A DNA stretch of 64,000 bases, from contig CAINFC010000252.1 of the NCBI GenBank assembly GCA_903847975.1, positions 124,001 through 188,000 on the forward strand, in the 5' to 3' direction. The stretch is from an uncultured Acidobacteriota bacterium. Its GTDB lineage: Bacteria > Acidobacteriota > UBA6911 > CAINFC01. A model generated the notes under the pieces. That model had not been told where the DNA came from and did no database searches. It saw only the letters and a program-made list of their open reading frames with translations. This document shows positions 1 to 64,000 of this stretch, in pieces; within the stretch, counting starts at the first letter, position 1, and the number at the start of each line of letters is the position of its first letter. Position numbers and translations under genes: made by a program.

Positions 1-546
1 GTCCAGCGGCTGGTCCATGCTCGGCCGGTCAATGGAAATACGGACCTTGGTGCCCTTGGGACCGCGCAGGTGACTGATTACTTCGTCCGTGGTCCAGTCG
101 TCGATGCTCTCCCCTTCCACCTTGGAAATGACGTCGCCGGCACGAAGCCCCTTGCGATAGGCAGGCGTGCCCGGGTCGGGCGGCTCATAAATGACCACCC
201 GGCCGGAACCGGGAACCAGGGCCCGAATCCGAATACCCAGACCAGAGTACTTGCTGTGCTGCTCCTCCCGCATGTTGGAAAACTCGCGAGGATCAAAAAA
301 ATTGCTGTGAGGATCCAGGGTCTGCAGCATGCGGCGGACGGAACCGTAGACCATGCGGTCCACGGGAACCGGCTGGGCGTAATTTTTCTGGATGAGCTGA
401 ATCGCCTCGGTATAGTTTTCCAGAAACTGTGCCGTCTGCGATTTTTGCGGGGCCGATCCGGCCGAAACTTTCCGATCCAGGGCTCCGCCCGCAAAAGCGG
501 CTGCCAAAACCACGACAGCAATGATTATTTCGATATTCCTTTTCAT
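1..546 (-). CDS. ctpA: C-terminal processing peptidase (S41 family), N-terminal part
   Basis: The minus strand reads from an ATG at 546 without a stop to the window edge, giving 182 residues of an S41 serine protease. An N-terminal hydrophobic segment (residues about 5-22) is a signal peptide or membrane anchor. It is followed by the family's helical lead-in (Y-x-x-x-x-x-I-x-x-N-Y) and the LDPHSNFFDP stretch (about residues 90-100). A PDZ domain starts with SGLGIRI and continues through PAYRKGLRAGDVI. The Ser/Lys catalytic core lies beyond the edge. The family trims or degrades periplasmic proteins from their C terminus. The gene diverges from hutH and has a good sigma-70-type promoter in the gap. 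The name is by family; a Prc/CtpB-type assignment is equally possible from this fragment. Confidence 0.9.
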   Translation of the reverse strand, partial: MKRNIEIIIAVVVLAAAFAGGALDRKVSAGSAPQKSQTAQFLENYTEAIQLIQKNYAQPVPVDRMVYGSVRRMLQTLDPHSNFFDPREFSNMREEQHSKYSGLGIRIRALVPGSGRVVIYEPPDPGTPAYRKGLRAGDVISKVEGESIDDWTTDEVISHLRGPKGTKVRISIDRPSMDQPLD

Positions 547-579
547 TCCTTGCCTACCCAAATCTTATGACTAAAACCA

Positions 580-608
580 ATTATACCTATTTACCGCCGC
601 GATTCCAA
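580..608 (-). promoter_or_regulatory. Sigma-70-type promoter of ctpA
   Basis: On the minus strand TTGGAA (608-603) is separated by exactly 17 bases from a perfect TATAAT (585-580). It lies 34 bases upstream of the ctpA ATG. An AAGGA directly before the start codon can serve in ribosome binding. Confidence 0.65.
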
Positions 609-688
609 ACCCTGTATTTTGCTATTGAAAAAACGGCATGATAAAGTAGTAGGGCCATGTGCCGGACGGATCCTGTTGGAGTTTAAAA

Positions 689-2209
689 ATGGAAAAAGCC
701 CTAAAACCCCTGACAATCAAAGGGGATAGCCTCACCCTGCCGGCCATCCGCGCCGTTGCCGAGGATTTTCAGACAGTCTGCCTGGCCGCCTCCTCCCGGC
801 GGGCCATGCGGGAATCCCGCAAAGCCGTCCTAAGCCATATCAGGAACCAGGACCTGGTTTACGGAGTTACCACCGGAATAGGAAAGCTGAGCGATCACTT
901 CATCGGCGCGGAACACAGCAGCCGGCTTCAGCTTAACATTATCCGCAGCCATGCCTGCGGCGTGGGACCGGCACTGAGTGAACCCCAGGTTCGTGCCGCC
1001 CTTCTGGTTCGAGCCAATACTCTGGCGAAGGGTTTGTCCGGAGTCCGGCCGGAGGTGGTGGACTGCATGCTCGGGCTCCTGAACCACCGCATATGCCCCC
1101 TTGTGCCCCGGCAGGGCTCTGTCGGAGCCAGCGGAGACCTGGTCCCGTCCGCCCACATGGCCCTGGTACTCATCGGGGAAGGCCTCGCCACCCGGGAAGG
1201 GGCGGAAATGGAGGGCGGTGCCGCCCTGCACCGGGCAGGACTTACCCCTCTGGTTCTGGAAGCCAAGGAAGGGATTTCCATCATAAACGGAACCCATTTC
1301 ATGAGCGGCATCGGGGCCCTCTGCCTGGAGCGTGCCGGATGCTGCCTGCAGGCTGCCGACCTGGCAGGCGCCATCAGCCTGGAAGCGCTGATGGGAACCC
1401 CGACCGCATTCGATTCGCGGCTGATGGCCGCGCGCCCCCATCCGGGCCAGCAGGCAAGTGCCGATCACATGCGCAGCCTCCTGCAGGAAAGCGGCATCGC
1501 CGAGTCGCACCATTCCTGCCGGCGGATCCAGGACGCCTATTCTCTCCGCTGTATCCCCCAGGTTCACGGTGCCGCGCGGGATGCGCTCGGCTATGCCAGG
1601 CAGGTCCTGCAGACCGAGGTAAACAGCGCCGTGGACAATCCCCTGATTTTTCCGGAGGAGAACCTGGTCCTGTCCGGCGGCAACTTCCACGGAGCTCCCG
1701 TAGCCCTGGCCCTGGACTTCATGGCGATCGCCCTTACCCAGGCGGCCACACTGTCGGAACGGCGCCTGGAGCGGCTCATCAACCCGGACCTGAGCGGGTT
1801 GCCCGCCTTTCTGAGCCGCGGCGCCGGTTTGGAATCCGGGCTGATGATGGCCCAGGTCACAGCCGCCGCACTGGCTTCCGAATGCAAAGTGCTTTCCCAC
1901 CCGGCCTGTGCGGATACCATATCCACCTCGGGGGCCAAAGAAGACCACGTTAGCATGGGCATGCACGCGGCATTAAAGCTGTCGGATATTCTGGACAACT
2001 ATGAAAATATCCTCGCCATCGAGTTTCTGGCGGGCTGCCAGGCCCTGGACCTCCTGGAGCTACCCGGGAACCCCCAGCCGGGCCTGGGCACCCGCAGGGC
2101 CTACCAGGCGATCCGGGCCAACGTGCCGCCTTTGAACGAAGACCGGGTAATCAGCAGCGATATCCGGACCGTGAGGGATTTGATTGCCAACGGAACTCTC
2201 TGCTTCTAG
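689..2209 (+). CDS. hutH: Histidine ammonia-lyase (aromatic amino acid lyase family)
   Basis: This cytosolic enzyme eliminates ammonia from L-histidine to give urocanate. The 506-residue protein carries the Ala147-Ser148-Gly149 triplet that cyclises to the MIO electrophile, in the context GSVGASGDLVPSAH. It also has the catalytic loop Tyr (VYGVTTGIGKL), the Ser-His pair (IIRSHACGVG) that favours His or Tyr over Phe, and the C-terminal EDHVSMG motif. I chose the ATG at 689 because GGAG lies about 8 bases upstream; a GTG at 659 in frame has no such site. No hutU, hutI or hutG is in the window, so the rest of the histidine pathway is elsewhere. Tyrosine ammonia-lyase is the main alternative, because LVPSAH and GAKEDH differ slightly from textbook HutH (LAPLAH, NQEDH). 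Confidence 0.87.
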   Translation: MEKALKPLTIKGDSLTLPAIRAVAEDFQTVCLAASSRRAMRESRKAVLSHIRNQDLVYGVTTGIGKLSDHFIGAEHSSRLQLNIIRSHACGVGPALSEPQVRAALLVRANTLAKGLSGVRPEVVDCMLGLLNHRICPLVPRQGSVGASGDLVPSAHMALVLIGEGLATREGAEMEGGAALHRAGLTPLVLEAKEGISIINGTHFMSGIGALCLERAGCCLQAADLAGAISLEALMGTPTAFDSRLMAARPHPGQQASADHMRSLLQESGIAESHHSCRRIQDAYSLRCIPQVHGAARDALGYARQVLQTEVNSAVDNPLIFPEENLVLSGGNFHGAPVALALDFMAIALTQAATLSERRLERLINPDLSGLPAFLSRGAGLESGLMMAQVTAAALASECKVLSHPACADTISTSGAKEDHVSMGMHAALKLSDILDNYENILAIEFLAGCQALDLLELPGNPQPGLGTRRAYQAIRANVPPLNEDRVISSDIRTVRDLIANGTLCF

Positions 2210-2325
2210 TCCCGTGTTTCCCGCCCGAAGCAGGCGTTTCCTTTTTGCATTTCTATCCACGATGTTCGTTACTACTTTTGAGGCAGATATGAATGACGAA
2301 GCTGCAAAAAATATGTATTTTTACC

Positions 2326-2608
2326 TTCTGCCGTCCCGATGGGACTTAGGTTACCCCCGACCCAACCCGGCACTCACGTGCCGGGCTATAATCTGCCGTC
2401 CCTTACGGGACTTGCGTGTCTGCCACACGGAGCGAAATATCGGATTTTGTACCTATGCGCTCCGCCATGACCTTGGGAGGCCGCGCGTAAACCGGGACAG
2501 GACTTTTATTCCGAGGCAAAGTCCCATCAGGGACGGCAAGATTATGGCCCGGCAATTTATTGCCGGGCTGGCTCCAACACGGGGCAAGTCCCTATCGGGA
2601 CGGCAGAA
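2326..2608. repeat. REP/REPIN-like palindromic cluster, two inverted copies
   Basis: Two copies of a roughly 90-base unit sit head to head (about 2326-2415 and 2515-2608) around a 100-base core. Each unit has three small hairpins. Left copy: GTCCC/GGGAC (2333-2345), CCCGGCAC/GTGCCGGG (2366-2385) and GTCCC/GGGAC (2398-2411). Right copy: GTCCC/GGGAC (2521-2534), GCCCGGCAA/TTGCCGGGC (2547-2568) and GTCCC/GGGAC (2588-2601). The reverse complement of the right copy aligns with the left copy over nearly its whole length. The core has its own 7-bp stem (2428-2434 with 2458-2464). This is the organisation of REP doublets mobilised by RAYT (TnpA-REP) transposases; none is encoded here. The cluster fills most of the 432-base gap between hutH and the next gene. 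Confidence 0.75.
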
Positions 2609-2641
2609 CCGCACCCGTCAACCACTTTTTGAGGCGCTATC

Positions 2642-4765
2642 ATGAATGACCCGGTCGAAAAAAAGGGATGCCTGCCGCGAAGGCAGGCTTTACGGAAAAA
2701 GCCGTTCCTGGCGCTGTCCGCCGCGTGCTGGCTTGCCGCTTTTCCTTATGCTTCCCCCGCCAGGGCGGCGGAGCCGGAAAAAACGGCCGTTCTTTTCCAG
2801 GACGGCTTTTCCTCTCTGGCGCCGGGTATGTTTTCCCCCGGCGTGGTCGGCGCCCACGCGGAATATCACTACCTTCCTGCGCTGGCGCCCAAAGGCGGTT
2901 GGGTGGTATCCGCCTTCAAGAGCGACGGATCCCAGCGGGCCTGGCGCGTTGTGGAACACGCCGGCTCGCCGGCCATGAAGCAGGCCTATACCAGCAGTGC
3001 GGCGGAAAAAGCCTATACGCATCCCATCCTGATCGCCGGAGATCCGCTGTGGCGCGACTACCGGCTGCAGGTGCATTTTTATCCCCTGTCGGATCAAGCC
3101 CAGAGCGGAATGGTTTTCCGTTACCGGAACGACCAGTGCTACTACTTTTTTGGCGTTGCCGGCGGCTCCGTTCTGCTGAAGAAAGTGCAGTACCAGGACC
3201 GGTTTCATCACCTGAAGGAAACGGTTCTGGCGCAAAAGGATTTCCCGTACTCCGCATCGACCCTTCTGCGGGCCGCCGTTCAGGTAAAGGGCTCTCACCT
3301 GCGGGCCTGGCTGGGAGATCAGCTCGTGCTGCAAGCTGAGGACGCCACCTTTGCCGAGGGAAAGATCGGTCTGCTGGCCGATATCCCCACCGTCTACGCC
3401 AAAGTGGAGGTCACCGCCTCCGTCGAAGAGGAAAGAGCCTGGCGACTGGCGAAGGAAAAGGAGGCCAATGAGCTTGGGCTGTTGCGAAACGGAATTCCCG
3501 GCATGGCTCTCTGGAAAAAAATACCCATCGAAGGGTTCGGGGTCGGGCGCAACCTTCGCTTCGGGGACCTGGACGGGGACGGCCGGACGGACATACTGGT
3601 GGGGCAAGTCCTGCACCACGGACCCAAGGACCGCCACAGCGAAGTCGGATGCCTGACCGCCCTCACCCTGGAAGGAAAAATCCTCTGGCAGGAGGGCGAG
3701 CCGGATGCCTGGCGCGATCAGCTGACCAACGATGTGGCCATGCAGATCCATGACCTGGATAACGACGGCCGCAACGAGGTTATCTATTGCCGGAACCAGC
3801 AACTGATTGTTGCGGACGGAGCCAGCGGTAAAATCAGGCAGCAGACCTCCACTCCGGAGCTGTCCAGCCGACAGCCGGACAACCGCTACTCCCCGATTCT
3901 CGGCGACAGCCTCTATTTTTGCGACCTGGAAGGAAAGGGATACCGCGGCAACCTCCTGCTCAAAGACCGCTATCGCAATCTCTGGGCGTATGACCGCCAG
4001 CTGAAGCTTCTGTGGCATCACAACCTGAATACCGGCCACTATCCCTATTCCGCGGATGTGGACGGCGACGGAAAAGAAGAAATCGCTGCAGGATACTCCC
4101 TGCTGGACCACGACGGGCGGCTCCTCTGGTCCTTCGACAAGGAGCTGCAGGACCATGCCGACGGGGTGGCCATCGTCAATTTTCCCTGGACCGATCCTCC
4201 GCAGCTCGGCATCCTCTGCGCAGCGAGCGATGAGGGAATCTACTTTGCGGACCTGCAGGGCAGGCGCCGGAAACACCACTACCTGGGGCATGTGCAGAAT
4301 CCGACCACCGCGGAGCTCCGCACCGACCTGGCCGGCCTGGAAACCGTAACCATCAACTTCTGGGGAAACCAGGGAACTCTTCACTTTTTCAACGCCCAGG
4401 GCGATCTTTACCACAGCATCGAGCCTGTCCAGCAGGGAAGCATGCTGCTGCCCGTCAACTGGACCGGAAGTCCGCCGGAATTCTTTGTGCTGAGCGCTTC
4501 CACACGGGAAGGAGGGCTCTGGGACGGGATGGGAAGGAAGGTGGCGGACTTCCCGGCCGACGGGCACCCGGAGCTTTGCAACGCGGTCCTGGATCTGACC
4601 GGCGACTGCCGGGACGAAATTGTGGTCTGGGACCCATACGAAATCTGGATTTACACCCAAAAGGACAGTCCCAGGGCGGGACGACTTTTCCGGCCGAAAC
4701 GAAATCCGCAGTGCAACCAGTCCAATTACCAGGCAAATGTTTCCCTTCCCGGCTGGAATCCTTAG
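2642..4765 (+). CDS. Secreted protein, LamG-like domain plus FG-GAP/VCBS propeller
   Basis: The 707-residue protein starts with a basic N terminus and a hydrophobic signal segment ending near ARAAEP (about residue 43), so it is exported. Residues about 50-260 resemble a concanavalin/LamG-type sugar-binding sandwich (WRDYRLQVHFYPL, GMVFRYRNDQCYY). The remainder contains calcium-binding FG-GAP repeats: DLDGDGRTDILVG, DLDNDGRNEVIYC and DVDGDGKEEIAAGY. This layout occurs in polysaccharide-binding or lyase-associated surface proteins. No catalytic motif is recognisable, so substrate and activity are unknown. The ATG at 2642 has GAGG 7 bases upstream. It stands between the palindromic cluster and hom, 42 bases before the latter. 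Confidence 0.7.
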   Translation: MNDPVEKKGCLPRRQALRKKPFLALSAACWLAAFPYASPARAAEPEKTAVLFQDGFSSLAPGMFSPGVVGAHAEYHYLPALAPKGGWVVSAFKSDGSQRAWRVVEHAGSPAMKQAYTSSAAEKAYTHPILIAGDPLWRDYRLQVHFYPLSDQAQSGMVFRYRNDQCYYFFGVAGGSVLLKKVQYQDRFHHLKETVLAQKDFPYSASTLLRAAVQVKGSHLRAWLGDQLVLQAEDATFAEGKIGLLADIPTVYAKVEVTASVEEERAWRLAKEKEANELGLLRNGIPGMALWKKIPIEGFGVGRNLRFGDLDGDGRTDILVGQVLHHGPKDRHSEVGCLTALTLEGKILWQEGEPDAWRDQLTNDVAMQIHDLDNDGRNEVIYCRNQQLIVADGASGKIRQQTSTPELSSRQPDNRYSPILGDSLYFCDLEGKGYRGNLLLKDRYRNLWAYDRQLKLLWHHNLNTGHYPYSADVDGDGKEEIAAGYSLLDHDGRLLWSFDKELQDHADGVAIVNFPWTDPPQLGILCAASDEGIYFADLQGRRRKHHYLGHVQNPTTAELRTDLAGLETVTINFWGNQGTLHFFNAQGDLYHSIEPVQQGSMLLPVNWTGSPPEFFVLSASTREGGLWDGMGRKVADFPADGHPELCNAVLDLTGDCRDEIVVWDPYEIWIYTQKDSPRAGRLFRPKRNPQCNQSNYQANVSLPGWNP

Positions 4766-4807
4766 AAAATCCCACGCAAACGGAAGAAGAAAGGAGAAAG
4801 AGAAAAC

Positions 4808-6061
4808 ATGAAAGTCGGCTTGATCGGCACCGGTACCGTAGGCTCCGGAGTGATCCGCATTTATCAGCAAAACGGCGAGCACCTCGACCGGCAGAGCCTG
4901 GAAAAGGTGCAGCTGAAGACGGTGTGCGATCTGGATTTTACGCGCTGCCCGCAGGACCTTTCCGCATTCCAGCGCGTTTCCGACTGGCGGGACGTCGTTT
5001 CCGATCCGGAAATCGGAACCGTCGTGGAGCTGATCGGGGGGGAGGAACCGGCCCGAAGCGCAATAGCCCAGTCCCTGCAGGCGGGCAAGCACGTGGTTAC
5101 CGCCAACAAAATGGTACTGGCCAGGCACGGCCGGGACCTGCTGGCCCTGGCCTCCGAAAACCGTGTCTCTCTTCTGTTCGAGGCGGCGGTCGCCGGAGCG
5201 ATCCCGGTCATAGCCCCGTTGCGCAGCTCACTGCTCCCCAGCCGGATTCAGGCGGTTTACGGGATCGTCAACGGCACTACCAATTTCATTCTTTCACGCA
5301 TGCACCGGTTCCATGCCGACTTTCCGTCCGTGCTGGCGGAAGCCCAGCGTCTGGGATATGCGGAAGCGGACCCCTCCTCGGATGTGGACGGCTACGACAG
5401 CCTTTACAAGCTCTGCCTGCTGGCCGCTACCGCCTTCGAGGTCCAGGCCTCCCCCGGAAAAGCCCTTTTGGAGGGGATTTCGGCCCTTTCTCCCCGGGAC
5501 ATCCAACAAGCCATAGAGAGGAACGAAGTCATTAAGCTGGTGGCCATGGCCCGCTGGACCGGCGGGCGTTTGGAAATGCGGGTCCATCCCGTAATCCTGG
5601 AGGAGGGCCACCCCCTGGCTACGGTCAGCGATGTGTTCAACGCGGTTCACGTGCTCGGCGACGGCTGCGGAGAGCTTACCTGGATCGGGCGCGGCGCGGG
5701 AGGAGTTCCCACCGCCTCCTCCGTCTGGGCCGATATTCTGGCCCTGGCCAACCGGACCGCCTACCGCATGCCGGCTCCGGTTGCCGCAGACCTCCTGCCG
5801 AAGGAAGAAATGGTTTCGTCCTTCCGGATTCGCCTGTGCGTCCAGGACCATCCGGACGTAATTGCCTCTGCCAGCAACCTCTTTTCGCAATACCAGGTTG
5901 AGGTTCGGGAAGCGGTGCGGGCCGGAAGCGGCGAGGGGGCAGAGCTGATTTTTCAGACCGGGCCTGCCCGGGAAGGCAACAAGGATCGCCTCCTGGAAAC
6001 GCTGGCGCAGCAGCCCTGGCTCCGGGAAATCGCCAGCGTGCTGCGGGTCGGATTAGAATGA
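4808..6061 (+). CDS. hom: Homoserine dehydrogenase
   Basis: The enzyme reduces aspartate-4-semialdehyde to homoserine on the threonine/methionine branch. The 417-residue protein opens with the nucleotide-binding GTGTVGSGV loop. It has HVVTANK, the signature YGIVNGTTNFIL, the substrate/catalytic block LGYAEADPSSDVDGYDSLYK and the cofactor-end motif GAGGVPTASSVWADI. A C-terminal ACT domain (about residues 335-415) suggests feedback control by an amino acid, as in the threonine-sensitive long form. It is monofunctional: no aspartokinase is fused or adjacent. It is followed after 18 bases by clpS and may share its transcript. Confidence 0.95.
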   Translation: MKVGLIGTGTVGSGVIRIYQQNGEHLDRQSLEKVQLKTVCDLDFTRCPQDLSAFQRVSDWRDVVSDPEIGTVVELIGGEEPARSAIAQSLQAGKHVVTANKMVLARHGRDLLALASENRVSLLFEAAVAGAIPVIAPLRSSLLPSRIQAVYGIVNGTTNFILSRMHRFHADFPSVLAEAQRLGYAEADPSSDVDGYDSLYKLCLLAATAFEVQASPGKALLEGISALSPRDIQQAIERNEVIKLVAMARWTGGRLEMRVHPVILEEGHPLATVSDVFNAVHVLGDGCGELTWIGRGAGGVPTASSVWADILALANRTAYRMPAPVAADLLPKEEMVSSFRIRLCVQDHPDVIASASNLFSQYQVEVREAVRAGSGEGAELIFQTGPAREGNKDRLLETLAQQPWLREIASVLRVGLE

Positions 6062-6079
6062 TGCCGTTGGGAGGTGGGC

Positions 6080-6394
6080 ATGACTGAGGAAAAATTCCAG
6101 CAGCAAGGGAAGGAAGATTCGGATGTGGCCGCCGAACTCGGCGAACCCAGGCTGTATCGCGTGCTGCTGCACAACGACCATTTCACCACCATGGAGTTTG
6201 TCATCGAAGTGCTGGAAAAAATCTTTCATAAAACCGCTTCCGAGGCGACGAGCATCATGCTGGCGGTGCACAAAACCGGAGTCGGAGTATGCGGCGTTTA
6301 TCCTTTTGAAATTGCGGAAACCCGGGTCCGGCTGGTGGAAACCTTCGCCCGGAAAGTCGGCTTTCCCCTTCTCTGCACCATGGAAGAGGTTTGA
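6080..6394 (+). CDS. clpS: ClpS adaptor of the N-end rule
   Basis: ClpS binds substrates with N-terminal Leu, Phe, Tyr or Trp and hands them to ClpAP. The 104-residue protein has a disordered N-terminal tail and the folded core YRVLLHNDHFTTMEFV, IMLAVHKTGVGVCGVY and EIAETRV. The family's N-D pair of the binding pocket and the VH and GVCG segments are intact; the usual ND[DY] position is His here. A strong GGGAGGTGGG site precedes the ATG at 6080. The order clpS-clpA-aat puts the adaptor, the unfoldase and the enzyme that makes the degron in one operon. Confidence 0.95.
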   Translation: MTEEKFQQQGKEDSDVAAELGEPRLYRVLLHNDHFTTMEFVIEVLEKIFHKTASEATSIMLAVHKTGVGVCGVYPFEIAETRVRLVETFARKVGFPLLCTMEEV

Positions 6395-6396
6395 GG

Positions 6397-8685
6397 ATGT
6401 CAGGAAAAGAAATCCATTTCCTTCTGCTGGCTGCCTACCGTGAGGCTAAAAACCGCCGCCATGCCTTCCTGACCCTGGAGCACCTGCTGTTCGCCCTGCT
6501 GCACCAGGAGCTCAGCTCCCGTGTTCTGGTTCACTGCGGGGTAAACCCCCAGCTGCTTCGCGACCGGCTCGAAAAATATTTCGCGGAAAAAATGGAGAAG
6601 GTGGCGGACGGAGTTGAAAATCCCGAGCCGATCGAAACCCTGGCCTTCCAGCGCGTCGTCCAGAGAGCCGTGCTGCAGGTACAAGCTGCGGAAAAGGCGG
6701 AAGTGGATGCCGGGGACATCCTTGCCTCCCTGATGCAGGAGGACAAGTCGCACGCCGCTTTTTTCATCCAGGAGCAGGGAGCCACCCGGCTCGATGTCCT
6801 GCAGTGCCTGTCGCACGGACTGGAACCGGACCAGCCGCCACCGGATTCCTCTCCCTTCCCTGCCCCTTCTTCCGGAGAAGAGGGCGACGAAGAAGAAAGG
6901 GGGGGCGACCACCGGGAATCGCCCGGAGCTATGGGCTATCTGGGTCGCTATTGCATGGACCTGATCGCCCGGGCCCGCGAAGGTAAAATCGATCCGCTCA
7001 TCGGCCGCTCCCAGGAGCTGAGGCGCTGCATGCAGGTCCTCTGCCGTCGGACGAAAAATAATCCGGTATTTGTCGGCGAACCGGGCGTCGGGAAAACCGC
7101 CATGGCCGAAGGTCTGGCCCTGGCCATCCAGCAGCAGAAGGTACCCCCGATTCTTGCCGAAACCAGGCTGTATGCATTGGATATGGGCGCGGTGCTGGCC
7201 GGGACCAAGTATCGCGGCCAGTTCGAGGAGCGCCTCAAGGGTGTCGTCCAGGAGCTTTTGCGATTGAACCGGGCCATCCTTTTTATCGACGAGATTCACA
7301 CCATCGTGGGAGCGGGCGCCACCAGCGGCGGATCGATGGACGCATCCAATATCCTGAAGCCCTTCCTGGCCTCCGGGGACATACGCTTTATCGGCTCCAC
7401 CACCCATGAAGAGTACCGTTTGCATTTCGAAAAGGACCGCGCCCTTTCCCGCCGGTTTCAAAAAATCGTTCTCAGCGAGCCGACCCGGGAAGAAACCCTG
7501 GAAATCCTGCAGGGGCTTCGCAGCCGCTACGAGGAGCACCACGGAGTTCGCATCCCCGACCGCACCCTGCGGGCGGCTGTGGAGCTTTCCGCCCGTTACA
7601 TCACCGACCGGTTTCTGCCGGATAAGGCGATGGATGTTCTCGATGAAGCCGCCGCTTCCCTGCACCTGGCCCCGGCCGGAAAGAAGCGCAGCCAGGTGCT
7701 GCCCTCCGACATCGAGAAGGTGGTTGCCCTGATCGCCCGGGTTCCGGTTTCCTCCCCGGCCCAGAAGGAGAACCAGGAGCTGGCCCCGCTGGAAGCAAAA
7801 CTGAAAGGGGTGGTTTTCGGTCAGAACCCGGCGATCGAATCGCTGGTCAAAGCGCTCAAGCGCTCCTTTGCCGGATTGGGAAACCCGGAAAAACCGATCG
7901 GCTGCTTTCTGTTTACCGGACCGACCGGCGTGGGAAAAACCGAAGTGTCCCGGCAGCTGGCCGCTCTGCTGGGCGTTCCTTTCAGCCGCTACGATATGAG
8001 CGAATACATGGAAAAGCATGCCGTAGCCCGGCTGGTGGGAGCTCCGCCCGGATATGTGGGCTTCGAGCAGGGCGGACTTCTGACCGAAGAGATCCGCAAG
8101 CACCCTCACTGCGTGCTGCTGCTGGATGAAATAGAAAAAGCCCACGCGGACATTTTCAATATTCTTTTGCAGGTCATGGACCACGCCACCCTCACCGATA
8201 ACACGGGCCGCAAGGCGGATTTCCGCAATGTAATCCTGATCATGACCAGCAACGCCGGCTCGCGGGAAATGTCCCAGAGGGCGATCGGCTTCGGGGATTC
8301 CCTCACAGACTCCGCCGGACGCGGGCAGAAGGCCATCGAGTCCCTTTTCGCCCCCGAGTTCCGCAACCGGCTGGATGAAACCATTTCCTTCGCTGCCCTG
8401 GACCGCTCGATCATGCTCCAGATCGTGGACAAGTTCCTGCGGCTTCTGGAAGACTCCCTGCACCCCAAAAAAATCCGGATGACCGTCTCCGACGCCGCCC
8501 GGGACTGGCTGGCGGAAAAAGGGTTCGACCCGCTGTTCGGCGCACGCCCCCTGGACCGGGTCATTCAAGCCGGAATCAAGGACCCGCTCTCCGACGAAAT
8601 TCTCTTCGGCAGGCTGAAAAATGGCGGCCAGGTCCGGGTCGACCTCCAGGATAAGAAGCTGGCTTTCGAGTTTTTCGCGGAGTGA
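6397..8685 (+). CDS. clpA: ClpA AAA+ unfoldase of the ClpAP protease
   Basis: This is a 762-residue two-ring unfoldase. The N-terminal double Clp-N repeat (residues 1-145) is the ClpS docking site. It is followed by an acidic linker, a D1 module with Walker A GEPGVGKT (about 227) and Walker B LFIDEIHT (about 295), and a D2 module with GPTGVGKTE (about 508) and [10 protein letters not shown] (about 576). The IGF tripeptide near residue 630 is the loop that plugs into ClpP. The middle coiled-coil domain of ClpB/ClpC is absent, which separates it from those families. ClpP is not in the window. The ATG at 6397 has AGAGG 7 bases upstream; an earlier in-frame TTG overlaps the clpS stop. Confidence 0.95.
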
Positions 8686-9407
8686 GCGTGCCCTTCTTCC
8701 GGCTTCCGCGCCAGCCCGTCTTCCCTCACCCCGACCTGGCGGAGCCGGACGGGCTCCTGGCCGCAGGGGGCGACCTTTCGGAAGCGAGATTGCTGCATGC
8801 CTATCGGCAGGGGATTTTCCCCTGGTACTCCCGCGGCGAGCCGATCCTGTGGTGGTCTCCGGACCCGCGGATGGTTTTGTTTCCGGAGGAGCTTCACCTC
8901 TCCCGCCGCATGCAGCGGGTGATCCGCTCCGAAACCTTTCAGGCCAGAACCGACACCGCCTTCGCCGAGGTGATCGAAGCCTGCGCCCACATCCCACGCC
9001 GCAAAGAGAGGGGAACCTGGATTGTCCGGGACATGCAAAAAGCCTATACCGCTCTTCACCAGGCGGGATGGGCGCATTCGGTGGAAGCCTGGCAGGACGG
9101 CCTTCTGGCCGGCGGGTTGTACGGCGTTTCCACCGGCCGGGCCTTTTTCGGGGAATCGATGTTTTCCCGCTGCAGCAACGCCTCCAAGTTCGCCCTGTAC
9201 GCCCTGGTGCAGATCTGCCTCGGGCGCGGCATCCGGTTTATCGACTGCCAGTTTCATACCGAACACCTGGCCCGCTGCGGAGCCAGAGAGATTTCCCGCG
9301 GAGAATACCTGCAGCGCCTGGAGGAATCCCAGAGAGAGGAGGCTCTGCCCGGATTGTGGACCGGCCTCCCGGAGGAGCCGGCCACCAAAAGAAAAAACGG
9401 GATCTGA
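8682..9407 (+). CDS. aat: Leucyl/phenylalanyl-tRNA--protein transferase
   Basis: Aat transfers Leu or Phe from aminoacyl-tRNA to the N-terminal Lys or Arg of proteins and so makes an N-degron for ClpS/ClpAP. The 241-residue protein matches the family over its full length: FPHPDLAEPDGLLAAGGDL, YRQGIFPWY, ILWWSPDPRMVL, GGLYGVSTGRAFFGESMFS and FIDCQFHTEHLA. The proposed GTG start overlaps the clpA stop (GTGA), so translation is probably coupled; a second in-frame GTG at 8688 is an alternative. Confidence 0.95.
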   Translation: MSVPFFRLPRQPVFPHPDLAEPDGLLAAGGDLSEARLLHAYRQGIFPWYSRGEPILWWSPDPRMVLFPEELHLSRRMQRVIRSETFQARTDTAFAEVIEACAHIPRRKERGTWIVRDMQKAYTALHQAGWAHSVEAWQDGLLAGGLYGVSTGRAFFGESMFSRCSNASKFALYALVQICLGRGIRFIDCQFHTEHLARCGAREISRGEYLQRLEESQREEALPGLWTGLPEEPATKRKNGI

Positions 9408-9474
9408 GGTAAAATGCAAACACCTCATGAAGTCAGACATAACGATATTCAAAATGTAAAGGTGGAGTCATCTT

Positions 9475-10737
9475 ATGAAAACCAGAGATCTGGAACGAGC
9501 CTACGCCCTGGCCCAACAATGCTACGCCGAAGCCGGAGTGGATACGGAAGCCGCCCTCAAGAAGCTGTCCGGCGTGTCCGTCTCCATGCACTGCTGGCAG
9601 GGTGACGATGTGGGAGGTTTTGAAAATGCCGGAGGCTCGCTCAGCGACGGTCTGGCGGTGACCGGTAACTACCCGGGCAAAGCCCGGAGTCCGCAGGAGC
9701 TGCGGGCCGATTACGAAAAGGCGGTATCGCTGATCCCCGGCAAGCATCGCTTCAACCTGCATGCCTCCTACGCGGAAATGGGCGGAAAGCGGGCCGATCG
9801 GGACGCGCTGGAAGTGGAACACTTCGGAAACTGGATTGCCTGGGCCAAATCCCTGAAGATCGGCATGGATTTCAACCAGACCTACTTTTCCCACCCCAAG
9901 GTGGATCGCGGGCTGACCCTGACCCACCCGAACAAGGCGATCCGCAGCTTCTGGATCCGCCACGGCATCTGCTGCCGGATGATCGGCGCTTCCATCGGCA
10001 AAGCCCTGGGGAAAGGCTGCCTGACCAACCTGTGGATTCCGGACGGGATGAAGGATACGCCCGCCGATCGCCGCGGACCCCGCGAGCGCCTGGCGGAATC
10101 GCTGGATGAAATTTTCGCCGTCAAGATCGAGCCGAAATACAACGTCGACTCGGTGGAACCCAAGCTCTTCGGAATCGGGGCGGAGAGCTACACCCCGGGA
10201 TCGCACGAATTTTACGTCGGCTACGCCGTCAGCCGCAAAGTCCTGCTGACTCTCGATTCCGGGCACTACCACCCCACAGAGGGGATCGCCGACAAAATCA
10301 GCTCCGTGCTGACTTTCCTGCCGGAAATCGCCCTGCATGTCAGCCGCGGGGTGCGCTGGGACAGCGATCACGTGGTCACCCTCAGCGACGACCTGCAGGC
10401 CATTGGTCAGGAAATCGTATGGGGAGGCTATCTCGACCGGATCCGTATCGGACTGGACTATTTTGATGCCAGCATCAACCGCATCGCCGCCTGGGTCATC
10501 GGAACCCGCAACCTGCTCAAGGCCCTGCTTCTGGCGCTGCTGGCGCCCTATCCGCAAATGAAGAAGCTGGAAGCCGAAGGCGATTACACCTCGCGCCTGG
10601 CATTGATGGAGGAGAGCAAGACCATGCCGTTCCGCGCCGTCTGGGATCAGCACTGCCTGCGCTGCGGCGTGCCGGATGGAAGCGGATGGCTGGCCGAAGT
10701 CAAGCGCTACGAAAATGAAGTTCTGGCCAAGCGCTAG
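9475..10737 (+). CDS. rhaA: L-rhamnose isomerase
   Basis: RhaA interconverts L-rhamnose and L-rhamnulose, the first step of rhamnose breakdown. The protein is 420 residues (E. coli RhaA is 419) and is collinear with the family: VSMHCWQGDDVGGFE near the N terminus, the metal/substrate segments FNLHASY, GMDFNQTYFSHPK and IGAESYTPGSHEFY, then TLDSGHYHPTE and VSRGVRWDSDHVV. A GGTGGAG site lies 7 bases before the ATG. It is followed after 24 bases by the rhamnose transporter. Rhamnulokinase and rhamnulose-phosphate aldolase are not in the window. Confidence 0.96.
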   Translation: MKTRDLERAYALAQQCYAEAGVDTEAALKKLSGVSVSMHCWQGDDVGGFENAGGSLSDGLAVTGNYPGKARSPQELRADYEKAVSLIPGKHRFNLHASYAEMGGKRADRDALEVEHFGNWIAWAKSLKIGMDFNQTYFSHPKVDRGLTLTHPNKAIRSFWIRHGICCRMIGASIGKALGKGCLTNLWIPDGMKDTPADRRGPRERLAESLDEIFAVKIEPKYNVDSVEPKLFGIGAESYTPGSHEFYVGYAVSRKVLLTLDSGHYHPTEGIADKISSVLTFLPEIALHVSRGVRWDSDHVVTLSDDLQAIGQEIVWGGYLDRIRIGLDYFDASINRIAAWVIGTRNLLKALLLALLAPYPQMKKLEAEGDYTSRLALMEESKTMPFRAVWDQHCLRCGVPDGSGWLAEVKRYENEVLAKR

Positions 10738-10761
10738 GCGTTTTCAGGGAGGTCTCGACTC

Positions 10762-11844
10762 ATGGATCAGGCTGCAAATGAATTCTCCAATCCCGCTCTG
10801 GGAGTAGTTCTTTTCATGCTCGGAGGGCTGTCCGGCGCCGTCTTCTACCTGCCTTTTCAAAAGGTCCGGAACTGGGCCTGGGAAAGCTACTGGCTGGTCT
10901 ACGCGGTGGCCGGACTGGTTGCGGTGCCGTGGGTGCTGGGGCTGAGCACCTCTCCCAACCTGCTGTCCGTCCTGCGGCAGGCTCCGGGGCAGACCCTGCT
11001 CTATTGCATGCTCTGCGGAGCCATGTGGGGTGTGGGAGGCCTGACCTGGGGTCTGATGATCCGCTACCTCGGCGTGGGGCTGGGCCTGGCCATCGGCTGC
11101 GGCCTGTGCTCCACCGCCGGAACCCTGGTCCCCCCCATTCTCGAGGGTAACATCGGCCGGCTCTACGGCAGCGGGCCGGCCAACGCCTCGCTGGGGGGAG
11201 TGCTGGTTTCCCTGCTGGGAATCATCCTGGTGGGAATGGCCGGCATGTCCAAGGAAAGCGAGCTGGCGGAAGAAATCAAGAAGAAGGCGGTTGCGGAATA
11301 CAATTTCAAAAAAGGTCTCCTGGTGGCGGTCTTTTCCGGACTGATGAGCTCGGCCATGAATTTCGGGCTGCAGGGAGGCAAGGAGATCGAAAAACTGGCC
11401 CAGACCCTGGAGCCGGCCACGCCTTCCACCTGGAAAGGGATACCGGTCCTGGTGGTCGTCCTGCTGGGCGGTTTTCTGATCAATTTCTCCTGGTGCCTGT
11501 ATCTCAACTTTAAAAACAAAACCCTACGGGACTATGTCCGCAAGGACGCGCCGCTGCCGGCCAATCTTTTCTTCGCCGGGCTGGCAGGCGCCATCTGGTG
11601 TTCGCAGTTCATATTCTTCAAGACCGGGGAGCCGGCCATGGGCCGGATGGCCTATATCGGCTGGGCGGTGCTGATGGCCAGCGCCATTCTGTTCAGCACC
11701 CTGCTCGGCATGTTTCTGGGTGAGTGGAAGGAGACTAGCGGCAAAACCCGCGGATTGCTGGCGGTCGGATTGCTGCTGCTGCTCCTTTCCACCATGCTGG
11801 CCGCTTACAGCGGGTACCTGGGACAGGCCGCCGCCGGAGGATAG
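10762..11844 (+). CDS. rhaT: L-rhamnose:H+ symporter
   Basis: This 360-residue inner-membrane protein has about ten hydrophobic segments and the drug/metabolite-transporter-type fold of RhaT. Recognisable stretches are FYLPFQKVRNWAWESYWL, AMWGVGGLTWGLMIRYLGVGLG and GCGLCSTAGTLVPPI. It is paired with rhaA (24-base gap, GGGAGG before the ATG), which supports rhamnose as substrate. Its stop lies 7 bases from the convergent histidine kinase gene. Confidence 0.94.
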   Translation: MDQAANEFSNPALGVVLFMLGGLSGAVFYLPFQKVRNWAWESYWLVYAVAGLVAVPWVLGLSTSPNLLSVLRQAPGQTLLYCMLCGAMWGVGGLTWGLMIRYLGVGLGLAIGCGLCSTAGTLVPPILEGNIGRLYGSGPANASLGGVLVSLLGIILVGMAGMSKESELAEEIKKKAVAEYNFKKGLLVAVFSGLMSSAMNFGLQGGKEIEKLAQTLEPATPSTWKGIPVLVVVLLGGFLINFSWCLYLNFKNKTLRDYVRKDAPLPANLFFAGLAGAIWCSQFIFFKTGEPAMGRMAYIGWAVLMASAILFSTLLGMFLGEWKETSGKTRGLLAVGLLLLLLSTMLAAYSGYLGQAAAGG

Positions 11845-11851
11845 CGGCCGC

Positions 11852-13819
11852 CTAGCCTTCCGTTTTCCCGACCGGAAGCTCCACGAAGAAAGAAGTGCCG
11901 TGGTTCAGGCTGCTTTCCGCGTAGATGTTTCCCCCATGCTCGCGCACGATACCGAAGCTGACGCTGAGCCCCAGGCCGGTTCCCTTGCCTACCGATTTGG
12001 TAGTGAAAAAGGGATCGAAGATTTTCATCATATTTTCCTTGGAAATGCCTGTGCCGGTATCGGCAATGGCGACCACCGCCATGGATCCGCGGACTTGGGT
12101 CGACAGGGTCAGCGTACCGGGCGCCCCGGTATCCTGGATGGCGTGATGCGCGTTGTTGATCAGATTTAAAAAGACCTGCCCCAGCTGGTTGGGGTCCGCC
12201 AGAACCTCCAGCGGCTCCTGGCCCATTTGATCCTGAATGGTGATGTTGCTGAGCTTCAGCTCGTACTGCTTCAGCTCCAGGGTGCTGCGCAGAACCTCGT
12301 TCAGGTTGATCAGGCATTTTTCCGGAGGGTACTGGCGGGAAAACCGCAGCAGGTTCTGTACGATGCGCTGCATGCGCTGGCTTTGCTTGCGGACCTTCTC
12401 CAGATCCTTGCGGGTCTGCTCGTCGGTCTGCCCCTCCATGATCAGCTCCGTAAAGCCCAGGATGGAAGTCAGGGGATTGTTGAGCTCATGGGCCACTCCG
12501 GCGACCAGCTCACCGATGGAGGAGAGCTTTTCCGCCTGGATCAGCTGCCGGTTGAGCCGGTTCAGCTCGGTGACGTCCTTCCAGATGGATACCGTCCCCA
12601 CCGGCCGGGTGTTCTGGTCCCGGAGGTAGGAAAGGGTCAGGTTTATTTCCAGCTGACTGCCTGACTTGACGGTAATCTGGGTGGAGTGGTTGCGGATATC
12701 CTGGTGCTCCGAGAGGAAACCGGCAAGGAAGCTCTGGGATTCCGCGGAGAAAAACTGCGGCAGCCAGGGCTGGTTCAGCATTTCCGTCCGGGAATACCCG
12801 GTCATGAGCTCCGCACTGCGATTAAACTCCAACACATTTCCGTTCAAATCGGCGGCAATTATGGCATCCGGGGAATTCCGGAGGATGTTGCTCAGGTAAT
12901 CCCGCTGGTGGCGAAGCTCTCCCTCCAGGCGCTTCCGTTCGGAAATATCGCGCGCCAGCACCACTGCACCCAGGAACTCCTGCTTGTGATTGAAAAGCGG
13001 CGCCGTGGAAATCAGGAAATCGGCATGCATGAAAGAATGGGCTATCTCTTCGGCGAATGCGGAGTGCAGGTCCAGGGTGGCCTGCAATGGACAGTTGGAC
13101 GGAGGGCCGGATTCCCCGTAAAAGACCTTGTGATAGTTCTGGCCGATCAGCTGGCGGGGATGTTCGCCGATCCGGGAAGCCAGCGACTTGTTGGCGCGGA
13201 CAATCAGGCCCTGGGGATTAACGATCGCCAGAAGGTCCAGGATGGCATCGAAGGTCCGCTCCCATTCATTTTTTCCGCGGTGCAGGATTTCGAACAGGCG
13301 GGCATTTTCCAGGGAGATGGCGATATGGGCACAAACGCCCTGCATGATTTCCGCCTCATGGTAGGAAAACACTTCCTGGTTCTGACGGATGACCAGAGCT
13401 ACTCCCAGACCGCGCTGTTTCAGCTGGATGGGGCAGGCCATCAGAATACAGTTGGCGCTGTCGGCCAGCAGCATTCTTTCGACCAGGAAGTGGGCTTCCG
13501 TACCTTTGCGCATCATAACCCGCAGATTCTTGAGCGCCAGTCCGGCCAGAGAATCCTTGCCCCAGCCCGGGTGGTTGAGGTAGGAATTGAAAGCCGCCCG
13601 GTCCAGACCGGAAAAACAATGGGTTACCCCGGTCTGCGCGGTGGTAGGCAGCAGATATATGAAGCCGCTGTCCGCGTGCACCATCCGCAAAATCTGGTTC
13701 AGGGCCGGTCCCAGCAGATCCGTATAGTGAAATCCTTCCTTCAGGATATTGGAAAAATCGATTTGCGTGGGATCGATGCTGGTATCGTTCGGCGGAATAA
13801 AGGATTGTTTGTCCGACAT
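11852..13819 (-). CDS. GAF/PAS sensor histidine kinase
   Basis: The 655-residue kinase has no transmembrane segment and is probably cytosolic. Order of domains: GAF (about 20-185), PAS (about 195-305, ending in ARDISERKRLEGEL), PAS (about 310-425, ending in IWKDVTELNRL), HisKA with phospho-acceptor His444 in GVAHELNNPL, and an HATPase domain with the D-x-G-x-G box ADTGTGIS and GTGLGLSVSFGI. The input signal is unknown. No response regulator gene is adjacent, so it is an orphan. It starts 21 bases after the racemase gene and probably shares that transcript. Confidence 0.92.
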   Translation of the reverse strand: MSDKQSFIPPNDTSIDPTQIDFSNILKEGFHYTDLLGPALNQILRMVHADSGFIYLLPTTAQTGVTHCFSGLDRAAFNSYLNHPGWGKDSLAGLALKNLRVMMRKGTEAHFLVERMLLADSANCILMACPIQLKQRGLGVALVIRQNQEVFSYHEAEIMQGVCAHIAISLENARLFEILHRGKNEWERTFDAILDLLAIVNPQGLIVRANKSLASRIGEHPRQLIGQNYHKVFYGESGPPSNCPLQATLDLHSAFAEEIAHSFMHADFLISTAPLFNHKQEFLGAVVLARDISERKRLEGELRHQRDYLSNILRNSPDAIIAADLNGNVLEFNRSAELMTGYSRTEMLNQPWLPQFFSAESQSFLAGFLSEHQDIRNHSTQITVKSGSQLEINLTLSYLRDQNTRPVGTVSIWKDVTELNRLNRQLIQAEKLSSIGELVAGVAHELNNPLTSILGFTELIMEGQTDEQTRKDLEKVRKQSQRMQRIVQNLLRFSRQYPPEKCLINLNEVLRSTLELKQYELKLSNITIQDQMGQEPLEVLADPNQLGQVFLNLINNAHHAIQDTGAPGTLTLSTQVRGSMAVVAIADTGTGISKENMMKIFDPFFTTKSVGKGTGLGLSVSFGIVREHGGNIYAESSLNHGTSFFVELPVGKTEG

Positions 13820-13840
13820 GGCAGTAAGTATTGGAACTGG

Positions 13841-14974
13841 TTAAGTATTAAGGTATTCCGGAGGGGGAGCAAATTCCATGCGGCGGCAGGTCAGGGAATC
13901 GATGTAGTCCCAGTCCGGCTGGAAGCCTATTCCCGGCCCTTCCGGCACGGCGATGAATCCCTCCCGGTCCACCTCCACCCAAGGCGTAATGATGTCCCGC
14001 GCAAAGTACCGCCGGCTGGCCGACACGTCTCCGGGAAGAACAAACCCTTCCATACTGGAAAGGGCGATGTTGTGGGCCCGGCCGATGCCGCTCTCCAGCA
14101 TGCCGCCGCACCACAGCGGGACCTGGCGGTCCCTGGCCAGGGCATGAATCTTCCGCGCCTCGCTGTAACCGCCCACCCTTCCCAGTTTGACATTGACGAT
14201 TCTGCCGCTGTCCAGGGCCAGCGCTTTGCGGACGTCTTCCGCCTGAAGAATCGACTCGTCCAGGCAGATGGGCGTTTTCAGCTCCTGCTGCAGCCGGCTG
14301 TGGTCCAGCAGATCGGCATGGTGCAGCGGCTGCTCCACCATCATCAGGTCGAAGCGGTCCAGGCCCTTGAGGTGTTCCAGGTCGTTCAGGGTATAGGCCG
14401 AATTGGCGTCCGCCATCAGGCGAATCGCCGGGAACGTTTCGCGGATCCTCTCCAGGATATGGGTATCCCATCCGGGTTTGATTTTGACTTTGATGCGCTG
14501 GTATCCGGCCGCCAGTTCCACGGCGATCTTCTCCAGGAGCTGCGCCGGCGAGTCCTGAATCCCGATGGAAACACCGCAGGCGATTTTTTGCCGCGTACCG
14601 CCGAGAAGGCGCGAAAGTGGAATCCCATGGAGTTTCGCTTCCAGATCCCAGGCCGCGGTTTCCAGGGCCGCTTTGGCCATGGGGTGACCGCGGACCCGGT
14701 CGAAAAGCGCGGCCACCTGCGAGGCCCGGTCCACTTTTCTCTTCCAGAGCATGGGGACCAGGAAGTCCTGTAACATGTGCCAGGCGGTACCCGTGGTTTC
14801 ATGGCTGAAAAACGGACCCTCCGGGGCAGTGCATTCGCCGTACCCAACCGCCCCCTGGCCAAAAAGCCGCACCAGAAGAATGCGACGGACGGTAGTCCGG
14901 CCGAAGCTGGTTTCAAAAAAATGAACCAGGGGCAGGGTGATTTCCCTTATTTCCAAGCGCTCGAATTTCAGCAT
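13841..14974 (-). CDS. Enolase-superfamily N-succinylamino acid racemase / o-succinylbenzoate synthase
   Basis: The 377-residue protein belongs to the OSBS/NSAR family. The catalytic KxK (RIKVKIKPGWD), metal ligands in MADANSAY, MVEQPL and CLDES, the second catalytic Lys in NVKLGRVGG and the GGMLESGIGRAHNIA end motif are all present. The ATG at 14974 overlaps the last 7 bases of the upstream GNAT gene, so the two are translationally coupled. Linkage to a COG3375-type GNAT is the signature of the N-succinylamino acid racemase pathway that converts D- to L-amino acids (established in Geobacillus). Menaquinone synthesis (MenC) would instead predict men genes nearby, and none is seen. A frame-open extension up to 15550 exists but lies inside the GNAT gene and is rejected. 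Confidence 0.85.
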   Translation of the reverse strand: MLKFERLEIREITLPLVHFFETSFGRTTVRRILLVRLFGQGAVGYGECTAPEGPFFSHETTGTAWHMLQDFLVPMLWKRKVDRASQVAALFDRVRGHPMAKAALETAAWDLEAKLHGIPLSRLLGGTRQKIACGVSIGIQDSPAQLLEKIAVELAAGYQRIKVKIKPGWDTHILERIRETFPAIRLMADANSAYTLNDLEHLKGLDRFDLMMVEQPLHHADLLDHSRLQQELKTPICLDESILQAEDVRKALALDSGRIVNVKLGRVGGYSEARKIHALARDRQVPLWCGGMLESGIGRAHNIALSSMEGFVLPGDVSASRRYFARDIITPWVEVDREGFIAVPEGPGIGFQPDWDYIDSLTCRRMEFAPPPEYLNT

Positions 14975-15831
14975 GATTCCAGAATAAAAAAGGTCCGCCA
15001 GGAATTCGAAAGCGGGCCGGAAGTTTCTTCGCCGGGAATGCGCACCACACGGTTCATTTCGAAGCCCATCGAAAAGGCCGACATCAGAAGGACCCGAAAT
15101 TTTCGACGCCATTCCCGGGCGAGATGGATATTGGATTGCAGCAGTCCGGAAAAATCCCCGGGTATTTCCAGGCAAAAACGGTGCAGGGCGCGGTCCGGCA
15201 GCCGGGCATCCAGGCACGGCGACTTGCGGTGCGCCCTCCATTGCAGCAGGACCGGCGGCAATTCCGCGGCGGGCAAGGCACGGACAGAATCCGGCGCCCC
15301 CTCCATGCGGGCCACCACTCCCGGATGATCCAGATCCCATTCGGCCAGAACGCGGTCGGTGCCCAGCCGGCCGTGTACGGCGCTGGAGGAACCGGGGCCA
15401 TAGGCGTTTCGAATGTAGCTCCGGACGCAGGCCCCCAGCCGGTTGAGGTTGAAATAGGCGTTCCGGGCCTGCAAAGGATCGAAGGTCCAGGTGATTCGGC
15501 GAATCCCTGTTTTCAGAGCGTCCTGGCGCTGCGCCTGCTTCATCCGCCACCCCACGCCACCGTTCTGAAAATCGGGGTGAACCGCCAGAAGATTGGAGTG
15601 CCAGGACGGAATTCCGGCATGAAAGGAAGGTTGCGCCAAGGTAAATCCAATCAGCCGGTTTTCTTTCCCCGTAAATGCTCCGAGAACGTTTCCGCCCAGG
15701 AACGAATAAAGTTTGTACAGCCGCGGAGGGAGCAGATCGCGGTCCTCAAACTTCCAGATCAATTTTTGAAGATCGGCGCAGCGCTCATAATCTTCAAAGC
15801 TCTCGATGGATCTGATCTCAATCCCGCACAT
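14968..15831 (-). CDS. GNAT N-acyltransferase (COG3375-type), probable amino acid N-succinyltransferase
   Basis: The 287-residue protein has a GNAT core: LIGFTLAQPS, then the acyl-CoA segment LLAVHPDFQNGGVGWRMKQAQ. It also carries the family block ITWTFDPLQARNAYFNLNRLGA, the YGPGSSSAVHGRLGTDRVLAEWDL stretch and a long C-terminal domain. In characterised relatives next to an NSAR enzyme it succinylates D-amino acids; the substrate here is inferred from that linkage. It overlaps the racemase gene by 7 bases and starts 49 bases after mutM. The third pathway enzyme, an L-desuccinylase of the M20 type, is not in the window. Confidence 0.8.
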   Translation of the reverse strand: MCGIEIRSIESFEDYERCADLQKLIWKFEDRDLLPPRLYKLYSFLGGNVLGAFTGKENRLIGFTLAQPSFHAGIPSWHSNLLAVHPDFQNGGVGWRMKQAQRQDALKTGIRRITWTFDPLQARNAYFNLNRLGACVRSYIRNAYGPGSSSAVHGRLGTDRVLAEWDLDHPGVVARMEGAPDSVRALPAAELPPVLLQWRAHRKSPCLDARLPDRALHRFCLEIPGDFSGLLQSNIHLAREWRRKFRVLLMSAFSMGFEMNRVVRIPGEETSGPLSNSWRTFFILESC

Positions 15832-15880
15832 AGCCGTATATTATAACGATTATAATCCAGGGAGTTCCCTGGGCAAACGA

Positions 15881-16714
15881 TTACCTCGAAAGCACCTGGC
15901 AACGGGGACAGAAATGAGCCGACCGGCCGCCGGCCGTAATCCGGAGGATGGCGGCGCAGCAATCTTCTTTCCGGCACGGCTCTCCGGTACGCCCGTACAC
16001 GTTATATTGCAGCTGAAACTGTCCCGGGCGCCGCAGGCCGTCCACATAGTCCCGAATGGAAGATCCACCCGCGCGGATCGCCCGGGTCAAAACCTGGCGG
16101 ATGGCCTGGTGCAGGCGTTTGGCCTGGGGCCGGGGGATCCGATGAGCCGGCTGCCGGGGATGAAGCCGGCTCAAAAAAAGAGCTTCGTCCGAATAAATAT
16201 TTCCGATTCCGCAGAGAAAATGCTGGTCCAGGAGCAGGGCCTTGATTTCCCTTTTTCGGGAAGCCAGCGCCTGGCAGAACTCCTGGCTGGAAATCTGCAG
16301 GGGATCGGGCCCCAGGGATTCCAGCTGCGGACAGGTGCTTTTATCGCGGGCGCCCAGCAGCAGCACCTTGCCGAAGCGTCGTGGATCTTCGAATCGAAGC
16401 TCCTGGGTGGAATCGGCCAGAAAAAGGATCAGGTGCGTGTGTTTGGCGAGGGGCGTCTGGTGCTCGGCGCAATACAGCCGACCGGACATGCCAAGATGGA
16501 TGACCAGCAGATCTCCGGAGGAGAGGTGGCAGAGAATATATTTTCCCTTGCGCTGCAGGTCGGTAATCACCTGGCGACGAATTTTCCGGAGAAAAACCGC
16601 CGGGTTTTTCCATAGCATCGAGGGGCACAAGACCTTGCCGGTCTTGATCTGCCTGCCCTCCAGGAGCGGCCGCAGGCAGCGGACTACGGTTTCCACTTCA
16701 GGCAATTCCGGCAT
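15881..16714 (-). CDS. mutM: Formamidopyrimidine-DNA glycosylase
   Basis: MutM removes 8-oxoguanine and FaPy from DNA and cuts the abasic site. The 277-residue protein begins M-PELPEVETV, so the catalytic Pro2 and Glu3 are intact. It contains RKGKYI with the conserved Lys, HLGMSGRL, DPRRFGKV, the helix-two-turn-helix LLDQHFLCGIGNIYSDEALF and a C-terminal zinc finger. The finger's first pair is C-x4-C (CRKEDC) rather than C-x2-C, a spacing known in some relatives. It functions with mutY (50.9 kb) against oxidised guanine. It lies 7 bases after the OPT gene. Confidence 0.95.
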   Translation of the reverse strand: MPELPEVETVVRCLRPLLEGRQIKTGKVLCPSMLWKNPAVFLRKIRRQVITDLQRKGKYILCHLSSGDLLVIHLGMSGRLYCAEHQTPLAKHTHLILFLADSTQELRFEDPRRFGKVLLLGARDKSTCPQLESLGPDPLQISSQEFCQALASRKREIKALLLDQHFLCGIGNIYSDEALFLSRLHPRQPAHRIPRPQAKRLHQAIRQVLTRAIRAGGSSIRDYVDGLRRPGQFQLQYNVYGRTGEPCRKEDCCAAILRITAGGRSAHFCPRCQVLSR

Positions 16715-16721
16715 AGGCAGC

Positions 16722-18743
16722 TCAAACGCGCGAGGAAGAGGAGCTGCCGGCCTGCCGCAAGGGGACGAGAACCAGCACCAGTCCGATTAAGAAAAATACC
16801 AGCAGGCTCCCGGCAAAAGAGGGCGACGAAAAAAATTCGTAAACCGGAATCTCCCGAAAGGCCAGGAAAGCAAACACCAGCCCCACCAGTGCTTCTCCGG
16901 CAATCAGCCCGGAGGCCAGCAAGGTCCCGTTGTTTTCCACCAGGGATTTCTGGCCTTCGCTCAGCTTCCTTTTTTCCGCCAGCCGGTCCACGATCCCGCG
17001 GACAACACCTCCCAGAAAAATGGCCGACGTGGTTTCCAGGGGCAGATACATGCCTACGCAAACCAGCATGGGGCTCTTCACCTGGATCAATATGAACCCT
17101 ACGGCCATCAACATCCCGACAATAATCAGCGGCCAGGCCATCTGGCCTCCCACGATCCCCTGGGAGACCAGGGCCATGAGGCTGGCCTGGGGAGCAGGCA
17201 GGTTCTTGCCCCCGAATCCGCTGCCGCCCATGTTGATATCTCCCTGATGAAGGATAAACAGCGGAAAATACATGATCGCCGAGGCCAGCAGAACGCCGAT
17301 AATGTCTCCGGTCTGCATTTTCCAGGGGGTTCCGCCCAGGATATGACCCACTTTCAGATCCTGAAGCATTTCACCGGCTACCGCCGCGGAAACGCAAATC
17401 ACCCCGGCTACCGCCAGAACGGCCGCCACCCCGGGCAGTCCCTTCTGGCCCAGCACCACCATGAGGATGGCGGCAATCACAACCGTGGACAGGGTAAGGC
17501 CGCTGATCGGGTTATTGCTGGAACCGATCAGGCCTACCAGGTAGCCGGAAACCGCCGCGAAGAAAAAGCCGGCGATCACCATGATGACCGTCGCTGCCAG
17601 GGCGGCCCCTACATCCTTGGCAAAGTAGTTGTAAAGAAAAAAGGTCAGACATCCCAGAAGGAGAATCCCACCGGCAACCCAGCGAAAATTCAGATCCTTT
17701 TCCGTCCGGCTGATCTCGGCCGCCCCCGAGGCAGCTTTGCGGACATCGTTGACCGAACGCTTCAGCCCGTTGATCAGATTGTTGCGCATTTTCCAAAGGG
17801 TGTAGCAGGCGCTGACCAGCATGCCCCCAATGGCGATGGGGCGCACGACATTGAACCAGACGGCATTCGCCTTTTCAATCCAGGTGGCCTCGCCGGCTCC
17901 CGGAGGAAACGTGGACTCCAGGGAAGGACCGGTAAAATACAAAAGTAAGGGAACAAACAGCCCCCAGGATAAAAGACCGCCGCTGAAGTTCAGAGCGGCC
18001 AGCCGAGGTCCGATAATATAGCCGACGCCCATGTAGGCCGGGCTCACTCCGGGCGTGGAAAGGACTGCGCCTCCGCTCCCTTTCAGAACCCCAGCCGATT
18101 GCAGGCTGACCTCGGCCCTGGTAAAGGGAATGAATTTTTCCCAGGAAGAGGCAAAAAGCTTCATCTGCTTCAGAACCTGGATGGCGGCGCCCAGAACGCC
18201 CGCCCCGAAAAGGTATACGGCACCGGTACCGCCGGCCCGGCCGGCTTTATGGATTTCCGCCGCGGCCTGCGACTCCGGAAAGGGCAGATCGCGATCCTCC
18301 ACCATCACCCTTCGCAAAATAGTGACAAAAAGAATCCCGATCAGGCCTCCCAGCATCATGATGGCCGTGGACTGGAAGTACTTATCGGTTCCATTGAAAT
18401 CGGTCCAGACTCCGGCAACCAGGAAGGCGGGGATCGTGAAAATGGCCCCGGCGGCGACGGACTCCCCGATCGAACCCACCGTGCGGGTCATGTTTTCCTC
18501 GAGAATGGTTCCCCGGAAGAACGGCAGGCGCAGAAGAGCCATTCCGATCACGGCAGCAGGATAGGTAGCGGCGATGGTCATTCCCGCTTTCAGGCCAAGA
18601 TAGGCATTGGCGGCACCCAGGATGACGGACAGCACCAGGCCGAAGAGAAGCGCTTTCAGGCTGAATTCCTTCATGCTGGTCTGGCTGGACACATACGACT
18701 GGTTCCCTTGCTCATTCTTATTCGCAGTTTGCCGCTCGGCCAT
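16722..18743 (-). CDS. OPT-family oligopeptide transporter
   Basis: This 673-residue integral membrane protein has around 15 hydrophobic segments. The OPT N-terminal block is clear (GAANAYLGLKAGMTIAATYPAAVIG, then GTILEENMTRTVGSIGESVAAGAIFT), followed by FPESQAAAEIHKAG and ISGLTLSTVV. Bacterial OPT proteins import small peptides or metal chelates; the substrate here cannot be read from sequence. AAGGG lies 7 bases before the ATG. Neighbours are an acetoacetate-decarboxylase-like gene (46 bases upstream) and mutM (7 bases downstream). The nearby GNAT/racemase pair makes a peptide or amino-acid role plausible. Confidence 0.9.
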   Translation of the reverse strand: MAERQTANKNEQGNQSYVSSQTSMKEFSLKALLFGLVLSVILGAANAYLGLKAGMTIAATYPAAVIGMALLRLPFFRGTILEENMTRTVGSIGESVAAGAIFTIPAFLVAGVWTDFNGTDKYFQSTAIMMLGGLIGILFVTILRRVMVEDRDLPFPESQAAAEIHKAGRAGGTGAVYLFGAGVLGAAIQVLKQMKLFASSWEKFIPFTRAEVSLQSAGVLKGSGGAVLSTPGVSPAYMGVGYIIGPRLAALNFSGGLLSWGLFVPLLLYFTGPSLESTFPPGAGEATWIEKANAVWFNVVRPIAIGGMLVSACYTLWKMRNNLINGLKRSVNDVRKAASGAAEISRTEKDLNFRWVAGGILLLGCLTFFLYNYFAKDVGAALAATVIMVIAGFFFAAVSGYLVGLIGSSNNPISGLTLSTVVIAAILMVVLGQKGLPGVAAVLAVAGVICVSAAVAGEMLQDLKVGHILGGTPWKMQTGDIIGVLLASAIMYFPLFILHQGDINMGGSGFGGKNLPAPQASLMALVSQGIVGGQMAWPLIIVGMLMAVGFILIQVKSPMLVCVGMYLPLETTSAIFLGGVVRGIVDRLAEKRKLSEGQKSLVENNGTLLASGLIAGEALVGLVFAFLAFREIPVYEFFSSPSFAGSLLVFFLIGLVLVLVPLRQAGSSSSSRV

Positions 18744-18789
18744 AGGACACCCTTGGATTAGACGGTTGATGAAGGGGAAAAATGGAAAC

Positions 18790-19569
18790 TCATGCGCCTT
18801 CGACCGGCACGATCGGATAGGCGCGGGAAGGCCAGTCCAACATTCCCTGAAGCTTCGGATAATAATAGCTGCGAAAAGCAGGGCCGGGTCGCAAAGCCTC
18901 CAGCTGCTTCCCCAGGGGGTGGTTGCCGAACTGAATCTCGATCGACGTCGGCGTCTTGACCGCCCCCATCAAGCCCTGCGTGGAAGCCCTGGCCTTCAGG
19001 CCCCACTCGTTCTTGCGATTCAGCAGGGGGTACTTTCTTCTTTGAAATCGCTGCAGGGCAGGTTTTTGGAGCGAAATGCGGACAATCGACTGCCCTTTGC
19101 AGGCCAGGCGGCCGACGCGGTAGAAATCATAATCCTCGAAATCGATATCGGCCAGAAAAAGAGGAGAACCCCAGATTTCGGAGCAGGCCCGGGCTGCAAA
19201 CTCCATCGTCGTAGGCATTTGGTAAATAAAGGCGGAGAGATTGGAAAACCAGTCCGGAAAATAGAAGGGAAGCAGCGGCAGGTTCCGGCTCGGTTTCCAG
19301 AGACAGGGAATAAAAATCGCCGCCAGATTATAAGCCCCTATACTGGTTTTTTTGAATTCCAGGAAAGCGATCCCCAACAGGGCGATCTGGGGTCGAATCA
19401 ACAAGGGCTGCCAGTCGACGGCAGGAAGAAGAGGAGCAAGGCCGGCCACCGGCACCGGAAAAAGGCTGGCCATGGCTTCTGCGTCATGATATTCCAAGGG
19501 AAGCTGCAGTTCGCCGACCGAAGTTCGGACTTTGCTGCAATGCTTTTCCTGAAAAAAAGTTTCGTTCAT
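18790..19569 (-). CDS. Acetoacetate decarboxylase-like protein
   Basis: The 259-residue soluble protein resembles the acetoacetate decarboxylase superfamily: an N-terminal half with GIAFLEFKKTSIGAYN, then FIYQMPTTMEFAARACSEIWGSPLFLADIDF. The fold's usual Schiff-base Lys region is not clear, so decarboxylase activity should not be assumed. Members of this superfamily include enol-lactone hydrolases and proteins of unknown function. An in-frame TTG at 19608 could extend it by 13 residues. I prefer the ATG at 19569. It is the first gene of a minus-strand run continuing with the OPT transporter. The 263 bases upstream (19570-19832) hold no gene I can support. Confidence 0.5.
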   Translation of the reverse strand: MNETFFQEKHCSKVRTSVGELQLPLEYHDAEAMASLFPVPVAGLAPLLPAVDWQPLLIRPQIALLGIAFLEFKKTSIGAYNLAAIFIPCLWKPSRNLPLLPFYFPDWFSNLSAFIYQMPTTMEFAARACSEIWGSPLFLADIDFEDYDFYRVGRLACKGQSIVRISLQKPALQRFQRRKYPLLNRKNEWGLKARASTQGLMGAVKTPTSIEIQFGNHPLGKQLEALRPGPAFRSYYYPKLQGMLDWPSRAYPIVPVEGA

Positions 19570-19832
19570 TGGAATATCCCCGGGAACAGACTTATCCGCT
19601 CCTTGCAATCAAAGGATATTTTACCGCTAAAATCAAGAGAAAGGAGAGATTTCCTCTTTCCACTTTCTTTCCGGACCTTCCCTCCCACCCGCAGGGTCGC
19701 GGGGCCCTCGCTCATGTTCCGGCCGCTATCCCCGCAATGGCCGCCGATGCAGAGGAAAAGACCAACCTTTTCTTCACCGGCTGTGGGCGGAACGGGAGAG
19801 CCGGTCGAAACGGCAAGGGGCAGATCGGGTCT

Positions 19833-21068
19833 CTACTCGTAGCGCAGGCATTCGATCGGATCCACATTGGAAGCCTGGATCGCCGGGTACAAGCCGAACA
19901 CCAGCCCAACCATGGAACTTACTCCGAAGCTGACAATGACGCTGGCGGAGGTAATAATCGTATTCCACCCGGAAAAGATGGCCACCATCTGGGATATCGT
20001 GTAGCCGGTGGCGATTCCGATTAGACCGCCGATCAGGCTGATGGCCAGGGACTCCACCATGAACTGCAGGCGGATATCCCGCTTGCGGGCTCCGATGGCC
20101 CGTCGCAGGCCGATTTCCGTGGTTCTCTCCAGGACGGAAGCCAGCATGATATTCATGATGCCAATCCCTCCGACCAGGAGTGAAATGCTGGCGATAGCAC
20201 CCATGACGATGTTAAAAATCCGCTGTGTTTTCTGATTCTGGTCCAGGAGCTGCTCCGGAACCACCAGCGAAAAATCATCGACATAGCGGTGCATGGCAGC
20301 CATCAGATTGGAGACCGTGGCCGATTGCTCCCGCAGATCGGCGTTGGGAGCCACCTGCAGAATGATCTCGTTCAGCTCGTCCTCCAGGGTGTCCACTTCG
20401 AACTTTTTAATCGCCGTGGTGATGGGTACGTAAATATCGTTGTTGGGATTCTGAACCTTGACCCCTTCAAACTCCTGCTTTTCGATATTGGCGTCCGCCA
20501 GCACCCCGATCACCTTGAACCACTGGTCGTTGATCTTGACCCGCTTGTCGATGGCCTCCCCGAATCCAAAGAGCTTCTGGCGGGCGCTCATGCCCAGAAC
20601 GCAGACCTGACTGGCACTCAGCTCATCAAAAGGAAGAAAAAAGGCGCCCTGGATGAGCTTCAGATTCATAATCCGATAATAAGGGGCGCTGACTCCCAGG
20701 ATGCGGGAATCGCTGCGCGAGGTTTCCGACAAAACCTGATACGCCTTCACCACGCGTTTGGCAGAGGTCAGAGGCTGGGGATTCAGGACCGACTGAAGGG
20801 CTTCCAGATCGCGCAGCGTAAGGCCCAGGGACTCGGTTCGGATCTGCTGCAGCTCGGCGGTTTTAAACTCCCTGGCCTGAATAATGATATTGCGAATGCC
20901 CAGATTTTCAATGATCTTCAGGCTCTGCTCTTCCGCGCCTGCTCCGATGGACAGCATGGCAATCACGGCTCCTACCCCGAAAATCATGCCCAGCATGGTA
21001 AGCAGAGAGCGGAGTTTACGACGGATGAGGTTGCTGAAGGCAACACGCAGGCTTTCGGTTAAAAACAT
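19833..21068 (-). CDS. MacB/FtsX-type ABC transporter permease
   Basis: The 411-residue protein has the MacB permease layout: one N-terminal transmembrane helix (LRSLLTMLGMIFGVGAVIAM), a periplasmic MacB-PCD domain (about 45-270) and three C-terminal helices with the family motif LERTTEIGLRRAIGARKRDI. No ATPase domain is fused. It is the last gene of a five-gene minus-strand block with three HlyD-type adaptors, so it is probably the inner-membrane part of a MacAB-like export system. A GAGG lies about 9 bases before the ATG. No gene for an ABC ATPase is present in the window. Confidence 0.92.
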   Translation of the reverse strand: MFLTESLRVAFSNLIRRKLRSLLTMLGMIFGVGAVIAMLSIGAGAEEQSLKIIENLGIRNIIIQAREFKTAELQQIRTESLGLTLRDLEALQSVLNPQPLTSAKRVVKAYQVLSETSRSDSRILGVSAPYYRIMNLKLIQGAFFLPFDELSASQVCVLGMSARQKLFGFGEAIDKRVKINDQWFKVIGVLADANIEKQEFEGVKVQNPNNDIYVPITTAIKKFEVDTLEDELNEIILQVAPNADLREQSATVSNLMAAMHRYVDDFSLVVPEQLLDQNQKTQRIFNIVMGAIASISLLVGGIGIMNIMLASVLERTTEIGLRRAIGARKRDIRLQFMVESLAISLIGGLIGIATGYTISQMVAIFSGWNTIITSASVIVSFGVSSMVGLVFGLYPAIQASNVDPIECLRYE

Positions 21069-21146
21069 TAAGAAGTCCTCTTATGAATTGGAACTGGGAA
21101 CGGAATCTGGAACGATTCTCGAGCGGCCGCGCAGGAAAAAGACCCT

Positions 21147-22532
21147 TCAGTGCATCCGGACCATGACGCGCGGCCCTCCGCCCATACCCTGCTGCATCGC
21201 TCCCTTGGAGAAATCGGGAAGCTTCACTTTGTGCGCCTCAAACGGGTTGCGCATCGCCAGGACTTCATTTTCCTGAAGCCCGCTCAGCACCGCGGTCTGG
21301 CCGTGATTTCGGTCCCCGATTTTCACTTCCCGGGCCTCGAAATCCTTCCCCTTGCGGACAAAAACCTGGGACTTCCCATCCTTGGTTTCCACGGCGCTGT
21401 TGGGCACCACATAAACCGAATCGTATTGGTTGGTGATTACCTCGGCTTTCAATGCCATCCCCGGCCTGATTTTCTTGAGGTCTTCCATGTCGGTTTTCAC
21501 CAGAACGAGGCACTCAAAATACTTCAGGGGGGAATTGCGTTCCAAAGGTTGCGCCAGAGCCGCTACCTGCTGGATGTTTCCACCGAAAACCCGGGAAGGT
21601 ATGGCATCCATATGAATATCGACCGGAAGGTCTTTCTTAAGGCCGGCCGCATCCACTTCCAGAATCCAAAGCCGGGCCTGCAGGGAGCTGAGATCCACGA
21701 TTTCCACCAGAACCTGACCCGGCCAGGTGGAATCGCCGACCTGAGGGTCCCGGCGCATGTCCCGGCGGTACAGAGCCAGGCCTGCTTTGGGAGACTTCAA
21801 TTCCAGGGAGTTCAGGGTGTTCTTGGCAATTTCGATCTCGTTGACGGACTTGTTTTTGTCGATGGCCAGAATCTGCATGTCCGCCCGCGCGGTTCGGCGG
21901 CTGACCTTCTGCTTGGAGGAGATAAAGGACATTTTTTCTTTCGCCACCCCGGCATTGATCTTGGCTTCGATGATTTCCCACTTGGAAAAAATATCCTCAT
22001 CCTGGGGCATGGAATTGATGGCAAAGTCGTATTCCGACTGGGCGTCCTTCTGATCCAGCGACATAATGACTTCATTGGTCTTTACGGTCCCTTCCTGGAG
22101 ACCGATTTTCTTGCCGGTAGACTCCAGGATCGCCTGCTCCCGCTCCAAATTCAGCTGGGCATCGGTGCTGTCAAAGCGGACCAGGACCGTACCTTCCTGA
22201 ACGAAGGCTCCTTCCGGAATCAGCCAGGCAACCTTGAGGCCCCCGTTCTGAACCCGCGGAGTGGGGACCGGTACCGTTTCCAGACCGATAATCTCCCCGA
22301 TGGCCGGAAGTTTCAAGGTGAAGGGAACCTTTTTGGCTGTAACCGTCGGTATGGGGTCCGGAGTTTGCATGGAGAAAAGCGTGGAAGTCGCTTCCACTAC
22401 CCGCGTTCGAAAAGTGGTAGCCCCGACTCCGATCAGGGTGGCGATAAGGGCAATGCCCAGGACCCAGCGGATCACCCGCACATTTGCAGAGCGTTTCGCG
22501 CCTGGGGCTTTCTTCCGTTCCATTTCTTTCAT
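21147..22532 (-). CDS. HlyD/MacA-type periplasmic adaptor (third of three)
   Basis: The 461-residue protein has one N-terminal membrane helix (about residues 24-45). Then come a biotinyl-lipoyl hairpin half (GLKVAWLIPEGAFVQEGTVLVRFDS), a coiled-coil region (about 115-220), the returning lipoyl half, and a beta-barrel/membrane-proximal tail (VYVVPNSAVETKDGKSQVFVRKG). It would link an inner-membrane permease to an outer-membrane factor. It lies 78 bases before the permease gene. It is similar in layout to, but clearly diverged from, the two preceding adaptors. Substrate unknown. Confidence 0.88.
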   Translation of the reverse strand: MKEMERKKAPGAKRSANVRVIRWVLGIALIATLIGVGATTFRTRVVEATSTLFSMQTPDPIPTVTAKKVPFTLKLPAIGEIIGLETVPVPTPRVQNGGLKVAWLIPEGAFVQEGTVLVRFDSTDAQLNLEREQAILESTGKKIGLQEGTVKTNEVIMSLDQKDAQSEYDFAINSMPQDEDIFSKWEIIEAKINAGVAKEKMSFISSKQKVSRRTARADMQILAIDKNKSVNEIEIAKNTLNSLELKSPKAGLALYRRDMRRDPQVGDSTWPGQVLVEIVDLSSLQARLWILEVDAAGLKKDLPVDIHMDAIPSRVFGGNIQQVAALAQPLERNSPLKYFECLVLVKTDMEDLKKIRPGMALKAEVITNQYDSVYVVPNSAVETKDGKSQVFVRKGKDFEAREVKIGDRNHGQTAVLSGLQENEVLAMRNPFEAHKVKLPDFSKGAMQQGMGGGPRVMVRMH

Positions 22533-22603
22533 AATAGTTACCGGTAAAGTATCGAATTAATGATCTCTGTTCACATACCGACATCCGGCCGGACCGGGTA
22601 TCG

Positions 22604-23869
22604 TCAGCCTTTTGCGACCCAGGAGGGCTTGCTGCGAATTGTCTCCCCCGCCTGCACGCCGGAAGAAATCACTGCGTTCATCGCATCGCTATACTCGATC
22701 TGGATCTCGCGAAACTCCGTTTTCTTCTTATCCGAGCCGAGCACCTGCACATAAGAGCGGCCTTCCCTTCCCAAAATGGCCGTCAGGGGAATGGCAATCA
22801 CTCCTTTATGCATGTTGACCTGGATCTGTGCCTTGGTGCTCATCCCGGGCCGGACCTGCTTATTGACATCCATATTTTTAAGCTTGATCAGAAGTTCCGC
22901 AACCTTTTGGGGCCGGTCATAGGAAGCCTGCTTGAGAATGTCGCTGACAGTGGAGACCTCTCCGTCCAGGATCAGGCCGGGCACGGCATCCACCTGCACC
23001 TTGGTCATCATGCCGGTGCTCACCTTGCTGGCGTCCACTTCGTCAATCATTGCCTTGACTTGCAGGGTTTTCATATCCGGCAAATCGATCACCGTGTCCA
23101 TTATGAAGACATCCGACCCGACTTTACGGGGCTCGCCATTCCAGTCACGCCTGAAAATAACCATGCCGGAAACAGGGGCCCGCACCACCATGGAATCCAT
23201 GGCGTCCTGGGAGCGGTCGATGTGCTCCTTATAGTTGTTCTCGTTGGAGCGGGACAACTGCAGGTTCAGGCGCCCGGCTTCCTCCGAAGCAGCTATTTTC
23301 TCCTGAAGCAACTGGTACTTTTTGCGGGCCATATCACGGTTCAGGCGTGTTTCTTCCACCTGGATTCGCGATTCCAGCTCCATCTGCTGGCTCAGCTTGT
23401 TCTCCAGCTTGTCCAGGTCCGCCTTGGCCTGCTCCAGCTGAAGTCTCATCTGGCCCATTTGCACTTCGAACTCGGAGCGCTTCTTCTGGTACTCCTGCTG
23501 TACTCTCTGGTAGTTGGCAGTCTGGACCCGCAGCGTCCGGTCGATTTCGGAGGCGTCGAACTCCACCAGAAAGTCGCCTTCGTTCACCTCCGTTCCTTCA
23601 TCCACGATTCGGGAAATCCGGAACCTGTGAACCTGACGAACTTTAGGAGGGGTGATACTTACGTTCCGCTCGGCCTGAAGAATCCCGGAAGCCATGACCA
23701 ATACAGGATAGTCCACCTTTTCCAGCGAGATGAGATCCTTCGCTCCCAGAGAGGGACCTGTCTGCGCGGTCGTTTCGCTGCAGCCGGAAGTAAGCAAACC
23801 GGCACCTGCGACCGCCAGGAGAAAAAGCAGGCAAAGTATTTTTCTATAAAATGAATTACAAGAAAGCAT
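22604..23869 (-). CDS. HlyD-type adaptor lipoprotein (second of three)
   Basis: The 421-residue protein has a lipoprotein-like signal (hydrophobic segment ending LLTSGC, acylation Cys near residue 30). It continues with a lipoyl half-motif (VDEGTEVNEGDFLVEFDASEIDRTL), a long coiled coil (about 110-215, rich in Q, E, K and L) and the second lipoyl/barrel part (RPGMSTKAQIQVNMHKGVIAIPLTAI). This is the classic layout of a MacA/HlyD adaptor. It stands 71 bases upstream of the third adaptor and 39 bases after the first. Confidence 0.88.
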   Translation of the reverse strand: MLSCNSFYRKILCLLFLLAVAGAGLLTSGCSETTAQTGPSLGAKDLISLEKVDYPVLVMASGILQAERNVSITPPKVRQVHRFRISRIVDEGTEVNEGDFLVEFDASEIDRTLRVQTANYQRVQQEYQKKRSEFEVQMGQMRLQLEQAKADLDKLENKLSQQMELESRIQVEETRLNRDMARKKYQLLQEKIAASEEAGRLNLQLSRSNENNYKEHIDRSQDAMDSMVVRAPVSGMVIFRRDWNGEPRKVGSDVFIMDTVIDLPDMKTLQVKAMIDEVDASKVSTGMMTKVQVDAVPGLILDGEVSTVSDILKQASYDRPQKVAELLIKLKNMDVNKQVRPGMSTKAQIQVNMHKGVIAIPLTAILGREGRSYVQVLGSDKKKTEFREIQIEYSDAMNAVISSGVQAGETIRSKPSWVAKG

Positions 23870-23908
23870 GTTGGAATCCCCGACCAGTCAAAATTTACGA
23901 AGAAATGA

Positions 23909-25147
23909 CTAATTTAAGGAAATAATATCGCCCACCGTAAGACCCTCCAAAACTTCAACCATCTGGGCTGTGGCTTCCCCGGTCCGGATAGGCACCACCG
24001 TCGCATTTTTTTCATCGGTCGCTCCGCCCGATTTACGGACGGAGTAGCTGCCACGCTGGTCCACGAAGACAAATTCACGCGGTATGGCCAGAACCTGCTC
24101 GCGGATCGAAACGGGGATTTCCACACGTGCGGTCATGCCGGGTTTCATAATCGAAGTGTCGCCTCCCAGGAATCGGATGGCCACCTTGAAAACCTTATGC
24201 TTGGAAGCAAAGCTCTTCCGGACCGCAATGCTGGAAACAGACTCCACCGTGCCGTTCCACGCTCTGCCGGTCAAAGCATCCACGGTAACTACGGCAGGCA
24301 AGCCGGCAAGAACCTGCTTTATTTCCATATCATATACATCGCAAACCACCTGCATTTCCGAAAGGTCGGGAAGGCTGACCACCGTCTGCCCGGGGAACAG
24401 GGAGTCCCCGATCTGCACCTTGCGGTTATTCATCCAGTTGTCGCCGTATATGACGAGGCCGTCCTGTGGAGCAGCAATGGTCATCTTGTCGATATCGTTC
24501 TGCAGCCGCTCCAGTTCGATCCCGGCTTTTGTGACTTCGAGTTCAGAGATCGAAATTTGAATATCGCGGCTTTTCTTGAAGTTGTCCATCTGCTGCTGGG
24601 CTTTTTCCAGGGCGAGTTTACCCTGCTCCAGATTCAGCTGATACCGCTGGTAGGTATTGGCTGGCAGCAGCTCCTTTTCAATTCCGGAGTAAAGCTTGGC
24701 CACGCTTACGGCCGTTTTCGCTGCTTCCAGCGCGGTTTGAAGGTCTGCCTGCTGGGCGCGTAAGTCCGCCTTGGTCATTTCCAGCCGGATTTTTGCTTCA
24801 TCCAGGGTCCGTTGCCGTTCCAGCTGGTTGGTCAAAAGATCGGAGGTATCGAATTCCACCAGCCTTTCTCCCTTTTTAACTGCCGAGCCTTCCGTGGGCA
24901 GATAGGATACTGTACCGCCGAACCGCTCCCGGCCGCGGGGAGATACTATTTCCACCGAACGTTTTGCTTTTACCTCGCCCGTAAAAATCAAGGTACTTTT
25001 CAGAGGTACCGTCTTTACCTCGTAAGTACGAGCTACCGTCCCGTTTTTTGCGGTGGATTGCGCCGAAACAGAAGGACAAAAAAGCAGCAAACCGAGGCCC
25101 AACGCACCGGCCTGCAAATAAATAAAGGAACGTTTTAATACCTTCAT
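23909..25147 (-). CDS. HlyD-type adaptor (first of three)
   Basis: The 412-residue protein starts with a signal segment (MKVLKRSFIYL to SVSAQS). It has a lipoyl half (YLPTEGSAVKKGERLVEFDTSDL), a coiled-coil hairpin (about 95-205) and the second half with the barrel (MKPGMTARVEIPVSIREQVLAIPREFVF). I chose the ATG at 25147 because the signal peptide begins there; an in-frame extension to 25228 overlaps the upstream gene. It is the second gene of the block, 29 bases after the peptidase-MA-like gene. The three adaptors are not near-identical copies. Confidence 0.87.
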   Translation of the reverse strand: MKVLKRSFIYLQAGALGLGLLLFCPSVSAQSTAKNGTVARTYEVKTVPLKSTLIFTGEVKAKRSVEIVSPRGRERFGGTVSYLPTEGSAVKKGERLVEFDTSDLLTNQLERQRTLDEAKIRLEMTKADLRAQQADLQTALEAAKTAVSVAKLYSGIEKELLPANTYQRYQLNLEQGKLALEKAQQQMDNFKKSRDIQISISELEVTKAGIELERLQNDIDKMTIAAPQDGLVIYGDNWMNNRKVQIGDSLFPGQTVVSLPDLSEMQVVCDVYDMEIKQVLAGLPAVVTVDALTGRAWNGTVESVSSIAVRKSFASKHKVFKVAIRFLGGDTSIMKPGMTARVEIPVSIREQVLAIPREFVFVDQRGSYSVRKSGGATDEKNATVVPIRTGEATAQMVEVLEGLTVGDIISLN

Positions 25148-25176
25148 AACCGCTACAAATAGATAATAAAATCGGA

Positions 25177-26391
25177 TTACATCATCCGGAAGGGACCGCC
25201 TTCCGGTGCTTTTTGCGTCTTGACCCACTCCAGCCAGCTTTTTTCGATCTCCGATAAGGGCTTGCCGAAAAAGCCGGACTGCTCCAGAACCGGACCCACA
25301 TCCTTCCCCTCGCGCGAAAGGTTGATGAGGGTTTTCATTTTTTCGACCCCCAAAACCTCGGTAAAATAAGCAAATACCAGCGTGGCCTGGTTGTCAAAAT
25401 TCATCTTGTCGATCATTTCCTGGGGCATCTGCATTCGACCGCCGCCACGACCGCCTCCGGCGCCACCACCGTCGGGTCCTCCTCCGGTGAAGACTCGCAC
25501 CTGAGTTCCCGCCCCGCCGGAAGAAGCCATTCCAGCCGGGGGCGAACCGCTCGCACTCCCGCCGGAAGCCCCACCGCTGCCACGATTTCCCTGCATGACC
25601 ATCATGCCCCCGCCGCCACCGGAGCCGGAAGAGGCGGAAGGTGCGACAAATGGCTCATTCATCTGCAGGAGGTCCTCCAGAGGATACACCTCTTCTATAC
25701 GCTGCTTGACCCAGCCGACAGAATTAAGCTGGCTGCCGGAAACATAGTTGGAAAGGCCCATATCGAGCCAGTCGCTGAGCGGCGAACGGGAAAGATCTTC
25801 AATTCGGGAGCTGCGAAATACCTTATCGGGCTGAAAGAGAACGCTTACCGCCGCCAGGCTGGTCCGGCTTACCACCCGGGACGCCTGCCGGGCCAGGTTC
25901 CGTTCGTTTTCTTTCGGATCCGAGCTGTTCATGCGCGACAGGACTTCATCGGGAACCGGCATTCCCTGCGCCGCAAATCTTGCCTTGATCATCTCCAGTC
26001 TCTGCTGGCGCGTGGCCTCCGGAGTGAGCTCCGTAAGAACCCAGCGGTAACCAAGGCGAATGTATTTCTCATCCGAGACCGAGTCCTTTTCCGCAGCGGA
26101 ATTACAGAGAATAAACGCACCCTTCGGCAGATCCTCTCCGATCAGACTTTTCAGCCTCCCCACACCTTCCGAAAGCGGTTTGATAAAGGGAGTCAAAATC
26201 TCCCGGCTGGAGGCGAACATATCCACGCCCGGAACCAGGCCTGAAAATAAGGAAAGTGATTTCTGAACCGGCGCAACCGCCGCCTTGGGCGCAGCCGGAG
26301 CAGGGGGCTGCGGATTTTGAGCGGCAGCCGAAGAGGGTATCCGTAACCCCGTAGCAACAAGAAACACCAAAAAAATGGACATTCGTTTCAT
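25177..26391 (-). CDS. Secreted degenerate peptidase-MA-like protein with Gly/Ser-rich insert
   Basis: The 404-residue protein has a signal peptide (MKRMSIFLVFLVATGL to AAAQ). The C-terminal part resembles the end of peptidase-MA (gluzincin) proteins: a WLDMGLSNYVSGS segment where active members have W-L-N-E-G-L-A-E-Y. A terminal helix set follows, ending GKPLSEIEKSWLEWVKT. No HExxH zinc motif is present, so it is probably not an active metalloprotease. Between the two parts lies an insert of about 75 residues dominated by Gly, Ser, Ala and Met. It heads the adaptor/permease block. GAAGAAATT precedes the chosen ATG; a start at 26457 is possible but would add a poor leader. Function unknown. 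Confidence 0.6.
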   Translation of the reverse strand: MKRMSIFLVFLVATGLRIPSSAAAQNPQPPAPAAPKAAVAPVQKSLSLFSGLVPGVDMFASSREILTPFIKPLSEGVGRLKSLIGEDLPKGAFILCNSAAEKDSVSDEKYIRLGYRWVLTELTPEATRQQRLEMIKARFAAQGMPVPDEVLSRMNSSDPKENERNLARQASRVVSRTSLAAVSVLFQPDKVFRSSRIEDLSRSPLSDWLDMGLSNYVSGSQLNSVGWVKQRIEEVYPLEDLLQMNEPFVAPSASSGSGGGGGMMVMQGNRGSGGASGGSASGSPPAGMASSGGAGTQVRVFTGGGPDGGGAGGGRGGGRMQMPQEMIDKMNFDNQATLVFAYFTEVLGVEKMKTLINLSREGKDVGPVLEQSGFFGKPLSEIEKSWLEWVKTQKAPEGGPFRMM

Positions 26392-26738
26392 AATTTCTTC
26401 TTTTGTCTCCGAACCCATTACATTAAGATTTACGCCGGCCCCATCTGTTGGTTTCAAAATAATTCCCGGTCACCCGGTGCGAAGAGACGGGACCCATAGC
26501 TTACCTCGTCCCCGTTCTTTTATCCAGACAAACTGTAGAACCACAGCCAATTAATAAAACTAATAAAATAATAAACAAACAAGGAAACCACTCAGCAGAT
26601 CCGAATCAAGCCATCGGCAGGATTTAGAAAACTAATATATTAATATTATATAAAAAGAAAAGCGGAAAGAAACATCCCCGCGGTTTTTCCCCTTACGATA
26701 AAATATGTCTTCATGTTTCAGCAAAAAGAGCGATTCGC
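26392..26738. other. AT-rich divergent intergenic region
   Basis: These 347 bases separate the export block (minus) from malQ (plus) and should hold both promoters. The stretch 26540-26660 is markedly AT-rich and contains a short palindrome, AATATATTAATATTATATA, near 26633-26651. A TAAAAT at about 26698 could be a -10 box for malQ, but its -35 is poor. No gene or structured RNA is evident. Confidence 0.5.
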
Positions 26739-28268
26739 ATGAAAATGATCCGAAGCAGCGGTATCCTGGCCCACGTCACTTCACTACCCAGCCGGTTCGG
26801 CATCGGTGGCACCGGCACCGAGAGCTACCGATTTATCGACTTTCTTGCCTCCGGAAAGCAGAAGCTCTGGCAGATTCTCCCTCTCGGGCCCACCGGATTC
26901 GGAGATTCTCCCTACCAGAGCTTTTCTGCCTTTGCAGGCAATCCCTTGCTGATCTGCCCGGAAAAGCTGGTGGAAGAAGGCTACCTCAATGATTGCGATC
27001 TTCTTCCTCTTCCGGACTTCTCTCCGGACCGGGTGGATTTCGCGATGGTTTTACCCTGGAAAATGGCCCTTTTCCGAAAGGCGGCCAAGCGGTTTCAATC
27101 CCTGGCAACGGAGCAGCAGCAGGCAGCTTACGCGTCCTATTGCGAATCCAATGCTTTCTGGCTGGAGGACTACGCTCTTTTCATGTCCCTCAAAAGGGTT
27201 TTTGGCGGGCGGCAGTGGGCCCTCTGGGAAAAAAATATTTCCCGGAGGAAACCGGAAGCCCTGGAGGACTGGACAAAACGACTCGACGGAGAGATCCGCT
27301 TACACCGGTTCATTCAATTCGAATTTTCACGCCAGTGGAAACTTCTCCGGCAATATGCCTTGGATCAGGAGGTGGAGCTGTTCGGCGATATCCCTATTTT
27401 TGTCGCCGCGGACAGTTCCGATGTATGGGCTCATCCGGAACTTTTCCACCTGGATGAATCCGGCAACCCTACGGTTGTCGCCGGAGTGCCTCCCGATTAC
27501 TTCAGTGAAACCGGACAACTCTGGGGCAACCCCCTTTATCACTGGGACGAAGTCAGGAAAACAGGCTATCACTGGTGGATTCAGCGGATTCGCAAAGCAC
27601 TTGAGTTAGTCGATTATATTCGTATAGACCATTTTCGCGGCTTTGAAGCGTATTGGGAAATCCCCGCGGAAGAAAAAACCGCGGTGAACGGCCGATGGGT
27701 TCAGGGGCCGGGGTCGGAGCTTTTTGATTATGCCCAGCGTGCCTTGGGCGATTTGCCGATTGTCGCCGAAAACCTCGGCCTGATCACCCCGGAGGTAGAA
27801 AAACTGTTGCAGAAGTGCGGTTTTCCCGGTATGGCCGTGCTTCAATTTGCTTTTGCGGGAGCCGATCCGCTCTGTTCTCACCTGCCGCACAACTTCAGCC
27901 GGAAGCTGGTCGCCTACACCGGCACCCACGATAACGATACAACCCAGGGATGGTGGCAAAGCCTGCATCAGGAGGATCTACGCCGGCCGTCGAAAGATCA
28001 GACCCGGGAAATGGAATTTCTTTGCCGTTATCTGGCCTGTCAGCCGGCAGGGGACATCCATTCGATTCTGATCCGCGCCGTGGAGTCTTCCGTTGCCGAC
28101 TGGGCCATCCTCCCTTTGCAGGATATCCTCGGCCTGGGCGCCGAGGCACGGATGAACCAGCCGGCCACATCGAGCGGCAACTGGAAATGGCGGGCAAGAC
28201 AGGAGCAGCTTTCCGACGATGTTGCCGAAAGGCTGAAAAGTATTACTTTATTGTACGGGCGAAGCTGA
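26739..28268 (+). CDS. malQ: 4-alpha-glucanotransferase (amylomaltase, GH77)
   Basis: MalQ disproportionates maltodextrins, releasing glucose and making longer chains from starch or glycogen. The 509-residue protein covers the whole GH77 fold: N-terminal SGILAHVTSLPSRFGIGGTG and WQILPLGPTGFGDSPYQS. It has the catalytic nucleophile Asp in YIRIDHFRGFEAYWEIP, the acid/base Glu in PIVAENLGLITPEV and the third Asp in YTGTHDNDTTQGWW. It is the first of two plus-strand genes lying between two minus-strand export blocks. Confidence 0.96.
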   Translation: MKMIRSSGILAHVTSLPSRFGIGGTGTESYRFIDFLASGKQKLWQILPLGPTGFGDSPYQSFSAFAGNPLLICPEKLVEEGYLNDCDLLPLPDFSPDRVDFAMVLPWKMALFRKAAKRFQSLATEQQQAAYASYCESNAFWLEDYALFMSLKRVFGGRQWALWEKNISRRKPEALEDWTKRLDGEIRLHRFIQFEFSRQWKLLRQYALDQEVELFGDIPIFVAADSSDVWAHPELFHLDESGNPTVVAGVPPDYFSETGQLWGNPLYHWDEVRKTGYHWWIQRIRKALELVDYIRIDHFRGFEAYWEIPAEEKTAVNGRWVQGPGSELFDYAQRALGDLPIVAENLGLITPEVEKLLQKCGFPGMAVLQFAFAGADPLCSHLPHNFSRKLVAYTGTHDNDTTQGWWQSLHQEDLRRPSKDQTREMEFLCRYLACQPAGDIHSILIRAVESSVADWAILPLQDILGLGAEARMNQPATSSGNWKWRARQEQLSDDVAERLKSITLLYGRS

Positions 28269-28283
28269 AGGGGCGGAGAACTC

Positions 28284-29048
28284 ATGTGGAATGACACCCG
28301 ATCGATCCTCCTGGAATCCTGTGTGGATTCCGTTGAATCGGCTGTTGCCGCGGAAAAAGGCGGTGCCGGCCGCGTGGAACTGTGCGCGAACCTGACCGAA
28401 GGCGGAACCACACCGAGCGCTGGAATGATTGCTCTCGTCCGCCAAAGCATACGAATCGGCCTGCAGGTCATGATCCGACCGCGGGGTGGCGACTTTTGTT
28501 ATTCGGACCTCGAATTCGAGGTAATGAAGTACGACATTGCGCGCGCCAGGGAGCTTGAGGCGGACGGAATTGTTCTCGGCATCCTGACTGTGGACGGTCA
28601 GGTGGACCGGGAGCGAACTTCCGAGCTGGTGCGGTTGTCCCGGCCGCTGAACGTCACGTTTCACCGGGCTTTCGACATGGTGCCAGATCCTTTTCAGGCC
28701 TTGGAGGATCTGGTCTCCTTGGGAGTGGACCGCCTGCTGACCTCCGGTCAGGAGAACAGCGCTCTGGAGGGACTGGAACTCATCACCCGGCTGGTGGAAA
28801 AAGCCGCCGGTCGAATTATGGTAATGCCGGGAGGAGGAATCTCCTCTCGAAATATCGGCAGAATCTGCCGGAATGCAGCCTTTCGGGAAGTGCACGCCGG
28901 TGGCGCGCTGCTCCTGGAAAGTCCGATGAGGTATCGCTGCAATCATATTTCCATGGGGCGTACCTTCCGGCCACCGGAGTATGCACACTACCGAGTATCC
29001 GCAGCGGAAGTAAAAAGGCTCCTGGATGGAGCCGTCAGGAATGAATGA
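28284..29048 (+). CDS. cutC: CutC family protein
   Basis: The 254-residue TIM-barrel protein matches CutC throughout: LLESCVDSVESAVAAEKGGAGRVELCANL, GGTTPSAGMI, VMIRPRGGDFCYSDLEF, VTFHRAFDM, LTSGQ and MPGGGISSRNI. CutC was named for copper tolerance in E. coli, but the biochemical role is unsettled. It begins 15 bases after malQ and is very likely cotranscribed with it. The 184 bases after it contain an 8-bp hairpin (29090-29097 with 29110-29117) without a T-run, so it is not called a terminator. Confidence 0.92.
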   Translation: MWNDTRSILLESCVDSVESAVAAEKGGAGRVELCANLTEGGTTPSAGMIALVRQSIRIGLQVMIRPRGGDFCYSDLEFEVMKYDIARARELEADGIVLGILTVDGQVDRERTSELVRLSRPLNVTFHRAFDMVPDPFQALEDLVSLGVDRLLTSGQENSALEGLELITRLVEKAAGRIMVMPGGGISSRNIGRICRNAAFREVHAGGALLLESPMRYRCNHISMGRTFRPPEYAHYRVSAAEVKRLLDGAVRNE

Positions 29049-29232
29049 TTGAAGGGGCTTTTCCGCCCTCGCTTGCCAGGTAACGGAGGCGCTTCCCTTC
29101 TCCGGCGACGGGAAGCGGACGGTTGCTTAACGGTTTGCCTCACATCCCCATGGCTCTGTGCGGAGCGCTCCCCGATGCAAGCCGGGCGGTTTTCGATAGC
29201 TTCCGCCGGCATATTCGGTCCGGGGAAGCCGC

Positions 29233-29496
29233 TTACTTTTTCTTGGGCGAACCCCAGCGCTTGGCAATGTTGATTCTCCCGATCTGGGTTCGGAAAGTGG
29301 GTTTCTTCTTCAGCCTCATTTTAAAAGCCTGCGAAATAACGCTACTCAACGGACGCCCCATCTCGTTGGCTACTTCCGTATTCATCATGGTTGGGAAAAT
29401 TTTCTTGAGCAGCTTTTTATCCTCCGACGTCCAGCGGCGATAGGGTCTTTTTAGCCGTTCCTGCTCTTCTTTGGTGGTTTCTTCGTTGTTTTTCAT
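29233..29496 (-). CDS. Small Myb/SANT-like putative DNA-binding protein
   Basis: The 87-residue basic protein has a charged N-terminal tail, then RRWTSEDKKLLKKIFPTM followed by TEVANEMGRPLSSVISQAFKM. That is the spacing of a Myb/SANT-like or homeodomain-type three-helix DNA-binding fold, with a recognition helix at about residues 47-60. The C terminus is strongly basic (Lys/Arg). The fold is inferred by eye. A regulator or nucleoid-type protein is plausible; the target is unknown. It faces cutC tail to tail. Confidence 0.6.
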   Translation of the reverse strand: MKNNEETTKEEQERLKRPYRRWTSEDKKLLKKIFPTMMNTEVANEMGRPLSSVISQAFKMRLKKKPTFRTQIGRINIAKRWGSPKKK

Positions 29497-29587
29497 ATCT
29501 TTTCTCTTACCTTCCCGGAATAAAATGTTTCACCAACCAGGATTTTGTCTCCACGCCTGGAGGCGCAGAAGTGAGCGCCTTTCGGCA

Positions 29588-29914
29588 TCAGTCGTAATCG
29601 AATGGCCGCGGTGGCGGACTGGGGTCCTGCCCCGCTTTTTTCAGAGATTTGTCAAAAAGATCCGCCAAGGCCTCTTTGCGCTTGCCTTCGGCCGCCATGG
29701 CAGCCTGGAATCGCTCATCGGCGCGGGATTGCTCATCCTTCAGTGCGGCAACCGCCTTTTCGAGACTGAATTCCTTTCCCTCGGATGCCCCGGGAACAGA
29801 GCGCCGCAGTACGCCCCGCTCTGCATCGTAAAGCAGCCTGGTACCACATTGAGGGCAGCAGAGATTTTTTCCGTTCGCCACACCGCGCTCGTTTTCCGGC
29901 ATTTTTTTCTTCAT
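29588..29914 (-). CDS. Small protein with a single Cys-x2-Cys knuckle
   Basis: The 108-residue protein is not recognised. It has one C-C-P-Q-C-G knuckle near residue 20, which resembles half of a zinc ribbon. A Lys/Glu/Ala-rich helical segment (about 48-92) and a Pro-rich tail (PSPPPRPFDYD) follow. A second ATG four codons in is equally plausible. It sits between the Myb-like gene and the VWFA gene on the same strand. Function unknown. Confidence 0.5.
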   Translation of the reverse strand: MKKKMPENERGVANGKNLCCPQCGTRLLYDAERGVLRRSVPGASEGKEFSLEKAVAALKDEQSRADERFQAAMAAEGKRKEALADLFDKSLKKAGQDPSPPPRPFDYD

Positions 29915-30141
29915 GCTTTGGAACCGGCTCCTGTTCCTTCCCCAATGGATTTCCGAGAAAAAGCCCCCGTGGTTTACCTTACTTGAAATCTATTTTCTAA
30001 TATTAACCCAAATCCTACTTCGTATCGAAAAAAAAATTTAAAAAATAAATTTTCAATTCCGCCCCCCCCCGGTTGGGCGCAGACCAAAGCCGGTCCTCTT
30101 CCGATGACCGGCGAGTCGTCCACGCTACGGCCGGCTGGCCG
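29915..30141. other. Intergenic region with homopolymer runs and a hairpin
   Basis: The gap holds an A9 run (about 30028-30036), a C9 run (30062-30070) and an inverted repeat GCCGGTC/GACCGGC (30089-30095 with 30106-30112). The hairpin could end transcription of the minus-strand VWFA gene, but it lacks a T-tract. Confidence 0.4.
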
Positions 30142-31167
30142 CTATTCTTCGACCCGAGGGAAGTATCCTTCCCGGGTGCGAACCTGCCGGTGCGGCGCTA
30201 ATACCCGTACGTTTATTTTTCGGAACTTGCTGCCGCGTTCGGGATTGCGGGAAATATATCCCAGGCTGTATTGGCTGCGAAGCTCGGCTGCAACCTGACA
30301 AAATGATCCGCTCAGATTTTCCAGAGAATCGGGCGAATAGAAGCGCCCTCCTGTCGTACGGGCCAGGTCCTGCAAAAAACGACGGGCCTCACGGTAGGCT
30401 TTCTCCCCTTCCTTCCGGGGATAAGGCGAGGAACCCACTCCCGGAGGAAGGGGTATCGGAATTGGGGACGGTATGCCGGGGCCCGTCTTCAGGCCGGGGC
30501 TGGAGTGATCCCCGAAGGAGTCGTGCAAGGTATGATAGCAGATCGGATAGACCACCGTATCCCCGTACCGCGCCTCCGTCAAGGAATTTTTCCGCGTACT
30601 TTGGCGGCTTGCCGTATCCACTCCGTCGCTGAAAAGCACCAGAGCCTGACGACGGCCCCTTTTCTCCCTCAGGCGACGAAGAGTGTCCCACACCGCTTCG
30701 TAGACCTGGGTCGATTCTCCGGTGCGAAGCGATTGTATTCCCATCCGGACGGCGGTCCGGTCCGGCGTGAATTCACACTTCCACTGTACCTGATCATCGA
30801 AAGACACCAGAGCCACTTCGTCTTCCGATCGCAGGCCCTCGACAAATCGCATGGCTTCCTGCTGAATCCTCGGCATTTTTTCCTGCATGCTGCGGCTGGT
30901 GTCCAGGGCCAGCACCACGCGAAAAGGCTCTTCCACCGCGGAGAAGTGGACAATGGACTGCCTTACGCCTTCCTCTTCGACGATGAATTGATCGCGGGTG
31001 AGTCCGGTGATGAAATGCCCCTGGGGGTCCAGGACCAGAGCGTTGATGCAGACCAGGTCCACACGGACCCGAATCGGCTGGGACACCGTGGAAGGAGGAT
31101 TGCGGTCAGCTGCCGCCGGAACGAGAAAAAGACCCGGCAGCAGCAATAACCACGAAGCGCGGACCAA
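30142..31167 (-). CDS. Exported VWFA-domain protein (acidobacterial type)
   Basis: The 341-residue protein begins with a signal peptide (ASWLLLLPGLFLVPAAA). It then has the short beta domain typical of the acidobacterial VWFA family (VDLVCINALVLDPQGHFITGLTRDQFIVEEEG) and a VWFA domain with the MIDAS motif DTSRSMQ and later SFDDQ and FSDGVDTAS. The C-terminal block QYSLGYISRNPERGSKFRKINVRV and the end REGYFPR match the family. A Pro/Gly-rich insert (about 215-250) interrupts the VWFA fold. The role of the family is unknown. It starts 2 bases after the upstream permease gene, so it belongs to that export operon. Confidence 0.88.
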   Translation of the reverse strand: MVRASWLLLLPGLFLVPAAADRNPPSTVSQPIRVRVDLVCINALVLDPQGHFITGLTRDQFIVEEEGVRQSIVHFSAVEEPFRVVLALDTSRSMQEKMPRIQQEAMRFVEGLRSEDEVALVSFDDQVQWKCEFTPDRTAVRMGIQSLRTGESTQVYEAVWDTLRRLREKRGRRQALVLFSDGVDTASRQSTRKNSLTEARYGDTVVYPICYHTLHDSFGDHSSPGLKTGPGIPSPIPIPLPPGVGSSPYPRKEGEKAYREARRFLQDLARTTGGRFYSPDSLENLSGSFCQVAAELRSQYSLGYISRNPERGSKFRKINVRVLAPHRQVRTREGYFPRVEE

Positions 31168-31169
31168 GG

Positions 31170-32465
31170 TTATTCGTAGCGAAGGGCTTCAATGGGATCG
31201 AGCCGCGCCGCCTTCATCGCCGGCCAGACACCGAAAAGCAGCCCGATCATCACGCTGACCAGAAGTCCGGTTAATACCGCCCAAAGCGGTATGGCCGTGG
31301 GCAGGGAGGGAATTAGCAGCCCCACGATCCAGGCGGTAAGAACGGCGAGTATGACCCCTAGGATGCCGCCCAGGCCCGTGAGGGACATGGCCTCCACCAG
31401 AAACTGCAGGATGATATCCGTTTTTCGGGCGCCAATTGCTTTGCGTACGCCGATCTCTTTGGTACGCTCCGTCACCGAGACCAGCATGATATTCATTACG
31501 CCGATGCCCCCCACCAGCAAGCCGACCCCGGAAATGGCGATGGCAATAATCCCCACCGCGGCCGTAATCTGATCGAACTGCTTGATGAAGGAATCCGAAG
31601 TGCTGATGTCGAAATTGTTGGGCTGGTTCCAGGCAACCTTGCGCCGCCGCCGCAGGACTTCTTCCACTTCGTCCCGCGCCTTTTCGCGCTCGCCGTTAAA
31701 AGCTTTGGCCATGATGAACAGCCAGTCCTCGTTGGGATACTGTTTTTGAAATGTCTGAAAGGGGATATAAGTGGTATAGTCCTCTTCGTTTTCTCCAAGA
31801 AAACTGCCTTTGCGCTTTTCGGTTACTCCAATAATCGTATAAGCGCCGCCGCTGATATCCAGAACCTTGCCGACCGCTTTGCCATCCGGGAAAAGCGCCT
31901 TGGCGACATCCGCCCCCAATACGCAAACCGAGGCGCGGCGAAAATCATCGGTATAGCTGATGAACCGGCCTTCGGCCAGGATGACATTGCCCACCTGTTC
32001 GTAGTTGGCGGTGACCGCATTCAGGCTGTTGGAATTGGCTTCCTGGCTTTTGTACCGGATTTTTACCCGGCTTCGGATCGGAAAGCCCTGCCAGGCTACT
32101 TCCTGGACGGAAGGGCACTGGGCCTTGATGGCCAGACCGTCCTCAACGGTCAATGGCTTGCGCATCAGCTCTTCCCGGGGGGGACGTCCGAAACGGATCC
32201 CGGTAGAGCGATGAAAAATAAATAAATTGTTGACCCCGTACTCTTCCACCAGGGTGATGATGTTCTGCCGCAGCCCGGTCAGGATGGAAGCGATTACAAT
32301 GACGGTCAGAACGCCGATTACCACGCCGAGAACGGTAAGAAATGCCCGGAATTTATGGCTGGCAATGGCATCCAAAGCCAGGCGCAGATTTACCAGATAA
32401 TTTCCGGAAAGTGCCTGAACGTGGGTTTTGGTCGACTGATAGGTCCCAGTGGGTCTGGCGGTCAT
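31170..32465 (-). CDS. MacB/FtsX-type ABC transporter permease
   Basis: The 431-residue protein has an N-terminal helix (FRAFLTVLGVVIGVLTVIVIASIL), a MacB-PCD periplasmic domain (about 65-290) and three C-terminal helices with VTERTKEIGVRKAIGARKTDI. No ATP-binding domain is fused. I chose the ATG at 32465, 7 bases after the stop of the preceding permease; an in-frame ATG at 32495 would overlap it. It is the second of a three-gene unit: permease, permease, VWFA protein. Confidence 0.92.
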   Translation of the reverse strand: MTARPTGTYQSTKTHVQALSGNYLVNLRLALDAIASHKFRAFLTVLGVVIGVLTVIVIASILTGLRQNIITLVEEYGVNNLFIFHRSTGIRFGRPPREELMRKPLTVEDGLAIKAQCPSVQEVAWQGFPIRSRVKIRYKSQEANSNSLNAVTANYEQVGNVILAEGRFISYTDDFRRASVCVLGADVAKALFPDGKAVGKVLDISGGAYTIIGVTEKRKGSFLGENEEDYTTYIPFQTFQKQYPNEDWLFIMAKAFNGEREKARDEVEEVLRRRRKVAWNQPNNFDISTSDSFIKQFDQITAAVGIIAIAISGVGLLVGGIGVMNIMLVSVTERTKEIGVRKAIGARKTDIILQFLVEAMSLTGLGGILGVILAVLTAWIVGLLIPSLPTAIPLWAVLTGLLVSVMIGLLFGVWPAMKAARLDPIEALRYE

Positions 32466-32472
32466 GGCAAGC

Positions 32473-33804
32473 CTACTCTTTCTGCAGGGCAACAATCGGA
32501 TCCAGCTTGGACGCCCGATAGGCAGGATAAATGCCGAAAATCAAGCCGATCCCTCCCGAGACGATCAGCGAAAGGAAAATGTATCCGAAGGAAATGGACA
32601 TGGGCACCGGAGTGGTTTGGGTTATAGCTGCGGATATGCCGTAGGCCAGCATCAGACCGAAAAACCCACCCAGGGATGATAAAACCACCGATTCCAGAAC
32701 GAACTGTAAAAGAATATCCAGCTGGCGGGCGCCGATCGATTTTCGCAGCCCGATCTCCTTGGTTCGCTCGGTGACGGAAACCAGCATGATGTTCATTACT
32801 ACGATCCCCCCGACCAGGAGGGAAATCAGAGTGATCGGTGTAACGACCATAGTAATGGCTCCCGTAAACTGCCCGACGGATTCGCTGATACCCTGGGGCG
32901 ACATGACGTCAAAGGTATCTTCCGCGTTGGGTCTTATTTTTCGAAAAGCCCGAAGGGCTACCCGGGCCTGCTCCTGAGCGGTCTGCAGGCGGACTTCGTC
33001 CGGCGCCTTGACCCGAATGGAAATATTACGCAGGATGCCGTACAGCTTTTCATAAACCGAAATCGGTATCCATATGAGGTTGTCCTGGGACTGCCCCATA
33101 AAGGTTCCCTTGCGGGCTTCTATCCCCACCACGGAAAAGTCGTACCCCTTCAGTTTGACGGTCTTGCCCAGGGCGTTTACTCCGGGGAACAGCTTGTCCC
33201 GAATGTCCGTTCCAATGACGCAGACGAACATGGAGTGCTGTACTTCGTTCTCGTATATAAATCTTCCGTCTTCCAGGTCGATATTTTGAATGCGGTTGAT
33301 GTTGGAAGTGGCTCCCAGAACGCTGGCGTCGTAAAATACCTGGGACCTGTTTTTGACATCCGACGAGCCCCATCCCCTCTGCAGGATTCCCACGGTGGCA
33401 CAGTCCGGACAATTTCTCTCCACAGCAAACATCTCTTCTTTTTTGACATTTTTATGCGTGCGGACGAGCTTTTCCCATTCTTCCCGCGAAAGGTGTCCGG
33501 TACGAGCTATCTTGGCAATGAAGAATGTGTTGGCACCCAGCGTCTTGGTGATTGTGCTGGTGACATACACCCGAAAACCCTCAATGGATGCTCCCACGCA
33601 TACGACAGAAGCGACACCTATAATGATGCCGAGCAGGGTGAGTACGGAGCGGAGTTTATGCGCCCATATGGCACTCATGGAAATCTTAAAGATCTCCCAG
33701 TAAAAGACCATCCAGTTTCGCATCCTGCGGAAAGCAAGAACCGGCCAGGCCGGCATGTTCCCGGTTTTATTGGTTTTCATAGCAGGGCCCGTCATCGTAT
33801 TCAT
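32473..33804 (-). CDS. MacB/FtsX-type ABC transporter permease
   Basis: This permease of about 443 residues is paralogous to its neighbour. It has an N-terminal helix (LRSVLTLLGIIIGVASVVCV), a periplasmic domain with a Cys pair (RNCPDC, about residue 130) that may form a disulfide, and C-terminal helices with VTERTKEIGLRKSIGARQLDI. The start is uncertain: GTG 33819, ATG 33804, ATG 33795 (best spacing to a GGAG) or ATG 33780. It opens the permease-permease-VWFA operon. No ATPase or adaptor gene is attached to it. The 223 bases upstream (33805-34027) hold no supportable gene. Confidence 0.9.
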   Translation of the reverse strand: MNTMTGPAMKTNKTGNMPAWPVLAFRRMRNWMVFYWEIFKISMSAIWAHKLRSVLTLLGIIIGVASVVCVGASIEGFRVYVTSTITKTLGANTFFIAKIARTGHLSREEWEKLVRTHKNVKKEEMFAVERNCPDCATVGILQRGWGSSDVKNRSQVFYDASVLGATSNINRIQNIDLEDGRFIYENEVQHSMFVCVIGTDIRDKLFPGVNALGKTVKLKGYDFSVVGIEARKGTFMGQSQDNLIWIPISVYEKLYGILRNISIRVKAPDEVRLQTAQEQARVALRAFRKIRPNAEDTFDVMSPQGISESVGQFTGAITMVVTPITLISLLVGGIVVMNIMLVSVTERTKEIGLRKSIGARQLDILLQFVLESVVLSSLGGFFGLMLAYGISAAITQTTPVPMSISFGYIFLSLIVSGGIGLIFGIYPAYRASKLDPIVALQKE

Positions 33805-34027
33805 ACTCCATAGCCGCACGTTTGGTTCATTTCCATCCTTTAATACGTGAGGAAACGAAAAAAGTTTAATCGGATACGGGCGATCTTTGGCCGGACCGGG
33901 CTGGGTTCGCCCCGATCCATGATCCGCGTGGGGAATTCGGCAAGGCGGTTCAATTGCCTAAAATGGTTCCGGCGTGGCAGGCCACCTTCCATGCCAGGGC
34001 CGGAAGGCAGCTTGGGGAGGGATAGGT

Positions 34028-34771
34028 TCAGTGGATGAACTTGGAGCTCGAATCGTCCTGGAACTGTGCTTTTTGCTTGTCCTGATAGTAAACGTGAAAT
34101 TTTTTACGGCTTTGCATTCTCTTTCTTTTGCACCAGAAATCGTGCCACCGGGCCATCAGGATCCAGCTTCTCAGATAGAGGTAGCCCACTACGGCTCCGC
34201 CCAGATGCGCCACATGGGAAATACGCCCTCCCGCTCCGCTCCAGGAGGCGAAAAAAGCGATAATAAAAATCCCGACCACCAGGTGTTTTACCCGCACCGG
34301 AAAAACGGCGTACAGGTAAACGATTCGATTTGGGAAATTGACGGCGAACGCTACCAGAAGACCATAAATCGCACCCGAGGCACCCATAGTGACGGCCAGA
34401 GAGTACGGCTGGGAAAAAGTGACGAAAAGCCCTGCCCCCACTCCTGTGATAAAATAAAAGCGGTAAAAGCGTGCCGTACCCCACAGTCTTTCCAATTCCG
34501 GTCCAAAAAAGTACAGGGTTAGAAGATTGAAGAGAATATGGAAAAAGTCTCCATGCAGAAAGAGGTAGGAAAAAAGCCTCCAGAGCTGCAACTGATTCCA
34601 CACCTGATAGGGTTGAAGCCCTAAAAGGTAGGTAAGCTGACCGGAACCGGATAAAAAATCCAGTTGCTGGAAGATAAAAGCTACACCGCAAACAATGACC
34701 AGCAATTTAATGGCCGCGGTTGGACGGCCTCCAAAAAGTTGCATTGTTTGCCAGTATTGGTTTTTTCTCAT
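34028..34771 (-). CDS. Rhomboid family intramembrane serine protease
   Basis: The 247-residue protein has six hydrophobic segments. It carries WRLFSYLFLHGDFFHILFNL (the L1 loop and H-x4-N region), the nucleophile Ser132 in GASGAIYG and the general base His189 in HVAHLGG. The dyad is complete, so an active protease cutting within the membrane is expected. A basic C-terminal tail (about 205-247) is cytosolic. It is divergent from the PilZ gene, 65 bases apart. Substrate unknown. Confidence 0.95.
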   Translation of the reverse strand: MRKNQYWQTMQLFGGRPTAAIKLLVIVCGVAFIFQQLDFLSGSGQLTYLLGLQPYQVWNQLQLWRLFSYLFLHGDFFHILFNLLTLYFFGPELERLWGTARFYRFYFITGVGAGLFVTFSQPYSLAVTMGASGAIYGLLVAFAVNFPNRIVYLYAVFPVRVKHLVVGIFIIAFFASWSGAGGRISHVAHLGGAVVGYLYLRSWILMARWHDFWCKRKRMQSRKKFHVYYQDKQKAQFQDDSSSKFIH

Positions 34772-34836
34772 GAAAAGTGGAGCCGTTTCAAGTTAAAATA
34801 GGGCGGTAATCCCTACTTTCTGACTTTCAGGAATAA

Positions 34837-35154
34837 ATGATTATGCCTAGCTATTGGGAGCAAAAAAGGCGTGAGCCAAGGGTAAATTTAAGAGTCCCTG
34901 TAAAACTGACCGGTATCGATACCAATGGTAATTCATTTTCGGAAAACTCTTATACGGAAAATGTGAGCCGATCCGGCGCATTGGTCCTGATTCACCACAA
35001 GGTCCCTATCGGTGCCTACCTCCAGATAGAGGCCTTCAACACCTTCCGGGGAGAGGCAGTGGTCCAGATCGTATGGATGGAAACCAACAACGCCGAATGC
35101 TATAAAGCTGGAATACAATTCACCGGCCCAGTGAAAAACTGGATCATTAAATAA
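34837..35154 (+). CDS. Single-domain PilZ protein
   Basis: The 105-residue protein is a stand-alone PilZ domain. The c-di-GMP binding elements are visible as an R-x3-R type motif (KRREPRVNLRVPV, about residues 9-17) and the N-x-S-x-x-G motif NVSRSGAL (about 44-50). It would act as a c-di-GMP effector, commonly in motility or exopolysaccharide control. No diguanylate cyclase is in the window. An in-frame ATG at 34843 is a possible start with better spacing to AGGA. Codon use is more AT-rich than in most neighbours. Confidence 0.85.
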   Translation: MIMPSYWEQKRREPRVNLRVPVKLTGIDTNGNSFSENSYTENVSRSGALVLIHHKVPIGAYLQIEAFNTFRGEAVVQIVWMETNNAECYKAGIQFTGPVKNWIIK

Positions 35155-35274
35155 CCGATCTCTTTACGACCCTTTCTGGAGACCGGCCCGGCTTGCCGCC
35201 AGCCCGAACGGGCAACTTCCCTGCCGCTGTATAGGCCAAGCCAAATCTTTCAATGAATTCTCTTTCGTTTCTCC

Positions 35275-36141
35275 CTAGGTCCTTGATTTTTCCAGCTGAG
35301 CGGCCAGCTTTTCGATTCCTTTGGCCAACGAGATGAACGAAGGCTGAGAAAGCTGCTCCACGGAAACCATGGCGTGACTTTCGCTTTCCATAATCGTCTG
35401 GAACTGGCTTTGTAACATGCGGATAAAGGAATCCATCTGGTTGAGGCAGGTCTCGAAATCCTTTGAGTCCATTTTTTCCGTCAGATTGGTGGATTTCCTG
35501 ACTTCCAGGTATTCGAGAGCCGGATATTTTTCGATGAGGTGCGCCAGCTGCCTTATCTTTTGCACCGATGATTTGAAATCCGCGTCCTGCAGCAGCGATC
35601 CTTTTCCCGACTGCGCTGCATACTTGCCTCTCATTTCCTGTAAACGATTGGCAATGGCCAGCATCTGTTTGGCATTATGCAGGGGAATCTGCATGGCGTA
35701 GAAGGCTACTTTCGTATTGAGAATAGGCTCGTTGTTCGTATAGTATCTTGAAAAATATCGGTTTCCAAATACACTTCCGTAGTTGAACATCAGGAAGTCG
35801 AAAAGCTGCATGGAGCGGTAATACCCGTCATAGCTCCAAAAGGAAGTGCGGTTATTGATGAAACGGTCGCTTCCGTAGCTGATCGGCAAGGATCCGCCAC
35901 CGGAAGGCATCGGTGAATAGGACGAATCCCTGGAGCTTGAGAAATTGGAAGAACCGCCATAGTACGAACCGGAAGAACCGGAAGACTGGGGGATACTTTG
36001 CGGCGCACTGGGAGCCTGCACGGCGACAGGAGCGCTGGCGGCAGAAGTTCCGGAAGTATCGCGCTCCTGCGCGGAAATTACCAAACCCGAAAGGAGCACG
36101 ACTGAAAAAACGAAAAAGATAATCCGTCTGTTAGTTTTCAT
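35275..36141 (-). CDS. Exported protein of unknown function with Ser/Gly-rich linker
   Basis: The 288-residue protein is not recognised. It has a signal peptide (IIFFVFSVVLLSGLVISAQ), then a low-complexity Ser/Gly/Pro/Ala/Tyr-rich stretch (about 30-95) and a mostly helical C-terminal domain (about 125-285) rich in Gln, Lys and Leu. The ATG at 36141 puts the basic n-region directly before the hydrophobic core; an in-frame start at 36153 is possible. It is divergent from the M23 peptidase gene, with which it shares an AT-rich upstream region. That suggests, but does not prove, a cell-envelope link. Confidence 0.65.
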   Translation of the reverse strand: MKTNRRIIFFVFSVVLLSGLVISAQERDTSGTSAASAPVAVQAPSAPQSIPQSSGSSGSYYGGSSNFSSSRDSSYSPMPSGGGSLPISYGSDRFINNRTSFWSYDGYYRSMQLFDFLMFNYGSVFGNRYFSRYYTNNEPILNTKVAFYAMQIPLHNAKQMLAIANRLQEMRGKYAAQSGKGSLLQDADFKSSVQKIRQLAHLIEKYPALEYLEVRKSTNLTEKMDSKDFETCLNQMDSFIRMLQSQFQTIMESESHAMVSVEQLSQPSFISLAKGIEKLAAQLEKSRT

Positions 36142-36295
36142 GGCGAACCTCAAAAAATTCCAAACTTCACAATAATCCAGAATTAATTATAACAACTGTC
36201 TGATCGGGAGGCAATTATAATTTTTTCCACCCCCCTCCGATCCTGTGAATTCAATATTTTGTATCCAATAATTTGCACGCCACGCTACTTTTTCA

Positions 36296-36325
36296 TTGAC
36301 ATACCTGATTTTTGTGTTTTAAAAT
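36296..36325 (+). promoter_or_regulatory. Strong sigma-70-type promoter for the M23 peptidase transcript
   Basis: A perfect TTGACA (36296-36301) is followed after 18 bases by TAAAAT (36320-36325). It lies 140 bases before the peptidase ATG, which leaves a long 5' leader containing an AAAGGAGGT box (near 36344-36352) and an 18-codon ORF. Confidence 0.75.
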
Positions 36326-36399
36326 ACACTTCACTCTTAACGAGAAAGGAGGTATCCTGTCTCCTCTGATTCGGATCGTTTCATTCGAATAGAGGCTTT

Positions 36400-36456
36400 A
36401 TGAAAATTGGCTGCGGACCACTTAGCCTAAAAGCGCTGGAAATATTTGATAACTAG
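36400..36456 (+). CDS. 18-codon upstream ORF in the M23 leader
   Basis: ATG at 36400 with GAGG 4 bases upstream reads M-KIGCGPLSLKALEIFDN and stops at 36454-36456, 11 bases before the peptidase start. The peptide contains C-G-P-x-S-L, reminiscent of the catalytic-Cys motif of C39 peptidases. It could be a leader peptide coupling translation to the peptidase, a remnant, or chance. No homologue can be tested here. Confidence 0.35.
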   Translation: MKIGCGPLSLKALEIFDN

Positions 36457-36467
36457 TAGGAGGTTGA

Positions 36468-37376
36468 ATGCATAGGAAGCGGTTATACACCTTTGTATTT
36501 GCTCATGATGCCCGCGCTCAAATTCGAAGATTTACCATTCCTCATTACGCTCTATATATTGCATTAGGTTTCAGCTGTATTGGATTTCTAACAACCATCT
36601 ATGGCGCTTATCATTATGTTTGGATGTCGCTGCAGATGACGACGTTCAACAGTTTGAAAGAAGAAAACAAGGAAATTAAATTAACCAATCAGAAATTTCA
36701 GATTCTTTCCAGTCGTTTGGAAGAAAAAATTTCCGCTCTGGAAGTAGCTTCCATGAAGGTCAGCATTCTTTCCGGATTGGGGTCCAAGGATACTAATTCC
36801 GGCATTGGAGGCGTAGGCGGCTATTCCTGGAGCAATACGGACAGCTCCCTGGGGACGCCGCTCAAGGACAGTTCCGGAATGGCAAACCACGAGAAAGAAA
36901 TTCGTCTTCTCGAAAAAAGGTTCCGGGATTTGCAGAATCATTTCTCGAATCTTGCTCTGCGAGGCGCCCATACCCCCAATATATGGCCGGTAAACGGGTA
37001 CCTGACCGGCGGTTTCGGATATCGATCCGATCCGTTCACTAATCAGAGAGAATTCCATGAGGGAGTCGACATTTCCGCACCCCAGGGAAAACGGGTAAAC
37101 TGCCCCGCGGACGGAGTTGTTATCTTTGCCGGTCCGTACCTGGGCTATGGAAATACTCTGGTAATCGACCATAAATTCGGCGTTACCACGCGATACGGGC
37201 ATCTGAGCCGTTTGAATGTGCGGGTAGGGCAGAAGGTGTCCCGCGGTGAATTTCTCGGTCTGGTTGGATCGACCGGAAGGAGCACCGGTTCTCACCTGCA
37301 CTACGAAGTTCGCCTGTACGACCGTTCGGTGAATCCCGTACGTTTTCTTAAAAACTATGCAAAGATAAGCGGATAA
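36468..37376 (+). CDS. M23 family (LytM-type) peptidase
   Basis: The 302-residue protein is anchored by one N-terminal membrane helix (about 27-50). It has a periplasmic coiled coil (about 55-95), a Gly/Ser linker and a C-terminal M23 domain (about 170-298). Zinc ligands are intact: H and D in FHEGVDISAP and the H-x-H in GSHLHYEV, with RYGHL and GYGNTLVIDH. It should cut peptidoglycan cross-bridges or, in other members, bind and activate amidases. AGGAGG lies 4 bases before the ATG. It has its own promoter and a strong terminator, so it is probably monocistronic apart from the upstream ORF. The region is noticeably more AT-rich than its surroundings. Confidence 0.93.
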   Translation: MHRKRLYTFVFAHDARAQIRRFTIPHYALYIALGFSCIGFLTTIYGAYHYVWMSLQMTTFNSLKEENKEIKLTNQKFQILSSRLEEKISALEVASMKVSILSGLGSKDTNSGIGGVGGYSWSNTDSSLGTPLKDSSGMANHEKEIRLLEKRFRDLQNHFSNLALRGAHTPNIWPVNGYLTGGFGYRSDPFTNQREFHEGVDISAPQGKRVNCPADGVVIFAGPYLGYGNTLVIDHKFGVTTRYGHLSRLNVRVGQKVSRGEFLGLVGSTGRSTGSHLHYEVRLYDRSVNPVRFLKNYAKISG

Positions 37377-37423
37377 AGAGGCGCCCGCTCCGGGAAGAAC
37401 CTTCCTTAATCTGCTGAAAGATC

Positions 37424-37462
37424 AACGCTGGCTTCCTTAACGGGAGGCCAGCGTTTTTTTTT
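37424..37462 (+). terminator. Rho-independent terminator after the M23 gene
   Basis: AACGCTGGC...GCCAGCGTT forms a long stem with an internal TCC/GGA extension and a short loop, followed directly by a run of nine T. It lies 48 bases after the M23 stop codon. Confidence 0.9.
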
Positions 37463-37557
37463 AACCGATCCCCAGAGAGGGGATATGTTCAAGGAGCTTT
37501 TCACGAATTGACCGCACTCCAATTCCGCTTCCTCCTACGACTGATTCCTGGCTCCCC

Positions 37558-38604
37558 GTGAATTCCCTCTCTTTTCATCCGGCTGTGAATTTTCGTGCTT
37601 TCCTCGAGAAAAAAGCACGCCAAATCGGCATTCAGCGGATTGGCTTTTGCCGCCCCTTACCTGTCCTTCATTCCCCCCAAGTCCGGGATTGGATCGCCAG
37701 GGGCTTCCATGCGGACATGCAGTGGATGCAGAAATCGCTGGACAAGCGGCTGGACTGCCGGCTGGTTTTCCCTGCTGTCCGATCCCTGATTGTGATAGCC
37801 CTTCCTTACTTTCAGGGCGAAAGGCCGAGGAATCCCCTGCATCCCTTTGGAAAGCTGGCGCGCTTTGCCTGGGGTATGGACTATCATTCCATTGTAAAGA
37901 GCAAACTGTCCGTGCTCGTCAGCGAAATCGGATCGTTTTTCCCCGGATCCTCCTGTAAAATCTTCTGCGATGACGGGCCGGTTGCGGAAAAATACTGGGC
38001 TGTCCAGGCCGGTTTAGGCTGGATAGGGAAAAACTCTCTGCTGATAACTCCCGAATATGGATCCTGGGTTGTAATCGGAGTGATCATGACCGACCTGGAC
38101 CTGGAGCCGGACTCCCCGCTGGTCGACCGCTGCGGCGACTGTCGGCTTTGCCTGGACAACTGTCCGACCAGCGCCATCGTGGAGCCTCGTATCGTCCACG
38201 CCGGCCGCTGCATCTCCTATTGGAATATCGAAAGCAGGAAGAGCCCCCCGGAAGAACAACGCTCCCAGCACCTGGGCTGGATTTTTGGCTGCGACCGCTG
38301 CCAGGAAGTCTGTCCGAAAAACCGTAAAATCCCGGAACGGTCACCGGGAAAAGCTTTTTACGAAAATTCCTGGAAATCCTTCTCTCCGGGGACAATGCTT
38401 GCCGCAACGGATGGTGAGGTTCGCCGCTTTTTTCATCAGACCAGCCTGCAAAGGCTGGGCAGGATTCGACTTCTTTGTAATCTGCTGATTGCCATGGGCA
38501 ACCAGAATAATCCTTCCTTTATACCCTTCTTCCGCCAGGCCCGGAAAGATTCCAGTCCGGAAGTTCAGGATTGTGCCGCCTGGGCTTTCCGCCGGCTGTC
38601 TTAG
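37558..38604 (+). CDS. queG: Epoxyqueuosine reductase
   Basis: QueG carries out the last step of queuosine synthesis, reducing epoxyqueuosine in tRNA with cobalamin and two [4Fe-4S] clusters. The 348-residue protein has the N-terminal cobalamin-binding domain (CDDGPVAEKYWAVQAGLGWIGKNSLLI). It also has a ferredoxin-like module with CGDCRLCLDNCPT and the second set CDRCQEVCPKN, and a C-terminal HEAT-like tail. The start is a GTG at 37558. Other queuosine genes are not in the window. Confidence 0.93.
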   Translation: MNSLSFHPAVNFRAFLEKKARQIGIQRIGFCRPLPVLHSPQVRDWIARGFHADMQWMQKSLDKRLDCRLVFPAVRSLIVIALPYFQGERPRNPLHPFGKLARFAWGMDYHSIVKSKLSVLVSEIGSFFPGSSCKIFCDDGPVAEKYWAVQAGLGWIGKNSLLITPEYGSWVVIGVIMTDLDLEPDSPLVDRCGDCRLCLDNCPTSAIVEPRIVHAGRCISYWNIESRKSPPEEQRSQHLGWIFGCDRCQEVCPKNRKIPERSPGKAFYENSWKSFSPGTMLAATDGEVRRFFHQTSLQRLGRIRLLCNLLIAMGNQNNPSFIPFFRQARKDSSPEVQDCAAWAFRRLS

Positions 38605-38734
38605 CTCCCGGCGCCGCGGCCCGGAACACCTGAATTTCTTTTCCTCCCGAAATGGGAATATACTTAGGTATTCGATTTTCCTGAGCAGGGAACTCAATCG
38701 GATAAAATGGTTTTATAAAACCGGAGAGAGGGAA

Positions 38735-39739
38735 ATGGATTTGCGAATCAATACAGTGACTCCCGCGATGGGTATTCCCGGCGGCGAGGTGGTCATCCAA
38801 TGTGACGGTTTTGACTGTTCGATCGAAACCCCTGGAGAGGTACTGTTCGGGGGAGATCCGGGAGAAACCGTAAGTTGTTCGGAAAACCGGGTTATTGCCC
38901 GCATTGCCGGGACCGGCAGCGGCTCCGGCGTGGCGCTGAAGACCGACGAGGGTCAGACCAAAACCTTTCCATTCCTTATGGGACAGCGGATTGCTGATGA
39001 ACTCCATCCGGTTTGCAATCCGATCATGGACCGCTATGGAGATATTCTGGTTACGCTCAGCGGGTCGCGCGGGCAAAAAGTTCCTTTTTCCGTTTTTAAA
39101 ATCACCATGGGACACGAAAAGGAGCCCTATCTCGCGGATATCATCAACCCCAGCGGCATGGCGTTCGATGTCCATGGGGATCTGTACATCTCCAGCCGCC
39201 AGGATGGAATCGTTTACAAGGTGGATGAAAACCGTCACATCAAGCGGTTCGCCGACAACCTGGGAACGGCAACCGGTCTGGTCTTCGACGCCGAAGGATA
39301 CCTCTATGTGGGAGACCGGAGCGGCTCCATCATCCGCCTCGATCCGGATGGTACGCCCATGGTTTATGCCACCCTGGAACCCAGTATTTCCGCCTATCAC
39401 ATGGCCTTTGGCCCCGATGGCCGCCTCTATGTCTCCGGCCCGACGCTCTCTTCCCAGGACACCATCTATTGCATCGAATCCAACGGGGAGGTCAAGCCTT
39501 TCTTCCGCGGATTAGGCCGCCCCCAGGGCCTGGTGTTCGATCATCAGGGCTTTCTTTACGTGGGTGCTTCCTACCTGGGAGCCAAAGGGGTATGGAAGCT
39601 GGATTGGCTCGGCCAGATCGAGCATTTTATTGCCGGCCCGGTTATGGTCGGCCTGGTGTTTGACGCCTACGGCAACCTGTATCTGGCGGATACCCACTCC
39701 CTGTATTATCTCCCCCTGGGTTCCACAATGCCCAGCTGA
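38735..39739 (+). CDS. IPT/TIG plus NHL/SMP-30-type beta-propeller protein
   Basis: The 334-residue protein starts with an IPT/TIG-like Ig domain (about 1-80: VTPAMGIPGGEVVIQCDGFD). A six-bladed propeller follows, with repeats such as NPSGMAFDVHGDLYISSR, TGLVFDAEGYLYVGDR, YHMAFGPDGRLYVSGP, QGLVFDHQGFLYVGAS and VGLVFDAYGNLYLAD. There is no signal peptide. Gluconolactonase-like proteins share this propeller, but metal-site residues cannot be assigned by eye, so an enzymatic role is open. GGAGAGAGGG precedes the ATG at 38735; an open frame back to 38489 overlaps queG and is not used. It is convergent with the roadblock-type gene. Confidence 0.75.
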   Translation: MDLRINTVTPAMGIPGGEVVIQCDGFDCSIETPGEVLFGGDPGETVSCSENRVIARIAGTGSGSGVALKTDEGQTKTFPFLMGQRIADELHPVCNPIMDRYGDILVTLSGSRGQKVPFSVFKITMGHEKEPYLADIINPSGMAFDVHGDLYISSRQDGIVYKVDENRHIKRFADNLGTATGLVFDAEGYLYVGDRSGSIIRLDPDGTPMVYATLEPSISAYHMAFGPDGRLYVSGPTLSSQDTIYCIESNGEVKPFFRGLGRPQGLVFDHQGFLYVGASYLGAKGVWKLDWLGQIEHFIAGPVMVGLVFDAYGNLYLADTHSLYYLPLGSTMPS

Positions 39740-39763
39740 TCCGCCCTTTTTCGGGCAATCGCT

Positions 39764-40390
39764 TTAGCGCAACAAAGCGGCCATTTCTTCCGCCACAGAG
39801 CTCAGCTTGATTTTGGCCAGAGCAAGATTGCCCGTGGGCGCAAGGACCAGCAAAATGTGGAAGTGGGCTTTCCCTGCCGAAGCCTGCTGGTGCGCTGCTT
39901 CATCGACGCAGCGGACCAGCACCTGGGAACGCTCCGCCTGGATATGCACCAGTTCGCTCCTCCCCAGGCCCATGTTTTCGCTGGCCTTTTGAGACTTCAG
40001 GAGAATTTCGTTGGCGATGGCTCCCACTTCCTCAAGATTGGCCATACTGCCCTCGCAGGCCTCTGCCAGTTCGCCCGCGGGAGAAAAGACCCCCGCACCG
40101 CAAAACCCGTCGACTTCCTTGAGCCTGGCCAGCTGAATTGGGATAAGGGCTCTTCTTTCCCCTTCGGCCGGCCTGCCGGACATTTTGCCTGAGGCCGGCG
40201 GCCGACCCTCCTGACCATGGACACCCGCCACGGCTGCATCCCTGGCTTTGGAAGCGGTCCCCTCCGCGGCTTCCGGCCGGGAGGCCTCCGAAGCTCTTCC
40301 CGAGGCTTTTCCATGGCACGAGGGAGCATCCGGCAGGTTGAGCAGCTTGCTCCCCTTCAGTCGGGTATGTGTCGTTTCCATCCATTTCAT
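39764..40390 (-). CDS. Roadblock/LC7-like domain protein
   Basis: The 208-residue protein has a low-complexity N-terminal half (about 20-85, Ala/Gly/Pro/Glu-rich). The C-terminal domain (about 90-205) runs from RLKEVDGFCGAGVFSPAGEL to FHILLVLAPTGNLALAKIKLSSV. The last part aligns by eye with the end of the adjacent response regulator (FLVLAFRPECNLVLAKRKLESF), so the two carry related roadblock-type modules. Such domains serve as regulatory partners, often of small GTPases such as MglA, in gliding or polarity systems; no GTPase gene is seen here. An in-frame GTG at 40405 is a possible alternative start. Confidence 0.65.
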   Translation of the reverse strand: MKWMETTHTRLKGSKLLNLPDAPSCHGKASGRASEASRPEAAEGTASKARDAAVAGVHGQEGRPPASGKMSGRPAEGERRALIPIQLARLKEVDGFCGAGVFSPAGELAEACEGSMANLEEVGAIANEILLKSQKASENMGLGRSELVHIQAERSQVLVRCVDEAAHQQASAGKAHFHILLVLAPTGNLALAKIKLSSVAEEMAALLR

Positions 40391-40483
40391 AATTTCATTT
40401 CCCACCGATGCAAGAAGGAGGATCCGTTTCCATCCCGTATGTTCTCCTGGCCCCTTCCCTGCCTCAACCGATGCAGGCCGGGC

Positions 40484-41740
40484 CTACAAGGACATTTTCT
40501 CCTTCAGATTTTTCGCGAAGCTTTCCAGTTTTCTTTTTGCCAGGACCAGATTACACTCCGGCCGGAAGGCCAGAACCAGAAAAAAGTCCTCCATCCCGGA
40601 GGGGGCCTGCCCGCTTTCGATCTCACCCCGCTCCACCCTCTTGACAAGAATGTGGGCCATAGAGGTCTGCAGGTGGAACAGGCAATCCCCGCCCAATTGG
40701 TGCCGGGAATCTTTTTGGCGCCATTCTTTCAGGATGGCGTGCAGGCCGGCTCCCCAGCCGGACAGAGACGGCCGCTCGATTCCTAAAAAATCGACAGCCC
40801 GGCTTTCCCGGAACAGGCCGGCCCCCAGGAGGTCCTCCAGCTGCCGCAGCTCCGGAAGCTGGCCGAGCAGCATTCCTTCCTTTTCTATGCCTCCCCATGG
40901 CTCGGGTTCTTCCTGCGGGGAAGAGCCAGCGGAGCCTTCCGCTTCCGGCGCCGCATGGGGGGCCGACTCTTCCGACGGTTGCTTTTGCGAACCGGGGAGG
41001 TCTTCGGAGGTCATTCCTTCGGACGGGCCCAGCACCCGCCCGAAGGCCTTCAATTCATCCCGCCGCCGCACCCCCTCCATCAGCAGGCTGGTTAAGGTCC
41101 ACTGGATTCTCCGGCTGACTTTGGCCCTCTTGATTTCCCGGAAGAATATCCGGACACGAGGCAGGCTCAGCATGGCAAAAACGGCTTCTTCCGCCTCCAA
41201 CCCACCGTAAAAGGCATCGTACAGTTCGCCGCTGCGGAAATAGAAATGCCCTTTGCCGGGCGGCTCCTCTTCCGAATCGTTTTCAATTTCCACCAGGCAG
41301 GTTTTTCTTTCCCAGGAGATGAACTGCAGGAAGTTATCCAGCGAGATCCCGCTCATGGAGCCCCGGTTGGCGGCCCAATCCAGGCTTTCCCTGACTTGCG
41401 GCAGCAGCGTTTCGGCAACCAGAGGCTTGCTTAGAATCTTGATGGCCCCGTTTTCGTAAAGCAACTTCTCAATGGAAGAGGTGGGATATCCGGAAATGAA
41501 AATGACCGGGGTATGCAGACGTTCCGTGGTAAGCCGCGCCAGCAATTCAACCCCGTCCATCTCCGGCATCTTCAAATCGGAAATGATCAGGTCGATCTCC
41601 GCCGACTGCAGCACCGCCAGGGCCTGTTTGCCGTTTTCCGCCTGGAACGTTTCTACTTCTCCCCGTAACTGGCTCCGCAACAGGGATTCCAGCCAATCGC
41701 GAATACTTTCTTCGTCGTCGACGATCAGGACCTTTTTCAT
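40484..41740 (-). CDS. Response regulator: REC, DUF4388 (PATAN-like) and roadblock-like domains
   Basis: The 418-residue protein has a receiver domain (1-125) with the acidic pair DD8-9, phospho-acceptor Asp55 in LIISDLKMPEMDG and Lys105 in ILSKPL. A DUF4388 domain (about 130-230) follows: SLDNFLQFISWERKTCLVEI, FYFRSGELYDAFYGG, EEAVFAML. Next are a Glu/Pro-rich linker and a C-terminal roadblock-like domain (about 300-418). There is no DNA-binding domain, so output is probably by protein contact. The next gene on the strand encodes the related roadblock protein. The cognate kinase is not adjacent; the orphan kinase at 12-14 kb is one candidate. Confidence 0.87.
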   Translation of the reverse strand: MKKVLIVDDEESIRDWLESLLRSQLRGEVETFQAENGKQALAVLQSAEIDLIISDLKMPEMDGVELLARLTTERLHTPVIFISGYPTSSIEKLLYENGAIKILSKPLVAETLLPQVRESLDWAANRGSMSGISLDNFLQFISWERKTCLVEIENDSEEEPPGKGHFYFRSGELYDAFYGGLEAEEAVFAMLSLPRVRIFFREIKRAKVSRRIQWTLTSLLMEGVRRRDELKAFGRVLGPSEGMTSEDLPGSQKQPSEESAPHAAPEAEGSAGSSPQEEPEPWGGIEKEGMLLGQLPELRQLEDLLGAGLFRESRAVDFLGIERPSLSGWGAGLHAILKEWRQKDSRHQLGGDCLFHLQTSMAHILVKRVERGEIESGQAPSGMEDFFLVLAFRPECNLVLAKRKLESFAKNLKEKMSL

Positions 41741-41778
41741 AAAAATCCAGCCCCACGGAGCAGCCGCCGATGGTTATT

Positions 41779-43107
41779 TCATTTTATTTCATTTTTGAAA
41801 AGGGAAACCGCCTCTCCGGCCAGGAGAATGACGGCGACCAGGTTGAACAGGGCCTGCAGCCCATTCAAAAAATCGCCGTAAAGCCAAACCAAATCAATCG
41901 TCGAAATCGCTCCGACGGGCACGATCAGGCAGTAGGCCCACCGGTAGGGTAGAGCCACCTTGCGCCCCAGTAGGAACTCAAAGGACTTTTCCCCGTAGTA
42001 GGACCACCCGATCAGGTTGGTATAGGCAAAAAGCGTGCAGCTGACGGCAACAATCCAACCGCCCCATCCGGGCAGGGCGGCATGGAATCCGGAAGCCACC
42101 AGCGGAGCCCCGCGTAAGCCGCTGGACCACACGCCGGAAACGGTGATCACCATGGCGGTCGTAGTGCAGGTGATAAAAGTGATGACGAAGCAGTCCAGCA
42201 TGGCAATCAGCCCCTGACGGACGGGAAGCCGGCTCTGGGAAACCCCATAAAGGTAAGCGGCGGTTCCCAGGCCCGCCTCGTTGGCGTAAACGCCTCTGGC
42301 CAGCCCGAACCGCATGGCCTGCCACACGCCGGCCCCGGCAAAACCGCCCAGAGCAGCCTGGGGGCTGAAGGCGGCCTGGAATATCAGCAGGAGGGTGGCC
42401 GGCAGCCGGTCGAGGAAAAAGACAAAAACCAACAGGGAGCCGCCCACATACAGCAGGAGCTTCAGGGGCACCAGCTTTTCCGCCCAGGCCGCAATGCGCT
42501 TCAATCCGCCGATCACCACCAGAAAAACGGCCACAAACAGGCTCGCCGCGCTGACCCAGCGGGGAACGGAAAATTCGGATTCCAGCACCGTGCTGATGGT
42601 ATTCGATTGCACCATGGGACCGGTGGAGGCCGCCGCCAGCCCGGCCACCAGGGCAAATACCGCTGCCAAAAAAGGCCAGCGCAGGCCGTCGCGCAGGTAG
42701 TACATCGGTCCTGCCGAATAGCGGCCATCGGGGTCCTTCACCCGGAAATGAAAACCGAGCAGCGCTTCCGTGAACTTCAAAGCCATGCTCAGCCCTCCGG
42801 CAATCCACATCCAGAATACCGCCCCCGGACCTCCCGTGGCGATGGCGGTTGCCACTCCGGCAATATTCCCGCTGCCGATCGCTCCGGCCAGCATCGTCAG
42901 GAAGGAGCGCCAGGGAGAAATTTCACCCCCCTGGTCCGCCTGCCCCGGTTCAACGGAAAAAGCGGCCACACAGGCCCGGCGAAAAGAACGGATCTGAGGC
43001 AGGCCGAGACGGAAGGTCAGGTAAAAAGAAACCAGCAGAAAAAAAACCAGCGTAGGCGGACCCCAGACCGCCCCGCTCAAAACGCTGAAAAGCTGTTCGG
43101 CAGTCAT
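41779..43107 (-). CDS. Sodium:alanine/glycine symporter (AGCS family)
   Basis: The 442-residue membrane protein has about ten hydrophobic segments and the AGCS signature GAIGSGNIAGVATAIATGGPGAVFWMW. It also has FHFRVKDPDGRYSAGPMYYL, GVYANEAGLGTAAYLYG and GWSYYGEKSFEFLLG. It imports small neutral amino acids with Na+. The ATG at 43107 has GAGG 10 bases upstream; an open extension to 43272 runs into pduT and is not used. It follows pduT by 124 bases on the same strand and could be cotranscribed. Confidence 0.92.
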   Translation of the reverse strand: MTAEQLFSVLSGAVWGPPTLVFFLLVSFYLTFRLGLPQIRSFRRACVAAFSVEPGQADQGGEISPWRSFLTMLAGAIGSGNIAGVATAIATGGPGAVFWMWIAGGLSMALKFTEALLGFHFRVKDPDGRYSAGPMYYLRDGLRWPFLAAVFALVAGLAAASTGPMVQSNTISTVLESEFSVPRWVSAASLFVAVFLVVIGGLKRIAAWAEKLVPLKLLLYVGGSLLVFVFFLDRLPATLLLIFQAAFSPQAALGGFAGAGVWQAMRFGLARGVYANEAGLGTAAYLYGVSQSRLPVRQGLIAMLDCFVITFITCTTTAMVITVSGVWSSGLRGAPLVASGFHAALPGWGGWIVAVSCTLFAYTNLIGWSYYGEKSFEFLLGRKVALPYRWAYCLIVPVGAISTIDLVWLYGDFLNGLQALFNLVAVILLAGEAVSLFKNEIK

Positions 43108-43231
43108 CCGCGGATGCCTCGGAAAAACCTTGCCCAGCGCCAGGTCCCGGCGTTGCAAAGGAGGCCGATCCTTCTCCTGGCCCATCCGGCCCGGAAGAAA
43201 GGAACGGTATCCGGCGCCCGCCGAAGAAGAT

Positions 43232-43795
43232 TCAAATGAATTCTCCAAACAGCTCCGGACGCGGAGCTGCAATCACCACCTGATGGACCAGCATGCCACG
43301 CTGGCTGACGGCGGAGGCAGCCGCTTCCACCGCGGCGGTGACGGCCGCGACACTCCCGGTCAGCATCAGGTATCCTTTGCCGCCGACCGCCATGGCCACA
43401 TGAATTCGAAACACCAGCACATCCGCCGCTTTGGCAGCGGCATCGGCCCCCTCGAGGATGCTGGCTGCGGAAAAGGACTCCACCACTCCCAGAGATTCCG
43501 CGTTAAATCCAGACAAATCCACCGCACCGCTCAGAGCGGGAAAGCACTGCTCATGGATATTGGGGATGACCAGCTCTTCAATCAGAAAGCCGGAGCTTGC
43601 GGAAATTCCGGCATCCACGCTGGCGCGCACCGCGGCGACATCGCCGCCGACCAGAATCAGGTACTTCCCGGAGCAGATGGTTCGGGCCAGGATCAGCTTC
43701 ACCGCCGAGGCTTTCAGCATGGCGTCCTGGGCAACCTGACCGGCGGCAATGCTGGAAAGCTCAAGCATCCCAATGGCGGATTGACTCGCAATCAT
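43232..43795 (-). CDS. pduT: Tandem-BMC shell protein, PduT type
   Basis: The 187-residue protein contains two bacterial-microcompartment domains. Domain 1 (about 5-90): AIGMLELSSIAAGQVAQDAML, TICSGKYLILVGGDVAAV. Domain 2 (about 100-185): SLGVVESFSAASILEGADAAAKAA, MAVGGKGYLMLTGSVAAV. The layout and sequence match PduT, a trimeric shell protein with an Fe-S cluster in its pore. Candidate ligands here are Cys41 and Cys84; which one binds the cluster is not resolvable. GAGG lies 8 bases before the ATG at 43795. It follows pduS by 25 bases. No other shell or core enzyme gene is in the window. Confidence 0.9.
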   Translation of the reverse strand: MIASQSAIGMLELSSIAAGQVAQDAMLKASAVKLILARTICSGKYLILVGGDVAAVRASVDAGISASSGFLIEELVIPNIHEQCFPALSGAVDLSGFNAESLGVVESFSAASILEGADAAAKAADVLVFRIHVAMAVGGKGYLMLTGSVAAVTAAVEAAASAVSQRGMLVHQVVIAAPRPELFGEFI

Positions 43796-43820
43796 AGAAA
43801 GAACCTCATCCCTCGCCTTT

Positions 43821-45125
43821 TCAGGCTTCCACAATTATTTCCGGGTCTATCGCCGTCACGCGTCCGTCCATGGAGGAGTGCAGGCTGCAGCCCAACTGCC
43901 CTTCCTTTACAGCGGCCACCAGAGTCCCCTTGGCCACCCGATCCCCGGGCCGGACCACCGCTTCGGCGGGCGGTCCCACGTGCTGCTTTTTCGGCAGCAC
44001 AATGCGCCGGGTTTCCAGAACCCCGGGCCGCAGCGGCCCGTGGTTGTCATAGCGATCCAGACCCAGCCGGCGAATCAGGTTGGGCAGAGGTGTCTTACGC
44101 CCTTCCGCCATGGGACGAACCTGGCAAGGCTGTCCGGCCTGGGGATGCTTCTTGCCGGCAGCGCGGATCATCTGTTTGGACTGCACGCACACGTTTTTAG
44201 GATCCAGGCCTTCCGGGCATGCGTACAGGGAACACAGGTTGCATTCACAGCAGAACTCGGTGCCGGGAACCATGGTGGTCCCGCGGGAAGTGAACACCAG
44301 GCCCCGCATGGCCTTGTGCGGTTCGATCGGATGACCCAATAAATAGCGCGGGCAAAGCTCCGTGCAGAAAGAACATTGGTCGCACGCCGATTTGCCGATG
44401 CGGTTAATGACCTGGTAGGTCATCTTTCTTCGCTGCACCAGCGGGTGGTCGACCGGCAGGACCAGGAATCCCCCGCAGGTCTTGGTTACCGGCCGCTGCA
44501 CATCGGTTTCCAGGATACCCATCATCGGACCGCCGATCAGCAGATGATAGGAAGGGCAGGTGGCCCCGCCCGCAGCGGCAATGGCTTCGGCATAGGAAAT
44601 CCCGACCGGCACACGCACCGTACAGGGCGTGCGGACCGCGCCAGCCACCGTGAGAAACTTTTCCACCACCGGGGTTCGATGGTGCACATTCCACAGGGTC
44701 TCCACATTGCAGACCACCGCGCCGACGTCCAGCGGGAGAGCCCCGGGTGGAATGACGCGCCCGACCGTTTCTTTCACCAGGACGAACTCGTCGCCGGTGG
44801 GGTAATAGTCCCCCAGCGCGTGGACCCGCACGGAGTCCCCCACCAGCGATCCGACCCGCGCGATGACATCGGTATATTTGTTTTTGATACCGATGATGCC
44901 CTGCCGGGCATGAGCCAGCCCCATGACCCGCTTCAGTCCGGAAATGACTTCTTCCGGATAATGCCGCAAAATCTCCTTGTCCTTGTGCATCAGGGGTTCG
45001 CATTCGGCAGCATTGACCACGACCACTTCCGCCGGGCGCAGCAGCTTGGCATAGGTGGGAAAGCCCGCCCCGCCGGCGCCGACCACGCCGTTGGATTGCA
45101 GTTCCTGAAGGTCCGGGGGAATCAT
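43821..45125 (-). CDS. pduS: PduS-type RnfC-like electron-transfer protein
   Basis: The 434-residue protein has the RnfC/NuoF-like flavin-nucleotide fold (GVVGAGGAGFPTYAKL, NAAECEPLMHKDKE) and an SLBB segment. It has two ferredoxin-type cysteine sets (CDQCSFCTELCPRY, then CCECNLCSLYACPEG) and a C-terminal lipoyl-like domain (VRPGDRVAKGTLVAAV). PduS feeds electrons to cobalamin reactivation in propanediol microcompartments and docks to PduT. Adjacency to pduT supports that assignment. It starts 35 bases after hpt on the same strand. Confidence 0.9.
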   Translation of the reverse strand: MIPPDLQELQSNGVVGAGGAGFPTYAKLLRPAEVVVVNAAECEPLMHKDKEILRHYPEEVISGLKRVMGLAHARQGIIGIKNKYTDVIARVGSLVGDSVRVHALGDYYPTGDEFVLVKETVGRVIPPGALPLDVGAVVCNVETLWNVHHRTPVVEKFLTVAGAVRTPCTVRVPVGISYAEAIAAAGGATCPSYHLLIGGPMMGILETDVQRPVTKTCGGFLVLPVDHPLVQRRKMTYQVINRIGKSACDQCSFCTELCPRYLLGHPIEPHKAMRGLVFTSRGTTMVPGTEFCCECNLCSLYACPEGLDPKNVCVQSKQMIRAAGKKHPQAGQPCQVRPMAEGRKTPLPNLIRRLGLDRYDNHGPLRPGVLETRRIVLPKKQHVGPPAEAVVRPGDRVAKGTLVAAVKEGQLGCSLHSSMDGRVTAIDPEIIVEA

Positions 45126-45160
45126 GTCTGGTGGCGGAAGAGACGCAATGCGGTGATAGG

Positions 45161-45706
45161 TTAAATTTCCACTATGGCCAGGAAGGGCAGGTTCCGGTAC
45201 TGCTGTCCGTAGTCCAGGCCGTAGCCGACCACAAATTTATCAGGGATTTCGAATCCGATGTAATCCACGTGAATATCCACTTTTCGCCGGGACGGTTTGC
45301 TGAGCAGGGTAATGATGCGCAGAGACTTGGGCTCGCGCTTGCGTAAAATCTCCACCAGGTAGTTCAATGTTAACCCTGTGTCGACGATATCCTCGACCAG
45401 GAGCACATCTTTGCCGGCCAGACTTTCATCCGGATCCTTGAGAATGCGCACTTCGCCGGTGGTCTGGCTGGAATTGCCGTAACTGGAAACCGCAATGAAG
45501 TCGACGGTCACCGGCAGATGGATAGCCCGGATCAAATCGGAATGGAACACGTTGGCTCCCTTTAAAATTCCGATCAGGTGCGGCTGGCAGTCGGCATAAT
45601 CTTCGGTGATCTGCAGGGCCAGCTCCTCGACCCGATGTTTGATTGTCTGGCCATCGATCAGCACCTCTTTTAAATCTTTGTAAAAATGAAAAAATTTCCT
45701 TTCCAT
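45161..45706 (-). CDS. hpt: Hypoxanthine-guanine phosphoribosyltransferase
   Basis: The enzyme salvages hypoxanthine and guanine with PRPP to IMP and GMP. The 181-residue protein has the loop LKGANVFHSDLIRAI, the substrate flap VSSYGNSSQTTG, the PRPP motif VLLVEDIVDTGLTL and the purine-contact region DKFVVGYGLDYGQQYRNLPF. A good promoter precedes it. It is the first gene of a possible hpt-pduS-pduT-AGCS unit. Confidence 0.96.
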   Translation of the reverse strand: MERKFFHFYKDLKEVLIDGQTIKHRVEELALQITEDYADCQPHLIGILKGANVFHSDLIRAIHLPVTVDFIAVSSYGNSSQTTGEVRILKDPDESLAGKDVLLVEDIVDTGLTLNYLVEILRKREPKSLRIITLLSKPSRRKVDIHVDYIGFEIPDKFVVGYGLDYGQQYRNLPFLAIVEI

Positions 45707-45760
45707 ACCCCTGCCTTTGTCGGTTTCCGATAAATTCCAGCCCCAGCGGTGAAATGCCTT

Positions 45761-45790
45761 ATTTTAAAAGGATTTGAGCCATCCTGTCAA
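45761..45790 (-). promoter_or_regulatory. Sigma-70-type promoter of hpt
   Basis: On the minus strand a perfect TTGACA (45790-45785) is separated by 18 bases from TAAAAT (45766-45761). It is 55 bases upstream of the hpt ATG and lies in the gap after the sigma-factor gene. Confidence 0.7.
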
Positions 45791-45824
45791 TCGCCGGCAT
45801 GGCCAGGGGCGAAAATCCACTGTT

Positions 45825-46883
45825 TCAGACAGACGGGCCCCGGGCGGCGGCAGGCGAAGGAAGGGATATCCGGATTCCCTGTCCCTGCAGCTCGCTCTGC
45901 AAATAGATCTTCAGGAGTCCGACAATTTTCTTTTCGATCAGCCGCACCGCTTCTCGTGTCACCCCGAACTCGTTAGCCAGCTCCTGCAGCCGGGCCGGCT
46001 CCTCCGCCAGAAGCCTTCTCTTGAATATGGCCCTTTCCCTCGGGGCCAGCGTCTGCCCAAAGGCCGCCAGCTTGGCCTTCAACAGGTTCTGAAACTCATC
46101 CTCGGCAACGATCTCCTCCGGCAGCGGATCGGGCGAGGCCAGGGTGTCTATCGGGCTCTGGTCATAGTCCTCGGAGATTTTCTGGTCCAGGCTGACATCC
46201 CCGCCGCTGAGCATCGGTTCGATATCCAGGATGTCCTCTTCCTTGACCTGCATCGATTCCGCCAGCAGCTTGGTACCGGCCTCCACGCCCCTTTCCTCCA
46301 GCTTGCGCTTTTCCTTGTTCAAATTGAAAAAAACCCGGCGGCGCTCGTTGGAGGTGGCAAACCTTACCTGGCTCCAGTTGTTGAGGATAAACCGCAGAAT
46401 GTATGCCTTGATCCACCAGGTGGCATAGGTGCTGAAGCGGACTTTTTTCACCGGATCGAATTTTTTCAGAGCCTGCAGCAGCCCGATGTTTCCCTCCTGA
46501 ATCAGGTCCAGCAGGTTCATCATGTTGCGCCGGAATTCCAGAGCGACCTTCACCACCAGCCGCAGGTTGCCGGTGACGAGCTGCCGGGCGGCTTCCATGT
46601 CCTGCTTCTGGAAGTAACGGGAAATCAGATCCCTCTCCTCTTCCAGGCTCAGCCGGGGATACCGGCGGATATCCGCCAGGTACCTCTGCAGAATGTCGAT
46701 TCGGACCAGGGCCCTTTGCGGCTCTTCCATTTCTTCCGCGGCCGGTTCGCCCTCCGCGGAAGAGTCGTCCGGATGAGGCGGCACGGAATCTTCATCCGAT
46801 TCGCCCCAGACAACCTCCACTGGCGATTCCCCTTCGCCCTCTGCGTCGTGGTCTTCCCAGCCATCCATTTTCCGGCGTTCCAA
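45825..46883 (-). CDS. RNA polymerase sigma factor, RpoH-like (sigma-70 family)
   Basis: The 352-residue protein has an acidic N-terminal extension of about 55 residues, then region 1.2 (YLADIRRYPRLSLEEERDLI). Region 2 is NLRLVVKVALEFRRNMMNLLDLIQEGNIGLLQALKKFDPVKKVRFSTYATWWI. An RpoH-box-like NERRRVFFNLNKEK, region 3, and region 4 with the helix-turn-helix LQELANEFGVTREAVRLIEKKI follow. The RpoH-like box suggests a heat-shock sigma, which would fit the hslUV and clp genes in the window; this is inference. A TTG at 46883 has AGGAG 7 bases upstream; an ATG at 46868 is the alternative. It follows trmL by 73 bases. Confidence 0.88.
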   Translation of the reverse strand: MERRKMDGWEDHDAEGEGESPVEVVWGESDEDSVPPHPDDSSAEGEPAAEEMEEPQRALVRIDILQRYLADIRRYPRLSLEEERDLISRYFQKQDMEAARQLVTGNLRLVVKVALEFRRNMMNLLDLIQEGNIGLLQALKKFDPVKKVRFSTYATWWIKAYILRFILNNWSQVRFATSNERRRVFFNLNKEKRKLEERGVEAGTKLLAESMQVKEEDILDIEPMLSGGDVSLDQKISEDYDQSPIDTLASPDPLPEEIVAEDEFQNLLKAKLAAFGQTLAPRERAIFKRRLLAEEPARLQELANEFGVTREAVRLIEKKIVGLLKIYLQSELQGQGIRISLPSPAAARGPSV

Positions 46884-46956
46884 TTTTTTCTCCTGACTCC
46901 TGTCCTTTTGTCCTGTCTCCGACTAATTATATCCCCCCTGCTGCCGGTCGCCCGGA

Positions 46957-47412
46957 TCAGAACCCTTTCAGCTGCCGCAAGGCTTCATAAAGGACAATTC
47001 CTGCCGCCGTGGAAAGATTCAGGCTGCGCACCGCGCCGAACATCGGAATGCAGAAACTCCGGTCTGCAAAGCGCGACAGGAGGGATTCGGGCAGGCCCTG
47101 GGTTTCCCTGCCGAAAACCAGGTAGCTCCCCCAGGCAAAGGGAGCCCGGGTGTAGGGCCGGGGAACCTTCCGGGAAAAAAAGAGAAAGCGTGACGGATCC
47201 TGGCCGGCGAGCAGGTCTTCCAGGCGCTCGTGACGGAAGACATTCACCAGGGGCCAGTAGTCCAGTCCCGCGCGGCGCAGGTGCTTGTCGTCCAGGCGAA
47301 ATCCCAGCCGCCCGACCAAATGCAAATCGGTTTCGGTGGCCGCACAGAGCCGGGCGATATTTCCGGTGTTGGGAGGGATTTCCGGCTCGACCAATACGAT
47401 ATGCAGCTTCAT
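46957..47412 (-). CDS. trmL: tRNA (cytidine/uridine-34-2'-O)-methyltransferase
   Basis: TrmL methylates the ribose of the wobble base of tRNA-Leu. The 151-residue SPOUT protein has LVEPEIPPNTGNIARLCAATE, GFRLDDKHLRRAGLDYW and the SAM-knot motifs LVFGRETQGLPESLL and IPMFGAVRSLNLSTAAGIVLYE. Length and motifs match the family throughout. Confidence 0.95.
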   Translation of the reverse strand: MKLHIVLVEPEIPPNTGNIARLCAATETDLHLVGRLGFRLDDKHLRRAGLDYWPLVNVFRHERLEDLLAGQDPSRFLFFSRKVPRPYTRAPFAWGSYLVFGRETQGLPESLLSRFADRSFCIPMFGAVRSLNLSTAAGIVLYEALRQLKGF

Positions 47413-47502
47413 CTGGACGCTTGACCTCTTCTGTTATATGTTTATCACAGCTTACTATTTTGAAATCGATTCAAAACAACCGAGCAAAAAAAGGAATAAA
47501 GT

Positions 47503-48429
47503 ATGCATCTGATTCGCTTTGAGTGGAAGGGTCGCGTGAGCGTGGGCATCGCCCGCGGGGAAATGCTGGTGGACATGGAAGGAGTCATGGACAGTCTGGC
47601 TAAAAGACTTTCCTGGGAATCGGATTTCCCCCGCGGCAGCATGCGCCGTTTTCTGGATCTCTGCCTGCAGCCGGGAGCCGCCGATGCCACCGCCGAAGCG
47701 ATCGCCAACTGGGGGAACTCGGACAACCCGCAGCTCCTCTTCCACCCGGCGGAAGAGTGCCGGATCCTGGCGCCCATTCATGATCCCGAAAAGATTATTT
47801 GTGTCGGATTGAACTACGCCGATCATGCCACCGAAGGCGGCCGAAAACCGCCGGAGTTTCCGGTGGTCTTTGCCAAGTATCCCAACTGCATCGTCGGCCC
47901 CAACGATAAAGTTATTCTGCCGTCGCAGTACAGCCAACAGGTGGATTACGAGGCGGAACTGGCGGTGATCATCGGCCGCTACACCAAAGAAGTCCCGGAG
48001 GAAAAAGCCTATGAGCATATCGCGGGATTCACCATTCTGAACGACGTCACCGCCCGCGACTTTCAGCGCCAGGACGGTCAGTGGGTGCGGGGCAAAAGCT
48101 GCGACACCTTTGCCCCCATCGGGCCGGCCATGGTTACCCTGGATGAAATCGGCGACCCCCACAACCTGTCGATTACCATGCACGTCAATGGAGAAGAGCG
48201 GCAATCCTCCAACACCTCTGAAATGATTTTCAAGATTCCCTTCCTGGTTTCCTACCTCTCGCGGACCATGACCCTGGTTCCCGGGGACATCATTTCGACC
48301 GGAACGCCCCCCGGAGTAGGCGTTTTCCGGCAGCCGCCGGTCTTTCTGCAGCCCGGCGATATCATGGAAGCCAGGATTGAAAAAATCGGCAGCCTGATCA
48401 ATGTCACCGACGGCCGAAGCGTCCATTGA
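47503..48429 (+). CDS. Fumarylacetoacetate hydrolase (FAH) family protein
   Basis: The 308-residue protein has a FAH N-terminal domain and the C-terminal catalytic fold: KIICVGLNYADHATEGG, the metal ligands in DYEAELAVIIG, the TILNDVTARDFQ block, GKSCDTFAPIGPAMV and STGTPPGVG. Family members are hydrolases, decarboxylases or lyases acting on keto acids. It is 39 bases upstream of a lutA-like gene. In some bacteria an FAH enzyme splits 2,4-diketo-3-deoxy-L-rhamnonate to pyruvate and L-lactate, which would fit lactate oxidation next door; no rhamnonate-pathway dehydrogenase is here, so this is conjecture. Confidence 0.9.
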   Translation: MHLIRFEWKGRVSVGIARGEMLVDMEGVMDSLAKRLSWESDFPRGSMRRFLDLCLQPGAADATAEAIANWGNSDNPQLLFHPAEECRILAPIHDPEKIICVGLNYADHATEGGRKPPEFPVVFAKYPNCIVGPNDKVILPSQYSQQVDYEAELAVIIGRYTKEVPEEKAYEHIAGFTILNDVTARDFQRQDGQWVRGKSCDTFAPIGPAMVTLDEIGDPHNLSITMHVNGEERQSSNTSEMIFKIPFLVSYLSRTMTLVPGDIISTGTPPGVGVFRQPPVFLQPGDIMEARIEKIGSLINVTDGRSVH

Positions 48430-48468
48430 TTTCCGGCAGGAATAACACTCATATCGGGAGATATTTCC

Positions 48469-49188
48469 GTGAAGGTCAGCCTTTTCATTACCTGCCTGGT
48501 GGATGAGTTCTTTCCCCAGGTGGGCCAAGCCATGGTGCAGGTCCTGGAGCGGCTGGGAATCGACCTGGACTTCCCGCCGGGTCAGACCTGCTGCGGGCAG
48601 CCAGCCTACAATATGGGTCACCAGTGCGATGCCCGCCGCGCCGCCGAAAGGTACCTTCACATCTTTCGAAACAGCGAGTGGGTCGTAGCCCCTTCCGGCT
48701 CCTGCACGAGCATGGTGCGTCATCACTATCCTCTGCTGTTTGCCGATGACCCTCGCCTCCGGGCGGAAGCGGAATCGCTGGCCGCCCGCTGTTTTGAATT
48801 CTCCGAGTTTCTGGTCCGCATTTTAAAGACCGAAGATGTCGGCGCGTTCTTCCCCCACCGGGTTACCTATCATGACAGCTGCCACCTGCTGCGCATGCTG
48901 GGCCTGCAGGAGGAACCGCGCAAGCTGATTCGCTCAGTGCGCGGCATCGAACTGGTGGAAATGAACGACTCCTCCGTCTGCTGCGGATTTGGAGGAGCCT
49001 TTTCCGTCAAGCTGCCCCATTTATCCACCGCGATGATGGAAGACAAGCTGGCCCATATTCAGGCTTCCGGAGCGCAGTACCTGATTGCCGCCGATGCGGG
49101 CTGCCTGATGAACATCGGGGGCGGCGCCCGGCGGCGCCAGCTCCCGATCCAGACGCTGCACCTGATCGAGCTGCTGGCCCGTCGCTAG
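48469..49188 (+). CDS. LutA/YkgE-type CCG-domain oxidoreductase subunit
   Basis: The 239-residue protein has the two cysteine-rich CCG domains of the LutA/GlpC/HdrB family. The first is CLVDEFFPQVGQAMVQVLE with TCCGQPAYNMG. The second is HDSCHLLRMLG with VCCGFGGAFSVK. LutA forms an iron-sulfur L-lactate dehydrogenase with LutB and LutC; those two are not adjacent here. The GTG at 48469 has GGGAG 9 bases upstream. It sits between the FAH gene and a HAD hydrolase gene, 1 base before the latter. Confidence 0.87.
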   Translation: MKVSLFITCLVDEFFPQVGQAMVQVLERLGIDLDFPPGQTCCGQPAYNMGHQCDARRAAERYLHIFRNSEWVVAPSGSCTSMVRHHYPLLFADDPRLRAEAESLAARCFEFSEFLVRILKTEDVGAFFPHRVTYHDSCHLLRMLGLQEEPRKLIRSVRGIELVEMNDSSVCCGFGGAFSVKLPHLSTAMMEDKLAHIQASGAQYLIAADAGCLMNIGGGARRRQLPIQTLHLIELLARR

Positions 49189-49189
49189 G

Positions 49190-49885
49190 ATGAATTCCCT
49201 CCCCGATCGAGACCGTCCGGCGTCCGCAGTACAAGCCGTCCTGTTTGATCTGGACGGATTGATCGTCGATAGCGAGCCTCTGCACCAGGAGGCCTTTAAC
49301 CGCCTTCTCCAGCGCCACGGTATTCCCTATCATCTGGATGACGAAGAGTATGGCCGCTGCTTCGTCGGCATCCCGGTCAGCCAGAATGCGGCCCTGTTGT
49401 CCGAGCGCTTTCCCTGGAAAAAGCCGGTCGCCGAACTGATACGGGAGCGGGAATCCATTTATGAGGGGCTGATCTCCCGCCCCGCGAATCTCACCCCCTA
49501 TCCGGGGCTGGACGTCGTGCTGGAAGAGATAGGGAAGAGACAGCTCCGGGCGGCGGTGGCCTCCGGATCGCCACGCCACCACGCCCGGATGGTTTTACAG
49601 GGCCTTGGGATCGATTCCTGTTTCTCCGTGGTTCTGGGAGGAAATGACGTACCTCGTAAAAAGCCCATGCCGGATGTTTACCTCCGCGCCTTGGAGCTGC
49701 TGGACCTGCCCCCATCGGCATGCATCGCACTCGAAGACAGCGCCACAGGGGTTGCCGCCGCCAAAGCTGCCGGGCTAAGGGTTTTTGTGATCCCTAACCG
49801 CTATACCCTGCACCAGGATTTAAGCTCCGCCGATGTTCGCCTCTCCGGCCTGGTGGAGCTTCTTCCCTATCTCGGCGGCCGATAG
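49190..49885 (+). CDS. HAD-superfamily hydrolase, beta-phosphoglucomutase-like
   Basis: The 231-residue protein carries HAD motif I AVLFDLDGLIVDSEP, a helical cap domain, motif II VASGSP, the catalytic Lys in RKKPMPDVYLRAL and motif III/IV IALEDSATGVAAAKAAG. Cap type and motifs suit a sugar-phosphate phosphatase or phosphomutase. The substrate cannot be told. It starts 1 base after the LutA-type gene, so the three plus-strand genes form an operon. Confidence 0.88.
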   Translation: MNSLPDRDRPASAVQAVLFDLDGLIVDSEPLHQEAFNRLLQRHGIPYHLDDEEYGRCFVGIPVSQNAALLSERFPWKKPVAELIRERESIYEGLISRPANLTPYPGLDVVLEEIGKRQLRAAVASGSPRHHARMVLQGLGIDSCFSVVLGGNDVPRKKPMPDVYLRALELLDLPPSACIALEDSATGVAAAKAAGLRVFVIPNRYTLHQDLSSADVRLSGLVELLPYLGGR

Positions 49886-49943
49886 CAGAAGCGGACTATG
49901 CAGAAGGTACCGGGAGAAGCTTTCTTCGTCCTGTCGCGGTGTA

Positions 49944-50177
49944 TTAATGCCTCATCTGGCAGGTTCCCTGCTGCGCCGAGGGACAATGCATACAGGCATC
50001 CGATCCGGGCCTGGGCTGCGGCGCGGAGCCTCCGGCGCTGACCGCAAAGGTAGACAGCTGGCGCTCCACCTGGCTGCTGCCGCAGCTTTTGCAGCCGACA
50101 GCCCCCTCCCCCCGGGAAGAAACGATCGCTTCAAAAATGGTTCCACATTCACTGCATTTATATTCGTAAATCGGCAT
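49944..50177 (-). CDS. FmdB-type zinc-ribbon protein
   Basis: The 77-residue protein begins MPIYEYKCSECGTIFEAI and has a second pair CKSCG, making the CxxC...CxxC zinc ribbon of the FmdB family. A Ser-rich stretch, as usual, and an extra Cys cluster (CMHCPSAQQGTC) follow at the C terminus. The role of the family is unclear; regulation of formamide/amide metabolism was proposed for the name-giving protein. It lies downstream of aroK on the same strand. Confidence 0.85.
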   Translation of the reverse strand: MPIYEYKCSECGTIFEAIVSSRGEGAVGCKSCGSSQVERQLSTFAVSAGGSAPQPRPGSDACMHCPSAQQGTCQMRH

Positions 50178-50224
50178 GCAAGCTCCTTTAAAATATATAT
50201 CTTACCCCCGGAGCCGATCCGGAT

Positions 50225-50797
50225 TCAATTGGACGCCGGCCGGGGGGGCGCCTCCCCGGGGACCGGAAGCACCAGGGAATAAACTTCCCGGCAGAGCCTG
50301 TCGGCACCGGAATCCGGCGGAAGGCCGGAAAGATCCAGGGCCAGGTGAGCGGCCTGACGATAGCAGGCTTCTCTCTGCCTGAAAAAGAGCTGCACCTCCT
50401 CGACGCTTTTGTTCTGGAGCAGGGGACGGTCATTCTGAGAGCGAAGCCGGTCCAGAATTTCCTCCAGCTTCACCTGCACCCAGACCACCAGGCCGCCCTG
50501 GCGCAATCGGGGAATCATCCCTTCCATGGTGACCGCTCCTCCGCCGAGGGCTACCACACAGCATCGGTCCTCGTCCAGAAGGGCAAGGATAAGGGATTCC
50601 TCCAGGGATCGAAAACAGGCCAACCCTTTGCTGCGGATGATTTCCGCGCAGGGTAGACCTTCCTTTTTCTCCAGTTCGGCATCGGTATCCAGGCAGGCGT
50701 ATCCCAAGCGCGCCGCCAGCAGCGGCGCCAGAGTGCTTTTCCCCGACCCGCTGAACCCGGTCAGAAAAATTCGTTTTGCCAAAGCAGGGTTGCTCAT
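50225..50797 (-). CDS. aroK: Shikimate kinase
   Basis: The enzyme phosphorylates shikimate at the 3-OH in aromatic amino acid synthesis. The 190-residue P-loop protein has Walker A GFSGSGKST (about 14-22), the shikimate-binding DTDAELEK and FRSLEES, GGGAV with the substrate glycines, and the lid Arg in RPLLQ. The C-terminal tail is longer and Pro-rich. It is divergent from mutY. Confidence 0.93.
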   Translation of the reverse strand: MSNPALAKRIFLTGFSGSGKSTLAPLLAARLGYACLDTDAELEKKEGLPCAEIIRSKGLACFRSLEESLILALLDEDRCCVVALGGGAVTMEGMIPRLRQGGLVVWVQVKLEEILDRLRSQNDRPLLQNKSVEEVQLFFRQREACYRQAAHLALDLSGLPPDSGADRLCREVYSLVLPVPGEAPPRPASN

Positions 50798-50820
50798 GGT
50801 TTTCCAAGAAACGGCACCGA

Positions 50821-50851
50821 TTGCCCCGGCACATGAGGCACATGTTATAGT
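50821..50851 (+). promoter_or_regulatory. Possible mutY promoter
   Basis: TTGCCC (50821-50826) and TATAGT (50846-50851) are 19 bases apart, slightly wide. The placement, 47 bases upstream of the mutY ATG in the short divergent gap with aroK, is reasonable. Confidence 0.4.
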
Positions 50852-50898
50852 ATGGGACCGGGCCGGTGGTAATCGAAAAAGCCGGTGCGGCTCTGATT

Positions 50899-52047
50899 AT
50901 GGACCAGAACAGATCGCAAATCAACGAATCCGCCAGCGAGAACTCCTCCCCGTTCTCCTGGAGCCGGAACAGACTCCTTTCCCTGCAGAAAAAACTGCTG
51001 CACTGGTACTCCCGATCGGCTCGGGATCTGCCCTGGCGGCAGACGCGGGATCCATACGCCATCTGGGTTTCGGAAATCATGCTGCAGCAGACGCGCGTGG
51101 CCGCCGTGATTCCTTTTTACCTGCGCTTCATGGAACGATTTCCCGATATGGAGTCCCTGGCCACCACCCGCGTGGATGATGTCCTGCCGTTCTGGTCCGG
51201 ACTGGGATACTACCGCCGCATTCGCGATCTTCACCGGGCCGCGCAAATCGTTGTCCGGCAGCATGGCGGACAAATCCCTCGCACCCGGGATGGCCTGCTC
51301 TCCCTTCCGGGAATCGGAGCCTATACGGCCGGCGCGATTCTCAGCATCGCTTTTGACCTTCCGGAACCGGTGATGGACGGCAACGTCGCCCGTGTGCTCT
51401 GCCGCTTTTTCCTGATCGAGGAGAACTGGAAGTCGAAGGCCACCGGGAAAAAGCTCTGGAAAATGGCCGCTTTTCTGCTTCCTTCCGCCCACAGCGCTTC
51501 TTTCAACCAGGCCATTATGGAACTGGGCGCGGTATGCTGTCTGCCCCAGTCGCCCAAATGCTCCCTTTGTCCCTGGAAATCCGGATGCCTGGCCCAAAAG
51601 GCAGGCAGGCAGGCCGCTTTGCCGGTGAGCGGCCCCCCGGCAGAAAAAGTGCGGCAGTTCCTGAACATTTTCATCTTTTATCACCGGGGGCGCATCCTTC
51701 TGGGAAAAAAGGAGGAGGGCGCCCTGGTATCCGGATTGTGGGAGCTTCCCTCCCTGACCGCAAAGCAAGCCGCCCGGGACAGTCCCTCTTCCTTTCACCG
51801 CCGGTTAAAACAGGCCTATGGCATGAGCGCCGGGCAGGTGCAGCGGGCCGGGAAGACGCGGCACTGCATCCTGCAGCGCGAAATTCAGGCGGACGTTTTT
51901 GTAGCCCGCCTTACGGAAAGGCCGGCGTCCCTGCATTCCTTATTCCAGGAACATGCCTGGATCCGGACGGAAGAGGTTTCGCGCTACGGAGTGTCATCGC
52001 TCTCCCTCAAGTCCCTGGCTCTGGGGCAAAAATCACGGCTTCTTTAA
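50899..52047 (+). CDS. mutY: A/G-specific adenine glycosylase
   Basis: MutY removes adenine mispaired with 8-oxoguanine, complementing mutM. The 382-residue protein has the catalytic Glu in VSEIMLQQTRVAAV, the helix-hairpin-helix LPGIGAYTAGAI and the catalytic Asp in VMDGNVARVLCR. The Fe-S loop CCLPQSPKCSLCPWKSGC follows, then a C-terminal NUDIX-like 8-oxoG recognition domain (about 240-380). The ATG at 50899 is preferred; a GTG at 50866 would add 11 residues. Its end overlaps the convergent rnhB by 15 bases. Confidence 0.94.
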   Translation: MDQNRSQINESASENSSPFSWSRNRLLSLQKKLLHWYSRSARDLPWRQTRDPYAIWVSEIMLQQTRVAAVIPFYLRFMERFPDMESLATTRVDDVLPFWSGLGYYRRIRDLHRAAQIVVRQHGGQIPRTRDGLLSLPGIGAYTAGAILSIAFDLPEPVMDGNVARVLCRFFLIEENWKSKATGKKLWKMAAFLLPSAHSASFNQAIMELGAVCCLPQSPKCSLCPWKSGCLAQKAGRQAALPVSGPPAEKVRQFLNIFIFYHRGRILLGKKEEGALVSGLWELPSLTAKQAARDSPSSFHRRLKQAYGMSAGQVQRAGKTRHCILQREIQADVFVARLTERPASLHSLFQEHAWIRTEEVSRYGVSSLSLKSLALGQKSRLL

Positions 52048-52848
52048 GCGTCTTTCCGCGGCGCACAGAAGAGCCGAAAGTCTCCGGCGCTCCGGCAGGG
52101 AAAATTCGCAGGCCATCCCCTCCAAGCGCTGCCGAAGGTTCCGGAGTTCGACACAACTTGCCGCCTGGCGAATCTCGGTTTGCAACGGGTAGAAAAGGGG
52201 CTGGCAGAGCCCGGAAAATTCTTCCACGCTCCGGAAAGAGGCACGGTGAATCGGGCTGGGCCCGAACTCCCTCAAAGCCTTCTGGTGGGCCGGTGTCGGG
52301 TAGCCTTTGTGACGGCCGAAACCGTACTGCGGATACTGTTTGTCGTAGGCAACCATCAGACGATCGCGGTATTCCTTGGCCAGAATGGAGGCAGCCGCAA
52401 TACTCTGGCTCGCGGAGTCTCCGCGGATAATTTTCTCCTGCGGCCAAGGTACGTTCGGGACGGTGCGGGCATCCACCAGAACGTAATCCGGAGCGGGACG
52501 CAACTGGAGCAGAGCACGCCGCATCGCCTGCAGGGAGGCGTGGTAAATATTTTTCTCCCGGATTTCCTCCACTTCGGCAGTTCCGATGGCGGAGGCTACC
52601 GCTTCCCGTAAAAGGACCTCCTCCAGCCTCGATCTTTGCAGGGGGGAAAGGACCTTGGAATCCCTCACCCCGGGCAAACATAGCTGCACAGGCAGGATGA
52701 CTGCCGCAGCCACCACCGGACCGGCCAGCGGGCCGACCCCCGCTTCGTCCACCCCGGCGATCCGGGTAAATCCCTTTTCCCAGATCCGGCGCTCATAGGA
52801 GAGCAGGTCGGAAGCCAGATCCTGATTCCGTTTCACAGGAATACGCAA
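52033..52848 (-). CDS. rnhB: Ribonuclease HII
   Basis: RNase HII cuts RNA in RNA-DNA hybrids and at single ribonucleotides. The 271-residue protein has the active-site block GVDEAGVGPLAGPVVAAAV, the second Asp region VRDSKVLS, LVDARTV, the GDSASQSIAAASILAKEYRD block and the YGFGRHKGYPTPAH motif. A C-terminal extension of about 60 residues is unusual in length. The start is uncertain because there is no ATG: TTG at 52848 or GTG at 52836. It follows the subtilase gene by 24 bases and overlaps mutY at the 3' end. Confidence 0.93.
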   Translation of the reverse strand: MRIPVKRNQDLASDLLSYERRIWEKGFTRIAGVDEAGVGPLAGPVVAAAVILPVQLCLPGVRDSKVLSPLQRSRLEEVLLREAVASAIGTAEVEEIREKNIYHASLQAMRRALLQLRPAPDYVLVDARTVPNVPWPQEKIIRGDSASQSIAAASILAKEYRDRLMVAYDKQYPQYGFGRHKGYPTPAHQKALREFGPSPIHRASFRSVEEFSGLCQPLFYPLQTEIRQAASCVELRNLRQRLEGMACEFSLPERRRLSALLCAAERRLKKP

Positions 52849-52872
52849 AGAAGAATGAATCGGGAAAAGGGA

Positions 52873-55800
52873 TCACGGTGTCGGCGGACTGTCGCTTACG
52901 GTAATGTACTGCCTTCCGGGGGGCAGTTCCACTATATTTCCTGCTCCATCGATCGCCTGCACCGCCAGAGTGTAGGTTCCCGCAGGCGCAGTCAAGAGTC
53001 CTACGAAGCCCACATAGGGACAATCGGGATCCAGACCGGGAAAGGCGTTGCAGACATCCGGCCGATAAACGCGCCCCAGCGTAACGGGAACCGCATTGCC
53101 ATTCAGCAGGACACGAATATCCGCCAGGCGGCTCGCCGATCCCGCCCATCCGTTGATCAGGAACCAGCTTCCTACCGTGTCTCGCGGCATGGGACTTTCC
53201 AGCAGCCCGCTGATGGCCACCTTGAACTCGGTCTGCCGCGTGGTTACCCCGCCCTTGGTGTCCCGAATGACCGAGGTCAGGGTGTGCACTCCGGGGGTCA
53301 GAACCACCAGGGAAGCGGTATAGCCGACATTCGGGCAATTGGGGTCGCCACCCGGGAAGGCCGCACAGACATCCGGCCGATAGACTCGAAGCGCGGCATA
53401 GCTCCAGGTGCGCCCGTCCACCTGCAATTCGACGGTCTGAACGCCGTAAGGAGAAAGCGCCCATCCGGAGACCAGAACATGACTCCCCATGTTCGCACCC
53501 GCTACCGGCTGTTCAATGGCCGCCGTGATCGATGGCGCCAGAACTTCGATCGGATAGGAAATCAGTTTGTACAATCCCTCCGAATTGGTAATGCGGACGG
53601 TTAAAACATGATTGCCGACCGGAATTTTTTCCAGCATCGCCCGGAATCCGACATTCGGACAATCGGGATCCCTTCCGGGATATACGCTGCAGACATCCGG
53701 GCGGGGCATATGGGCCGTGGCGATCGCCACCATTTCGTGATCCATAAAAATGTCCACCTGCTGAACGCCACGCGCCGCCAGAGCCCAGCCGGAGACCTGG
53801 AAGTTGCTGTAAACCTTACCGTTTTCGGCCGGCGTGTCGATCCAGCCCTGGATGGCGGTCAGATCCACCTTAATCGGCCGGAGTCCCGCAGCCGAGCTGT
53901 TGTAAAAGCCCTTGCGATCGATGATTCGTAAGCCCAGCGTGTGGTTGCCAAGGGGAAGATGATTGACCTGAATCCGGAAGCCTACGGCCGGACAATCCGG
54001 ACTCACCAGGTCCCGGGCATGAGTTTGGCAGATTTCCGGCCGGGGGAGAAAGGTGAGCGCTGAGGAATCGGCCCAGACCGCTCCGTCAATGAGCACATCC
54101 AGGGTGGAAACCCCGTAGGACGCCAAAACCCATCCGGTGACGGTCATGTTTTCCGGCACCGACACCTGCGGGGCCGGGGATTCAATATCGGCCAGAAAGC
54201 GAACGGTCGAAGGTTCCGGAACCGTGGTGATCGATCCGTAGGCATCCAGCTTCCCGTAGCCCCAGCGGTAATCCGGAACGACTTCCGTTCTCGATCCCGC
54301 AGCGGCCGGAAAACTGGTAAAGTCGTCCTGGATCCCGTTTTCGGTAATGAATCGCCTGATCTGCGATGCATCGAGCTGCGGATTCTTGCTCATCATGAGC
54401 GCCGCCAGTCCGGTCACGTGCGGCGCCGAAAAGCTGGTTCCCTGGCTCAGGGCATGAACTCCGTCCCGCAGAACATCGAGCCGCGCAAAAATACTGGGAT
54501 CCCCCGGCTGACCGGGTTTTAACGTTCCCGCCAGAGAGGATGCGATTCTCTGGCCGGGAGCGATAATTTCCGGTTTGATTCGGCCGTCCCGGGTTGGCCC
54601 GTCGCTGGAAAAGGACGACAGGGCTCCGATGGTGATGGTGGAATAGGTATGGGTTATTTCATCCACGTCGGTCCAGCTGTTCTTGGTGTTGAAGCTGCCC
54701 ACGGTAATGATATTCCGCGCTGTCCCGGGAAGAGTGAGCCGGCCCAGTTTTTCCACGTAGCTGGTAAACACCGCGTTGCGGGACGGAATCCAGCCGTCAA
54801 AACGGCCGTTCACGATATTCGCTCCCTGAATCTTGATTACGAAGGAACCGATCCGGGAGGTGGAAAAATACAGCTCCCGATCTCCGTTTTTCGAGTCGGG
54901 AGTGATCAACCCGGTGAGATCCGCAATGTCCGAACCGCCGCCTTCCATGGTAACCCGAAGAGAATCCTTTCCTGAAAACCAGAAATCGAACTCGATTTCG
55001 CCGGAACCGGTCTGGGTTACCCCTATCGAAATCGTATTATTGGGAGAGCCGGGCGCTCCCACCAGGCCTCCGGCGTGAAGAGCCCGGCTGCCGTCGTTTC
55101 CGGCAGACTTGACCACCACGCGGCCCGACTTGCCCGGGCCGCTCAGGCTGTCGATGGCCCGCTCCATCAGCGACGTTCCGTCATGGGCCCCGACATGGTC
55201 TCCGAAACTGAAATTGATGGCCACCGGGCGGTTCAGCAGGCGGGCCTGCTGGTCAATGAAGGAAAGGGCAGTTAGCAGCCGGTCTTCGAAAGCCACCGAC
55301 TGCGACAAGGCATCGTTTTCAAATATCTGGATCACAATCAGGTCGGCCTCCGGGGCCATGCCGATAAACTGCCGGGAAACCTGCCCGTTGCCCGTAGCGA
55401 ATCCGTTGCCGGCGGCTATCCCCGCCACCATGTTTCCGTGGCCGTCCAGGGATTGAGACCGAAGCGGAGAAATGCCCTTCAGTGCGTTGTTGATCTGGCT
55501 TTCCGTATACAGGGTACCGAGCGGCCGCCCGGAAGCCGTAAACATCGGAGGAAGAGACCCCACAATCCCTCCCGATATGGCGAAAGACTGGTCGCTGACA
55601 TCCCAAAGCGCCTTGATCCGTGTGGTTCCATCCATTTTTCGAAAATCCGAATGGAAAATATCAATGCCGGTATCCACAACGGCCACCAGGGAATTCGATC
55701 CGGTCTGTCCGCTGAATCCTCCGCTGACGATAGGCGAGCGGACAAGATTGGCACGGGTAACCGTCATGCTCACGTCCGACTCAGGCTGGTAGGCTCTTGC

Positions 55801-56211
55801 CGCCTCCGCCTTCAGAACGCTGGGGAGCTGCGGGAGCAGGTAGAGCCGGCTGAGCGGTCCGGAAACGGCAGCGATGTCACCCACCATGCTGTGCACAAAA
55901 AAGCCCGATTTTTCCAGTTCCCGGGTATTCCCGTCATCCACCTGGACCAGCATGGATACCACGGGTTCCTCGGAGCTCAGACCGATCTGGAAATGCCGGG
56001 AAAGAAGTTGAAGGTTTTTATATCCGGCCGCCTCCACGGCACGGTTGCCGGCCATGGAGGCCTGCGATGCGATCAGTGCCAGAGGTGCATTGAATTTTCC
56101 ACTGCTCAAGGCTGCCAGGTCGCTGCCGGGACCCTCTTGGCCACCCGATCCGAAAAGTGGAGAAAAGGAGAAAACCAGGATAAATAGCATTTCCAGCAGT
56201 TTTTTAATCAT
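52873..56211 (-). CDS. Secreted subtilisin-like protease with four Ig-like repeats
   Basis: The 1112-residue protein has a signal peptide (about 1-22), a propeptide-like region (about 60-140) and an S8 domain. Its triad is complete: Asp180 in AVVDTGID, His258 in LDGHGN and Ser593 in GTSFSAPH, with oxyanion Asn372 in SAGNDGS. A long insert between His and Ser includes a jelly-roll-like segment (about 400-480). From about residue 675 to 1105 there are four repeats of about 95-105 residues, each with a G-W segment and a block like RPDVC-x2-FPG-x-DPDCPNVGF. The two Cys per repeat probably form a disulfide. A surface or extracellular protease is likely; substrate unknown. AGGG lies 8 bases before the ATG. 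Confidence 0.93.
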   Translation of the reverse strand: MIKKLLEMLFILVFSFSPLFGSGGQEGPGSDLAALSSGKFNAPLALIASQASMAGNRAVEAAGYKNLQLLSRHFQIGLSSEEPVVSMLVQVDDGNTRELEKSGFFVHSMVGDIAAVSGPLSRLYLLPQLPSVLKAEAARAYQPESDVSMTVTRANLVRSPIVSGGFSGQTGSNSLVAVVDTGIDIFHSDFRKMDGTTRIKALWDVSDQSFAISGGIVGSLPPMFTASGRPLGTLYTESQINNALKGISPLRSQSLDGHGNMVAGIAAGNGFATGNGQVSRQFIGMAPEADLIVIQIFENDALSQSVAFEDRLLTALSFIDQQARLLNRPVAINFSFGDHVGAHDGTSLMERAIDSLSGPGKSGRVVVKSAGNDGSRALHAGGLVGAPGSPNNTISIGVTQTGSGEIEFDFWFSGKDSLRVTMEGGGSDIADLTGLITPDSKNGDRELYFSTSRIGSFVIKIQGANIVNGRFDGWIPSRNAVFTSYVEKLGRLTLPGTARNIITVGSFNTKNSWTDVDEITHTYSTITIGALSSFSSDGPTRDGRIKPEIIAPGQRIASSLAGTLKPGQPGDPSIFARLDVLRDGVHALSQGTSFSAPHVTGLAALMMSKNPQLDASQIRRFITENGIQDDFTSFPAAAGSRTEVVPDYRWGYGKLDAYGSITTVPEPSTVRFLADIESPAPQVSVPENMTVTGWVLASYGVSTLDVLIDGAVWADSSALTFLPRPEICQTHARDLVSPDCPAVGFRIQVNHLPLGNHTLGLRIIDRKGFYNSSAAGLRPIKVDLTAIQGWIDTPAENGKVYSNFQVSGWALAARGVQQVDIFMDHEMVAIATAHMPRPDVCSVYPGRDPDCPNVGFRAMLEKIPVGNHVLTVRITNSEGLYKLISYPIEVLAPSITAAIEQPVAGANMGSHVLVSGWALSPYGVQTVELQVDGRTWSYAALRVYRPDVCAAFPGGDPNCPNVGYTASLVVLTPGVHTLTSVIRDTKGGVTTRQTEFKVAISGLLESPMPRDTVGSWFLINGWAGSASRLADIRVLLNGNAVPVTLGRVYRPDVCNAFPGLDPDCPYVGFVGLLTAPAGTYTLAVQAIDGAGNIVELPPGRQYITVSDSPPTP

Positions 56212-56406
56212 AGCTTAACCCTGTTGTTTTGGAAAAATAGTTTCCTGTTGGGTTTGGATTTTCGAAATTGCTCATTCTCCCAATCTTACCACTAGATATA
56301 CCCAAATACAATATGTAAAGTATGAACAAATCGGGCAAAGATAGAGGGTCGGAATTCCCTGAACGGAACTTTATGGCTTAATGAATTATTTTTGAGTTTC
56401 CACTCC

Positions 56407-57558
56407 CTATGGCTGTACGGATGGCGCTGCATCCCTGGAACAGGAAACGGATCGGCTGGGAGGGCTTTCATTTCCCGACCGGTCTGCAGCGGAAATCCGG
56501 TAGTAGTAGACGATTCCGTTCCGCACCTCCCCGTCAAGGTAGTGGTTGATCTTCAGAGGTTGGGTATTTAATTTGTCACCGACGGAGGCCGGGTCCGAAG
56601 AGCGGTACAGCCAATAACCTGCGAAATCGGATTCTTCGCAGATTTCCCAGCGCAGGCTGATTCCTTCCGGCAGGCGGAAGGCTTCCAGATGGGCGGGTGT
56701 GGCCGGCGGAAAATGATCGGTCGGACGCAGGGTCAGCGGCACGGAAAGAACGCTTTCCGCCCGATGGGACTGCTCACAGCCGACCACTTGAACTGCATAG
56801 GAAACATCCTGATCGAAAACGACAGGAGAATCGCGGAAGAAGTTCTCCTTCCATAGATCCGGTAGGAAAGGCACATCAAACCGGGGCGGAGTTTCCGCGG
56901 ACCGGTACAACTTATACCCCGACCAGCATGCCGGTGCCGATCCATCGATATTGACCGTCGGCTGGTCCCATTCCAGGAGGATATGGTCGGCATGAATGCT
57001 GCCCCGAACCGGAAAGGGCGGCTTGGGAATAGCCTGCGGTTCCAGGAAAACCAGGTTGGATAATCCATCGGACTGGTTGTGCCGGTTCAGGTACTCCACG
57101 GCATAACAGAGGCGGATCGATGGCCAAAAGCCGGAAATGGGATCTACCGGTACGGGATCGTCAAAAAGCAGGTATTTCTCTGATTCCGGCCAGGCCGTTT
57201 TCCCCTTGGGCAGGACAGCCAGCGGCGCAGCCAGGCTTCTGAATTGCCCGGAGTCAGGGCCGGAAGAGGCGCCGGCCGTTTCTTTATTTTGCATCAAACG
57301 ATAGATCCGTATTTCCTGCATCTGGCGAACCTCGGATCCGTCCACATTCTCTTTAGGCCTGGGAATCCGGAGCCGGGCGTTCGACCCGATCTGAACGACG
57401 GATAGCTCCGTCGCCCTTTTGGGAATCGGTATTTGCGGGGGAACCGGGTCTCCGACCCGCGCGCAGGAAACGGAGGCGACAGCCGGCAGCATCAGGAGGC
57501 AGGCGGCCCCGGCCAGGAACCTCCCCTGCCGGAAAAATTTCAGAACGACCGGAGGCAT
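56407..57558 (-). CDS. FN3-domain lipoprotein
   Basis: The 383-residue protein has a lipoprotein-like signal (FLAGAACLLMLPAVASVSC, acylation Cys about residue 32) followed by ARVGDPVPPQIPIPKRATEL. Fibronectin-type-III segments (about 190-280 and 285-370) are marked by ILLEWDQPTV, YKLYRSAETPP, ISLRWEICEESDFAGYWLYRS and YYYRISAADRSGNES. It should sit on the outer or inner membrane facing the periplasm; function unknown. It follows hslU by 22 bases and is likely in that operon. The 195 bases downstream, before the subtilase gene, are AT-rich and hold no gene. Confidence 0.72.
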   Translation of the reverse strand: MPPVVLKFFRQGRFLAGAACLLMLPAVASVSCARVGDPVPPQIPIPKRATELSVVQIGSNARLRIPRPKENVDGSEVRQMQEIRIYRLMQNKETAGASSGPDSGQFRSLAAPLAVLPKGKTAWPESEKYLLFDDPVPVDPISGFWPSIRLCYAVEYLNRHNQSDGLSNLVFLEPQAIPKPPFPVRGSIHADHILLEWDQPTVNIDGSAPACWSGYKLYRSAETPPRFDVPFLPDLWKENFFRDSPVVFDQDVSYAVQVVGCEQSHRAESVLSVPLTLRPTDHFPPATPAHLEAFRLPEGISLRWEICEESDFAGYWLYRSSDPASVGDKLNTQPLKINHYLDGEVRNGIVYYYRISAADRSGNESPPSRSVSCSRDAAPSVQP

Positions 57559-57580
57559 CTCTTCCTGGAGACAAAAAACA

Positions 57581-58978
57581 CTAAAGTATGTAACGGCTCA
57601 GATCCTGGTCCTTGACGATATTGGCCAGCATCCTGCGAACATAGGCCGCATCCACATGGACCTCCTTTTCCTCCAGGTCGGGGGCCTCAAAGGAAATTTC
57701 ATCCAGCAGGGCCTCCATGATGGTGTGCAACCGGCGCGCGCCGATATTCTCCATCTGCTCGTTGACCTGGGTGGCAAAGCAGGCGATTTCGCCGATGGCG
57801 TCCTCCTCAAAGATCAAGGCAACCCCTTCGGTTTCCAGCAGGGCGATGTATTGCTTGATCAGGGCGTTTTGCGGCTCTTTCAAAATCCGGATGAAGTCCT
57901 CCTCCGTTAAAGGCTTCAGCTCCACGCGGATCGGAAACCGCCCTTGCAGCTCGGGGATCAGGTCCGATGGCTTGGAGACATGAAAGGCCCCCGCCGCGAT
58001 GAACAGGATGTGATCCGTGCGGACCATGCCGTATTTGGTGTTGACGGTTGTCCCTTCCACGATGGGCAGCAGGTCGCGCTGCACCCCCTCACGGCTCACA
58101 TCCGGCCCGTGGCCTCCCTCTCGCCCGGCCACTTTATCCAGTTCGTCCAGAAAGATGATTCCGCTCTGCTCCACCCTTTCGATGGCGATCCGGGTGACGA
58201 ATTCCATGTCAACCAGTTTCTGCTCCTCCTCCTGCATCAGGTATTCCACCGCTTCCGATACCTTCATCTTCCGCTTCTTGGTCTTTCCGCCAAGCATGTT
58301 GGAAACCATGTCTTTCAGGTTGACGGACATTTCCTCCAGGCTGGACCCTTCGATGAGCTGGAAGGAAAAAGGGACATGCCGCTCCTGGTAATCCACTTCC
58401 ACCAGACGATTGTCCAGCTTGCCTTCCCGAAGCTGCTGGCGCAGCTTTTCCCGAGTGGCCTGATACGGATCCTCCGCGCCGGCTTCCCCTTCTGCGGCGG
58501 CCGGCCGGGCTGCAAATTTGGACGGGGGTAGAAGAAGGTCCAGAATCCGCTCCTCCGTGTTCAGCTCCGCCTTTTCCTCGATTTCCAGGATTTTTTCATT
58601 GCGGACCATGTCGACCGCAATTTCGACCAGATCCCGGACCATGGCCTCCACATCGCGGCCCACATAGCCGACTTCCGTAAACTTGGTGGCCTCGATTTTG
58701 ATGAAGGGAGAGTTGGCAAGCCGCGAAAGCCGCCGGGCGATTTCGGTTTTCCCCACGCCGGTGGGCCCGATCATGATGATGTTTTTGGGGGCCACTTCAT
58801 CGGCAATATCCGGAGCCAGCTTCTGCCGGCGCATGCGGTTCCGCAAGGCAATGGCCACGGCCCGTTTGGCGGCATTTTGACCGACCACGTATTTGTCCAG
58901 CTCGGCCACGATTTGCCGAGGGGTGAGCTCATCCAGCCTCTTTTTTTCTTCCGCCATACCAGGCATATAATAAACCAT
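57581..58978 (-). CDS. hslU: HslU ATPase of the HslUV protease
   Basis: HslU is the AAA+ unfoldase that feeds HslV. The 465-residue protein has [17 protein letters not shown], Walker [10 protein letters not shown], the pore loop GYVGRD, an I domain with a charged insert (about 135-240), Walker [13 protein letters not shown], sensor GRFPIRVEL and the C terminus DLSRYIL that docks into HslV. The ATG at 58978 has GAGGAG 9 bases upstream within the end of hslV; an internal ATG at 58957 also fits. The order hslV-hslU is conventional. Confidence 0.96.
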
Positions 58979-58981
58979 TCT

Positions 58982-59506
58982 TTAGAGCTCCTCGATCAGG
59001 ATGGAGTCGTTGGTGAAGATACAAATGGAGGCGGCAATTTTCATGGACTCCATGGCGATCTCCCGCAGGGAAAGGTTGCTGTGGGCGGTCAGAGCGCGGG
59101 CCGCTGCCAGGGCGTAAGCGCCTCCGGAGCCGATGGCCGCAATTCCGTCGTCCGGTTCGATGAGGTCCCCTTTTCCCGAAATCAGATAGGCCCGTTCCCG
59201 GTCCGCTACCAGCATCAGGGCATCCAGGTGCCGGAGAATTTTGTCGGTTCGCCAGTCTTTGGCCAGCTCCACTGCCGCCCGGCTCAGGTTTCCGCGATAA
59301 GATTCCAGCTTGGCCTCCAGCCGGTTGACCAGAGAAAAGCCGTCGGCCGCAGACCCGGCAAAGCCGGCAAGGATGGAATCGTTATAGATCCGACGGACCT
59401 TGTGGGCACCGGATTTGACGACGATATTCCCCAGGGTCACCTGTCCGTCACTGGCCATGACCACCTCCCGGCTCCGGCGGATCAGCAGGACGGTGGTGTG
59501 TTTCAT
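58982..59506 (-). CDS. hslV: HslV peptidase
   Basis: HslV is the proteasome-like threonine peptidase of the complex. The 174-residue precursor reads MKHTTVLLIRRS, so processing exposes the catalytic Thr. It has DGQVTLGNIVVK, the catalytic Lys in AHKVRRIY, GFAGSAADGFSLVNRLEAKL, SGKGDLIEPDDGIAAIGSGGAYALAAARAL and the C-terminal Ser/Asn metal region. The ATG at 59506 has GGAG 6 bases upstream; the ATG at 59518 is an alternative. Its stop is 3 bases before hslU. Confidence 0.95.
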   Translation of the reverse strand: MKHTTVLLIRRSREVVMASDGQVTLGNIVVKSGAHKVRRIYNDSILAGFAGSAADGFSLVNRLEAKLESYRGNLSRAAVELAKDWRTDKILRHLDALMLVADRERAYLISGKGDLIEPDDGIAAIGSGGAYALAAARALTAHSNLSLREIAMESMKIAASICIFTNDSILIEEL

Positions 59507-59544
59507 CGAAGGCTCCATAATTTTTTCTACCTCTGAAACCTCTA

Positions 59545-59573
59545 ATTATAGCGGTTTCTGCCCCGGGTTGTAA
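59545..59573 (-). promoter_or_regulatory. Sigma-70-type promoter of hslVU
   Basis: On the minus strand TTACAA (59573-59568) is 17 bases from a perfect TATAAT (59550-59545). It lies 39 bases upstream of the hslV ATG. No heat-shock-sigma type element was noticed. Confidence 0.6.
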
Positions 59574-59706
59574 TAGGATCCGAGCCGGAGGCAAACAGAA
59601 GGGGATTCCGGCAATAGCGGGAAATCTTTTCCTCCTGATTCGATTTTTCTTGCAATCTGCGCCCGGTTTGAATACCCTGATGAATCGAACGGAAACGGAG
59701 GCAGTC

Positions 59707-61098
59707 ATGATCATCAAGAAGTCCTTATCGCCGGAATGCCTGCAGGACAGGTTGAACCTGTTTTGGAATGTCTCGGCCGAAAAGATCCGGAGCATTGAAA
59801 CCAGCTGGCAGCCCGGAATGGGTGCGCCGGTATTTACCGTTGCAGGGCGTTATGCGGCCAGGGGGTGGACGGAATGGACCCAGGGATTTCAGTTCGGATC
59901 CGCTCTCTTGCAGTACGATGCCACGGGAGATTCCCGATTTCTGGCCATGGGCCGGGAAGCCACCTTGCGGCGCATGGCGCCCCATCTGACCCATATGGGA
60001 GTTCATGACCACGGGTTCAACAATGTGAGCACCTACGGAAATCTCTGGCGCATGATGGGCGAAGGCCGCATCGAAGAAGACCACTGGCAGCGGCATTTTT
60101 ATGAGCTGGCCCTCAAAATCTCGGGTGCCGTCCAGGCAGCCCGCTGGACTTCCCTGCCCGACGGCCTGGGCTTTATCTACTCCTTCAACGGCCCGCATTC
60201 GCTTTTTGCCGACACGATACGCTCCTTGCGCTCCCTGGCTTTGAGCTATCAGCTGGGGCACATCCTCCTCGGCGAGATGGATCAGCGCATCCACCTTCTG
60301 CATCGGCTGCTGATCCATGCGGAAACGACCCGGCGCTTTTCGGTCTACTTCGGTACCGGCCGGGATTCCATGGACCTGCCGGGGCGCGTGGCCCACGAGT
60401 CGATCTTCGACATTCACAACGGAGCGTATCGCTGCCCCAACTCCCAGCAGGGGTACAGCCCTTTTACCACCTGGACGCGCGGCCTGGCCTGGATTCTGCT
60501 CGGCTTCGCCGAACAGCTGGAGTTCCTCGATTCTTTGCAGGAGGAAGCCTTCCTCGAAATTTCCCCGCCGGACCTTTTCCGGAAGGAGATCCTTTTACCG
60601 CGCTTTGAGGGAGCCGCCCGAGTCACCGCCGAGTTTTATATAGCCCATTCGCCCGCCGACGGGATTCCCTTCTGGGACACCGGAGCTCCGGGACTGGCTA
60701 ACCTTGGAGATTATCTACATCGTCCCGCCGACCCGTTTAACGATCAGGAGCCGATCGACAGCTCCGCGGCCGCGATTGCCGCCCAGGGGCTGCTCCGGCT
60801 GGGAAGGTATCTGCGCATGAAAGACCGGCCGGAGCAGGCCGAACGGTACTGGCAGGCCGGGCTTTCCATTGCCGGTACGCTGCTGGGGGAACCGTATCTT
60901 TCCTCGGATCCGGACCACCAGGGGCTGCTGCTGCACTCCGTGTACCACCGGCCCAACGGCTGGGACTACCTTCCTCCCGGATCCCGCATTCCGCGCGGGG
61001 AATCCTCCATGTGGGGAGACTATCACCTTCGCGAGTTGGCGCTTTACCTGCATCGAATCATCCACCATCAACCCTACCTTCGGTTTTTCGCCGGATAA
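59707..61098 (+). CDS. Unsaturated uronyl hydrolase (GH88-like)
   Basis: The 463-residue protein has the (alpha/alpha)6-barrel motifs of GH88: WTEWTQGFQFGSALLQYDATGDSRFL, the HDHGFNNVSTYG block with the conserved Asp, SFNGPHSLFADTIRSLRSL, YSPFTTWTRGLAWILLGFAE and the end IDSSAAAIAAQGLLRLG. Such enzymes hydrate the 4,5-unsaturated uronic acid left by lyases at the end of pectin or glycosaminoglycan oligosaccharides. No signal peptide is seen, so it acts in the cytosol. GGAGG lies 6 bases before the ATG at 59707. It forms an operon with an epimerase. Rhamnogalacturonan is a candidate source given rhaA-rhaT elsewhere in the window. Confidence 0.85.
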   Translation: MIIKKSLSPECLQDRLNLFWNVSAEKIRSIETSWQPGMGAPVFTVAGRYAARGWTEWTQGFQFGSALLQYDATGDSRFLAMGREATLRRMAPHLTHMGVHDHGFNNVSTYGNLWRMMGEGRIEEDHWQRHFYELALKISGAVQAARWTSLPDGLGFIYSFNGPHSLFADTIRSLRSLALSYQLGHILLGEMDQRIHLLHRLLIHAETTRRFSVYFGTGRDSMDLPGRVAHESIFDIHNGAYRCPNSQQGYSPFTTWTRGLAWILLGFAEQLEFLDSLQEEAFLEISPPDLFRKEILLPRFEGAARVTAEFYIAHSPADGIPFWDTGAPGLANLGDYLHRPADPFNDQEPIDSSAAAIAAQGLLRLGRYLRMKDRPEQAERYWQAGLSIAGTLLGEPYLSSDPDHQGLLLHSVYHRPNGWDYLPPGSRIPRGESSMWGDYHLRELALYLHRIIHHQPYLRFFAG

Positions 61099-61112
61099 GG
61101 GAGGTACGGATC

Positions 61113-61946
61113 ATGCCCTTCGAAACAGAAAAGGATTTGTCACGGCTCTGCATCCATACCATTACCACCAAACCCTGGTCGATCGAAGAAGCCCTGAAAT
61201 ACTATTCTTCGGCCGGGGTGCGGGGAATTACAGTCTGGCGGGAGGCGCTGCAAAACCGCCGGCCCGCGGAAATTTCGCGACAGATTGCCGAAGAGGGCAT
61301 GAGCGTTGTTTCTCTTTGCCGGGGCGGATTTTTCCCCTCTCAAGAGCCTGCGAAGCGCAGGGCCGCCATTGAAGAAAACCTGCGCGTCATCGACGAGGCC
61401 CAGGCGCTGCGCGCCCCTCTGATCGTCCTGGTTTGCGGAGCGGATCCCGGTCAGCCCCTGGAGGAATCCCGCCGGCAGATTGCCGAAGGTATTCAGGCGA
61501 TCCTTCCCCATGCCGAAGCCGGCGGAATCCGGCTGGCGATTGAACCTCTGCATCCCATGTATGCCGACTCCCGCTCCGCCATTAACACCCTCCGGCAGGC
61601 CCGGCAGATGTGCCGGGAGATTGATTCCCCCTGGCTGGGTGTCGCCGTGGATGTCTACCACCTCTGGTGGGATCCGGATCTGCAGGAAGAAATCGGACTT
61701 TGCGGAAATGCCGGAAAGCTTTTTGCTTTCCATATCTGCGATTGGCGCACCCCTACCGTGGACCTGTTAAACGACCGGGGTCTGATGGGAGAAGGTTGTA
61801 TCCCGATCCGCCGGATCCGGCACTGGATGGAGGCAGCCGGATTTCAAGGATTTCATGAAGTGGAAATCTTTTCTCTGCGCCTCTGGCAAACCGACCAGCA
61901 CGGTTTCCTGAAACGGATTATCGAGGCCTACCGGGAGTTTGCCTGA
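61113..61946 (+). CDS. Sugar phosphate isomerase/epimerase (AP endonuclease-2-like TIM barrel)
   Basis: The 277-residue protein is a TIM barrel of the xylose-isomerase-like/IolE-type family. Metal ligands can be read as Glu in LAIEPLHPMY, Asp in VAVDVYHLWWD, His in AFHICDWR and Glu in FHEVEIFS. It probably isomerises or epimerises a keto sugar or uronate released by the adjacent GH88 enzyme. GGGAGG precedes the ATG at 61113, 14 bases after the GH88 stop. The exact substrate is unknown. Confidence 0.85.
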   Translation: MPFETEKDLSRLCIHTITTKPWSIEEALKYYSSAGVRGITVWREALQNRRPAEISRQIAEEGMSVVSLCRGGFFPSQEPAKRRAAIEENLRVIDEAQALRAPLIVLVCGADPGQPLEESRRQIAEGIQAILPHAEAGGIRLAIEPLHPMYADSRSAINTLRQARQMCREIDSPWLGVAVDVYHLWWDPDLQEEIGLCGNAGKLFAFHICDWRTPTVDLLNDRGLMGEGCIPIRRIRHWMEAAGFQGFHEVEIFSLRLWQTDQHGFLKRIIEAYREFA

Positions 61947-61950
61947 GCTT

Positions 61951-62658
61951 TCATTTTCCCTCCGACGGCAGCGGACAATCCGCTGGTCCCATGTCCGCCC
62001 CACGGCTCAAGAGCTTTATCTTGGTAGGGGATATCCGGATGATATCCCGGAATTGAAATCCGCACTTGTTGAATTCCGGCAGGTTGATGCCCCGAAGGAT
62101 TCCATCGATCAGCAAATAGACGGTCGGATCGCCCTGAGTTAGCAGCAGAGTCCGGTTGGGAAAAGGCAGTTCATTGTATTCCAGACTTTCCAATTCCCCG
62201 TCCGGAATGACCAGAATTTTCTTGAAGTCAAACTTCCTGGCAATGAAAACGTCCAGGTCCACCCAGTATCTTTTCCCGTCCTGGATCAGGTAGACGGCCG
62301 GGCGGGCGGCGCCCCGCACCAGGATGCCGTCCGGAGGAGGCAGCGGCTTGCCGACCGGGAGCGGATCCAGCACCGCTTTCGGAATCGTGAGGACATCTGC
62401 GTTCTTGAACTTACGCTGCCGGAAGACAAACCGGCTGACCGGGTGAAGTTGTCCCTGCACATAGGAATAAACGGTCGGTGCCACATCGCTTTTTATTAGG
62501 GTCCCGTCTTTCCAGGAAGACATCGGCAGAGAGGAATAGGAAGCCGGACCGGCCGGGTCCTGCAGAAAGCAGGCTTCTGCAGCGGCCGCTATCCCCATGC
62601 TGAGCATCAGGCCCAGAGCGATGGGAAGGGAGCCGAAGGGATGAAAAGCATTACGCAT
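61951..62658 (-). CDS. Exported three-repeat protein of unknown function
   Basis: The 235-residue protein has a signal peptide (LPIALGLMLSMGIAAAAEA). It then has three repeats of about 55-60 residues of the form P-T-V-Y-x-x-x-x-G-x-x-x-x-I/V-x-x-x-x-F, followed by a K-F-x-x-x-x-I/V-x-I-P or R-I-S end: APTVYSYVQGQLHPVSRFVF, RPAVYLIQDGKRYWVDLDVF and DPTVYLLIDGILRGINLPEF. Similar repeats occur in surface and peptidoglycan-associated proteins. The ATG at 62658 is preferred over 62688 because the signal follows directly. It is convergent with the epimerase, 4 bases apart, and follows the VWFA gene by 44 bases. Confidence 0.68.
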   Translation of the reverse strand: MRNAFHPFGSLPIALGLMLSMGIAAAAEACFLQDPAGPASYSSLPMSSWKDGTLIKSDVAPTVYSYVQGQLHPVSRFVFRQRKFKNADVLTIPKAVLDPLPVGKPLPPPDGILVRGAARPAVYLIQDGKRYWVDLDVFIARKFDFKKILVIPDGELESLEYNELPFPNRTLLLTQGDPTVYLLIDGILRGINLPEFNKCGFQFRDIIRISPTKIKLLSRGADMGPADCPLPSEGK

Positions 62659-62702
62659 GAAGATTCCCTGTTGTATCTGTCGACGCATTGAACAAAATTC
62701 AA

Positions 62703-63707
62703 TTATTTTTCTTCGGGCGCAAAATACCCGGTGCGGGATTTGACGTTAAATCCCTTTCTCCTGGCCTTGACCTCGGTGCGCCGGAAGGTCCCATCCATTT
62801 TCGTATTGGTGGGTGAGTAGGCCAAGGCATACTGATTTTTAAGATCCTGGTTGATTTCACGAAAAGCCTGCTGGAGCTCCGCAAGCCTTACCTTGGCCAG
62901 GAAAAATCTCCCGCCGGTGTCCCTGGCAAACTGCTTGAGAACTCCGAAATCTGCGGGATAGCCGGCTCCGCGGACTCCAATGCCATAGATCAGCACATCC
63001 GCCCTTTGGGAAGCCTGCAAGGCCTCCTCTTTCTTGACCTTGCTCTGGTTATCGGCACCATCGGAAAGAATTACAATGACTTTTCTCCCGGCTTCATGCC
63101 GCAGCTTTTCATTCACCGCCAGAAAAATGGCATCGTACAGGGATGTACCTCCGCCACCCCGAAGGGAGGACAGCCCTTTCTCCAGCAGTTTAAGGTTGTC
63201 GGTGAAGTCCTGCACCAGCTCCACTTCGGAGCTGAATTGCAGTATCATTGCCAGATCCTTTTGCGGCCGAAGCACGTTGCGCAGAAACTCCAAGGCAGTA
63301 TCGATCTCCAGTCCCAGTTTGTCTTTCACGCTGCCGCTGGTATCGACCAGCAGCGCCATGGTGATGGAAATTTCCCCGCCTTTGCTGTAGTTGTTAAAAT
63401 ATAGAATGGATTGCGGGGCTCCATTTTCGAAAACCTCGAAATCCTGTTCTGCCAGGCTGTTGACAAATGCGCCCTTGGAGTCGGTCACCGTAAAGACGAT
63501 ATTTACCATGTTGACCTGGGCTTTGTAGTTGGCCTGGGGTTCGGGGGGGACCTGGAAACTCGGAAAAGCGGAATTCTTCCCTGCGGGGGATTCCGCCGAA
63601 ACAGAAACTGGACCTATGCTTATCCATGCGGGGACAAGCACCCCCAGGAGGATGAAAAGTTTTGTCATCGCCGATATCTTGAATTTTCCCGTTCTGCTGC
63701 CAAACAT
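62703..63707 (-). CDS. Exported VWFA-domain protein (acidobacterial type)
   Basis: The 334-residue protein has a signal segment (LFILLGVLVPAWISIGPVSVSA), the family N-terminal beta domain (VNIVFTVTDSKGAFVNSLAEQDFEVFENG) and a VWFA domain. The MIDAS motif is DTSGSVK, with GGTSLYDAIF and VILSDGADNQS. The C-terminal block LKNQYALAYSPTNTKMDG and the ending SRTGYFAPEEK match the second VWFA protein at 30.1 kb and the acidobacterial family. The start may be 63707 (a GAAGG lies upstream) or 63668. It is divergent from lysA, with only 44 bases between. Confidence 0.88.
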   Translation of the reverse strand: MFGSRTGKFKISAMTKLFILLGVLVPAWISIGPVSVSAESPAGKNSAFPSFQVPPEPQANYKAQVNMVNIVFTVTDSKGAFVNSLAEQDFEVFENGAPQSILYFNNYSKGGEISITMALLVDTSGSVKDKLGLEIDTALEFLRNVLRPQKDLAMILQFSSEVELVQDFTDNLKLLEKGLSSLRGGGGTSLYDAIFLAVNEKLRHEAGRKVIVILSDGADNQSKVKKEEALQASQRADVLIYGIGVRGAGYPADFGVLKQFARDTGGRFFLAKVRLAELQQAFREINQDLKNQYALAYSPTNTKMDGTFRRTEVKARRKGFNVKSRTGYFAPEEK

Positions 63708-63751
63708 TCCTAATACCTTCCAGGTTTTGATTATATCGTAAAGGATGATAG

Positions 63752-64000
63752 ATGAAACAAGAAGAAATAGCGGTCAAAGGATTCCTCTACTGCCGTAGAA
63801 AGCTTTGTGGTGAAGAGGTGGCTTTGAAAGAAATTACCCGGGAGACAGGTACTCCCTGCTACATTTATTCCCGTGGTGCTCTCCAGAGCAACGCCCGGCG
63901 GTTCCAGGAGGCCTTTTCCACCATCAACCACCGGGTCTGCTTTGCGGTAAAGGCCAACCGAAGCCTGGCCGTTCTGCAGGCATTTGCCGGGCAGGGCCTG
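63752..64000 (+). CDS. lysA: Diaminopimelate decarboxylase, N-terminal part
   Basis: The last 83 codons of the window read as the start of a PLP-dependent group IV decarboxylase: GTPCYIYSRGALQSNARRFQEAF and the PLP-binding Lys in CFAVKANRSLAVLQ. This is the usual LysA beginning, the last step of lysine synthesis. An AAGGATGATAG precedes the ATG. Other family members (ornithine or carboxynorspermidine decarboxylase) cannot be excluded from the fragment. Confidence 0.85.
   Translation, partial: MKQEEIAVKGFLYCRRKLCGEEVALKEITRETGTPCYIYSRGALQSNARRFQEAFSTINHRVCFAVKANRSLAVLQAFAGQGL

Follow-up and report, generated by a model that had tools for sequence, protein, structure and literature searches.

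How the electrons of NADH are removed from sealed bacterial microcompartments is an open question. PduS and PduT have been proposed to act as a wire across the shell, which in the excerpts of PMC2982820, PMC6325248 and PMC8667426 stands as a hypothesis and not a demonstration, and compartments whose pduS and pduT genes (pduST) have no linkage to any of the other genes offer a good setting for testing it. The 64,000-nucleotide stretch analysed here (the window, C252:124001-188000 of a 277,219-bp contig) carries such a pair: positions 43232-45125 on the minus strand encode a PduT-type shell trimer with a pore cysteine and a PduS-type flavin/iron-sulfur reductase. The locus raises the question of whether the pair is a genuine satellite of a compartment encoded elsewhere in the genome and, if so, whether it could serve as that compartment's electron outlet.

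The minus-strand order is rpoH-like, hpt, pduS, pduT, agcS. The pduS-type gene (43821..45125, minus strand, 434 aa) encodes a reductase with an FMN-binding domain and two [4Fe-4S] motifs, and the pduT-type gene (43232..43795, minus strand, 187 aa) encodes a BMC-T shell protein with the pore motif TICSGKY and its conserved cysteine. The likely start of pduT is the ATG at 43795; the open frame reaches a TTG at 43834, in agreement with the span given in an earlier note on this DNA. The hpt gene (45161..45706, minus strand), the product of which is hypoxanthine phosphoribosyltransferase (HGPRTase, 231 bits, cut-off 150), precedes pduS by about 35 bp in the same orientation. Upstream of hpt is a sigma-70-like promoter match, TTGACA-18-TAAAAT (45761..45790, minus strand), a consensus match alone that agrees at 11 of 12 positions and occurs once in the region against a mean of 1.5 in shuffled sequences. 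It is likely that hpt is the first gene of the pduS-pduT transcript. The downstream neighbour of pduT is agcS (41779..43107, minus strand) of the sodium:alanine symporter family (AgcS amino acid carrier, 406.8 bits, cut-off 272.65), which shows no sign of a functional link to pduST. The neighbours described earlier as a purine salvage gene and an amino acid symporter were thus confirmed by family scores. The hpt, agcS, FAH and lutA genes of the window were matched at E 1e-12 in none of the 119 other PduS loci. RpoH-like matches of 32-33% were seen in five PduS loci, and these look like general sigma factors.

The PduT-type protein contains two BMC domains (132.5 bits, cut-off 24.5). Its structure model has a mean pLDDT of 94.4, and the top solved matches are the PduT structures 3n79, 3pac and 3nwg, with TM scores of 0.82-0.91 by query length. 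The pore motif CSGKY fits the pattern C-P/S/A-G-K/R/S-Y/F taken from PMC6325248. All 38 PduS-partnered PduT sequences of one alignment (A3) and all 12 of another (A2) keep the pore cysteine, and it is absent from four of four BMC-T paralogues without a PduS partner, a convenience control. At this position Q is found in the BMC-T of G051, which lacks an adjacent PduS; the second BMC-T proteins of L152, L154 and L184 have S, S and Q there, respectively. From its sequence, the PduT trimer is predicted to bind a [4Fe-4S] cluster. The protein scored 101.4 bits against NCBIfam TIGR02526 and missed the equivalog cut-off of 250.3, and we therefore describe it as a PduT-type homologue and not as the NCBIfam PduT equivalog.

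The PduS-type protein has the domain order Complex1_51K (140.8 bits), SLBB, Fer4_17 and RnfC_N, all above Pfam cut-offs, the domain set being taken from PMC6325248. Its cluster cysteines, C248xxC251xxC254xxxC258 and C292xxC295xxC298xxxxC303, follow the CxxCxxCxxxC and CxxCxxCxxxxC motifs of PduS (PMC2982820), and all eight are invariant in 13 of 13 aligned PduS proteins. In comparison with RnfC, residues 370-429 match RnfC 28-86 while residues 9-305 match RnfC 127-416. As RnfC_N comes last in the window protein and the matching part comes first in RnfC, the protein is of the PduS type. This domain order, together with a score of 208.6 bits against the RnfC model (cut-off 245.95), ruled out RnfC. 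The gene is the only PduS-type gene of the genome. The identification of pduS and pduT is far above chance, and the domains, motifs and fold all fit the adjacent pair that the earlier note had named.

We then considered the isolation of the pair within the genome (8,130,373 bases, 326 contigs, 99.1% complete). A genome-wide BMC/BMC-P search found no other shell genes on C252, so that at least 167 kb on one side and at least 108 kb on the other separate pduST from any of them; the 18 kb and 43 kb noted earlier extend to the whole 277-kb contig. A contig break as the cause of this isolation was ruled out, as both ends of the contig are more than 100 kb away from pduST. Genome-wide there are seven BMC domains (two of them in the window pduT), three BMC-P genes and one PduL, and the remaining compartment genes lie in three other places, on contigs C230, C173 and C63. 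Since other shell genes are found elsewhere in the genome, the window pduST is a satellite. Satellite loci are a defined concept (PMC4207490, PMC8217296), and under the definition that we adopted after Axen 2014 and Sutter 2021 the locus itself has too few shell genes and a main locus with BMC-H and BMC-P is elsewhere, as is the case here. The earlier note had made its satellite reading depend on a search of the genome for BMC-H and BMC-P genes, and this search bore it out: no BMC operon is adjacent on the contig, and other BMC genes do exist. In Axen's stricter table pduST would be satellite-like, as PduS is compartment-related.

The C230 locus, between metG and purM, contains BMC-H, three BMC-P genes and a 2-hydroxyacid dehydrogenase gene. 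The C173 locus contains pduL, a 197-aa double BMC-H fusion, ackA, BMC-H and genes for an aldehyde dehydrogenase and a class II aldolase. These are divergent from an SDR gene, lutB (508.4 bits, cut-off 444.8) and a lutC-like LUD gene; a zinc-type (MDR) dehydrogenase gene lies 5 kb from pduL, and the contig ends 1.7 kb past the aldolase. The aldehyde dehydrogenase belongs to NCBIfam subfamily NF011927 (616.9 bits, cut-off 403), which we take to be the EutE/PduP type. A search of the genome with it found no second enzyme of this kind, the next best match being 26% identical and within adhE. The aldolase has a class II aldolase domain (164.6 bits); its best NCBIfam match is 3-oxo-tetronate 4-phosphate decarboxylase at 145 bits, with all 25 matches listed below their cut-offs. 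Apart from C173, C316 is the sole place in the genome where a class II aldolase was found. Candidate encapsulation helices can be read by eye at the C-terminus of the C173 aldolase and at the N-termini of PduL and the aldehyde dehydrogenase. At C63, a lone BMC-H gene is followed 22 bp on by a VTT-domain (DedA-like) gene. Mis-binning of C173 is unlikely, given a tetranucleotide composition common to C173, C230, C63 and C252: the distance to the C252 centroid is 0.077-0.106 for pieces of the first three, 0.069-0.101 for pieces of C252 itself and 0.267-0.457 for 12 stretches of other genomes. As the single BMC-P set is at C230 and none is on C173, the C173 compartment must borrow BMC-P if its shell is closed.

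The pedigrees of these loci differ. PduL, AckA, the aldehyde dehydrogenase and the aldolase of C173 have their best matches, in varying order, in operons of G028 (L076), G192 (L213) and G301 (L217) and in the deltaproteobacterial L135, with further best matches in Phycisphaerae L124 for PduL and Ignavibacteriae L149 for AckA. The G028/G301 operon reads pduS, pduT, pduL, BMC-H, BMC-H, ackA, BMC-H, BMC-P, aldDH, BMC-P, BMC-P, aldolase, and the C173 gene order is this order minus pduST and BMC-P, with two BMC-H fused. For the C230 BMC-H, BMC-P1-3 and dehydrogenase, most best matches come from ACI-type loci within the same class, in G003 (L258), G005 (L110) and G022 (L091). In a first tree, which did not include L168, L166, L227 and L228, the window PduS fell in a 27-row set with operons of the G028/G301 kind and satellites (SH-aLRT 97); in a second tree its neighbour was Omnitrophota L117 (support 93/82). 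Inner support is low. Among groupings chosen after the first tree was seen, placement of the window PduS with 16 other loci, including those of same-class G022 and G018, was rejected (p 3e-5), and placement with the family f13 satellites of the same phylum was not rejected (p 0.098). The best matches of PduT are mixed (L117, L205, L158, L134), so PduT alone is no pointer to the C173 pedigree.

ACI-type relatives carry the aldolase before BMC-H (e.g. L089, L091, L093, L110, L245, L250, L254, L255, L258) and the aldehyde dehydrogenase beside a second BMC-H (L090, L094, L111, L114, L243, L248, L249, L251, L257, L260), in L111 and L260 between BMC-H and the DedA-like gene. At C230 the aldolase is absent, and at C63 the aldehyde dehydrogenase is absent, with BMC-H and the DedA-like gene touching. 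Three family f38 loci (L246, L247, L253) also combine BMC-H and BMC-P without an aldolase match, and the missing aldolase at C230 is therefore not proof of displacement. These relationships suggest a hybrid compartment in which C230 is of the resident ACI type and the C173 enzymes, and less firmly the window PduS, are of a pduST-pduL-ackA-aldolase pedigree. We infer that the ACI enzymes gave way to an aldolase core from a different lineage, which kept the ACI vertices, and that pduST, formerly at the head of the C173 operon, became detached from it. If true, a shell drawn from two compartment lineages would imply that vertices and tiles of different types mix in nature.

Several described compartment types come close to this gene set. 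In the excerpts of PMC2982820 and PMC6325248, the Pdu compartments of Citrobacter and Salmonella and the glycyl-radical compartments have the same four PduS domains, cysteine motifs, PduT fold, pore cysteine and tandem order, but there the pair sits inside an operon with a B12 or glycyl radical enzyme, whereas the window pair is alone and its likely signature enzyme is the class II aldolase. ACI (PMC8217296), described with an aldehyde dehydrogenase on a satellite, resembles our genome in the C230 BMC-H, BMC-P triplet and 2-hydroxyacid dehydrogenase and in having the aldehyde dehydrogenase at another place. Its definition joins an aldolase with a C-terminal encapsulation peptide, a hydroxyacid dehydrogenase and a BMC-P triplet in one locus; C230, however, is without the aldolase, and PduL, AckA and the aldehyde dehydrogenase are closest to another pedigree. 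PVM, PVM-like and SPU-like loci (PMC4207490, PMC8217296, PMC6620236) share the class II aldolase, aldehyde dehydrogenase, PduL, AckA and the proposed lactaldehyde-to-lactate route, but C173 differs from them as described in having no BMC-P or iron-type alcohol dehydrogenase, a natural BMC-H fusion and pduST elsewhere. FRAG loci, with a BMC-P triplet and shell genes in up to six places (PMC8217296), match our genome by gene distribution, which here covers four places, although the present genome adds a recognisable enzyme core and a redox pair. The word 'PduS' is absent from the main text of PMC8217296. Searches of the open-access literature for PduS satellites led to PMC4207490 alone, and the excerpts of that paper describe no pduST-only satellite, which is weak evidence of novelty.

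The earlier note had called this redox-only module striking. We surveyed 297 Acidobacteriota genomes and found PduS at 360 bits or more in 36 of them (40 loci), matches of 225 bits or less being taken for RnfC. A BMC domain was present in 130 of the 297 genomes: in 35 of the 36 with PduS, 33 of which had more than the two of PduT, and in 95 of the 261 without PduS. By these counts PduS tends to occur together with compartments. Two PduS genomes, G070 and G161 (80% and 67% complete), have two BMC domains only, and G089 has no BMC domain and a lone PduS-like gene. A locus was defined as a satellite if both of its flanks reached at least 5 kb and no match to BMC-H, BMC-P, PduL, aldehyde dehydrogenase or aldolase scored above 45 bits within 10 kb. 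This rule leaves ackA aside, and the satellites L160 and L176 have an ackA match within reach. The models were seeded mainly from Acidobacteriota, so divergent genes could be missed. By this rule, 18 of the 39 other Acidobacteriota loci lie beside other compartment genes and 11 are satellites, eight of them with pduT; five more are without compartment genes but have a shorter flank of 2-5 kb, and five are too near a contig end. A second sample from several phyla, the best 80 of 580 named loci by similarity and not a random sample, gave 34 clusters, 19 satellites (17 with pduT), 11 loci with short flanks and 16 at edges. L168 and L215 are one record, both at contig ends, and there is no other PduS duplicate between the two samples.

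Each of the eight Acidobacteriota genomes with a pduST satellite (G039, G084, G275, G095, G067, G091, G102, G079) has at least one further BMC domain, and for seven of the eight the fetched loci contain BMC-H with BMC-P or aldolase (BMC-H and aldolase only in G084 and G095). The named satellites come from Planctomycetota, Ignavibacteriota, Latescibacterota, Desulfoluna, Verrucomicrobiota, Elusimicrobiota and Acidobacteriota, among others. The satellite status of the window pair therefore stands, but its rarity does not, with eight of 39 and 17 of 80 (best of 580) other loci alike. Read by eye, the neighbours of the satellites differ and include argF-, dnaX- and MATE-like genes. Genomes with a BMC domain had no COX1 match in nine of 35 cases with PduS and in five of 95 without it (Fisher p 0.002, relatedness uncorrected). 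This is suggestive only of a link between PduS and anaerobic life, and the window's genome itself has COX1 matches.

What might the pair do? We consider it somewhat probable that pduST provides the electron transfer of a single metabolosome that is hybrid in origin and has its genes scattered. In the pathway that we propose, rhamnulose- or fuculose-1-phosphate would be cleaved to lactaldehyde, the CoA-acylating dehydrogenase would convert lactaldehyde to lactyl-CoA and NADH, and PduL and AckA would convert lactyl-CoA to lactate and ATP. Within the shell, PduS would dock on PduT and reoxidise the NADH via FMN and two [4Fe-4S] clusters, from which the electrons would pass through the pore cluster of PduT to a cytoplasmic carrier. 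PduST would in this way stand in, wholly or partly, for the alcohol dehydrogenase of standard metabolosomes, and the lactate would then be oxidised by LutABC. Recombinant Citrobacter PduS contains FMN as well as two [4Fe-4S] centres; NADH reduces it, and it binds to PduT. The reported potentials are -262/-150 mV for PduS and +99 mV for PduT (PMC2982820), the latter limiting the possible acceptors. By analogy, NADH oxidation by the window PduS and its docking on PduT are predicted. Electron export via PduS/PduT was proposed in PMC2982820, for glycyl-radical compartments in PMC6325248, and for Bilophila, whose cluster is without an alcohol dehydrogenase, in PMC8667426.

The role of PduST as the NADH outlet is the reading that we favour, with less certainty than the anatomy of the loci. 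No iron-type alcohol dehydrogenase is found at C173, C230 or C63, nor in any of 12 non-Firmicutes loci that combine PduS, aldolase and aldehyde dehydrogenase (some cut by contig ends), and one is present in five of nine such Firmicutes loci. Several observations count against electron export. Iron-type genes lie near PduS loci outside that set (L141, a satellite, and L120, L180, L190, L192 and L193), and the family has five matches elsewhere in the genome, one of them adhE and one weak. The SDR or the zinc-type dehydrogenase of C173 could reduce lactaldehyde and serve as a rival NADH outlet; in a GRM5 locus, the alcohol dehydrogenase is predicted to be of the zinc type (PMC4207490). The C230 2-hydroxyacid dehydrogenase could also use NADH. 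Any of these, or an unlinked iron-type alcohol dehydrogenase, would balance NADH if pduST were instead a relic or side path left from the break-up of an operon and expressed with hpt. The unlinked position of the pair, the promoter match upstream of hpt and the hpt, agcS and FAH neighbourhood, seen in none of the 119 other loci, are consistent with such a relic, as are the candidate dehydrogenases themselves on C173 and elsewhere. Both genes, however, are intact and still encode all eight cysteines of the PduS clusters as well as the one in the PduT pore, and pduST satellites persist in many genomes alongside compartment genes, and we regard a relic as unlikely.

The direction of electron flow and the number of compartments also bear on this reading. 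Citrobacter PduS is an NADH-dependent corrin reductase (PMC2982820), and PduST might feed electrons inwards for a reductive step, in such a corrin reductase role or in radical-enzyme activation. Among the genes called and scanned at the compartment loci there is neither a B12-dependent dehydratase nor a glycyl radical enzyme for it to serve, and inward flow seems very doubtful. An arrangement of two compartments, one an ACI-type shell (C230 and C63) and the other (C173 with C252) open or needing no BMC-P, would explain the two gene pedigrees, and types can co-occur in one genome (PMC8217296). It is nonetheless improbable: the ACI enzymes were not found, C230 being without the aldolase and C63 without the aldehyde dehydrogenase, and the genome has only one BMC-P set. 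Returning to the single hybrid metabolosome, we put forward more tentatively, as possible rather than probable, that pduST is a portable electron-export plug-in kept unlinked across compartment types. Here it would belong to one two-lineage, four-place organelle of ACI vertices and tiles around a foreign aldolase core that displaced the ACI aldolase and dehydrogenase; with PduST as NADH outlet, lactaldehyde would go fully to lactate and not half to propanediol. In the chemistry proposed for PVM, lactaldehyde is divided between these two products (PMC6620236).

The scattered compartment probably serves the breakdown of a sugar such as rhamnose. The window does encode rhamnose isomerisation and uptake, as had been noted: rhaA (9475..10737, plus strand) for L-rhamnose isomerase scored 652 bits (cut-off 572), and rhaT (10762..11844, plus strand), of the L-rhamnose:H+ symporter family, scored 182 bits in Pfam (cut-off 27) and 362.7 in NCBIfam, under its cut-off of 468. 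These two genes make a tie between the compartment and rhamnose plausible, together with rhaA or an FGGY kinase gene in five PduS clusters elsewhere (L148, L185, L170, L133, L076; a rhaA fragment is in L167) and with the split lut genes, lutA-like in the window and lutB and lutC-like beside the C173 enzymes. The earlier note had seen in rhamnose a source of both lactaldehyde and propanediol. The lactaldehyde route is plausible and the C173 aldolase, aldehyde dehydrogenase, PduL and AckA fit it; the propanediol route found no support, as the gene calls for the compartment loci include neither a dehydratase nor a glycyl radical enzyme. Co-regulation with rhaA, which the note had proposed to check, was not borne out: every promoter motif common to C173, C230, C63, rhaA and hpt also arose in at least four of 30 shuffles, and pduST follows hpt behind the sigma-70-like match. 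The L148 cluster also carries a lutB homologue. The lutA-like gene of the window (48469..49188, plus strand) encodes CCG domains, and its closest counterparts elsewhere in the genome are stretches of longer frames with 33-34% identity; its position 3.3 kb from pduS is odd and was noticed after the fact.

In the enzyme locus on contig C173 of the same genome, one gene encodes a 197-aa protein in which two BMC-H domains are naturally fused (L013:10390-10983). In G028, a genome in which a complete pduST-pduL-ackA-aldolase operon resembles C173, the nearest relative of domain 1 is the second BMC-H gene (58 of 88 aligned columns identical), and that of domain 2 is the first BMC-H gene (53 of 81 aligned columns identical). 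As domain 1 resembles the second gene and domain 2 the first, the order of the BMC-H domains is swapped in the fusion relative to G028. This double BMC-H protein may be a tandem shell protein of recent origin, different from known BMC-T.

On contig C63 (L014:8899-9850), the lone BMC-H is followed directly by a VTT-domain (DedA-like) gene. The ACI-type relatives' loci L111 and L260 carry an aldehyde dehydrogenase gene between these two, whereas C63 has none there. The C63 arrangement looks like an ACI satellite from which the enzyme was lost.

Within the wider comparison, the pore cysteine kept in PduS-partnered PduT is missing from the PduT-like BMC-T proteins of L152, L154, L184, and L088, three of which share a cluster with a PduS-partnered PduT. 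A second PduS without an adjoining pduT was observed in family f26 (L085 in G052, L221 in G065, L223 in G100, and L224 in G077). These lone copies come in addition to the PduS inside the compartment cluster and group as one clade in the PduS tree. In the 297-genome phylum sample, a COX1 match was absent more often from genomes with both PduS and BMC (9 of 35) than from those with BMC alone (5 of 95), counts that ignore relatedness among the genomes.

Immediately before lutA, the window carries an FAH-family gene (47503-48429) whose top NCBIfam match is 2,4-didehydro-3-deoxy-L-rhamnonate hydrolase, at 239.9 bits and under the cut-off of 500. This hydrolase belongs to another rhamnose route, with lactate and pyruvate as end products.
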